DNA of 32,765 nucleotides from Bacteroidales bacterium (GTDB lineage: Bacteria; Bacteroidota; Bacteroidia; Bacteroidales; F082): the NCBI GenBank assembly GCA_017549605.1, contig JAFYUH010000058.1, positions 1 through 32,765 on the forward strand, read 5' to 3'. Under the pieces are notes generated by a model. It did no database searches and was not told where the DNA came from. It saw nothing but the letters and a program-made list of their open reading frames with translations. Position 1 is the first letter of the stretch; every line of letters starts with the position of its first letter. This document shows, one piece after another, positions 1-32,765 of this stretch. Both the position numbers and the translations under genes were made by a program.

Positions 1-14
1 GCCTAGAAACTGTC

Positions 15-28
15 GTCCCTAACGGGAC
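15..28. repeat. Short perfect hairpin GTCCC-TAAC-GGGAC at window edge
   Basis: The sequence GTCCCTAACGGGAC is a 5-bp inverted repeat with a 4-nt loop, 25 bp before the atp terminator. No coding region can be supported in positions 1-52. It may be the edge of a dispersed intergenic repeat, but only one copy lies in this window and its extent to the left is unseen. Confidence 0.35.
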
Positions 29-52
29 TTATGGGTGTTTAAGAACAATGTC

Positions 53-106
53 AAAAAAAGACAGGTAATTTGGGCTGTTTTGTATGCCCGTTACCTGTCT
101 TTTTTT
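53..106. terminator. Bidirectional intrinsic terminator after atpG
   Basis: Arms at 53-68 (seven A then GACAGGTAA) and 91-106 (TTACCTGTC then seven T) are exact reverse complements, with a further GGGC/GCCC pairing in the interior. The A-run and T-run on opposite sides allow termination in both directions. It lies 78 bp beyond the atpG stop, so it most likely ends the atp transcript on the minus strand and also any transcript entering from the left. Confidence 0.85.
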
Positions 107-148
107 CGCTCAATTACCAACCATTTTTGGCAACATTACCATTTTTTT

Positions 149-180
149 TGAGATTTTGAATTTCTGAGTTTTTAGATAAA
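149..180. repeat. Octamer array just after the atpG stop
   Basis: Four 8-nt units in register: TGAGATTT, TGAATTTC, TGAGTTTT, TAGATAAA. The array begins 3 nt beyond the atpG stop codon. The stretch 154-171 is identical over 18 bp to 8121-8138, which lies inside the coding region of the TatD-type gene, so an intergenic and an intragenic array belong to one family. Confidence 0.7.
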
Positions 181-183
181 TTC

Positions 184-1062
184 TTAATTTTTCAAAGCGT
201 TTGCTCCGCTGATGATCTCAACGAGTTCGTTGGTGATAGCAGACTGACGTGCTTTGTTATATGATATATTAAGCTCTTTCAAGAGTTCTGTCGCGTTATC
301 TGTAGCCTGCGTCATTGAAATCATACGAGCGCCTTGTTCTGATGCAAAGCTATCCAACAAGATCTTATAAACCTGAAGCTTCAACGACTTAGGAATCATA
401 ACACTCAGAAGCTCTTCCTTATTAGGCTGATAAATATAATCAACTTCAGACTCTGTCTGTTGTCCGTTGTCTGTTGTCTGTTGACTTACGAAAGGTAAAA
501 ACTGTTCTGTCACCAGCACCTGTGTCGCGGCGTTTTTAAACTGGTTATAGACAAAAACAATCTTATCGTATTTCTTGTCATCGAAGTCTTTCATCAGTCG
601 CTCAGCAAAAGCAGCAGCGTTCTCGTATGTCAAGTCATCCAACAAGACATTCTCATTGCCGATGACAGGATATTTCTTAAACTTAAGAGCTTCCTCGACT
701 TTAGAACCGACACATAAAATGTCAACGCCATTATTATCCAATAATGTCTGATATTCGTTTTTGATAAGATTTATCGTCTCACGGATGACGTTAGCGTTGA
801 ACACACCACAAAGACCTTTATTAGAAGAAAGAGGTATGATGAGAACTCTGCTGGTCGTTGACTGTTGACTGTTGTCTGTTGTCTGTTGACCATTTATCCT
901 CTCAAGAATCTCGCTGAACTTCTCGGCATAAGGACGTAATGCCATGATGGCATTCTGCGACTTACGCAGTTTAGAAGCTGCCACCATCTTCATGGCGCTC
1001 GTAATCTGCTTCGTCGAGTTGACAGATTCTATTCTCGTCCTGACTTCTTTTAAGTTTGCCAT
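184..1062 (-). CDS. atpG: F-type ATP synthase gamma subunit
   Basis: Central rotor stalk of F1; couples c-ring rotation to catalysis in the alpha3-beta3 head at the inner membrane. The 292-residue product starts with the conserved N-terminal helix (LKEVRTRIESVNSTKQITSA, residues 4-23) and contains the Rossmann-like core signature SSNKGLCGVFNANV (79-92) and a C-terminal helix. It is the last gene of the atp operon, 5 bp after atpA. Oddities: two low-complexity inserts, residues about 59-70 and 194-206, are encoded by TGTTGWC-type heptamer arrays (857-890 and 454-485). Both lie in loops that vary between species, so function is probably preserved. The reading frame is intact through both. Identity is certain; that the inserts are recent acquisitions is inference. 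Confidence 0.97.
   Translation of the reverse strand: MANLKEVRTRIESVNSTKQITSAMKMVAASKLRKSQNAIMALRPYAEKFSEILERINGQQTTDNSQQSTTSRVLIIPLSSNKGLCGVFNANVIRETINLIKNEYQTLLDNNGVDILCVGSKVEEALKFKKYPVIGNENVLLDDLTYENAAAFAERLMKDFDDKKYDKIVFVYNQFKNAATQVLVTEQFLPFVSQQTTDNGQQTESEVDYIYQPNKEELLSVMIPKSLKLQVYKILLDSFASEQGARMISMTQATDNATELLKELNISYNKARQSAITNELVEIISGANALKN
454..485 (-). repeat. Intragenic heptamer array B in atpG
   Basis: About 4.5 seven-nt units, on the coding strand GTCAACAGACAACAGACAAC followed by GGACAACAGACA. It encodes SQQTTDNGQQTES at residues 194-206, in frame. Its first 22 nt on the coding strand match the array in the TatD-type gene (8151-8180). Confidence 0.85.
857..890 (-). repeat. Intragenic heptamer array A in atpG
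   Basis: Five seven-nt units on the plus strand: (C)GTTGAC, TGTTGAC, TGTTGTC, TGTTGTC, TGTTGAC. Read on the coding strand it encodes QQTTDNSQQSTT (residues 59-70), in frame, between the N-terminal helix and the Rossmann-like core of the gamma subunit. Confidence 0.85.
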
Positions 1063-1067
1063 AACTC

Positions 1068-2654
1068 TTAATTCTTCATTATGCTATCACATACTCCAGC
1101 AGCCACATCCTTCAAGACAGCAACTATCTCATCATCGAGCTGACCTTGTCTTATCTTGTTCATGACATCAGCATAGCTGCTGTTGAGCATTGAGATATAA
1201 CTCTTTTCAAACTCAGCTATCTTATCCAAAGGCAGGCTTCTCATGAGGTTGTTGACGCCGCAGAATATCATCGCTACCTCTTCTTCCACCTTCATCGGTG
1301 ATGACTGAGGCTGGATGAGCATCTGTACGTTACGGCGGCCTTTATCCAATATTGCTTGTGTAGCAGCGTCGAGGTCAGAACCGAATTTCGAGAACGCCTC
1401 GAGTTCTCGGAACTGAGCCTGGTCAATCTTGAGAGTACCTGACACCTTCTTCATTGACTTGATCTGAGCCTTGCCGCCGACACGTGACACAGAGATACCC
1501 ACGTTGATAGCAGGGCGTATACCTGCGTTGAAGAGGTTGGTCTCAAGGAATATCTGACCGTCGGTGATGGAGATCACGTTGGTTGGGATATATGCCGAGA
1601 CGTCGCCAGCCTGTGTCTCGATGATTGGGAGGGCAGTGAGAGATCCGCCGCCTTTCACCTTGTCCTTAAGACATTCTGGGAGGTCGTTCATATTCTTAGC
1701 GATGTCGTCGTTAGCGACTATCTTAGCAGCACGTTCAAGCAATCTTGAGTGGAGATAGAACACGTCGCCAGGATAAGCCTCGCGTCCAGGTGGACGACGG
1801 AGAAGCAATGACACCTCGCGATAAGCGACAGCCTGTTTAGAGAGGTCATCGTAAACGACCAAAGCAGGACGGCCGGTGTCGCGGAAGTATTCGCCTATGG
1901 CAGCTCCAGCGAAAGGAGCGTAATACTGCATAGCGGCAGTGTCGGATGCTGTAGCGGCTACTACGACGGTATAAGGCAGCGCGCCCTTATCTTCCAAGGT
2001 CTGCACTATGTTAGCGATGGTAGAGCCTTTCTGTCCTACAGCGACATATATACAATAGACAGGTTCTCCCCTGTCGTAGAATTCTTTCTGATTTAAGATA
2101 GCATCGATGGCGATGGCGGTCTTACCTGTCTGACGGTCGCCGATGATAAGCTCACGCTGGCCACGTCCGATAGGTATCATGGCATCGACAGCTTTGATAC
2201 CTGTCTGAAGCGGTTCGCTGACAGGCTGACGGAAGATGACACCAGGAGCCTTACGTTCCAAAGGCATCTCCAAGGTCTCGCCTTTGATGGCGCCCTTGCC
2301 GTCGATAGGATGACCGAGGGTGTTGACGACACGGCCTAACATACCTTCACCGACTTGTATGGAAGCGATACGATGAGTACATTTCACCACATCACCTTCT
2401 TTTATATCTGAAGCGTCATTCAGAAGAACGACACCGACATTATCCTGCTCAAGGTTCAAGACAATGCCCATGGCACCTGTCTTCTCGAACTCAACCAGCT
2501 CGCCAGCCTCGGCATCTTTCATGCCATAAACACGAGCAACACCGTCACCGATCTGAAGGACAGAACCCTTGGTATCAAGCTCGCCCTTGGTGTCGAAGCC
2601 AGTTAATTCCTGAAGCAAAATCGCTGATATCTCAGCAGGTTTTATATTTTCCAT
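1068..2654 (-). CDS. atpA: F-type ATP synthase alpha subunit
   Basis: Non-catalytic nucleotide-binding subunit of the F1 head. The 528 residues show the N-terminal beta-barrel, the P-loop GDRQTGKT at 172-179, the visible motif [20 protein letters not shown] and the arginine-finger segment [11 protein letters not shown]. Length is slightly above the usual 500-515. It lies 23 bp after atpH and 5 bp before atpG, consistent with translational coupling in one transcript. A short imperfect duplication, [10 protein letters not shown] (residues 21-30), sits near the N-terminus in a variable region. No frameshift or missing key residue. Confidence 0.98.
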
Positions 2655-2677
2655 CGTATGTAATTTTATTTCTTTTC

Positions 2678-3241
2678 TTAATATCCTTTAACAAACAAAT
2701 TCTCTTCAAAGACAGAATGCAGACGTTTCAAAGTACTTACCACACTAGCATCATATTCATAATCCATATAATTGACTTTAAAACCTCCAATGATATTCTT
2801 GTCTATGACCTTCCTGACTTGAACAGTATCCTTATCGACAATCTTATGTCTCATAATATTGACGATTCTGTCGGTTGTATTCTCATCAAGATCAATGGCA
2901 GAAGTAACAGTCACTACAGCGATCTTCTTATATTCAAGATACAACTCGTAATATTCATCATAGATATCATCGATGATCTCTTCACGATTTTTTTCTATAA
3001 GAAGATTAACGAGATTCAATGTTATGACATCGACTCTGTCTTTAAAGATCTTAGTTATGATATTCGTCTTATGAAGCTTTGAGACAAAAGGCTGATGCAC
3101 CAACAGATCCAGTTCCTTATTCTCTTTGAAGGTTGTCTTCACGAGAAGAAGGTCGCCGAGAACCTTGTCGACAACACCATTCTGTATTGCCAAGTCAAGG
3201 AAAGCCTTTGCATATCTATTTACTAAGATGTTCGGTTTCAT
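2678..3241 (-). CDS. atpH: F-type ATP synthase delta subunit (OSCP)
   Basis: Peripheral stalk subunit linking the b dimer to the top of F1. The 187-residue product has the family's start ([15 protein letters not shown], residues 8-22) and a C-terminal signature region ([21 protein letters not shown]) like the 'GG..v.....d.S.' motif of OSCP proteins. The sequence is otherwise weakly conserved, as usual for delta. It starts 6 bp after atpF and ends 23 bp before atpA, and the gene order confirms the assignment. Confidence 0.95.
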
Positions 3242-3247
3242 GGTTTA

Positions 3248-3751
3248 TCATTTTTGAGTTCTCTCTTCTATTTCCTGAAGCAGACGGTTGATATAATCCA
3301 TCTGTTCCTTGTCTGATTCCAGAGTCTTGCCGATTATCTTCTCTGCCACTTTTATAGAGATGTCTGCTATCTGGTTCTTGATTTCCGTCGCAGCAGCCAT
3401 CTTCTCATTTTCTATTGTCTCTTTAGCGTTTTCTATGATACGGTCCTTCTCTTCGTTGGCCTTAACCTTAGCCTCTTCGATGAACCTATCGGAGATCAGC
3501 TTAGCTTCATTGAGTATCTTATCACGTTCTTCGCGAGCCTGATGAAGGAGCGCCTCGTTGTCAACTTGAAGCTGTTCCATTTCCTTATGAGTACGCTCTG
3601 CCAGTTCAAGGGCATTGGTGATCTCCTCCTCGCGTTTCTTCAACATTCCGTTTATGACAGGCAATGCGAACTTCGCCAAGATAAAAAACACTATTCCGAA
3701 TGCCAATGTCATCCAGAACAACAGACCAAAATCAGGAGTAATTAATTCCAT
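3248..3751 (-). CDS. atpF: F-type ATP synthase b subunit
   Basis: Membrane-anchored peripheral stalk. From the ATG at 3751 the protein is 167 residues: MELITPDFGLLFWMTLAFGI begins a single N-terminal membrane helix, followed by a long charged coiled coil (KKREEEITNALELAERTHKE and onward), standard for subunit b. An upstream in-frame GTG at 3808 would add 19 residues, but those are only the translation of a heptamer array and hairpin, so the ATG is preferred. No Shine-Dalgarno is visible; the bases just before the start are the array at 3753-3787. Follows atpE after 82 bp. Confidence 0.95.
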   Translation of the reverse strand: MELITPDFGLLFWMTLAFGIVFFILAKFALPVINGMLKKREEEITNALELAERTHKEMEQLQVDNEALLHQAREERDKILNEAKLISDRFIEEAKVKANEEKDRIIENAKETIENEKMAAATEIKNQIADISIKVAEKIIGKTLESDKEQMDYINRLLQEIEERTQK

Positions 3752-3752
3752 A

Positions 3753-3787
3753 ATTGAAAGTTGAAAGTTGAAAATTGAAAATTGTTT
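3753..3787 (-). repeat. Heptamer array abutting the atpF start
   Basis: Four RTTGAAA units (ATTGAAA, GTTGAAA, GTTGAAA, ATTGAAA) and a degenerate fifth on the plus strand. On the transcribed minus strand this gives TTTCAAY repeats ending one base before the atpF ATG, so the array occupies the ribosome-binding region of atpF. Confidence 0.8.
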
Positions 3788-3817
3788 AGAGTGTAGAGTG
3801 ATATCCACACTCTAAAC
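3784..3817 (-). promoter_or_regulatory. Perfect 11-bp hairpin between atpE and atpF
   Basis: GTTTAGAGTGT (3784-3794) and ACACTCTAAAC (3807-3817) are exact reverse complements around a 12-nt loop. In the minus-strand mRNA the hairpin begins 17 nt after the atpE stop and is followed by a pyrimidine-rich stretch but no true U-run. A role as attenuator or as 3'-end stabiliser that keeps atpE mRNA in excess (the c subunit is needed in many copies per complex) is inference. Confidence 0.6.
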
Positions 3818-3833
3818 TTTCCACTATAAACTC

Positions 3834-4100
3834 TTAAAGAGCTATAAGCAAGCAGACAACCAATGCGAAGAATGAAACACCTTCAACCAAAGCTGCAGAG
3901 ATGATCATGCTTGTCTGTGCGTTACCTGCTATCTCAGGCTGACGAGCTGTGGCTTCCAAAGCTGAGCTGCCGATTCTGCTGATACCCAAGGCTGCACCGA
4001 TTGTAACGATACTTGCTGCTAAAGCTGCACCTAACTGTGCCAATGGAGCCAAGTCAACAACTGCCTGAACTACTTCTTGTAATAAAACTAATAATGTCAT
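3834..4100 (-). CDS. atpE: F-type ATP synthase c subunit (proteolipid)
   Basis: Forms the rotating c-ring in the membrane. The 88 residues form a hairpin of two membrane helices joined by the polar loop RQPE (53-56). The ion-carrying glutamate is E73 (LVEGVSFF). The residues typical of sodium-binding rings are not present: the position equivalent to the helix-1 glutamine is Ile, and a Gly rather than a Ser follows the Glu. A proton-coupled ring is therefore likely. It is flanked by different heptamer arrays on both sides and by a strong downstream hairpin. Confidence 0.97.
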   Translation of the reverse strand: MTLLVLLQEVVQAVVDLAPLAQLGAALAASIVTIGAALGISRIGSSALEATARQPEIAGNAQTSMIISAALVEGVSFFALVVCLLIAL

Positions 4101-4122
4101 AACTTATAATTTTTATAAAGTT
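4101..4122 (-). promoter_or_regulatory. AT-rich inverted repeat upstream of atpE start
   Basis: AACTTATAAT and TTTATAAAGTT form an imperfect inverted repeat directly preceding the atpE ATG. It could fold in the mRNA leader, but it is all A-T except the ends, so stability is low. Reported as a weak candidate only. Confidence 0.25.
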
Positions 4123-4152
4123 TATATTTCTTTTTATTTTTATGTCAACAGA

Positions 4153-4187
4153 CCTAATTCTTCATTCCTAACTCCTAATTCCTAACT
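4153..4187 (-). repeat. Heptamer array containing the atpB stop codon
   Basis: Five 7-nt units in register on the plus strand: CCTAATT, CTTCATT, CCTAACT, CCTAATT, CCTAACT. On the minus strand (TTAGGAR units) the atpB TAG stop at 4188-4186 overlaps the first unit. The array fills part of the 85-bp atpB-atpE gap. Confidence 0.8.
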
Positions 4188-5301
4188 AACTATGTTTCGC
4201 TGCCATTCCAAAATATATTGACGACAGCAAGGTAAACACGTATGCCTGTATGAACGCCACCAGCACCTCAAGACAGTCGGCGAAGACTGCGAGCAATACT
4301 GACAGCACAGACATTCCAGCACCTGCCATAGCGCTCATCTCTCCCAAGATAAAGATCATACAGATGAAGCCAAGCACCACGATATGACCTGCGGTGATAT
4401 TAGCGAAAAGACGTACCGCCAAAACGAAAGGCTTGATGAAACAGCCTACTAGTTCAATGACCGGCATCAATGGCAATGGGAACTTCAACCACCAAGGCAC
4501 GCCAGGTGTGTTGAATATATCTTCATAATAATGTTTCGAACCCATGAAATTAGTGATGACGAAAGTAAACAAGGCAAGCACTGCTGTCACTGCTATGTTT
4601 CCTGTGATGTTAACGCCAAAAGGGAAAAACGGTATCAATCCTAAGAGATTGTTAAAGAATATAAAGAAAAACACCGTTAGCAGATAAGGGAAATAACGTT
4701 CATAATGTTCGCCGATATTAGGTTTGGCGATGTCATCACGCACATAGAGGATGATTGGTTCTACGAGAGCCTGTATTCCTTTGGGGGCCTTCTCGCCTCT
4801 CTCACGATAGCCTTTCGCGACAAGCAAAAACACTACGACCAAAAGAGTGCATGAGATAAACAATCCGCATACGGTCTTAGTTATAGAGATGTCTAACGGT
4901 CTTATCTGCGTTCCGTCTTCAAGGACTCTAACCACCTTGCCTTTATATTTTCCATCCTCAGCTATTTCAAAGACGACGGCATCGCCGTGCTTGTTCATGG
5001 CATGATACTGATGCTCATGGTGAAAATTCTTAGACGAAAAACAATAGAACTCGCCTTCGCTATAAACTATTATCGGAAGATACACACTGATGTGATTTCC
5101 TTTCCAAGTACATATATGCCAATCGTATGAATCTAAAATATGGTCGAAGATAAGTTCTCCAGCGTCAAATTTCTCTTCTGTTTCATGTCCATTATCGTTT
5201 GCAAAAACCTTGACAGGAGTCAAGATTGTAAAACTTATTACAAACAAACAAGTTATAAGATTTAATATATATTTTCTAACAAACGATATGCTGTTTCTCA
5301 T
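4186..5301 (-). CDS. atpB: F-type ATP synthase a subunit
   Basis: Stator channel subunit that passes protons to the c-ring. The 371 residues are longer than the roughly 270 of E. coli. Residues 1-34 look like a signal peptide, and 35-140 form a hydrophilic, probably periplasmic domain rich in His and acidic residues. The membrane core follows, with the essential arginine R297 in PFVLAVRLFANITAGH and a conserved C-terminal region (FIQAYVFTLLSSIYFGMA). Such N-terminal extensions are common in Bacteroidetes AtpB. It is the first gene of this operon; no atpI, atpD or atpC lies upstream, where the divergent RNase H gene starts. Confidence 0.96.
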   Translation of the reverse strand: MRNSISFVRKYILNLITCLFVISFTILTPVKVFANDNGHETEEKFDAGELIFDHILDSYDWHICTWKGNHISVYLPIIVYSEGEFYCFSSKNFHHEHQYHAMNKHGDAVVFEIAEDGKYKGKVVRVLEDGTQIRPLDISITKTVCGLFISCTLLVVVFLLVAKGYRERGEKAPKGIQALVEPIILYVRDDIAKPNIGEHYERYFPYLLTVFFFIFFNNLLGLIPFFPFGVNITGNIAVTAVLALFTFVITNFMGSKHYYEDIFNTPGVPWWLKFPLPLMPVIELVGCFIKPFVLAVRLFANITAGHIVVLGFICMIFILGEMSAMAGAGMSVLSVLLAVFADCLEVLVAFIQAYVFTLLSSIYFGMAAKHS

Positions 5302-5402
5302 TATATCTTTACCAATTTTATTAAATGCAATTCTACAAAAAAAAACGATATCATTTGAGGTTTTTTATTTCATTTTTCAAAAAAAGATATGCTTTTCTTT
5401 GT

Positions 5403-5410
5403 TACTTTTG
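5403..5410 (+). promoter_or_regulatory. -7 box TACTTTTG of the RNase H gene
   Basis: Matches the Bacteroidetes -7 consensus TAnnTTTG. It ends only 4 nt before the ATG at 5415, so transcription probably begins at or next to the start codon (leaderless or nearly so). No good -33 TTTG is seen at the expected distance. Confidence 0.6.
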
Positions 5411-5414
5411 CATT

Positions 5415-6047
5415 ATGGCAAAGAACAAATATTACGTGGTCTGGAACGGCAGACAGATAGGTATTTACAGCAACTGGGACTCTTGCAAATTGCAGATTGA
5501 AGGGTTCAAAGGTGCGCAATATAAATCATTTCCCGACAGGGCAAGCGCAGAGGAAGCCTTCAAAGCAGGATATCAGAAGTCAACGGACAACAGTCAACAG
5601 ACAACGGTTAAATCTTACGAAAATTTGCCAGAGAACCAGAGACCTATTGGTCAGAGCATCGCCGTCGACGCAGCTTGTTCCGGCAATCCTGGCAAGATGG
5701 AGTTTCAAGGTGTTTTTGTAGAGACAAACACACATCTCTTCAAGAGTCCGGTCTACGAACAAGGCACCAACAATATCGGAGAGTTCCTCGCCATAGTCTA
5801 TTGCCTGGCATGGCAAAAGAAAAACAAGCTCAGCTACCCTATCTATTCCGACTCTGTAAATGCGCAGAAATGGGTAAGAGAAGGCGCCTGCAAGACTAAG
5901 ATTGCTGAAAACGAAAACAACAGACCACTCTTTGACGTTATACGATGGGCTGAGAGATGGCTTAAGGAAAATACTTTCAGAGTCCCTATCTATAAATGGA
6001 GGACTGAGATCTGGGGAGAAATACCAGCCGACTTCGGAAGAAAATAA
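5415..6047 (+). CDS. rnhA: Ribonuclease H with N-terminal viroplasmin domain
   Basis: Cleaves the RNA strand of RNA-DNA hybrids. From ATG 5415 (210 residues), residues 3-52 are a viroplasmin/RHBD hybrid-binding domain (KYYVVWNGRQIGIYSNWDSC, then FKGAQYKSF), joined by a linker to the RNase H domain. The catalytic acidic set is visible: D85 (AVDAACSGNPG), E123 (NNIGEFLA), D146 (IYSDSVNA) and D206 (GEIPADFG). Linker residues 56-64 (STDNSQQTT) are encoded by a heptamer array (5579-5607). The -7 box ends 4 nt before the start; upstream in-frame codons would lie in the promoter. Divergent from the atp operon. Confidence 0.93.
   Translation: MAKNKYYVVWNGRQIGIYSNWDSCKLQIEGFKGAQYKSFPDRASAEEAFKAGYQKSTDNSQQTTVKSYENLPENQRPIGQSIAVDAACSGNPGKMEFQGVFVETNTHLFKSPVYEQGTNNIGEFLAIVYCLAWQKKNKLSYPIYSDSVNAQKWVREGACKTKIAENENNRPLFDVIRWAERWLKENTFRVPIYKWRTEIWGEIPADFGRK
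5579..5607 (+). repeat. Intragenic heptamer array C in the RNase H linker
   Basis: Four 7-nt units, GTCAACG, GACAACA, GTCAACA, GACAACG, on the coding strand. They encode STDNSQQTT in frame, exactly in the linker between the viroplasmin and RNase H domains. Orientation relative to the gene is the same as in atpG and the TatD-type gene. Confidence 0.85.
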
Positions 6048-6055
6048 TATATTTG
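6048..6055 (+). promoter_or_regulatory. -7 box TATATTTG of the CxxC protein gene
   Basis: Matches TAnnTTTG and ends 15 nt before the ATG at 6071. It overlaps the stop codon region of the RNase H gene, so this gene may have its own promoter besides read-through. Confidence 0.5.
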
Positions 6056-6070
6056 CAAAAAATAACACCC

Positions 6071-6829
6071 ATGATAAAATTCGATACTTTTTATATACAA
6101 TGTCCTAGATGCAAAAGCTGGATGGAAGGTCATCGTCTTATCTCATCGATGGTCAATCAGGCGATCTTATATTCTGACGGAAAGATCCTGAACGACGGAT
6201 ATATGACTGAGAACCAGAAAATGATAGTATGCCCAGCTTGCAGCCACTGGTCATGGGTGGAGAAATACGAAGAACCATATATCATCAAGAAAAAACCTAA
6301 AGACACCTTTTACACATGGAACAGCTGGCGTTTCTACGGCGCACATTTCATGAGCAACAAAGGCAAGATGGCTCTGGTAAACCATTACAGAAACTTCCTG
6401 AACAACGGCAATTACAATATCGACCAAGAGATTTATTTCCGTCGTCTTATGTGGTGGGCCTTCAATGATTTCGTAAGAAACAGACATCAAATCAACATTG
6501 AGACATACACATCTAAAGAGATGAGTTTCAAGGTATGGTACAGAAACAGAAAGAAAATTCTGGAAGGCATAAAGTTATTCCAAAAATGCCGCGAACATTT
6601 CAACGAAAACCTTAGAGCTTTAATAGACTTATACAAGTTACGATACACTCCAGACGATGAGGAATATGAATCAGTGAATCTTGAGATTATCGAGATATAC
6701 CGTCAACTTGGAGATTTCGAAAACGCCCAGCTGCTGCTCGACCAAAACACACGTCGCACACACTTCATCTCCACCATCGAGAAGAAAGTAGAAGAAAGAG
6801 ACGACTTGGTATTTCTGGTTTCAGGATGA
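6071..6829 (+). CDS. Unknown protein with two CxxC pairs
   Basis: I do not recognise this 252-residue family. Two CxxC pairs, C11/C14 (QCPRCKSW) and C54/C57 (VCPACSHW), each followed by an aromatic, suggest one zinc-binding module at the N-terminus. The rest is charged, tryptophan- and tyrosine-rich and predicted mostly helical, with a possible TPR-like pair near the C-terminus (EIIEIYRQLGDFENAQLLLDQ; only this much is suggestive). No signal peptide or membrane helix, so cytoplasmic. It starts 23 bp after the RNase H gene. Start chosen at 6071 because an upstream TTG lies inside the -7 box. An octamer array begins 3 bp after its stop. Confidence 0.8.
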   Translation: MIKFDTFYIQCPRCKSWMEGHRLISSMVNQAILYSDGKILNDGYMTENQKMIVCPACSHWSWVEKYEEPYIIKKKPKDTFYTWNSWRFYGAHFMSNKGKMALVNHYRNFLNNGNYNIDQEIYFRRLMWWAFNDFVRNRHQINIETYTSKEMSFKVWYRNRKKILEGIKLFQKCREHFNENLRALIDLYKLRYTPDDEEYESVNLEIIEIYRQLGDFENAQLLLDQNTRRTHFISTIEKKVEERDDLVFLVSG

Positions 6830-6832
6830 TTT

Positions 6833-6872
6833 AAGTCTATAAGTCTATGTGTCAATAAGTCTATGAGATTTT
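6833..6872. repeat. Octamer array AAGTCTAT between convergent genes
   Basis: Five 8-nt units in register: AAGTCTAT, AAGTCTAT, GTGTCAAT, AAGTCTAT, GAGATTTT. It occupies most of the 60-bp gap between the convergent CxxC protein gene and tcdA. No conventional terminator hairpin is visible in this gap. Confidence 0.75.
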
Positions 6873-6889
6873 AGTAGGAGCAACCTAAC

Positions 6890-7603
6890 TTATTGACTCA
6901 AAATACTTCTTATAACATGTGAAGCGCAGAAGCAGCCGAATATTGCTGGCATATAAGATATGGTTCCGACTGTTGCGATCTTGTTTTCTGTAGCTTCTTC
7001 TATCGAGACTGCACTTTCCGCGACTTTCTCAGGCGAGAACACCACGGTGATGCCTTCGCGTATTCCAAGTCGGTGGAGTCGTTTTCTTATGTAAAAAGCC
7101 AGACGACAGTTATGTGATTTCGAGATGTCGTCAATCTCAATCTTAGTTGGATCAAACTTACCGCCTGCGCCCATGCAGCTGACGATGTTCTGTTTGTTTT
7201 GAACTGCATAATATAAAAGGAATACCTTAGGAGCCAGTGTGTCAATAGCATCGACGACGAAGTCGAAATGCTGCTCCATCAAGTCGATGATAGGCTGGTC
7301 TTTAAGATATTGGTTTATGGCAACTACTTCAACATCAGGGTTGATGTCGCGGATACGTTCTGCCATCACCTCTACCTTTGGACGTCCGAGGGTGCTGTCA
7401 AGAGCCAGGAGCTGTCTGTTTTTATTAGTCACATTGACGATGTCGCAGTCGACGATAGTGAGTTTTCCTATTCCGGCACGCGCTAACTGTTCAGCAGCGT
7501 ATGCGCCAACACCGCCAAGCCCCACGACGAGGACATGACTGTTCGCTAATTTCTTAACGCCTTCTTCTCCGACTAACAACTGTGTTCTTGAGTTCCAATT
7601 CAT
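6890..7603 (-). CDS. tcdA: tRNA threonylcarbamoyladenosine dehydratase (ThiF/E1-like)
   Basis: ATP-dependent cyclisation of t6A37 to ct6A in ANN-decoding tRNAs. The 237 residues start NWNSRTQLLVGEEGVKKL and carry the E1-like nucleotide-binding motif VLVVGLGGVGAYAAEQLARAG (split: VLVVGLGGVG 24-33) and NVTNKNRQ, the usual R-Q context of ThiF-type ATP binding. The segments DAIDTLAPK and GAGGKFDPT match the TcdA subgroup rather than MoeB or ThiF, and no CxxC zinc cluster typical of MoeB is present. It overlaps the TatD-type gene by 4 bp (ATGA), so the two are translationally coupled; last gene of the gpmA operon. Confidence 0.9.
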   Translation of the reverse strand: MNWNSRTQLLVGEEGVKKLANSHVLVVGLGGVGAYAAEQLARAGIGKLTIVDCDIVNVTNKNRQLLALDSTLGRPKVEVMAERIRDINPDVEVVAINQYLKDQPIIDLMEQHFDFVVDAIDTLAPKVFLLYYAVQNKQNIVSCMGAGGKFDPTKIEIDDISKSHNCRLAFYIRKRLHRLGIREGITVVFSPEKVAESAVSIEEATENKIATVGTISYMPAIFGCFCASHVIRSILSQ

Positions 7604-8325
7604 ATCTGTCCAAAAATTTTTACAAAGTTATTAAAAATATCGTTGCGCAGCTTATCCATTTCGAGACCCGACAAAAGCGCCGCTTTCTCATAGACATCGC
7701 TTATCTTTCTCTCCGCGACGTCGGTCTCAAAGAACAATCTATCCGTCGGGATGATTCGCAAAAGCTGCTTCGCACGAGCTTCGTTCTTAAACAAGACATC
7801 GCCTAAAGAGAGATAGATATCGGCATGTTTCAAAAGCTGCTCAGCCGACTGCTCATTACCTTGGAAACCGTGTATTATCCAGAATTGTTTCGCCTTGGTT
7901 TCTTTCCTTATTGAGATAATATCTGGATATGATCTTACCGCATGAATTATCAAAGGTTTCGCAATTCTCTCTGACAACTCAATCTGTTTTATAAATACTT
8001 CTTTCTGGATTTCAAAATCCACTCCACAAGCCCTGTCAAGTCCGCATTCACCTATTGCGAGAAAATTCAAGTCACCGAGACACCCAGACTCCAAGTCACC
8101 AAGTTTTTGAATTCCTGAGTTTTTGAATTTCTGAGTTTGTTGATAAAAGATCTGTTGACCGTTGTCTGTTGTCTGTTGACTTTTCCACGGATGTATTCCA
8201 ATGCTATAAAAATGAGAAACATCGACATTGACTATATTGTCAACATCGATGTTTTGTATCTCAACAAACTCATTATTATCGATATGATTATTATAATGAG
8301 TATGAATATTTACGAAAGGACTCAT
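7600..8325 (-). CDS. TatD-family metal-dependent hydrolase with repeat insertion
   Basis: Probable TatD-type deoxyribonuclease/hydrolase with a TIM-barrel fold. Metal-ligand motifs are present: HTH (H8, H10), GECGLD (E93 region), IIHAVRS, WIIHGFQG and ETD (FFETDVAE). Length is 241 residues, near the family norm, but residues 49-87 between GIHPW and FLAIGECGLD are low-complexity (SQQTTDNGQQ, then KFKNSGIQKLGDLESG) and are encoded by a heptamer array (8151-8180) plus nine octamers (8068-8139). Homologues usually carry a variable helix here. The catalytic motifs are intact and the frame is open, so the gene is probably functional. It lies 11 bp after the phosphoesterase gene and overlaps tcdA by 4 bp. 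Confidence 0.88.
   Translation of the reverse strand: MSPFVNIHTHYNNHIDNNEFVEIQNIDVDNIVNVDVSHFYSIGIHPWKSQQTTDNGQQIFYQQTQKFKNSGIQKLGDLESGCLGDLNFLAIGECGLDRACGVDFEIQKEVFIKQIELSERIAKPLIIHAVRSYPDIISIRKETKAKQFWIIHGFQGNEQSAEQLLKHADIYLSLGDVLFKNEARAKQLLRIIPTDRLFFETDVAERKISDVYEKAALLSGLEMDKLRNDIFNNFVKIFGQI
8068..8139 (-). repeat. Intragenic array of nine octamers in the TatD-type gene
   Basis: Nine 8-nt units in register on the plus strand: CAAGTCAC, CGAGACAC, CCAGACTC, CAAGTCAC, CAAGTTTT, TGAATTCC, TGAGTTTT, TGAATTTC, TGAGTTTG. Nine octamers equal 72 nt, a multiple of three. The 20 bp at 8115-8134 recur exactly, inverted, at 13819-13838 in the gap after recO. Confidence 0.85.
8151..8180 (-). repeat. 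Intragenic heptamer array D in the TatD-type gene
   Basis: Just over four 7-nt units; coding strand begins GTCAACAGACAACAGACAAC, identical over 20 nt to both atpG arrays and over 22 nt to array B. It encodes SQQTTDNGQQI, directly after the GIHPWK motif, and is separated by 11 bp from the octamer block. Confidence 0.85.
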
Positions 8326-8336
8326 CCCTGATCAAG

Positions 8337-9035
8337 TTAGAAATCGATATTATGTTGGGCAACGATTTCGTTAGTATCGATATTATACGCCAACAAGTTA
8401 CCGAATCCGTCTTTGTTTTTGTAATATATGCCGTTGTCGAGAGACAAGAAGTCATAGTTATTGTTTTTAAACAAATCTATCATCGACATCTCGACAGGTA
8501 CGTGACCGTGTATCACTTTCTTTCCGCCAGTCTTATTCTTATCGACTTTAAAATCTCTAGCCCACATCATGCTAAAGACATCATCGAAAGGATTATCTAT
8601 TTTGAAGTTAAGTCCAGCGTGAACGAGGATGCAGTCATCAAGTTCAATAAAGTATTTGGTATTTTTCATCCAATCGATATAGAACTTGTTTATCTCGCGA
8701 GGACGTTTGGCGCCGAAGCTCAACAATGTTCTATTAGCTCCGTTTTTTCTCCAATCCTTTTCGATTTTGCTGCGGAACAAGAATCGTTTTTGGTCATCTT
8801 CCCAGGCTCTTATACAATAATCCTCATGGTTGCCTCTAATGCAATGGACGTCATATCCTGCTTCCTGCAGACTTATGATAAAATCGATGACGCCTTTGCT
8901 GTCATTCCCGCGGTCGATATAGTCGCCGAGAAAATATACCGAGTCTTCTTTTGACAGATTTATAACATTCTCTATCAAAGACTTCAAGGTATTAGAATGA
9001 CCATGAATATCAGGTATGACCCAACGTCTTTTCAT
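8337..9035 (-). CDS. PPP-family metallophosphoesterase
   Basis: Calcineurin-like phosphoesterase. The motifs are complete: D9-x-H11 (IPDIHGH), GDYIDRG (37-43), GNHED, and a later H in VHAGL plus IHGH. This pattern is shared by bacterial PPP-type protein phosphatases and symmetric diadenosine tetraphosphatases (ApaH/PrpE); sequence alone does not separate them. 232 residues, no signal peptide, cytoplasmic. The start is immediately adjacent to the gpmA stop with no intergenic base, and the TatD-type gene follows after 11 bp, so it is the second gene of a four-gene operon. Confidence 0.88.
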   Translation of the reverse strand: MKRRWVIPDIHGHSNTLKSLIENVINLSKEDSVYFLGDYIDRGNDSKGVIDFIISLQEAGYDVHCIRGNHEDYCIRAWEDDQKRFLFRSKIEKDWRKNGANRTLLSFGAKRPREINKFYIDWMKNTKYFIELDDCILVHAGLNFKIDNPFDDVFSMMWARDFKVDKNKTGGKKVIHGHVPVEMSMIDLFKNNNYDFLSLDNGIYYKNKDGFGNLLAYNIDTNEIVAQHNIDF

Positions 9036-9782
9036 TTATTTAGCTTTACCTTGGTTAGCTACGCTTTCCATTTTACGTTTGATTTCTTCTTGGTCGCCGA
9101 GGAAGAAATGGTTTTGTAAGTTCATATTGTCATCGAATTCGAATACGTAAGGAACAGCTGTTGGGATGTTGAACTTGATGATTTCTTCGTTTGTCATACC
9201 GCGAAGTTCCTTAACGATACCTCTCAATGAGTTGCCGTGAGCAACAACCATAACTTGATCGTGGTTTTCGAAAGCCTTGAGAATAACGTCGTTATAGTAA
9301 GGCATAAGACGTTCGATAGTATCTTTCAATGACTCTGTCAAAGGAATTTGTTCGTCTGTGAGTTCAGCGTAACGAGCATCCATTCTTGGGCTCTTTGGAT
9401 CGTTCATTTCCAATGCTGGAGGTTGAACGTCGAAAGAACGACGCCATACCAATACTTGTTCGTCGCCATATTTAGCAGCTGTGTCAGCCTTGTTCAAGCC
9501 TTGGATAGCACCGTAGCTCTTTTCATTTAATCTCCAGCTCTTTTGAACAGGAAGCCAGTCCATATCCATAGCATCAAGAACGTTATTTAAAGTCTTGACA
9601 GCTCTTTTAAGATATGATGTGAAACACAATTCTGGTTTATAGTTTTCTTGTTTCAAAAGTTTACCAGCTTCAAAAGCTTCTTCTAAACCTTTAGGGCTTA
9701 AATCAACATCTGTCCAACCTGTGAAGAGGTTCAATTTATTCCATTCACTTTCTCCGTGACGAATTAAAATAAGTTTTTTCAT
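9036..9782 (-). CDS. gpmA: 2,3-bisphosphoglycerate-dependent phosphoglycerate mutase
   Basis: Interconverts 3- and 2-phosphoglycerate in glycolysis and gluconeogenesis. The 248 residues match the E. coli dPGM length and pattern: the phospho-histidine motif LIRHGESEWN (H9), FTGWTDVDLSPKG, SYGAIQGLNKADTAAKYGDE, WRRSFDVQPP, and the second active-site histidine in VVAHGNSLRGIVKEL. First gene of the operon gpmA - phosphoesterase - TatD-type - tcdA. Its codon use looks more conservative than its neighbours, as expected for a highly expressed enzyme (impression only). Confidence 0.97.
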   Translation of the reverse strand: MKKLILIRHGESEWNKLNLFTGWTDVDLSPKGLEEAFEAGKLLKQENYKPELCFTSYLKRAVKTLNNVLDAMDMDWLPVQKSWRLNEKSYGAIQGLNKADTAAKYGDEQVLVWRRSFDVQPPALEMNDPKSPRMDARYAELTDEQIPLTESLKDTIERLMPYYNDVILKAFENHDQVMVVAHGNSLRGIVKELRGMTNEEIIKFNIPTAVPYVFEFDDNMNLQNHFFLGDQEEIKRKMESVANQGKAK

Positions 9783-9819
9783 CTTAGTATTTATTTATGA
9801 TTTTAAAATTTTCGCATTG

Positions 9820-9827
9820 CAAAAATA
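9820..9827 (-). promoter_or_regulatory. -7 box TATTTTTG of the gpmA operon
   Basis: Plus-strand CAAAAATA, read on the minus strand as TATTTTTG, matches TAnnTTTG and lies 37 nt upstream of the gpmA ATG. It would drive the four-gene operon to 6890. Confidence 0.55.
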
Positions 9828-9905
9828 ATGTTTTTTATTCTTATTACCTAGTGATTTTTTGTTAACAATTATTCACATATCTTAATTTTTTTTAACAATT
9901 CTTTT

Positions 9906-9913
9906 TAACTTTG
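9906..9913 (+). promoter_or_regulatory. -7 box TAACTTTG of the secreted nuclease gene
   Basis: Matches TAnnTTTG and lies 12 nt before the ATG at 9926. Confidence 0.55.
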
Positions 9914-9925
9914 TAAAAAAAAGTC

Positions 9926-10705
9926 ATGAAGAGAATATCCTTACTTCTATCATATTTTCTGATATGTTTTATATTCTGTAAACCAACATGTTTAGCTCAG
10001 AATATAAATTTAGAAAACATTGAAATCCCTACCATTAAAGAAGATAGAAGCGACAGAGTCATAACTCATAAAGGATATACCGTTTCATATAATTACGATT
10101 GGAAAATCCCCAATTGGGTTGCCTACGAACTCACCGACCATGAAGTCCAAGGCGAGGTACCTCGTTACGACAGATTCAAGCCAGACCCAATGGTACCTCA
10201 AGGTGAGACTGCAACAACCAACGACTACAAATATTCCGGTTACGACAGAGGCCACATGGCACCTGCCGCCGACATGAAATGGGACGAACAAGTCATGAGA
10301 GAGTCATTCTATCTTTCAAATATATGTCCGCAGAATCCAAATCTCAACGGCGGTGTATGGAAAGACCTGGAGGAACAAGTACGCGATTTGGCATTGCAGA
10401 AAGGAAAGATATTCGTGGTATGCGGTCCTATCGTCAACGATGCGTCAACGACAATAGGCGAAAATAAAGTCATTGTTCCACAAGCTTTTTACAAAGTATT
10501 ATTACAAGAAGATAATGGAGAGATTCATACTATAGGATTCGTTTACGAAAACAAAAGTGGCAGAAAACCAATGTCGACATACGCCATGAGCGTTGATGAA
10601 GTTGAAGAATTAACCAAGATAGATTTCTTCCCTTCTCTGCCAGACAAAATCGAAAACAAAGTCGAGTCGGAAGTTGATTTCTCGAAATGGACAATTTCAT
10701 ACTGA
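9926..10705 (+). CDS. Secreted DNA/RNA non-specific endonuclease
   Basis: NUC-type beta-beta-alpha metal nuclease that cleaves single- and double-stranded nucleic acid. Residues 1-25 form a signal peptide (LLLSYFLICFIFCKPTCLAQ). The hallmark DRGH is at 107-110 (YDRGHMAPAADMKW) with catalytic H110, followed by the metal-binding region SFYLSNICPQNPNLNGGVW. 259 residues is typical. Exported to the periplasm or surface; no T9SS sorting domain. Likely roles are nutrient scavenging or degradation of extracellular DNA (inference). Stands alone behind its own promoter, 62 bp before porZ. Confidence 0.92.
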   Translation: MKRISLLLSYFLICFIFCKPTCLAQNINLENIEIPTIKEDRSDRVITHKGYTVSYNYDWKIPNWVAYELTDHEVQGEVPRYDRFKPDPMVPQGETATTNDYKYSGYDRGHMAPAADMKWDEQVMRESFYLSNICPQNPNLNGGVWKDLEEQVRDLALQKGKIFVVCGPIVNDASTTIGENKVIVPQAFYKVLLQEDNGEIHTIGFVYENKSGRKPMSTYAMSVDEVEELTKIDFFPSLPDKIENKVESEVDFSKWTISY

Positions 10706-10767
10706 AATATAGACAATCAATAAAATAAAAGCGTCTCGTATAAGTTATACATATTAAAATTAGAACT

Positions 10768-13068
10768 ATGAATATCAGAAAATATATAACTCTATTTTGC
10801 TTAATATTCTTTAGCATAACATCTTCATACGCACAGAAAAACATTCATGAATGGACCACTCATGTCCCTGGCTCTAAAGTCATCAATGTTGAAAAAGTCG
10901 GTGATATAATATATGCTGCAACGCCATACGAAATTTTCTATTACAACACCGGCGACAACTCAATAAATAAACTCACTAAAGTCAACGGATTATCCGATTT
11001 CGGCATCAATGTGATGCGTTACAACCCTTATACTGATATGATTTTCATCGGATATTCCAACACAAACATCGACATCATCGACAAAGACGGAAAGATCATT
11101 AACATAAGCGATATCAAAAACAAAAATATATTAATAGACAAAAGCATCAACGATGTCTATTTCGTCGAAGACAAGGCTTATCTCAGTTGCGGTTTCGGCA
11201 TCGTCCTCGTCGACCTTAAAAAAATGGAGATCAAAGAGACTTATATAATCGGCGAAAACGGTTCTTATCTAAATGTCAACGACATAACTTTATATAATGG
11301 CAAATTATATGCAGCAACCAGCAATGGAATCTATTATGCCGACCACGACAATGACAACCTCGTCGACTTCTCCCAATGGACACAAGACAAGACTCTCATC
11401 CACAAAGATTTAAATTATTCTGAAATTGAGACCTTTAACGACCAACTGATTGCGAACTATTCAAAAAACAAATATAATACCGACACATTATTCGTGTATG
11501 ACGGCGAGAAGTGGGACTATCACAAATACACAACGCCTTCTGTAAAAAGAAGCATCAGAGCCTATGATGACAGACTCGTGCTTTCCAACAACTACTCAAT
11601 CGTCGCATTGGATGTCAACACCGATTTAATTGCACAATCATATAGCAGCAACATCGAACCTTTCGACTGTATCTATGATAAAAGCGAAGACGCGTATTGG
11701 ATTGCGAACAACACCAACAGCATCTATAAACTAATCCCTTCTGTCTCCTGCAAACCGATAATTTTCAACGGACCATACAGCAATTACGTCTTTGAATTAA
11801 AAGCTTCCGGCGATCAGCTGTGGGTCGCTCCTGGAGGATATTCCAGCGTATGGGCCAAGAACTGGATGAAAGACGGCGTATTTTATTATACAAACAACAA
11901 ATGGCATAACATAAATCGCAATAACACAGAGGCATTTGACACTATATCAGATATTGTTTCTATAGCCATAGACCCTATCAATAACTCAAAAGTATATGTA
12001 GGTTCCTTCCACAAAGGCATACTTGAATTCGAAGATTTTGAGTTAAAAAATATTTACAGCAAAGGAAACAGCAGCCTTGGAGAATTGAGCGGCTACGGCT
12101 ACGTATATATCACCGGCATGGACTTCGACAGCAGAAACAATTTATGGATTGCAAACAGCAGCACCGAAAATATGCTGTCCGTCAAGACTACAAAAAACGA
12201 ATGGTATTCATTTAACATAGGTTCTGAAAACGTCAGCAAACTTCTCGTCGACGACAACAACTACAAATGGATCCTAACTCGTAAAGGCGATCTTATCGTT
12301 TACAACGACAACAACACCATCTCTAATTCTTACGATGACAACTATAAGATTATCAATACGACCAAAGGACAGGGCGGACTCCCTGCCGAAGCCAACTGCA
12401 TGGCCATTGACAAAGACGGCACTGTATGGATTGGCACCAACGATGGTCTGGCACAGTTTTATTCAACATCAAAGATATTCAGACAAGGAGCTAACTATGA
12501 CGCATCAAGAATCCTGGTTCCAAGAAACGACGGTTCGGGTCAAGCTGACTATCTTCTCTCTGGAGAGTCAGTACTTTCAATTTGCGTTGATGACGCCAAC
12601 AACTTATGGGTGGGAACAAGAAATGGCGCTTTCTATATTTCCAATAACGGTTTAACTGAATATCACCATTTCACACAAGACAACAGTCCTCTGTTGTCAA
12701 ATACCATCAACGACATCGCCATCAACAAAGACGGAGAGATTTTCTTTGGCACAGACAAAGGCATCATCTCTTTAAGAGGCAGAGCTACTGAGGGTAAAAC
12801 AACAAACTCAGATGTTATAGTATATCCAAATCCCGTAAGACAAAATTATTCAGGTCTGGTCGGAATCAAAAACTTGGTGTCCAACTCATTAGTAAAGATC
12901 ACCACCGTCGACGGCTCTTTCGTGACACATCTCTACTCAGAAGGTGGACAAGCTGTTTGGGATTGCACTACTATCAATGGCGAAAAGGTAGCACCCGGCA
13001 TATACCTCATCTTCGTAACAGATGAAAACGGCATAGAAACATTCGCCACAAAAATACTTATAATGTAA
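10768..13068 (+). CDS. porZ: PorZ-like T9SS attachment-complex protein
   Basis: The 766 residues begin with a signal peptide (1-22, ending SSYAQ), followed by two-component-regulator-type beta-propeller repeats (for example NDVYFVEDKAYLSCGFGIVL, DKDGTVWIGTNDGLAQFYS, DDANNLWVGTRNGAFYIS) and a C-terminal T9SS type A sorting domain starting near residue 685 (VYPNPVRQ, then APGIYLIFVTDENG). Architecture and length match Porphyromonas PorZ, which works with the sortase PorU at the cell surface and binds A-LPS. It overlaps the recO start by one base (TAATG), implying coupled translation. A different propeller-CTD surface protein is the alternative, but length, domain order and context favour PorZ. 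Confidence 0.82.
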   Translation: MNIRKYITLFCLIFFSITSSYAQKNIHEWTTHVPGSKVINVEKVGDIIYAATPYEIFYYNTGDNSINKLTKVNGLSDFGINVMRYNPYTDMIFIGYSNTNIDIIDKDGKIINISDIKNKNILIDKSINDVYFVEDKAYLSCGFGIVLVDLKKMEIKETYIIGENGSYLNVNDITLYNGKLYAATSNGIYYADHDNDNLVDFSQWTQDKTLIHKDLNYSEIETFNDQLIANYSKNKYNTDTLFVYDGEKWDYHKYTTPSVKRSIRAYDDRLVLSNNYSIVALDVNTDLIAQSYSSNIEPFDCIYDKSEDAYWIANNTNSIYKLIPSVSCKPIIFNGPYSNYVFELKASGDQLWVAPGGYSSVWAKNWMKDGVFYYTNNKWHNINRNNTEAFDTISDIVSIAIDPINNSKVYVGSFHKGILEFEDFELKNIYSKGNSSLGELSGYGYVYITGMDFDSRNNLWIANSSTENMLSVKTTKNEWYSFNIGSENVSKLLVDDNNYKWILTRKGDLIVYNDNNTISNSYDDNYKIINTTKGQGGLPAEANCMAIDKDGTVWIGTNDGLAQFYSTSKIFRQGANYDASRILVPRNDGSGQADYLLSGESVLSICVDDANNLWVGTRNGAFYISNNGLTEYHHFTQDNSPLLSNTINDIAINKDGEIFFGTDKGIISLRGRATEGKTTNSDVIVYPNPVRQNYSGLVGIKNLVSNSLVKITTVDGSFVTHLYSEGGQAVWDCTTINGEKVAPGIYLIFVTDENGIETFATKILIM

Positions 13069-13802
13069 TGGCGAAGACGACAAGCAAGACAAGAGCCATT
13101 GTGCTTCAATCCATTAAATATGGAGATAGCAGCCTCGTTGTCAAGATGCTGACAGAAGAGCTAGGCATTCAGTCTTATATGGTAAAAGGCGTCTTTGGCA
13201 AGAAGTCGAAGATGAAAGCTGCTCTTTTTCAGAATATGACATTACTTGAGATTGTTGCAGACACTAGCAGCAACAGCCTCGGTTTCATCAGAGAAATATC
13301 ACTATCACACTACTACCAAAGTATCGCTACCGATATAAAGAAATCTACTATCATAATATTCGTCAGCGAGTTGTTATCAAAAGCCATCAGCGAAAGCGAG
13401 AGTGACCCTGAACTCTTCAATTTCATTTACGACTCTATGTTATGGCTCGATGAAGCCACATCAGATTATGCGAACTTCCCTATAGTATTCGCATTGAAGT
13501 TGAGCCGATATCTGGGATTCTTCCCTAACATCGATACATACTCAGAAAAATCATGCTTTGACTTGTTAGACGGAAACTTCAAGATGACTCAGAACGACAT
13601 ACATCAGATCGATGAAGAACTAAGCAGATATTTCTACGACATCTGCAAGGCGTCAATGAGAGGCGATCAACAGAATTTAACAATAAGCAACAGCATCAGA
13701 CGCAAGCTATTGGAATCTATAGTAATGTATTACAAACTACATGCTGACGAGGTAAGAGACATCAAGTCGTATGAGATTTTAAGGACGCTGCTTGATGCAT
13801 AG
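13068..13802 (+). CDS. recO: DNA repair protein RecO
   Basis: Loads RecA at gaps with RecF and RecR, displacing SSB. The 244 residues start with the OB fold typical of RecO (TKTRAIVLQSIKYGDSSLVV is near the start, residues 5-24, with a small offset) and MVKGVFGKKSKMKAALFQNM, followed by a helical C-terminal domain. A zinc cluster is not evident, as in many Bacteroidetes RecO. The ATG overlaps the porZ stop (TAATG), so expression is tied to porZ. An octamer array starts directly after its TAG stop. Confidence 0.92.
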   Translation: MAKTTSKTRAIVLQSIKYGDSSLVVKMLTEELGIQSYMVKGVFGKKSKMKAALFQNMTLLEIVADTSSNSLGFIREISLSHYYQSIATDIKKSTIIIFVSELLSKAISESESDPELFNFIYDSMLWLDEATSDYANFPIVFALKLSRYLGFFPNIDTYSEKSCFDLLDGNFKMTQNDIHQIDEELSRYFYDICKASMRGDQQNLTISNSIRRKLLESIVMYYKLHADEVRDIKSYEILRTLLDA

Positions 13803-13882
13803 TTAGAAGATTAGAAATTCAGAAATTCAAAAACTCAGAATCTCAGAATCTCAGAATCTCAGAAATTTAGAAGTTTAGAAGT
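13803..13882. repeat. Array of ten octamers immediately after recO
   Basis: Ten 8-nt units in perfect register, of the form TYAGAANN with one exception: TTAGAAGA, TTAGAAAT, TCAGAAAT, TCAAAAAC, three TCAGAATC, TCAGAAAT, two TTAGAAGT. The first unit begins at the base after the recO stop codon. The 20 bp at 13819-13838 are the exact reverse complement of 8115-8134 inside the TatD-type gene. Confidence 0.85.
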
Positions 13883-13892
13883 TTATATAAAC

Positions 13893-13921
13893 AAAAAAGA
13901 CGTCACATGACGTCTTTTTTT
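13893..13921. terminator. Bidirectional terminator between recO and rluB
   Basis: An A-run, then GACGTCA-CA-TGACGTC, then a T-run of seven. The symmetric structure can stop both the porZ-recO transcript (plus) and the convergent pseudouridine synthase transcript (minus). Confidence 0.88.
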
Positions 13922-13925
13922 CATA

Positions 13926-15191
13926 TTATTTTATTCTTTTAAGAATGCTGATTTCTGATGGTGTGAGGAATCTCCAGTGACCACGTGGGAGGTTTTGTTT
14001 TGTGAGTCCAGCGAACATCACTCTATCAAGTTTCACCACTTCGTATCCGAGGCTTTCGAAGATACGGCGAACGATATGGTTACGACCTGAGTGGATTTCA
14101 ATACCTACTTCGCGTTTTGTTGGATCATCTACAACCCAGTCGATGGCATCGACTTCGATAGGGCCATCTTCAAGGATAAGACCTTCTCTGATCTTCATCA
14201 AGTCGTTTTTAGTGAGAGGTTTATCGAGTGTTGCATGATAAAGCTTCTTCACTTCGTGGCTTGGATGAGTGAGAGTCTTAGCGAGGTCACCGTCGTTTGT
14301 AAGGAGAAGGAGACCTATTGTATTTCTATCTAAACGACCGACAGGATAGATGCGCTCTTGGCAAGCACCTTCTACGAGTTCCATAACAGTGTGACGTTCG
14401 TATGGATCGTCAGATGTTGTGATAACACCTTTAGGTTTGTTAAGGAGCACATAGCGAAGTTTTTCGCGGTTAAGAGTTTCGCCGCCGTAAACAACCTTGT
14501 CAGTTGTATTGACTTTTGTACCCAATTCTGTTACGACTACACCGTTTACAGATACTGCGCCAGCGAGGATTAGGTCATCAGCTTCACGGCGTGAGCAGAT
14601 GCCAGAGTCGGCGAGGTATTTGTTAAGACGGATTTGTCCTGTTGCTCTTGGTCTGTCATAGAGTGGATCTTTTTCTCTTCTTTTGAAGCCACCGCCACCA
14701 CCACGACGTTCAGTGCCTTTACGTTCTGGTCTGTCGTCACGACGACCTTTGTTGTCGAAGCTGCGCTCGTTGCGAGCAGCGCCTCTAGCGTTACGGCGGT
14801 TGCCGTATTGATTGTCATTGTCACGACCTTCGTCGAATCCTCTCTTTGGACGGTCTTCACCAAAACCCTTTTTAGGGCGGTCTTCACCAAATCCTCTCTT
14901 AGGACGACGTTCGTCTTGACCTCTGAAGCTGCGATTCTCATCGCGTTCATCTCTTCTTTCTCTAACAGGTCTGTCGCCAAATTTCTTGCCTCTGCCACCG
15001 AAGTCTGACTCTTTTCTGTCGTCATCTCTTCTTGGTCTGAAGCTCTTTCTTGGTCTTTCACTATCGCCATCGCGGCGAGATGCCTGTTCTCTTTCGAACT
15101 GCTCTAATCTCTCATCACTGAATCTGCGTACACCGGCAGTCTTTCTTGTGGCAATACGAGTACGTTTGCCCTTGTTACCTTCGTTGTTCAT
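13926..15191 (-). CDS. 23S rRNA pseudouridine synthase, RluB/RsuA family, with charged tail
   Basis: Isomerises uridine in rRNA. The catalytic part is at the C-terminus: an S4 RNA-binding domain at about 187-235 (RLNKYLADSGICSRREADDL) and the RsuA/RluB-type synthase domain with catalytic aspartate D288 in GRLDRNTIGLLLLTND. Residues 1-185 are an added low-complexity tail dominated by R, D, G, E and K with GFGEDRPK-type repeats (99-122), probably disordered and RNA-binding. Such tails occur in Bacteroidetes homologues. The substrate position (2605 in 23S for RluB) is known for E. coli and only inferred here. A -7 box lies at 15224-15231. Confidence 0.9.
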   Translation of the reverse strand: MNNEGNKGKRTRIATRKTAGVRRFSDERLEQFEREQASRRDGDSERPRKSFRPRRDDDRKESDFGGRGKKFGDRPVRERRDERDENRSFRGQDERRPKRGFGEDRPKKGFGEDRPKRGFDEGRDNDNQYGNRRNARGAARNERSFDNKGRRDDRPERKGTERRGGGGGFKRREKDPLYDRPRATGQIRLNKYLADSGICSRREADDLILAGAVSVNGVVVTELGTKVNTTDKVVYGGETLNREKLRYVLLNKPKGVITTSDDPYERHTVMELVEGACQERIYPVGRLDRNTIGLLLLTNDGDLAKTLTHPSHEVKKLYHATLDKPLTKNDLMKIREGLILEDGPIEVDAIDWVVDDPTKREVGIEIHSGRNHIVRRIFESLGYEVVKLDRVMFAGLTKQNLPRGHWRFLTPSEISILKRIK

Positions 15192-15223
15192 GTTAATGTG
15201 AAAAATTGCATTTTTAAAGTCGG

Positions 15224-15231
15224 CAAAGATA
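15224..15231 (-). promoter_or_regulatory. -7 box TATCTTTG of the pseudouridine synthase gene
   Basis: Plus-strand CAAAGATA gives TATCTTTG on the minus strand, 32 nt upstream of the ATG at 15191. It shows that this gene can be transcribed independently of dnaG upstream. Confidence 0.6.
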
Positions 15232-15340
15232 CGAATTATTTTTGAACCTTTAACGATGAAACTTTGACTCCGAGAGTTTTTTTTAAAACACCAGAATTTA
15301 TTCGTTAACAGTCAATGTCAATCGTCGGAATCAAAAAAAA

Positions 15341-17287
15341 TCACTTCGCTATCACTATACCTAATTCTTGATTGATTTTAATTCTTAGATCGTCAAGTTT
15401 TTTCTTCTTGACAAGAAGAGCAAATTGATCTTCAACATCTTGAGTTTCCATAATCTGTCGCGTCAAATCATTTCTCTTTTCATCAAGCACCATATCTTTA
15501 AATCTCAGCACAGATGTAACGACCAATTTAGACAGCACATCTTCCTCTGTCTTGACCTTTATCTCCTTTCTATTCCAGTCATCCAGTTTATATGGAGAGC
15601 TCAACAAAGTCGCAGTAAGTTCCGATATCTTTGAGTTTTCGTGCGAAACGAAGTATTGATCATTAGGAAGCACATCACCATCCAAGGCTCTGTCAAAAAT
15701 ATCGAAAATCATTCTATGTGTTTCATCCTTAAACAACAGATCATCATTCTTCAAGTCATCGACAATCAACGATGCCACGCTGACCTTATATATCATTGGA
15801 TTATTGTTCTCATCAACGCCATCTATGTCAACCTCTGTATTTCCATACATCAGAAGAAGTTTCACCAGTTCCTGTTCCTGATAGAATCCAATAGGCACAG
15901 CATTGGCATTCAGATTCTGTGGTTCCGTCTTAATTTCCTCTACTATAACATTCTGATTTCCCTGATCCGGATCACTCTTTCTGATTTTTGCACGGAGCAA
16001 CTTATTCAGTTCGTTCATCAGCGCCTGCTCCGACATATCCATCAAACGGCTACATTCCTTAATATAAGTAGCACGATATATTGTATCAGGTATCAACGAT
16101 ATGGTACTGACCACATCCTTCACCACCTGAGCTCTTTTTATAGGATCGTTAACAACATCTTTGAGAAGCAGTTGAGTCTTGAAACTTATACCATCTTTAG
16201 CTGTTTTTTCAATATACGCTCTAACCTCTTCAATAGGGCGATTCTGTACGAAAGAGTCAGGATCCTCATCTGGAGGCAACAACACCACTCTAGGATTCAA
16301 CCCTTCTTCCAAAATCAAATCTATAGCACGCAGAGCGGCATGAATACCAGCGGAATCGCCATCATATAAGATTGTGATATTCTTTGTATAACGACCGATA
16401 AGGCGTATCTGTTCAACCGTAAGTGATGTTCCAGAGCTTGCCACCGTGTTCTCAATACCCGCTTGGTGCATGCTCAACACATCAGCATACCCCTCAACCA
16501 ATATACATTCATCAAGACGACTTATCTCATTCTTAGCGAAGTAGATGCCATAAAGAGTCTGTCTCTTGATATACATATCAGATTCAGGAGAATTAAGATA
16601 TTTCGCCTTTGTCTTATCACCACCTAAGATACGTGCACCAAAACCTATTACCTTTCCAGTAAGATTGTGTATTGGAAATATGACACGACCTTGATAACGG
16701 TCATACATTCGTTCCTCATTACCAGAAGCAAACCCAACCTTCAAAAGCAAATCTTTTGAATAACCATTTTTCAAGGCATGCTGAACAAATGCATCACGTT
16801 GATTAAGACAATAACCGAGTTGAAACTTATTTATGATAGCATCACGGAACCCACGCTCTCTGAAATATGTCATGCCAACGGTCTGACCCTCTTCATTATT
16901 TTTCATCGTATCTGAAAAATACTGTTGAGCGAAGGTATTGATATTAAACATCTTCTCCCGTTCGTTCTGCGCCATTAACTCTTCTGGCGACAGTTCCTTC
17001 TCCTCTATTATGATACCATATTTATTTGCCAAATAACGCAAAGCTTCCGGATACGAATAATGTTCATGCTCCATGATAAAGCGCACTGAGTCGCCGGCTT
17101 TACCACATCCGAAACATTTGAAAATACCTTTTGCCGGAGACACAATAAACGAAGGTGTTTTTTCCTTATGGAAAGGGCAGACGCCAAGGAGATTGGCACC
17201 TCTTCTCTTAAGGCTAACAAAATCAGAGACGACTTCTTCTATACGAACAGCGTCTAAGATGCTCATTATTGTACTTTGTGGTATCAT
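15341..17287 (-). CDS. dnaG: DNA primase
   Basis: Makes RNA primers for replication. In 648 residues it shows the CHC2 zinc-binding domain (C37, H40, C58, C61; CPFHKEKTPSF and FKCFGCGKAGD), the RNA polymerase domain, and the TOPRIM motifs VEGYADVLSMHQAG (acidic E) and YDGDSAG (DxD). The C-terminal region, which should bind DnaB helicase, is divergent as in other Bacteroidetes. Start MIPQSTIMSILDAV fits the family's usual N-terminus. It follows the small outer-membrane protein gene after 20 bp and may share its transcript; rluB has its own promoter downstream. Confidence 0.96.
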   Translation of the reverse strand: MIPQSTIMSILDAVRIEEVVSDFVSLKRRGANLLGVCPFHKEKTPSFIVSPAKGIFKCFGCGKAGDSVRFIMEHEHYSYPEALRYLANKYGIIIEEKELSPEELMAQNEREKMFNINTFAQQYFSDTMKNNEEGQTVGMTYFRERGFRDAIINKFQLGYCLNQRDAFVQHALKNGYSKDLLLKVGFASGNEERMYDRYQGRVIFPIHNLTGKVIGFGARILGGDKTKAKYLNSPESDMYIKRQTLYGIYFAKNEISRLDECILVEGYADVLSMHQAGIENTVASSGTSLTVEQIRLIGRYTKNITILYDGDSAGIHAALRAIDLILEEGLNPRVVLLPPDEDPDSFVQNRPIEEVRAYIEKTAKDGISFKTQLLLKDVVNDPIKRAQVVKDVVSTISLIPDTIYRATYIKECSRLMDMSEQALMNELNKLLRAKIRKSDPDQGNQNVIVEEIKTEPQNLNANAVPIGFYQEQELVKLLLMYGNTEVDIDGVDENNNPMIYKVSVASLIVDDLKNDDLLFKDETHRMIFDIFDRALDGDVLPNDQYFVSHENSKISELTATLLSSPYKLDDWNRKEIKVKTEEDVLSKLVVTSVLRFKDMVLDEKRNDLTRQIMETQDVEDQFALLVKKKKLDDLRIKINQELGIVIAK

Positions 17288-17307
17288 CGAAATTTATTGA
17301 TTTAATA

Positions 17308-17901
17308 TCAGAAACAAATGCCTAAACGAATACTGAAACTCAATGCTATATTAGTGTTTTCAGTATTGAAAAAGTGCCATAGTTCAAAACCATGGTGATA
17401 ATATGTATCAGCAGGAGTACCGGCCGCATAACCGCCGCCAACCCAGAAGTCCGCCAAAAAACGCTTATGCACATACTGATAACCGAATGTTCCAAGAAAT
17501 GCGGTATTGTTGGTTAATGTGCGAGAACCATCCACACTACTATTGTAATAATAATGTGAATAAACTATTTCCGGTCTCATATAAAATCCCATCAAAGATT
17601 GTTTTTGATTCTCTTTAAGAAAGAACTTATGGCCATAACGCATTGTATAGCCTTTAGGATCATTTTGATATTTATCACGACCTGCACCTATGACACTAGC
17701 GCACCACTCGCCACTCTGACGTATATTAGGGAAAGCCCTTTCATACGAAAGTTTCGTACTTCCTGAAATCCATGACAAAAATGTTATCTTAAAAGAGTTA
17801 CGATAATCCTTTTGTAGATATGGAACTGGAGGCTGTTTGGCCTGCAATATATTGCTTGTTACAAACAATAACAATACGATAAAACACACTTTCCTTTTCA
17901 T
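17308..17901 (-). CDS. Small outer-membrane beta-barrel-like protein
   Basis: No family recognised. From ATG 17901 the protein is 197 residues: a signal peptide (MKRKVCFIVLLLFV...NILQA, 1-21), then short alternating amphipathic strands with many aromatics (YMRPEIVYSHYYYN, FLGTFGYQYVHKRF, FWVGGGYAAGT) and a final strand ending in phenylalanine (SFSIRLGICF), the pattern recognised by the BAM machinery. It is therefore probably an 8-stranded outer-membrane barrel. A GTG three codons upstream is possible but less likely. It lies 20 bp before dnaG; a -7 box lies at 17972-17979. Confidence 0.75.
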   Translation of the reverse strand: MKRKVCFIVLLLFVTSNILQAKQPPVPYLQKDYRNSFKITFLSWISGSTKLSYERAFPNIRQSGEWCASVIGAGRDKYQNDPKGYTMRYGHKFFLKENQKQSLMGFYMRPEIVYSHYYYNSSVDGSRTLTNNTAFLGTFGYQYVHKRFLADFWVGGGYAAGTPADTYYHHGFELWHFFNTENTNIALSFSIRLGICF

Positions 17902-17971
17902 ACTAAACACATTATTTGTTATACATCATATACGAAACGAATAGGCAATAGTATAAATTTTAAACAAGAGA

Positions 17972-17979
17972 CAAAATTA
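17972..17979 (-). promoter_or_regulatory. -7 box TAATTTTG upstream of the small OMP gene
   Basis: Plus-strand CAAAATTA reads TAATTTTG on the minus strand, 70 nt upstream of the ATG at 17901. Apart from this box, 17902-18050 shows nothing else I can assign. Confidence 0.4.
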
Positions 17980-18051
17980 ACATTTTTTACAATTGTTTAA
18001 AAGATAGGCAGAAATTCTAGAATCAAAAATATGTAGAAATAAGATATGTTG

Positions 18052-18084
18052 TAAAAAACCCCTCACTTGAATGCATTCAAGTGA
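18052..18084 (-). terminator. Terminator of the 6S-like RNA
   Basis: A perfect 22-bp palindrome at 18063-18084 (half-site TCACTTGAATG) is followed on the minus strand by GGGG and six T (18053-18062). This gives a 9-bp stem and 4-nt loop before the U-run. Confidence 0.75.
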
Positions 18085-18218
18085 TGACCTTATATTTTTT
18101 TCCTCGTTTTTTAATGAAAATACCACTTTTCGCTCAAGGAGAAGTAAATCCTACTTCTAAAAGACACTTAGATCCGTTTCGAAGTAACTCCAATATAAAA
18201 TCATTCGGGGTGTTTTTA
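18053..18218 (-). ncRNA. ssrS: Candidate 6S RNA (SsrS / Bacteroidales-1-like)
   Basis: The gap between two genes holds a compact non-coding unit of about 166 nt on the minus strand, with its own promoter and terminator. The 5' arm 18192-18204 (AATGATTTTATATT region) pairs with the 3' arm 18084-18096 (AATATAAGGTCAT) over 13 bp including two G-U pairs. CCCC (18210-18207) can pair with GGGG (18062-18059). Inside, GGAG (18191-18188) faces CTCC (18141-18138), and GAAGTA (18157-18152) can pair with either of two TACTTC arms (18186-18181 or 18146-18141). A long closed hairpin with a purine-rich internal bulge and one apical arm is the 6S RNA layout, which traps RNA polymerase. The structure is seen; the 6S assignment is inference. 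Exact ends are estimated. Confidence 0.6.
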
Positions 18219-18224
18219 TAGTTG

Positions 18225-18254
18225 CAAAAATACAATTAGTTTTAGATAATCAAA
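18225..18254 (-). promoter_or_regulatory. Promoter of the 6S-like RNA, -7 TATTTTTG and -33 TTTG
   Basis: On the minus strand TTTG (18254-18251) is separated by 18 bp from TATTTTTG (18232-18225). This is the only place in the window where both the -33 and -7 elements of the Bacteroidetes promoter are clear, and it faces no open reading frame. Confidence 0.65.
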
Positions 18255-18352
18255 TAAAAAATCACACTTTTTTAAATTATATCAAATCTATATTTCTTCA
18301 CTTTCTTCTTTTATATCAATACACTAAGAGATCTATCTGTAATTAACACATC

Positions 18353-19273
18353 TTATTTATTCGACAAATATTTCTCTACATTTCTAACGACGATACCGAG
18401 TCTAAGATCAAACGCCTCTTCTGTCGCAAAACCGATATGTGGCAAAAGCATTGTGTTTGGAGCTGACAACAACGGATTGTCTTCCGCAATAGGATGTTCC
18501 GTATCATACACATCTATGGCCGCGCCTGCAATTTTACCTTCCTTCAAAGCAGTTGCAAGATAGTTTGCATTTACGACAGGACCTCTTGCCGCATTTATTA
18601 TTATTGCTGACTTCTTCATCAAATTGATTTCATTGGCTGACACAAAATCACGAGTTTCATTATTAAGTGCAATATGCAATGTCACTATATCTGAGTCTTT
18701 AAACAATGTTTCTTTATCAACCAAAGTAACACCTTCCACATTTTTTGGAGTTCTGTTCCATGCTATCACCTTACACCCAAACGCCTGTGCCAACTTTGCC
18801 GTCCTCTGACCTATCGCGCCGAGACCAACTACGCCTACTGTTTTACCAGCGATTTCTCTGCCTGGAGACAATGGCGTTCCTTTACGACTTCTTGTTATCT
18901 TATCATTCTCTATAACGTGACGATACAACCCTATCATCATACATATCGCTTCTTCCGCAACAGCCTCTGTAGAATATCCCGCCGCATTATTGACCAATAT
19001 CCCCCTCCTTTCACATTCTTCCAAATCAATATGATCCAAGCCTGTAAATGCTATAGACAACATTTTCACATTAGGACAAGCGTCAAAGAAGTCTTTGCGT
19101 AATGGCATATTGCTTTCAACAACGACATCTGCATCCTTTGCTCTTTCTATATTTTTCTCAGGACATCTGTCGCCATATATAACAACTTCATGGCCTTGTC
19201 TTTTTAAATTATCGCATTCGCTTTCTATCTTTTCAACAGAAAGTCCTAATGGTTCCAGAAACACTATCTTCAT
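18353..19273 (-). CDS. NAD-dependent D-2-hydroxyacid dehydrogenase
   Basis: D-isomer-specific 2-hydroxyacid dehydrogenase, 306 residues. The Rossmann motif VGLGAIGQRTAKLAQAFG starts at 149, and the catalytic triad is visible: R230 (INAARGPVVN), E259 (DVYDTEHP) and H279 (LLPHIGFATEEA). The size without an ACT domain points to a glyoxylate/hydroxypyruvate reductase or 3-phosphoglycerate dehydrogenase-like enzyme rather than long SerA. Substrate cannot be told from sequence, and the neighbours do not help. It is a single-gene unit with a -7 box at 19301-19308. Confidence 0.88.
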   Translation of the reverse strand: MKIVFLEPLGLSVEKIESECDNLKRQGHEVVIYGDRCPEKNIERAKDADVVVESNMPLRKDFFDACPNVKMLSIAFTGLDHIDLEECERRGILVNNAAGYSTEAVAEEAICMMIGLYRHVIENDKITRSRKGTPLSPGREIAGKTVGVVGLGAIGQRTAKLAQAFGCKVIAWNRTPKNVEGVTLVDKETLFKDSDIVTLHIALNNETRDFVSANEINLMKKSAIIINAARGPVVNANYLATALKEGKIAGAAIDVYDTEHPIAEDNPLLSAPNTMLLPHIGFATEEAFDLRLGIVVRNVEKYLSNK

Positions 19274-19300
19274 AACTATAAATTTTAACCTTTAAGTCTA

Positions 19301-19308
19301 CAAAGGTA
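19301..19308 (-). promoter_or_regulatory. -7 box TACCTTTG of the hydroxyacid dehydrogenase gene
   Basis: Plus-strand CAAAGGTA reads TACCTTTG on the minus strand, 27 nt upstream of the ATG at 19273. Confidence 0.55.
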
Positions 19309-19439
19309 ATGTTTTTTTACCATCGGCATAAGGCGCCTCTTTAAAAATAAGCATTCAACAAAAACGCTTACAATAAAGAGACCTTATACCATCAAAACCC
19401 AAAATTTATGAATGTATTTATGGAGATTTTCCGAAAAAA

Positions 19440-19802
19440 CTACGAATCACCAGATTGATCCTGTTCATCATTACTTGAACGGTCTATCAACAAGAACTCA
19501 TTCATAGTAATCTCTGTAAAATAATTTTTCTTGCCATCTTTTTCATAGACGCGTGTCTTCAACCGCCCTTCGAGAGCAATCTGTTTGCCTTTCTTGATAT
19601 ACTTCTCTGCCTGCTCAGCAATCTTACCCCACGCCACTATGTTATGCCACGACGTCGTTCGTTCCAACTCATGATTCTCATTATATGCATAATCATTCGT
19701 CGCTAAAGAAAATCTAACATTCTTACGATTTCCCACATTTCTCACCTCAGGATCCATTCCAGGACGTCCTATCAGCTGCACTGAATTTTCCAAAGTTCCC
19801 AT
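19440..19802 (-). CDS. ssb: Single-stranded DNA-binding protein, tipless variant
   Basis: OB-fold ssDNA-binding protein of 120 residues from ATG 19802. The N-terminal signature NSVQLIGRPGMDPEVR and the aromatic positions in TSWHNIVAWGKIAEQAEKYI and GKQIALEGRLKTRVYEKDGK are clear. The C-terminus is short and ends QDQSGDS, without the acidic DDDIPF-like tip that recruits RecO, PriA and other partners. This may therefore be a secondary SSB, with another copy elsewhere in the genome. The start was chosen because a -7 box (19830-19837) overlaps the upstream in-frame codons. Confidence 0.88.
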   Translation of the reverse strand: MGTLENSVQLIGRPGMDPEVRNVGNRKNVRFSLATNDYAYNENHELERTTSWHNIVAWGKIAEQAEKYIKKGKQIALEGRLKTRVYEKDGKKNYFTEITMNEFLLIDRSSNDEQDQSGDS

Positions 19803-19829
19803 ATCTTTTAATTTATCGGTTTTACGATG

Positions 19830-19837
19830 CAAAGATA
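19830..19837 (-). promoter_or_regulatory. -7 box TATCTTTG of the ssb gene
   Basis: Plus-strand CAAAGATA reads TATCTTTG on the minus strand and ends 27 nt before the ATG at 19802. It rules out the longer reading frame that would start inside it. Confidence 0.6.
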
Positions 19838-19988
19838 TTATGGGGACTTATGATTAGTCGTATGAAAAACGGATAACTTTTTTATCGCTTGCAATTAACT
19901 GTAAATTATGGTTTTACGCACAAACGACACAAAAAGCAAATCTTATCTTTTATTAACATTTAGATTCAAATATATGACTATCATACAC

Positions 19989-20555
19989 TTAGTTAGCAAA
20001 AGACACAGAAAGCCACATATCACCTATTTTATATGAATCTACAGATACATTATTATTGAGAACATTCTTGATGTCTTTGGTTATTCCGCTGCCAAGCATC
20101 TTAAACGCTGCTTCTTTACGAGTCCATAGTTTATAAAAATCATCTGCCTGATTATCACTATTATGCAACAGCATCATCTCATCCTCATTGCAAACATAAG
20201 AAGCCAGACTTTCCTTATATTCTCTTATTTCTTCAATGTCAACTCCAACTTCCTTACGCGAAAGAACGCAGCACACCGCATTCTTACAGTGACTAAAATT
20301 AAAATGCCAGTCGGGATAATTTTTCAAATATGGTTTATTATGTTCTCCGTAACAAAACTCAGGCATATCCGTAAAAACGTCTTCCTCTCGCAACGCATGT
20401 ATCAACAGCAGATACGCCAACACACATTGTACTCTTCCTTTTAAAAACTTATAACTCAACGCCTTATCTTTTCTCCACTGTGGAAAGAAAGACAAGCATT
20501 TTTCGACGAATTCATCATCGAAAGAATCTATTCCGTTGATAAAATAAATTTTCAT
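19989..20555 (-). CDS. 4'-phosphopantetheinyl transferase, Sfp/AcpT type
   Basis: Transfers the phosphopantetheine arm of CoA to the serine of carrier proteins. From ATG 20555 it has 188 residues with the family motifs FNFSHCKNAVCCVLS (86-100), GVDIE (104-108, magnesium-binding D106 and E108) and WTRKEAAFKMLGSG (144-157, E148 and K152). The length is in the Sfp-like group rather than the short trimeric AcpS. No polyketide or peptide synthetase gene lies nearby, so it may serve the fatty-acid carrier protein. The -7 box ends 4 nt before the start; the upstream in-frame codons lie in the promoter. Confidence 0.88.
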   Translation of the reverse strand: MKIYFINGIDSFDDEFVEKCLSFFPQWRKDKALSYKFLKGRVQCVLAYLLLIHALREEDVFTDMPEFCYGEHNKPYLKNYPDWHFNFSHCKNAVCCVLSRKEVGVDIEEIREYKESLASYVCNEDEMMLLHNSDNQADDFYKLWTRKEAAFKMLGSGITKDIKNVLNNNVSVDSYKIGDMWLSVSFAN

Positions 20556-20559
20556 ATTG

Positions 20560-20567
20560 CAAAGATA
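20560..20567 (-). promoter_or_regulatory. -7 box TATCTTTG of the phosphopantetheinyl transferase gene
   Basis: Plus-strand CAAAGATA. On the minus strand the order is TATCTTTG-CAAT-ATG, the same arrangement as TACTTTTG-CATT-ATG in front of the RNase H gene, predicting a leaderless or near-leaderless mRNA. Confidence 0.6.
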
Positions 20568-20646
20568 TGCTTTTTGATTGTCAATAAAACACCTGCCATC
20601 GAACAATTATTAACATTTTTTTGTTAGGGCAACAAAAACAACAACT

Positions 20647-21222
20647 ATGATAGAATTACCTAAATTACCGTACAAAAGAGATGCATTAGAGCCTCACATC
20701 TCACAGAAAACCATAGATTTCCATTATGGACAACATCATGCTGGCTATGTCAAGAATCTCAATAACTTGATAGACGGATCACAGTTCGATGCAATGAGTC
20801 TGGAAGAAATCATCAAGAACAGTCAAGGCTCAATTTTCAACAATGCCGCCCAGGTCTGGAATCACACCTTTTATTGGCATTGCATGTCGCCTGATGCCAA
20901 CAGGATGCCTCAAGCTCGACTCCATAATGCTATAGAACGTGATTTCGGAAGCTTCGAGAATTTCAAGCAGCTATTCATCAAACAGGCAGCGACTCTGTTC
21001 GGCTCAGGATGGCTTTGGCTCGTACAAGACAAAGATGGCAAACTATCATTAATGCAGACAAGCAATGCAGAAACACCTCTCACACATGAAGGTCTCAAAC
21101 CTCTTCTCACTTGCGATGTCTGGGAACACGCCTATTATCTTGACCAACAAAATCTGAGATTGGCTTACCTCAACGAGTTCTGGCAAGTCATCAACTGGCA
21201 GTTTGTCGAGAAAAACATGTAA
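20647..21222 (+). CDS. sodB: Superoxide dismutase, iron type
   Basis: Converts superoxide to oxygen and hydrogen peroxide in the cytoplasm. The 191 residues carry the metal ligands H26 (DFHYGQHHAGY), H73 (WNHTFYWH), D157 and H161 (CDVWEHAYYLD), aligning almost residue for residue with E. coli SodB. Q69 in AAQVWNH is the outer-sphere glutamine characteristic of the iron type; Bacteroides enzymes can accept Fe or Mn, so the metal is not certain. No signal peptide. Monocistronic as far as can be seen, divergent from the transferase gene. Confidence 0.96.
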   Translation: MIELPKLPYKRDALEPHISQKTIDFHYGQHHAGYVKNLNNLIDGSQFDAMSLEEIIKNSQGSIFNNAAQVWNHTFYWHCMSPDANRMPQARLHNAIERDFGSFENFKQLFIKQAATLFGSGWLWLVQDKDGKLSLMQTSNAETPLTHEGLKPLLTCDVWEHAYYLDQQNLRLAYLNEFWQVINWQFVEKNM

Positions 21223-21286
21223 CAATTTTGAATGTTTAAAAATAACATTGTCGTAACAGAATAATATTTCCATCAACGCAAAAAAT

Positions 21287-21311
21287 ATCTTTTTTTCTCG
21301 AAAAAAAAGAT
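21287..21311 (+). promoter_or_regulatory. A/T-tract inverted repeat next to the -7 box
   Basis: ATCTTTTTTT (21287-21296) and AAAAAAAGAT (21302-21311) are reverse complements, ending one base before TACCTTTG. The repeat fills the -10 to -33 spacer region, where it could be a regulator site, a bent spacer, or the end of the sodB transcript. Confidence 0.4.
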
Positions 21312-21319
21312 TACCTTTG
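21312..21319 (+). promoter_or_regulatory. -7 box TACCTTTG of the T9SS cargo gene
   Basis: Matches TAnnTTTG and lies 91 nt before the ATG at 21411, giving a leader of roughly 85 nt, longer than for other genes here. Confidence 0.6.
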
Positions 21320-21410
21320 CCAATTGTATTGAATTATTTTTCAACAATTTGTAGACGACAAAAAAATGATTCAATAATCATTTAATTATTTTTAAACATT
21401 CAATTTTATT

Positions 21411-23351
21411 ATGAGAAAATTTGTACACTTAGTGCTATTCTCAGCACTATTATTAGGTAGCCTCAATTTAAGAGCACAAAATGCGAACACACCAGACGTA
21501 AAAGTTGATAGAGGCGAAAACTACACACTTATCCAAGTTCTCGACAGTTATAACTGGCCTTATGATATTTCAGACAACAAACAACACGTTGTCATCCAAG
21601 GTTTCGGCGCTGTTGACGGTTACTATTGGTCAGAAGAAACCGGAACTCTTCCATTAACAGGATATCCTTATGCAGTATCTGACGACGGCATCGTTGCTGG
21701 TACTTTTACAAATGGATTAGGCATGAATGTAGCAGGTTTATGGAATGCTCAAACAGAGACATGGGAATTCTTAGGAATGAATCCTGAACTTCCTGAGTTC
21801 TCAACAGTTGAAGGTGACTTCGAATACAATGGCGCATGGTCAATGACAAACGACGGCAGCATCGTCGGCGTCATGCAAGTATATCCAGACTGGAGCACAA
21901 CATCACATCTTTGGACAAGAGAAAACGGCTACACAAAAATCTCTAACGGCGTTTCTCCACAAACAAGACCTAACGCTATCAGCGACAACGGTAAAGTTGT
22001 TGCAGGTTTCGCAGCTCACGAAACAAAAGGCGAATGGACACCTTGCTATTGGATTGACGGCGAGATCTACAGATTCCCACACCTCTTCGGTGAAGCTTTG
22101 AATGTATCACATAACGGAAAATATGTCTGTGGCTATTTGTTAAACAGCAAATGCTTCGTTTACGACATCGCTAATGACAAATTAGTCGAAGTAGAAAACA
22201 CACTCGAACCTATCAATTCATTGTCAGCAACTTGTGTAACAGACAACGGCATCGTATTCGGCCATTCTGACGCTGGTTCTCCTGTAGAAAGAAACGCTAT
22301 CGTCTACATCGGCGGTGAGTTGATGTACTTCACAAAATACTTGGAACTCAATGGCATTGAAGAAGCAGCAAACTGGACTGTCTACAGTGTCACAAACGTC
22401 ACATCTGACGGCAAGACATTCATCGGCGGCGGCGTTATCGACGGTACAGAATGTTCTTTCGTTTTAACAATAGAAACTGCAGCATGCGAAGCTCCTAGAA
22501 ACTTGACTTACACTATCAATCAAGAAAATCACGATGACATCATCCTCAACTGGGAAGCTCCAGAAAACACTGAAAACGTAACTTACGACATTTATATCAA
22601 CTACACAGGTGCTCCATTTGCAGAAGGCATCACAGAAACAACTTTCACCTTCGACAATATGGAACCAGGTGAATATCAGTTCTTAGTAAGAGCCAACTAC
22701 AACAACGGCGAATGTCTCTCTGATATTTCAAATATGGTAAGACCTACTGTCTACCCTTGCCCTGAAAACAACAAATGTAATCTTACAATCGAAGCAACCG
22801 ACATGTACGGCGATGGCTGGGACTTTGGCTATATCAGCATTGAAGGTTCAGCAAGCAACTTGATATACAAAGCAGAATTGTCAGACGGCGGCAACCCAAA
22901 CAAACCAGAGATGATAAATCTCAAATTATGTCCTGACACTTACCAATTCACATGGATTCCTGGCAACTGGGACGAAGAAATCGGATTCGCAATCTATTTC
23001 CATGACGAAGAATTATACAGAGTCAATTTCGGCGATATCGACACAACATTCAAGAAAAAACCTATGTTCTTTGAATACGAATTGAATTGCGAACCAGGCG
23101 ATGGCATTGAAACTCCAACAGTTTCAGAATCATCTGTCAACATCTATCCTAACCCTGTCAACAACAAACTCTTTGTTTCAACAAACTCAAAAATAGAGAC
23201 AATCAGCATCTACACAATAACAGGCGTTATGGTATATAATGAAAAAATCAGCAATAACGTCATCGACGTTACAAGTCTCAACAGCGGCATTTATTTCGTG
23301 AAAATCAATACAAGAGAAGGCGAGATAATAGAACGCTTCGTTAAAAAATAA
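21411..23351 (+). CDS. Secreted T9SS cargo protein, propeller-FN3 type
   Basis: Exported protein of 646 residues with a signal peptide (1-23, ending NLRAQ). Residues about 30-365 contain repeated units like GSIVGVMQVYPDWSTTSHLW and GKVVAGFAAHETKGEWTPCY, resembling HAF-type extracellular repeats that build a propeller. A fibronectin type III domain follows at about 372-465 (APRNLTYTINQENHD), then a beta domain containing TDMYGDGWDFGYISIEG, then a T9SS type A sorting domain from about 575 (NIYPNPVNNKLFVS, ending ERFVKK). It should be cleaved and anchored by PorU or released. No catalytic motif recognised; the ligand is unknown. Encoded alone and closed by a strong terminator. Confidence 0.85.
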   Translation: MRKFVHLVLFSALLLGSLNLRAQNANTPDVKVDRGENYTLIQVLDSYNWPYDISDNKQHVVIQGFGAVDGYYWSEETGTLPLTGYPYAVSDDGIVAGTFTNGLGMNVAGLWNAQTETWEFLGMNPELPEFSTVEGDFEYNGAWSMTNDGSIVGVMQVYPDWSTTSHLWTRENGYTKISNGVSPQTRPNAISDNGKVVAGFAAHETKGEWTPCYWIDGEIYRFPHLFGEALNVSHNGKYVCGYLLNSKCFVYDIANDKLVEVENTLEPINSLSATCVTDNGIVFGHSDAGSPVERNAIVYIGGELMYFTKYLELNGIEEAANWTVYSVTNVTSDGKTFIGGGVIDGTECSFVLTIETAACEAPRNLTYTINQENHDDIILNWEAPENTENVTYDIYINYTGAPFAEGITETTFTFDNMEPGEYQFLVRANYNNGECLSDISNMVRPTVYPCPENNKCNLTIEATDMYGDGWDFGYISIEGSASNLIYKAELSDGGNPNKPEMINLKLCPDTYQFTWIPGNWDEEIGFAIYFHDEELYRVNFGDIDTTFKKKPMFFEYELNCEPGDGIETPTVSESSVNIYPNPVNNKLFVSTNSKIETISIYTITGVMVYNEKISNNVIDVTSLNSGIYFVKINTREGEIIERFVKK

Positions 23352-23378
23352 TGCACAATTCATAATGCATAATTGAGA
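23351..23378. repeat. Heptamer array at the T9SS cargo gene stop
   Basis: Four 7-nt units in register, ATGCACA, ATTCATA, ATGCATA, ATTGAGA, beginning at the last base of the TAA stop codon. Confidence 0.6.
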
Positions 23379-23381
23379 AGG

Positions 23382-23412
23382 TCGCTGCGAGAAAAATCGC
23401 AGCGATCTTTTT
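23382..23412 (+). terminator. Intrinsic terminator after the T9SS cargo gene
   Basis: TCGCTGCGA (23382-23390) and TCGCAGCGA (23397-23405) are exact reverse complements with a GAAAAA loop, followed by TCTTTTT. Strong GC-rich stem in an AT-rich context. Confidence 0.9.
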
Positions 23413-23460
23413 ATAACAAAAACTCTTATGACATAAGCACATAACTCCAAATAAAATAAC

Positions 23461-23468
23461 TATCTTTG
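23461..23468 (+). promoter_or_regulatory. -7 box TATCTTTG of the envelope locus
   Basis: Matches TAnnTTTG and ends 24 nt before the ATG at 23493. It overlaps the longer possible reading frame, which supports the start at 23493. It probably drives the three-gene unit to 28724. Confidence 0.6.
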
Positions 23469-23492
23469 CATATTATCAATTACTTCATTCAA

Positions 23493-24230
23493 ATGAGAAA
23501 ATTTATAATAGCAATTATATCTATCTTAAGCATCATTTGCGTCTCATGTCAAAGACAAACCAACGACTCTCAAAGAGATTACAAGAAAGTCTGGTTACAT
23601 CGAGCAAACACTATCGAAAAAGCTCAATATTTTCAAGATAAATATGCAGGTCTGGAGATCGACATAACATATTTGGATTCTTTACATACCTTTATTGTTT
23701 TCCATGGCGGCGGATTATCAGAACCAGAACCTGTCAAATTAGAACAATGGTTCGAGGAAGTGGGAAATACAAATAAGCTAAAACTTTGGCTTGATTTCAA
23801 AAATCTCAGCAACAACAACAAAATGCAAGCTCTTACAGAACTTAACCGTCTGTGTAAAAAATACAACATCAGCAAAAACAATATTATTGTTGAAAACTGG
23901 AACGCAAAAGATCTGTCAGCATTTCAAGAAAACGGTTATCAAACAAGTTATTATATCCCAGATTTCAACCCACAAAAAGCATCGAAATTCGATATACAAA
24001 AACATACATATAAAATTCGTAAAGCAATATCTTCCTACAATATAACAACCATTTCAGGCTATCATTACCAATATCAATTCATGAGAGATTCTTTCCCTGA
24101 TCAAAACGTTTTGATTTGGTATATCAATAACGATAAAAAAGTTCAAGAGGAATATATTCAACTTGCCAATCAAGATGACAAGGTAAAGGTTTTACTCATC
24201 GCCGAGGAAATTCCAGAAAACGAAAAATAA
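23493..24230 (+). CDS. GDPD-like lipoprotein, catalytic residues retained
   Basis: Lipoprotein of 245 residues: hydrophobic N-terminus and lipobox ICVSC with lipid-modified C19. The mature part resembles the glycerophosphodiester phosphodiesterase (GDPD/PLC) barrel: H36-R37 (VWLHRANT), E55-x-D57 (GLEIDITY), a second histidine H71 (IVFHGG), WLDFKNLS and LIWYINND match the HR, E-x-D, HD, E-x-K and W-T-N landmarks of GDPD. The 'W-x-H-x-x-N' start also recalls the FAM151 branch. It is the first gene of a unit with two LTA-synthase-type transferases (18-bp gap) and is a paralogue of the lipoprotein at 28721-29428. Hydrolysis of a glycerophosphodiester in the envelope is inference. Confidence 0.72.
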   Translation: MRKFIIAIISILSIICVSCQRQTNDSQRDYKKVWLHRANTIEKAQYFQDKYAGLEIDITYLDSLHTFIVFHGGGLSEPEPVKLEQWFEEVGNTNKLKLWLDFKNLSNNNKMQALTELNRLCKKYNISKNNIIVENWNAKDLSAFQENGYQTSYYIPDFNPQKASKFDIQKHTYKIRKAISSYNITTISGYHYQYQFMRDSFPDQNVLIWYINNDKKVQEEYIQLANQDDKVKVLLIAEEIPENEK

Positions 24231-24248
24231 TCCTAACAATCAGACTAT

Positions 24249-26288
24249 ATGATAGATAACATCAAATACAGCATAAAACAATGGATTCATCTCAACATAT
24301 TATTAGTGTTGATGATGTTTGTTATCAGAATAATATTTTTCATAGAAGTAACTACTCGCATCAATGTCGATGCATCTCAATTTTTGAACATCATTCTAGG
24401 CATAAAATACGATCTGCTTCTAGCAGCCCACCTTATTGCATGGATTGCGCCTATCTTCTTGATTCTCCATTATTTCTTTCCAAAAACGACGAATAAGATT
24501 TACAAAACCTTAATTTTCATTTATGCGACAATATCAATCTTTTTAACAGAATATTTCTGCAATTTGATGATGCCTTTAGACCATGTTATTTTTGCATATT
24601 CCGTTGAAGATCTGAAAGGCGCCGTCGAGTCATCGACATCATTTTCAATAGTTCCAATATTATATTTTGTAATTTCTTTAGCAGTTTGCATTTTAATTTC
24701 CAGATTGTGGAATAAAGTCAAGATTAGCAACATTTTCTCATACTGCATTCTTATAACATCTTTCGTCGTTGCTATCGCATTCAATCACAGCGACATTATA
24801 AGAAAGGAACGTTATTGCGACAATCACACAGACTTTATATTAGCCACAAATCAACCTTCATATTCATTCATTAAAATAAGCGATCACCTTAAAAATAATG
24901 ATACGAAAAACGAGAGCGAAATTGATATAATTTACGAAATATGTGAAAACTATCAGAAGTCAAACAATCAGTTTTCATATCCTTATAAAAGCCATCCATT
25001 TTACAGAAAAGCTGATTATCAGGATGTCTTAGGATCTTTATTGAACGAAACCACAAACGGAGAGAAACCTAATTTCGTATTCGTCATTATTGAAAGCTTC
25101 GGTCAATGTCTTACCGGCGCTGAAACGCCAACTATTTCATTCACACCTTTCATCGACAGTCTGAAGAACGAAAGCCTTTATTGGAAAAACTGTCTTTCAG
25201 CAACAGAAAGGACATTCGGCGTACTTCCAACAATTTTTGCGTCTACACCTCATGGCAAAAAAGGATTCGGACATCGTCACGAACAAATGCCACAGCATAA
25301 TTCTTTGTTAAAAGACTTTAAGAAAAACGATTACGACGTATCATATTATTATGGCTGTTATCGCGATAACGATAGATACGACAATTTCCTTAAAGCCAAC
25401 GATATAGAAAATATATTCATTCCAAAACAAGGTTCTGTTGACAAAGAAGCGTCCAAGTTGATGCAAGAAAACAACAGATGGGGCATCGATGATAAAGAAT
25501 TATTTAACATTATCATAAACGACAAAAAATCAAACAATTGCGATAAACCTTTCGTTGACATTGTAATGACGCTTAGCACCCATGAGCCTTTTATCATTCT
25601 TGAAGGACAAGAAAAATATGAGGAACAAGCCAAGCAGATTCTCGAAAAAACTAACAATGTCAGCGCTAAAGAAAAGAATAATATCACAAAGAACCTAAAC
25701 GTCTTTGCATGTTATCGATATATGGATGAATGCGTTAAGAACCTCATCGATTCTTATAAGGAAATAGGCAAATACGACAACACCATTTTCATCATCACTG
25801 GCGACCATAGAATTAGAATGATGACAACAGGCAATGTTCTACGATCCTTCAATGTGCCGCTTCTTATCCATTCGCCTTTACTTAAAGAAAACAGACAGAT
25901 GGACGCTGTCGTCTCACATTACGACATAACTCCAACAATAAACGCTTATCTATCAAACAACTTTGATTATCAAGTCGACCAATACTGCCATTGGCTCGGA
26001 ACTTCTTTAGATACCGTCAAAGAATTCAGAAGCAATATAAAGCAAGCATTTATGCTTAACAACAGAGATGTCATCGACTATCTGCATGACGAATATTTCT
26101 TGTGCAGAAACAGACTTTACAAAATAGATAGCAACTTACGACTTACATATATTGAAGACCCAGAATTATATCAGGAACTTAAAAAAGAACTTGACGATTA
26201 TAATATGATAAGCGACTTCGCCATCAAATCGAATTCGCTGAATAAAGAAGAATTCAAATACAAGAAAAATAAAACATCTCGCAAATAA
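24249..26288 (+). CDS. LTA-synthase-type membrane transferase, Thr nucleophile
   Basis: Alkaline-phosphatase-superfamily enzyme of 679 residues. The first roughly 190 residues form about five membrane helices; the rest is an extracytoplasmic sulfatase-fold domain. Metal and catalytic residues can be placed: E282 (VIIESFG), nucleophile T322 (ERTFGVLPT), H445 (LSTHEPF), D519-H520 (ITGDHR). This arrangement is that of phosphoglycerol or phosphoethanolamine transferases (LtaS, OpgB, EptA relatives), which move a lipid head group onto an envelope acceptor. Lipoteichoic acid itself is not expected in Bacteroidetes, so the acceptor is unknown. It lies between a GDPD-like lipoprotein (18 bp) and a second transferase (33 bp) in one transcript. 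Confidence 0.85.
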   Translation: MIDNIKYSIKQWIHLNILLVLMMFVIRIIFFIEVTTRINVDASQFLNIILGIKYDLLLAAHLIAWIAPIFLILHYFFPKTTNKIYKTLIFIYATISIFLTEYFCNLMMPLDHVIFAYSVEDLKGAVESSTSFSIVPILYFVISLAVCILISRLWNKVKISNIFSYCILITSFVVAIAFNHSDIIRKERYCDNHTDFILATNQPSYSFIKISDHLKNNDTKNESEIDIIYEICENYQKSNNQFSYPYKSHPFYRKADYQDVLGSLLNETTNGEKPNFVFVIIESFGQCLTGAETPTISFTPFIDSLKNESLYWKNCLSATERTFGVLPTIFASTPHGKKGFGHRHEQMPQHNSLLKDFKKNDYDVSYYYGCYRDNDRYDNFLKANDIENIFIPKQGSVDKEASKLMQENNRWGIDDKELFNIIINDKKSNNCDKPFVDIVMTLSTHEPFIILEGQEKYEEQAKQILEKTNNVSAKEKNNITKNLNVFACYRYMDECVKNLIDSYKEIGKYDNTIFIITGDHRIRMMTTGNVLRSFNVPLLIHSPLLKENRQMDAVVSHYDITPTINAYLSNNFDYQVDQYCHWLGTSLDTVKEFRSNIKQAFMLNNRDVIDYLHDEYFLCRNRLYKIDSNLRLTYIEDPELYQELKKELDDYNMISDFAIKSNSLNKEEFKYKKNKTSRK

Positions 26289-26321
26289 TATCTTGATTTG
26301 AAATTATAGCACGAAGTAATT

Positions 26322-28724
26322 ATGAAAGAAATCATCAAAAACATAAAGCCATTTGTAATATTAACATTATGTTACATCATCTCAACTTTTGCCCTTCGGA
26401 TTGTTGAAATATTCTGCATCGGGGGAATTTCTGAGATAAGCAGTTTTTCAGGATTGATTTCTGGCAACTTGGCAGGCAGCTGCATCGTAAGTTTATTTTT
26501 ATCTGCCATCTTTCTTATCATCTCTATCTTTTCAAAAAGAGGCGCTACGTTCACAGCAGCGCTGCTCTTCAGCATAATGTTCATCACAGAATTAGGACTT
26601 GTCATCTACCATAAATCAACAGGACTGCTCATGGGCAACGAACTTGTCAACAGACCTTTATGGGAGACATGGTTCACAATAAAAAGCTTCCTCAACATCT
26701 GGATCATCTTAGGAATAATAGCAACGATCTGCGTTTACGTCTTTGTCTCACTAAAATTATCCAAAAAACAACAAAACGATATCACAACTTATATCTCCTT
26801 ATTATTAATATGCGTTTCAGCGATATTATTCTTCATCACAAAAGCGGATCAAGACAAGTATATCGTCAACAAGATTTCATATTGCATTAAGGCATGTGCC
26901 AAGAATGAAACCGACAGTCAGTCTTTGTCAAAGTTAGAATATAACAAAGACAAGATGGAGATATTCAAGCAGTTATATCCTAACAGAAACATAATAGATG
27001 AAAATTATCCTATCGAAAGAAAAGATGACATCGAGAATGTATTAGGGCCTTATTTCAAGACCTCTGATGAAAAACCGAATGTAGTATTCATCATCGTCGA
27101 ATCACTCGGTGCCAACGTCTTTGGAGAAAACAAATACGGCATCAGTTTCACTCCATTTCTTGACTCTTTATCAAAGCACTCGCTTTTATGGAGCAACTGT
27201 CTGTCGACAACACCTCGCAGTTTCGGCGCTGTTCCAGCCATAACAGGTTCCGTACCTCACGGCACTATGGGATTCCAATTCGGCGACATTCCTGAATACA
27301 ATTCCTTGTTCAGCGTATTGAAAGACAATGACTATATGACAAGCGCTTTCTATGCAGGAGATTTCTCCTTCGACAAGGTCTACGACTATCTCATCTCACA
27401 ACAAACCGACTTCCTCGCTCCATTCTTTGAAGATCAAAAGAAAAAGGAAAACAAGAAATACGACTACACTTATTGGGGATATCAAGACAAAGTCATGTTC
27501 GACAAAAGCATGGATATCATAGAACAACGCGACAAAAACAAATCATATTTCGACCTGTTCATAACCATATCACAACATGACAACAGACTACGACTCAACG
27601 ATAAAGAAAGAACCGACCGTTTCTATGAAAAAGCTGCCAACATAATTGCAGAATATCCTGAAAATGAGCAAGTCAAGAAAAACGAAATCATAGGTTATCT
27701 CGCAGCAGCACTTTACGGCGATGACGCGATAAGACATTTCTTCAAACGTTATATGGAATACGACAAAGATGGCAATACCATTTTTGTCATCACCGGCGAC
27801 CACAGTCTGAATCAAAATCCGGACAATCCACTTGATGCCGTCCATGTACCTTTAATAATATGGTCACCTATGCTTGAGAAGTCACAGAGATTCAACGCTG
27901 TAGTATCTCACAACGACATCGTTCCTTCCATAAACGCATTATTGAGAGATAACTTCAAGCTTGACACACCAGAAAATATACATTGGATGGGACAAGCACT
28001 CGACACAACAACAGATTTCCATTGCGACCTGAAGACATGTTTCTTCAGATATACAAGAACAATACATGACGGCATCTATGGAAATTATTATTACACATTC
28101 GAGAATAACAACAAACGACTATTCCAAATCAAGGAAAATCTTGAACTCGAACAAATCAAAGACACAGAACTTATCAACGATATCAACGAGAAATTCCAGG
28201 CAATGATATATGCCGACAACTATTCTTACTCCAACAACAAACTGACACGAAATCCATTATTCCCACATAGAAAGTTTGAACTTATCAAAAGCTATAGCAT
28301 TGATTCTGTATATTGTTCTTCAAGCGAAGAAAAACCAGGAGGAGAGATACAAGCAAAGACTGACATTCTCTTCGACAACATTAAAGGAAAGCATAATGAA
28401 ATAAAAATCATCATCACTGCCGACATCCTATACACCGGTTCTGTATGGCAAGATGAGTTTATAAACCTTGGAGTTGAATATCTTTATAATGAGACCAGCA
28501 AAATCACACAATACGACAATATCAGCAAAAACATCACAACGCCATATTACCATCCAAACCAATGGATGAAATTGGAATTCGTCAAGGTGTTTTATGCAAA
28601 AGGATGCAAAAAAAATAAGTTTGACATTTATCTGAGACCTACGGAAAAAGATTACCTATGGGATCCAGATCATAGTGTAACCTTAAAAAACATTAACGTC
28701 TCAGTATTGGGTTCTATAGATTAA
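26322..28724 (+). CDS. LTA-synthase-type membrane transferase, Ser nucleophile, extra C-terminal domain
   Basis: Paralogue of the preceding gene, 800 residues. About five membrane helices (1-175) precede the sulfatase-fold domain, with E260 (FIIVESLG), S300 in the nucleophile position (PRSFGAVPA, where the neighbour has Thr), H419 (ISQHDN) and D493-H494 (ITGDHS). After the catalytic domain comes an extra segment of roughly 145 residues (from about 655, SYSIDSVYCSSSEEKPGG, ending in NINVSVLGSID) with alternating strands, probably a beta-sandwich that may bind glycan; I do not recognise the family. The stop codon overlaps that of the convergent lipoprotein gene by 4 bp. The acceptor and head group are unknown; a different substrate from the first enzyme is likely (inference). 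Confidence 0.83.
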   Translation: MKEIIKNIKPFVILTLCYIISTFALRIVEIFCIGGISEISSFSGLISGNLAGSCIVSLFLSAIFLIISIFSKRGATFTAALLFSIMFITELGLVIYHKSTGLLMGNELVNRPLWETWFTIKSFLNIWIILGIIATICVYVFVSLKLSKKQQNDITTYISLLLICVSAILFFITKADQDKYIVNKISYCIKACAKNETDSQSLSKLEYNKDKMEIFKQLYPNRNIIDENYPIERKDDIENVLGPYFKTSDEKPNVVFIIVESLGANVFGENKYGISFTPFLDSLSKHSLLWSNCLSTTPRSFGAVPAITGSVPHGTMGFQFGDIPEYNSLFSVLKDNDYMTSAFYAGDFSFDKVYDYLISQQTDFLAPFFEDQKKKENKKYDYTYWGYQDKVMFDKSMDIIEQRDKNKSYFDLFITISQHDNRLRLNDKERTDRFYEKAANIIAEYPENEQVKKNEIIGYLAAALYGDDAIRHFFKRYMEYDKDGNTIFVITGDHSLNQNPDNPLDAVHVPLIIWSPMLEKSQRFNAVVSHNDIVPSINALLRDNFKLDTPENIHWMGQALDTTTDFHCDLKTCFFRYTRTIHDGIYGNYYYTFENNNKRLFQIKENLELEQIKDTELINDINEKFQAMIYADNYSYSNNKLTRNPLFPHRKFELIKSYSIDSVYCSSSEEKPGGEIQAKTDILFDNIKGKHNEIKIIITADILYTGSVWQDEFINLGVEYLYNETSKITQYDNISKNITTPYYHPNQWMKLEFVKVFYAKGCKKNKFDIYLRPTEKDYLWDPDHSVTLKNINVSVLGSID

Positions 28725-29428
28725 TCTACTGGAACAGGATAATCCACCAGCACCACTTTCACGCTTTCTTCACGGCAGAGTTTTTTGGTAAACTCCACAT
28801 TCTCTGGCGTATAATCCTTTGGCGTATCCCAGAAATGAATATTCTGTTCAGGGAAGCTGTCACACAAAAGAGGATACATTCTATATTCGCAGCTTATCGC
28901 ATCAGGATGAAGATCTTCAATCTGAGAACGTATTTTATTTACTACAGAAACTGTATCTTTTTTATTCCAATAATAAAGATTATCAACCCAAAGCATGACA
29001 TGATAATCTTTTTTCTTTGCAAATTTAAGAGCCTTTATATCTTGGCTTTCAACAAAGAACCTATCTTCAATATTATATTTCTTAACAAGTTTATCGAATG
29101 CCGCCAAAGCCTTTTCCGCATTATCTGCAGAGAGATTCTTGAAATCAATCCAATATGACATCTTAGCAGGTTCTTTCAACACCGACAGCCATTCATCCAA
29201 AGGCAAGTTCTCCGATGTGTCGGCAACAACTCTTCCAACATAAATATCATTTTTCTCAGGAGAATAAACCACATCCACTTCAAGTCCGTCGAAAACGCCT
29301 TCAAAACTCCGAGCCTCATTTTTGGAATAGACGCCATGTTTCCATGTTTTTGAGTCAGGATACTTGAAAGATTTATCACATGAAATCAACAATGATATTA
29401 CAAAAATTGAAAGGATGATTTTTTTCAT
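28721..29428 (-). CDS. GDPD-like lipoprotein, degenerate active site
   Basis: Lipoprotein of 235 residues with lipobox LISC (C17). It is a paralogue of the lipoprotein at 23493-24230: both share WxH, GLExD, W-x-DFKNLS, a KKYNI segment and DSFP(E/D)QN near the C-terminus. H31 and E50/D52 are kept, but the arginine after the first histidine is glycine (KHGVYS) and the second catalytic histidine is absent (DIYVGRVV). It may be a pseudoenzyme that binds rather than cuts a glycerophosphodiester. Convergent with the second transferase, sharing its stop region. Own -7 box at 29451-29458. Confidence 0.72.
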   Translation of the reverse strand: MKKIILSIFVISLLISCDKSFKYPDSKTWKHGVYSKNEARSFEGVFDGLEVDVVYSPEKNDIYVGRVVADTSENLPLDEWLSVLKEPAKMSYWIDFKNLSADNAEKALAAFDKLVKKYNIEDRFFVESQDIKALKFAKKKDYHVMLWVDNLYYWNKKDTVSVVNKIRSQIEDLHPDAISCEYRMYPLLCDSFPEQNIHFWDTPKDYTPENVEFTKKLCREESVKVVLVDYPVPVD

Positions 29429-29450
29429 TTAAAATTAAACTTGAACATTG

Positions 29451-29458
29451 CAAAGATA
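29451..29458 (-). promoter_or_regulatory. -7 box TATCTTTG of the second GDPD-like lipoprotein gene
   Basis: Plus-strand CAAAGATA, 22 nt upstream of the ATG at 29428. Together with the box at 29479-29486 it forms a compact divergent promoter pair with only 20 bp between the two boxes. Confidence 0.6.
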
Positions 29459-29478
29459 ATTTTTTCCAATAAAAAACA

Positions 29479-29486
29479 TAACTTTG
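29479..29486 (+). promoter_or_regulatory. -7 box TAACTTTG of the prolyl oligopeptidase gene
   Basis: Matches TAnnTTTG and ends 21 nt before the ATG at 29508. It overlaps an upstream in-frame TTG, which is therefore not the start. Confidence 0.6.
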
Positions 29487-29507
29487 CAAAAAGAAAAAAA
29501 TCTCACT

Positions 29508-31661
29508 ATGAATACAAAAGCTAAATTCATCGTCATGGGAAGCATGATTACATTATTCGGTTGCAGCCAGCCTGCTAAATATTCTGTAAAAGAATATCCT
29601 GAAACAAGAAAAGACCTCACCGTCGTTGACGAATATTTTGGAACAAAAGTCGCCGACCCTTATCGTTGGCTTGAAAACGACACCACAGCAGAGACAGCAC
29701 AATGGATTGACGCTCAACGTGCAGTGACAGAAGATTATCTCTCACACATTCCTTTCCGCGAAAACATAAAACAACGTCTCACCGACTTGGTCAACTACGA
29801 GCGTTACAGCATCCCTTCAAAACGCTTCGGCCATTACATCTTCTCAAAGAATGACGGCTTGCAAAACCAAAACGTGATTTACATCCAAAACTCTTTAGAT
29901 GAAGAGCCTTCAGTTCTCCTCGACCCTAACACCTTGTCAGACGACGGAACTGTCGCTTTGAACGGAACATTCCAGTCAAACGACGGCAAGTACCTCGCCT
30001 ACAGCATCCAACGCAGCGGATCCGACTGGGTAGAGATTTATGTCATGGACATCGCGACTCGCGAACTCCTCACCGACCACATCCAATGGGCTAAGTTCAC
30101 CGGCGCTTCTTGGTATAAAGACGGCTTCTTCTATGGAGCATACGACCGTCCTGAAGAAGGCAAGGAATTCAGCAACGTAAACGAAAACCATAAGATTTAC
30201 TATCATAAACTCGGCACACCGCAAGAAGAAGATGTCTTGTTCTACGAAAACCCAGAACAGCCACGCTACTTCCACACAGTGTCACTCACCGATGATGAGA
30301 AATATATGTTTATGTTCGAAAGCGGTCAAGGCGTAGGTCACACCTTATGGATCAGAGACATGGAAAATCCTAAGGGCAAATTCGAACAGATCGGTTTCGA
30401 CATGAACAGCCAATACAGTCCTATCGACGTTATCGACGGCACCTTATATATATTAACAACCAACGAAGCTCCTAAGGGCAAGATCTGCAAAGTCGATGTC
30501 AAGAACCCTCAGTTAAGCAACTGGGTAGATGTCATCCCTGAAAGCAAAAACGTTATCTCCGGCATCAACCTCGCTGACGGCAAGATGATAGTCACTTACG
30601 ACCAAGACGCTTCACATCACGCTTACGTCTACACTATGGACGGCAAGATGTTACACGAAATCGCGTTGCCAACATACGGCGCTATCGGCATCAGCAGCGA
30701 CTATAAAGAAAAAGAAATATTCTACGCATTCACATCTTTCGCATTCCCAACAACGATCTACAGATACAACATCGACGACAACACTTCGGAAGTCTTCCGC
30801 GCTCCTGCCATCGATTTCAAGTCTGAAGATTACGTCACAGAACAAGTCTTCGTCACTTCAAAAGACGGCACTAAAGTACCGATGTTCTTGACATATAAAA
30901 AAGATATGAAGAAAGACGGCAACAACCCAGCATTGCTCTATGGTTACGGCGGTTTCAACATCACCTTAAACCCAAGCTTCTCAACATCACGACTTCCATT
31001 CATTGAAAACGGCGGCATCTACGCACAGATGAACCTCCGCGGCGGCAAGGAATACGGAGAAGAATGGCATCTCGCTGGAACTAAGTTACAGAAACAAAAT
31101 GTCTTCGACGACTGCATCTCATGTGCAGAATATCTCATCGACAATGGCTACAGCTCACCTAAATATCTAGCCGTCAACGGCGGTTCTAACGGCGGTTTGT
31201 TAGTAGGAGCTGTCGTGAACCAACGTCCTGACTTATTCGCAGCGGCAGTGCCACAAGTCGGCGTGATGGATATGTTACGTTATCATTTATTCACAATCGG
31301 CTGGAACTGGGCCAGCGACTACGGCACCAGCGACGAAAGCAAGGAGATGTTTGAAGCGCTTTATGCATATTCGCCATTACATACAATACAAAACGGCGAG
31401 GATGTCAACTACCCTGCTATCATGGTGACAACAGCCGACCACGACGACCGCGTAGTGCCAGCACACTCATTCAAATATGCAGCAGCATTGCAAGACGCAC
31501 AGACTGGCGACAACGTCAAGATCATCAGAATCGACAGCAAAGCAGGTCACGGCGCTGGCAAACCAATATCAAAGGTCATTGAAGAACAAGCCGATATCTA
31601 CTCATTTATCTTATATAACATGGGGTTGGGATATAATGTACAATGTACAATGAACAATTGA
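29508..31661 (+). CDS. Prolyl oligopeptidase family lipoprotein
   Basis: Serine peptidase S9A that cuts short proline-containing peptides. From ATG 29508 it is 717 residues: lipobox LFGC (about residue 19), the N-terminal helix and seven-bladed propeller (DPYRWLENDTT, then blades such as DGKYLAYSIQRSGSDW), and the alpha/beta hydrolase domain with S560 (NGGSNGGLLVG), the Asp pair D646-D647 (ADHDDRVVP) and H681 (KAGHGAGKP). Periplasmic or surface membrane-anchored; a role in peptide nutrition is likely in this phylum. The last nine residues (YNVQCTMNN) and the TGA stop are encoded by the heptamer array that follows, so the original C-terminus probably ended near GLG. Confidence 0.93.
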   Translation: MNTKAKFIVMGSMITLFGCSQPAKYSVKEYPETRKDLTVVDEYFGTKVADPYRWLENDTTAETAQWIDAQRAVTEDYLSHIPFRENIKQRLTDLVNYERYSIPSKRFGHYIFSKNDGLQNQNVIYIQNSLDEEPSVLLDPNTLSDDGTVALNGTFQSNDGKYLAYSIQRSGSDWVEIYVMDIATRELLTDHIQWAKFTGASWYKDGFFYGAYDRPEEGKEFSNVNENHKIYYHKLGTPQEEDVLFYENPEQPRYFHTVSLTDDEKYMFMFESGQGVGHTLWIRDMENPKGKFEQIGFDMNSQYSPIDVIDGTLYILTTNEAPKGKICKVDVKNPQLSNWVDVIPESKNVISGINLADGKMIVTYDQDASHHAYVYTMDGKMLHEIALPTYGAIGISSDYKEKEIFYAFTSFAFPTTIYRYNIDDNTSEVFRAPAIDFKSEDYVTEQVFVTSKDGTKVPMFLTYKKDMKKDGNNPALLYGYGGFNITLNPSFSTSRLPFIENGGIYAQMNLRGGKEYGEEWHLAGTKLQKQNVFDDCISCAEYLIDNGYSSPKYLAVNGGSNGGLLVGAVVNQRPDLFAAAVPQVGVMDMLRYHLFTIGWNWASDYGTSDESKEMFEALYAYSPLHTIQNGEDVNYPAIMVTTADHDDRVVPAHSFKYAAALQDAQTGDNVKIIRIDSKAGHGAGKPISKVIEEQADIYSFILYNMGLGYNVQCTMNN

Positions 31662-31716
31662 CAATTGATAATTGATAATTGATAATTGATAATTGATAAT
31701 TGATAATTGATAATTT
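31632..31716 (+). repeat. Heptamer array TAYAATG / AYAATTG between oligopeptidase and patatin genes
   Basis: Three TAYAATG units (31632-31652), one extra A, then eight AYAATTG units (31654-31709), the last six identical, and a degenerate ATAATTT. The array starts inside the last codons of the oligopeptidase gene, supplies its TGA stop (31659-31661), and ends 4 nt before the patatin ATG. Confidence 0.9.
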
Positions 31717-31720
31717 GCAA

Positions 31721-32560
31721 ATGATAAAGATAACAGATAAATCCGGATTGATACTCGAAGGTGGAGGCATGAGAGGTGTCTTCACCTCCGGTGTTCTGGA
31801 CTGCTTCATGGACAATGGCATACGTTTTCCTTACGCCATAGGCGTCAGCGCCGGCGCATGTAACGGCCTTTCCTACATCTCAAACCAAAGAGGCAGAGCC
31901 AAGTTCAGCAACATCGACTTGCTGGAAAAATATGATTACATCGGCATAAAACATCTCTTGAAGAAAGGCAACATCATGGATTTCGATTTGCTGTTCCACA
32001 CCTTCCCTAACGAAATCATTCCATACGATTACGAGAGATTGGCAAACTACGAAGGTCATTATGAGATGGTGACAACGAGCTGCAAGACCGGCAAGGCCTG
32101 TTATTTCGAAGAAAAGAAAAATCCAGAGAGAGTCATTGACATAGTGAAGGCATCCAGCAGCCTTCCTTTCGTATGTCCTATAGCATACGTCGACGGCGAA
32201 CCTATGGTCGATGGCGGCATAGCCAGCTCCATCCCGCTCATGAGAGCCAGAGAGTTGGGCTACGACAATAACGTAGTGGTCCTCACACGTAACAGAGGAT
32301 ACCGTAAGAAAGAAAAAGATATGAAGTTTGTTTCTTTATTTTACAGGAAATATCCAGCATTGCAAGAAGCCATCAGAAATCGTAACAGAATCTACAACGA
32401 ACAAGTCAGCATGATCGAGAAGCTGGAAGACGCTGGAGAAATCATCGTCATCCGCCCTCAAAAACCAATGGAAGTCGACAGAATGGAACGCGACAGCAAA
32501 AAACTGATCGCCTTATACGAAGAAGGATATGAATTAGGACTTAAGGGATTAAGGAATTAA
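31721..32560 (+). CDS. Patatin-like phospholipase
   Basis: Lipid acyl hydrolase with a Ser-Asp dyad. From ATG 31721, 279 residues: oxyanion loop EGGGMRGVFTSGV near residue 13, nucleophile serine in IGVSAGACNG (GxSxG) and catalytic aspartate in VDGGIASSIP (DGG). No signal peptide, so cytoplasmic or membrane-associated, like the E. coli YjjU group. An in-frame ATG at 31700 lies inside the heptamer array and is unlikely. The final residues (KGLRN) and the stop fall in an octamer array. The expression signal must lie in or before the heptamer array that separates it from the oligopeptidase gene. Confidence 0.9.
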   Translation: MIKITDKSGLILEGGGMRGVFTSGVLDCFMDNGIRFPYAIGVSAGACNGLSYISNQRGRAKFSNIDLLEKYDYIGIKHLLKKGNIMDFDLLFHTFPNEIIPYDYERLANYEGHYEMVTTSCKTGKACYFEEKKNPERVIDIVKASSSLPFVCPIAYVDGEPMVDGGIASSIPLMRARELGYDNNVVVLTRNRGYRKKEKDMKFVSLFYRKYPALQEAIRNRNRIYNEQVSMIEKLEDAGEIIVIRPQKPMEVDRMERDSKKLIALYEEGYELGLKGLRN

Positions 32561-32637
32561 GGATTTGAGGAACTAAGGAACTAAGAACTAAGGAACTGAA
32601 GAAATCCTCATACCCTCAAATCCTCATACCCTCATAC
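32543..32637. repeat. Octamer array containing the patatin gene stop
   Basis: Units in register from 32543: AAGGGATT, AAGGAATT, AAGGATTT, GAGGAACT, AAGGAACT, a 7-nt AAGAACT, AAGGAACT, GAAGAAAT, then CCTCATAC, CCTCAAAT, CCTCATAC, CCTCATAC. The second block is roughly the reverse complement of AGG-rich units of the first (purine block, then pyrimidine block), so the transcript could fold on itself between the convergent patatin and glutathione peroxidase genes. Confidence 0.8.
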
Positions 32638-32645
32638 CCAAAAAA

Positions 32646-32765
32646 TCAAACCGTCACCATCAGCATCGCCTCTATTTCTTTTTCGAGGCGACTCGGCTTG
32701 ACAGTAGGAGCGTAACGTTTTATCTTTCTGCCATCGGAAGAGATGAGGAACTTGGTGAAGTTCCA
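32646..32765 (-). CDS. Glutathione peroxidase, C-terminal part (partial)
   Basis: A reading frame entering from the right edge on the minus strand encodes 39 residues and a TGA stop. It begins WNFTKFLISSDGRKIKRYAP and continues TVKPSRLEKEIEAML. WNFTKFL with RYAPT-KP is the C-terminal signature of thioredoxin-fold glutathione peroxidases (thiol peroxidases of the BsaA/BtuE type), and W is the third active-site residue. The catalytic cysteine lies outside the window. It probably reduces hydroperoxides using thioredoxin. It is convergent with the patatin gene. Confidence 0.85.
   Translation of the reverse strand, partial: WNFTKFLISSDGRKIKRYAPTVKPSRLEKEIEAMLMVTV

What the first reader, a model, noticed from the sequence alone, without database searches (positions are those of the whole stretch)
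454..8180. One heptamer repeat is inserted in frame in three conserved genes
Four arrays of TGTTGWC-type heptamers lie inside coding regions: twice in atpG (454-485, 857-890), once in rnhA (5579-5607) and once in a tatD-type gene (8151-8180). All have the same orientation relative to the gene and begin GTCAAC on the coding strand; three share a 20-mer exactly. Each encodes a Q/T/D/N/S linker (for example QQTTDNGQQ) in a loop or inter-domain position while all active-site motifs stay intact. The four sites are in unrelated protein families, so the shared element is the DNA. I know of no named element of this kind; similar QTTDN strings do occur in annotated Bacteroidetes proteins from general familiarity.
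Basis: partly seen in the sequence, partly recalled or inferred. Interest (0 to 1): 0.85.

Follow-up and report, generated by a model that had tools for sequence, protein, structure and literature searches.

The report
Seven/eight-base repeat blocks inside genes
This uncultured gut bacterium's genome is sprinkled with short blocks of a repeated seven- or eight-base word, and blocks whose word contains no stop codon can sit in flexible loops of essential proteins, where sister species often carry different blocks.

Summary
In detail: all four arrays are at the stated places, in frame and in the same sense, and three share an exact 20-mer. "One repeat inserted in three genes" is too narrow. The window lies in a Bacteroidales MAG whose nearest named relatives come from herbivore guts. 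In a 745,786-bp sample, 269 of 283 tandem arrays have period 7 or 8; Markov shuffles of 399,257 bp gave none. Of 116 arrays of the window's family, 95 have exactly four units. Some 20 recurrent unit families occur per genome. Arrays touch stop codons more often than random placement predicts, and some form inverted hairpin pairs.

Within genes, tested without requiring an open frame, arrays of units with stops both ways are rare (5 of 193) compared with stop-free ones (56 of 326); all 31 one-way-open ones lie in the open orientation. At matching sites a sister species often has another length or unit family.

So these are DNA-level repeats tolerated in protein loops, related to heptanucleotide (STRR/LSSR) repeats. 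The ~4.5-unit block and family swapping at fixed sites are unexplained.

The parts
454..485 (-). heptamer array, 4 units, in atpG (codons 193-203, SQQTTDNGQQT)
   Evidence: relatives have a loop of about the same size
857..890 (-). heptamer array, about 5 units, in atpG (codons 58-70, GQQTTDNSQQSTT)
   Evidence: G077 has a different heptamer mosaic there
184..1062 (-). atpG, ATP synthase gamma subunit, open through both arrays
5579..5607 (+). heptamer array, 4 units, in the linker between hybrid-binding domain and RNase H domain (codons 55-65, KSTDNSQQTTV)
   Evidence: PDB best stretches cover residues 4-45 and 77-210, so the array is in the linker
5415..6047 (+). ribonuclease H with N-terminal hybrid-binding (viroplasmin-like) domain
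8151..8180 (-). heptamer array, 4 units, in the tatD-type gene (codons 49-59, SQQTTDNGQQI); absent from sister G077, a related array in G071
8102..8143 (-). second array in the same tatD loop, period 8/16 (AATTCAAAAACTCAGG)
   Evidence: a related octamer array is at the same place in G077
8068..8104 (-). third array in the same tatD loop, period 8 (GTGACTTG / GTCTCGGT)
7600..8325 (-). TatD-family hydrolase carrying three arrays in frame
31635..31727 (.). AATTGAT/AATGTAC heptamer array running over the stop codon of the gene ending at 31661
13805..13885 (.). AGAAACTC octamer array directly after the gene ending at 13802
32531..32639 (.). two adjacent octamer arrays (GAATTAAG, AAATCCTCATACCCTC)
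6832..6865 (.). TAAGTCTA octamer array 2 nt after the ORF ending at 6829
3752..3784 (.). AATTGAA heptamer array just upstream of the likely atpF start

Best explanation
The arrays are members of a lineage-specific, genome-wide crop of very short tandem DNA repeats with a unit of 7 or 8 bases. In the best-behaved families they come as stereotyped blocks of about 4.5 units, i.e. five short cores with four spacers: 31-33 bp for period 7 and 35-36 bp for period 8. The block is a DNA-level element that spreads to, and turns over at, many places. Most survive between genes, often at a stop codon and in part as inverted pairs that fold into hairpins, which may act as transcript 3' ends.

Inside genes they survive in loops and linkers, and almost only if the unit has no stop codon on the sense strand. 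Because 7 and 8 are coprime to 3, a stop-free unit is stop-free in all three frames and encodes the same 7- or 8-residue cycle (here Q-Q-T-T-D-N-R/S), so any entry frame works if the net length change is a multiple of 3.

Shown: period restriction, block length in several families, stop filter, orientation, frame keeping, site reuse, family swap. Inferred: spread and replacement by slippage plus template switching between like arrays; terminator-like use of the hairpins; passive tolerance as the only role inside proteins.
For: Period: G000 sample 745,786 bp: 191 arrays of period 7, 78 of period 8, 14 of all other periods 4-13; Markov shuffles of 399,257 bp, 0. G077 677,735 bp: 157, 93 and 29. 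In 20 G077 stretches not chosen for family 1 (316,771 bp): 64, 34 and 19.
Block length: 95 of 116 family-1 arrays have exactly 4 units; 40 of 48 deep intragenic, 34 of 46 intergenic. The commonest half-unit class is 4.5 in 11 of 14 family-by-genome sets, sharply so in AAGTCACC (22 of 31), AAGACTAC (29 of 39) and AATTATG of G077 (33 of 77).
Stop filter without requiring an open frame: arrays lying between two parts of one homologous gene are 5 of 193 for units with stops both ways, 31 of 209 for units open one way (31 of 31 in the open orientation), 25 of 117 for units open both ways; closed against open p = 8e-8. 58 of these 61 leave the frame intact; the other 3 lie in one gene (L135:5615-5869).
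Orientation of CAACAG arrays, whose two strands are both stop-free: 36 sense to 1 antisense (30:1 at a stricter match).
Site reuse: of 117 conserved intergenic regions 23 have arrays in both species, 11 and 14 in one, 69 in none; odds ratio 10.3, p = 3e-7 (5.8, p = 5e-4 for regions of 40 bp or more). 9 of the 23 share no unit family.
Gene ends: arrays wholly between genes lie within 10 nt of a stop codon at 29 of 115 (G000) and 26 of 129 (G077) flanks, 25% and 20%, against 8-9% by random placement; no excess at starts.
Hairpins: 31 inverted pairs by a loose rule; the 12 folded give -17 to -52 kcal/mol, no shuffle control.
Against: Plain slippage should give a falling length distribution, so the 4.5-unit peak leaves the spreading mechanism unexplained; and the peak is not general: GAATTCCT 0 of 12, AATCTCAG 3 of 23, AACTAAG 3 of 26, GTTCAAA 9 of 50. 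No enzyme was found among the three families searched. The family-1 finder lets W and R vary freely and allows only one other mismatch per unit, so the finding that variation is concentrated there (other core positions 94-100% fixed) is partly built in. My first stop-filter test (4 of 193, 33 of 209, 30 of 117) and the length test in frame (26 of 29 coding rows 0 or 3n against 21 of 56 noncoding; by distinct sites 22 of 24 against 14 of 42) used only frames open through the array and so partly assume the result; one search does not. True hairpin arms are only modestly more complementary (0.845, n=16) than shuffled same-family arms (0.789, n=74), so selection on the hairpin is weakly supported; four-base direct repeats around pairs exceed random intervals (21 of 31, mean 9.3), perhaps AT-rich flanks, perhaps insertion. 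The G000 stretches were chosen for family-1 arrays. Everything rests on MAGs.
Confidence: 0.72

Rival explanations
1. Ordinary heptanucleotide simple sequence repeats: independent slippage births at many places, with homoplasy of favoured words and no dispersal of a block. Loops and intergenic DNA merely tolerate them.
For: Heptanucleotide excess is known in bacteria (PMC4679880, passages); period 7 dominates; low-density arrays exist in other Bacteroidota: 31 in 1,308,084 bp, 0.24 per 10 kb; several families show no length peak.
Against: One unit family occurs in over 100 arrays in one genome (116 in the sample) while 33 of 35 other congeners have no exact match. Block length peaks at 4.5 units in 11 of 14 sets, with preferred start and end phases.
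Confidence: 0.35
2. A dedicated mobile element or writing system places 32- or 36-bp blocks (single arms or hairpins) and rewrites existing blocks with another unit family, like a very small MITE/REP.
For: Stereotyped block length in several families and both periods; inverted pairs with short loops; the same site holding hairpins of different families in sister species, e.g. L161:5689-5763 (AATTCAT, period 7) against G077 L197:2823-2894 (AAGTCAAT type, period 8).
Against: No candidate enzyme in the families searched: Y1_Tnp (RAYT) 0 matches in G000, G027 and G064; RVT_1 1 in G000, 0 in G077, G071 and G027. Target-site duplication unresolved.
Confidence: 0.2
3. The repeats are selected as protein segments (useful Q/T/N/D linkers) and the DNA repetition is secondary.
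For: Intragenic sense peptides here are hydrophilic; CAACAG sense to antisense 36:1 although the reverse strand is also stop-free.
Against: The same arrays are as common between genes and gather at stop codons, and different units encoding different peptides occupy the same loop in relatives. The sense bias is equally explained by rejection of the cysteine- and leucine-rich reverse reading.
Confidence: 0.07
4. Ancestral protein loops with repeat-like codons, not inserted DNA.
For: The atpG and rnhA variable regions exist in all five near relatives aligned.
Against: Residues and DNA differ between relatives; tatD gains residues; an identical 20-mer occurs in unrelated genes.
Confidence: 0.03

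Closest known systems
Cyanobacterial STRR / heptanucleotide long simple sequence repeats (LSSR)
   Same: Seven-base units, many copies, mostly intergenic, several families per genome, copies that form hairpins near gene ends (passages in PMC2670836; PMC4692102; PMC4679880). From memory only: one STRR unit of Calothrix is CAACAGT, nearly the unit here.
   Different: Period 8 is also abundant here; block length peaks near 4.5 units in many families; many copies are in frame in conserved genes; a sister species often carries another family at the same site.
[quoted passage not shown]
   Same: Heptamer arrays of mostly 2-6 copies, patchy between relatives, no spreading mechanism known (PMC4679880, abstract and passages).
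   Different: In the Beggiatoaceae one unit lies mostly just upstream of start codons; here many units, an excess at stop codons and none at starts.
GGGAATC / GGGGATT repeats of Xanthomonas and Nostoc
   Same: Heptamers, in Xanthomonas mostly between the same genes in two related species with extensive length and sequence variation (PMC4692102, passages).
   Different: G-quadruplex-forming words; in-frame use in conserved genes was not reported in the passages read.
Rickettsia palindromic elements (RPE)
   Same: A DNA repeat found in frame in unrelated genes (described in PMC10969869, passage).
   Different: RPEs are about 150 bp, palindromic, with a conserved peptide; these are 31-36 bp tandem blocks of many sequences.
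Tandem repeats in Borg ORFs
   Same: Tandem DNA repeats that add disordered peptide to proteins and evolve fast (PMC9879509, passages).
   Different: Borg repeats in ORFs have unit lengths divisible by three and are virtually all unique; here the units are 7 or 8 and dispersed.

Membership tests
STRR / heptanucleotide LSSR | tandem units of 7 bases, far above chance, dispersed | tested here: met
   but period 8 is also abundant
STRR / heptanucleotide LSSR | mainly intergenic, with hairpin-forming inverted copies | tested here: met
   61 of 519 arrays within a homologous gene
STRR / heptanucleotide LSSR | variable copy number as expected from slippage | tested here: not met
   95 of 116 family-1 arrays have exactly 4 units; mode 4.5 units in 11 of 14 family sets, but 3 sets have no such peak. 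Hence filed as a variant, not a plain member
Rickettsia palindromic element | in-frame presence in unrelated genes | tested here: met
   58 of the 61 arrays within a homologous gene, of 519 arrays in two genomes, leave the frame intact
Rickettsia palindromic element | about 150 bp element with internal palindrome | tested here: not met
   family-1 arrays, inside genes too, are mostly single 4-unit blocks of about 31 bp
REP/BIME with RAYT | RAYT (Y1_Tnp, PF01797) in the genome | tested here: not met
   0 in G000, the richest of the genomes counted, and 0 in G027 and G064; G000 is about 85% complete
MITE | target-site duplication | tested here: inconclusive
   k=4 21 of 31 against mean 9.3, k=5 4 against 3.2, k=6 4 against 0.9, k=7 1 against 0.4, k=8 1 against 0.2
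diversity-generating retroelement / RT-templated writing | reverse transcriptase in array-rich genomes | tested here: not met
   RVT_1 not found in G077, G071 and G027; one in G000; MAGs incomplete
phase-variable simple sequence repeat | length change that switches a gene on and off | not testable with these tools
   no strain or read data; 58 of 61 arrays within genes leave the frame intact, which argues against switching

The most novel reading that the evidence does not exclude
These bacteria possess an active, still unknown writing process that places blocks of about 4.5 units of a 7- or 8-base word (32 or 36 bp) at fixed sites, gene ends and permissive protein loops, and overwrites them with a different word over time, so that architecture is inherited while sequence is replaced.
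Probability: 0.2. Interest if true: 0.9.

Novelty: new variant of a known kind. Interest (0 to 1): 0.63.

Why it matters
Heptanucleotide repeats have long been known in bacteria without a settled explanation of why seven. Here is a lineage in which two periods (7 and 8) hold most arrays, block length is stereotyped in many families, dozens of unit words coexist, and related species can be compared site by site. It shows a general rule for how non-triplet repeats can live in genes: a unit coprime to three is either open in all frames or closed in all, so the stop-codon content of the unit decides whether it may stay in a protein. It also offers a natural test bed for how hairpins at gene ends can keep their shape while their sequence is swapped.

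Tried and rejected
RAYT/Y1_Tnp as mover: not found in G000, G027 and G064. Reverse transcriptase: not found in G077, G071 and G027. Loss of SbcD (hairpin nuclease) as permissive cause: above the cut-off in G000, G077, G071, G009 and G027, and in 13 of 17 array-poor middle-band genomes. Target-site duplication: inconclusive.

A widespread Bacteroidales element: in a sample of 393 genomes of the order, 14 (own included) have the 18-mer, none but the own with more than 14 matches; that sample holds only five genus members and no near relative. A genus-wide feature: p7+p8 density in loci around three genes is 1.50 per 10 kb in five near relatives (53,300 bp, 8 arrays; none in G009 and G027), 0.05 in 17 middle ones (182,941 bp, 1 array) and 1.52 in 20 far ones (78,868 bp, 12 arrays in 9 genomes, many beside atpG and so perhaps one old site). 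The bands are by AtpG identity; no tree was built. The backwards control is uninformative because the pattern reads the same backwards, and that overlaps the arrays themselves (57 matches in G000).

Rows dropped: arrays scoring under 14 are missed, among them the window arrays at 5579 and 8151, so counts are conservative and "none detected" is an overestimate. Of 269 G000 arrays, 91 had an orthologous site in the G077 sample (same family 30, different 26, none detected 35; same means up to 2 mismatches). In the length test 6 of these 91 rows (in a called gene but not validated) were set aside, and some rows share a G077 site, hence the recount by distinct sites. The output (73 pairs) was cut; I cite only rows that were shown. 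The gene caller is home-made. One search counts only frames open through the array; one search repeats the test without that condition. The 31 inverted pairs use a loose rule and include a few doubtful ones; the same call found 9 direct pairs and 69 neighbours of different families.

Literature: searches (CC-licensed PMC only; only the listed top rows were looked at) listed no paper on in-frame 7/8-base arrays in Bacteroidales. Papers were seen as passages only. Mazel 1990 and Vioque 1997 are recalled, not seen; Mrazek 2007 was seen only as cited in PMC4679880.

Full report
1. Check of the observation. Three share a 20-mer exactly. The pattern is far above chance (15 matches against a mean of 1.16 and a maximum of 4 in shuffles).

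2. Where the arrays sit in the proteins. In atpG both arrays fall where alignments to the two best solved gamma subunits show gaps. In the RNase H gene the array lies between the hybrid-binding domain (PDB stretches 4-45) and the catalytic domain (77-210). In the tatD-type gene it lies after the HPW motif and before the conserved A-[IL]-G-E segment; solved TatD chains match only from residue 76 or later, so no structure covers it. Alignments with five near relatives (AtpG identity G077 89%, G071 81, G064 79, G009 74, G027 72) show variable regions at these places.

3. Are they insertions? Only tatD is a clear net gain: 49 residues between anchors against 36, 26, 31, 28 and 32 in G077, G071, G064, G009 and G027. 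That loop holds three arrays in the window's genome; G077 has octamer-type arrays there, and G071 a heptamer array close to the window's own. In atpG and rnhA the length is within the range of relatives, and G077 carries a different heptamer mosaic at atpG site 1 and rnhA. So these sites are repeatedly filled with repeat DNA rather than hit once.

4. The genome. The window is contig C36 of a 2.53 Mb MAG, 84.75% complete. Equal contig lengths indicate that G077 is the MAG RGIG313 (dairy cattle colon), G071 RGIG7675 (water buffalo rectum) and G027 SIG105, labelled Lentimicrobiaceae. Further near records come from yak and horse.

5. Abundance. CAACRGWCAACRGWCAAC occurs 279 times in G000, 152 in G027, 121 in G071, 44 in G077, 31 in G009, 7 in G064 and 0 in four middle-band genomes. 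Of 35 other congeners, only G009 and G027 had the exact pattern used there. Of 393 genomes sampled across the order, 14 have it.

6. Not one family. In 745,786 bp of G000 a detector for periods 4 to 13 found 191 arrays of period 7, 78 of period 8 and 14 of all others; Markov shuffles of 399,257 bp gave none. G077 gave 157, 93 and 29 in 677,735 bp. The G000 stretches were picked because they held family-1 arrays. In 20 G077 stretches not picked for it (316,771 bp) the counts are 64, 34 and 19, so the period restriction holds there, less sharply. Consensus units cluster into 32 families in G000 and 31 in G077, ten singletons in each.

7. Stereotyped blocks. Of 116 family-1 arrays, 95 have exactly four units: GWC(AACRGWC)4. 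Variation is concentrated in two positions per unit; the other core positions are 94-100% fixed, but the finder allowed only one such mismatch per unit. In 11 of 14 family-by-genome sets the commonest length is 4.5 units, strongly in AAGTCACC (22 of 31), AAGACTAC (29 of 39) and AATTATG of G077 (33 of 77), weakly in others (GTTCAAA 9 of 50); GAATTCCT (0 of 12), AATCTCAG (3 of 23) and AACTAAG (3 of 26) have no such peak.

8. Hairpins and gene ends. Thirty-one inverted pairs were found by a loose rule, gaps 0-97 bp, against 9 direct pairs and 69 neighbours of different families. The first 12, folded as RNA without a shuffle control, give -17 to -52 kcal/mol. Arrays wholly between genes lie within 10 nt of a stop codon at 29 of 115 flanks in G000 and 26 of 129 in G077 (25% and 20%), against 8% and 9% for random placement in the same gaps; starts show 5 of 103 and 10 of 105, no excess. 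A second setting is beside CAAAGATAATAAAA, the reverse complement of the Bacteroidetes -7 promoter box (recalled), so those arrays lie just upstream of likely promoters.

9. The stop filter. The fair test asks only whether both flanks match consecutive parts of one homologous protein, whatever the frame. Units with stops both ways lie within a gene in 5 of 193, units open one way in 31 of 209, all 31 in the open orientation, and units open both ways in 25 of 117 (closed against open p = 8e-8). Of these 61 arrays 58 leave the frame intact; the 3 others lie together in one gene region, L135:5615-5869. An earlier test that admitted only open frames gave 4, 33 and 30. For the window's own family, open both ways, sense to antisense is 36:1 (30:1 with a stricter match); the exception, L144:14487, was placed between genes by the gene caller. 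Length differences to G077 are 0 or 3n at 22 of 24 distinct coding sites against 14 of 42 noncoding, though the coding set was chosen for open frames. This is what a DNA-level element under a translation filter predicts, and it explains why the rnhA array, in another codon phase, encodes the same kind of peptide.

10. Turnover. Of 269 G000 arrays, 91 have an orthologous site in the G077 sample: 30 hold the same family, 26 a different one and 35 no detected array. Over 117 intergenic regions with conserved neighbours, arrays co-occur (23 both, 11 and 14 one, 69 none; odds ratio 10.3), yet 9 of the 23 shared regions have no family in common; 14 share one, against 8.0 (SD 1.7, maximum 13 in 200 shuffles) by random pairing. 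So sites are inherited more strictly than words. Examples: L143:10607-10704 against G077 L191:14465-14534 (both inverted pairs, GTCAACA against AATTCAT), and L161:5689-5763 against L197:2823-2894 (period 7 against period 8).

11. Mechanism. Shown: period restriction, block length in many families, stop filter, orientation, frame keeping, site reuse, family swap. Inferred: slippage and template switching between like arrays spread and homogenise families. Not explained: why blocks stop at about 4.5 units, and how both arms of a hairpin change family together. Three candidate enzyme families were searched and do not track the arrays.

12. Comparison with the known. The nearest kind is the heptanucleotide repeats (STRR/LSSR) of cyanobacteria, Xanthomonas and Beggiatoaceae (passages in PMC2670836, PMC4692102 and PMC4679880). 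Rickettsia palindromic elements share the in-frame habit but not the structure (PMC10969869, passage). Borg tandem repeats in ORFs have unit lengths divisible by three, unlike these (PMC9879509, passages). The repeats of Bacillus with constant size and variable sequence (20-21 and 52 nt; PMC8161180, passages) share the idea of a fixed period with changing sequence. One expectation of plain slippage repeats, variable copy number, was tested and not met in most families, so this is filed as a new variant.

13. Limits. All data of this lineage are MAGs; no reads, strains or expression were available; the gene caller is simple; validations depend on a limited set of relatives; some rows share a site.

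Noticed in passing
L143:10607-10704 and G077 L191:14465-14534: Between the same genes, both species have an inverted pair of arrays of similar arm length, but one uses GTCAACA and the other AATTCAT: architecture kept, word swapped.
   Followed up: partly
L161:5689-5763 and G077 L197:2823-2894: The same convergent gene pair has a period-7 hairpin in one species and a period-8 hairpin in the other.
   Followed up: partly
L151:19064, L163:14041, L155:3485, L161:16453: Arrays lie between CAAAGATA(A)TAAAA-like sequence (reverse complement of the recalled Bacteroidetes -7 box) and a run of T, i.e. upstream of likely promoters; G077 has other units at the same spot.
   Followed up: no
window 31635-31727: A heptamer array runs across the stop codon of the gene ending at 31661, probably a prolyl oligopeptidase (name recalled, not searched); its C-terminal residues NVQCTMNN are array-encoded.
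   Followed up: no
window 3752-3784: A heptamer array ends just upstream of an in-frame ATG (MELITPDFG) in atpF; the listed ORF start at 3808 is probably too early.
   Followed up: no
L147:6789, L147:12861, L148:8253: Three large genes, probably paralogues, carry nearly the same 31-bp array about 200 nt before their stop codon; all map to one G077 place with non-repeat DNA of equal length.
   Followed up: partly
genus loci L031-L120: 17 middle-band genomes have almost no period-7/8 arrays (1 in 182,941 bp) while nearer and more distant ones have more, with other units in the distant ones; a lost gene might explain it.
   Followed up: partly
L135:5615-5869: Three arrays of three unit words, two of them with stop codons, lie close together in one gene region whose match to a homologue is interrupted.
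   Followed up: no
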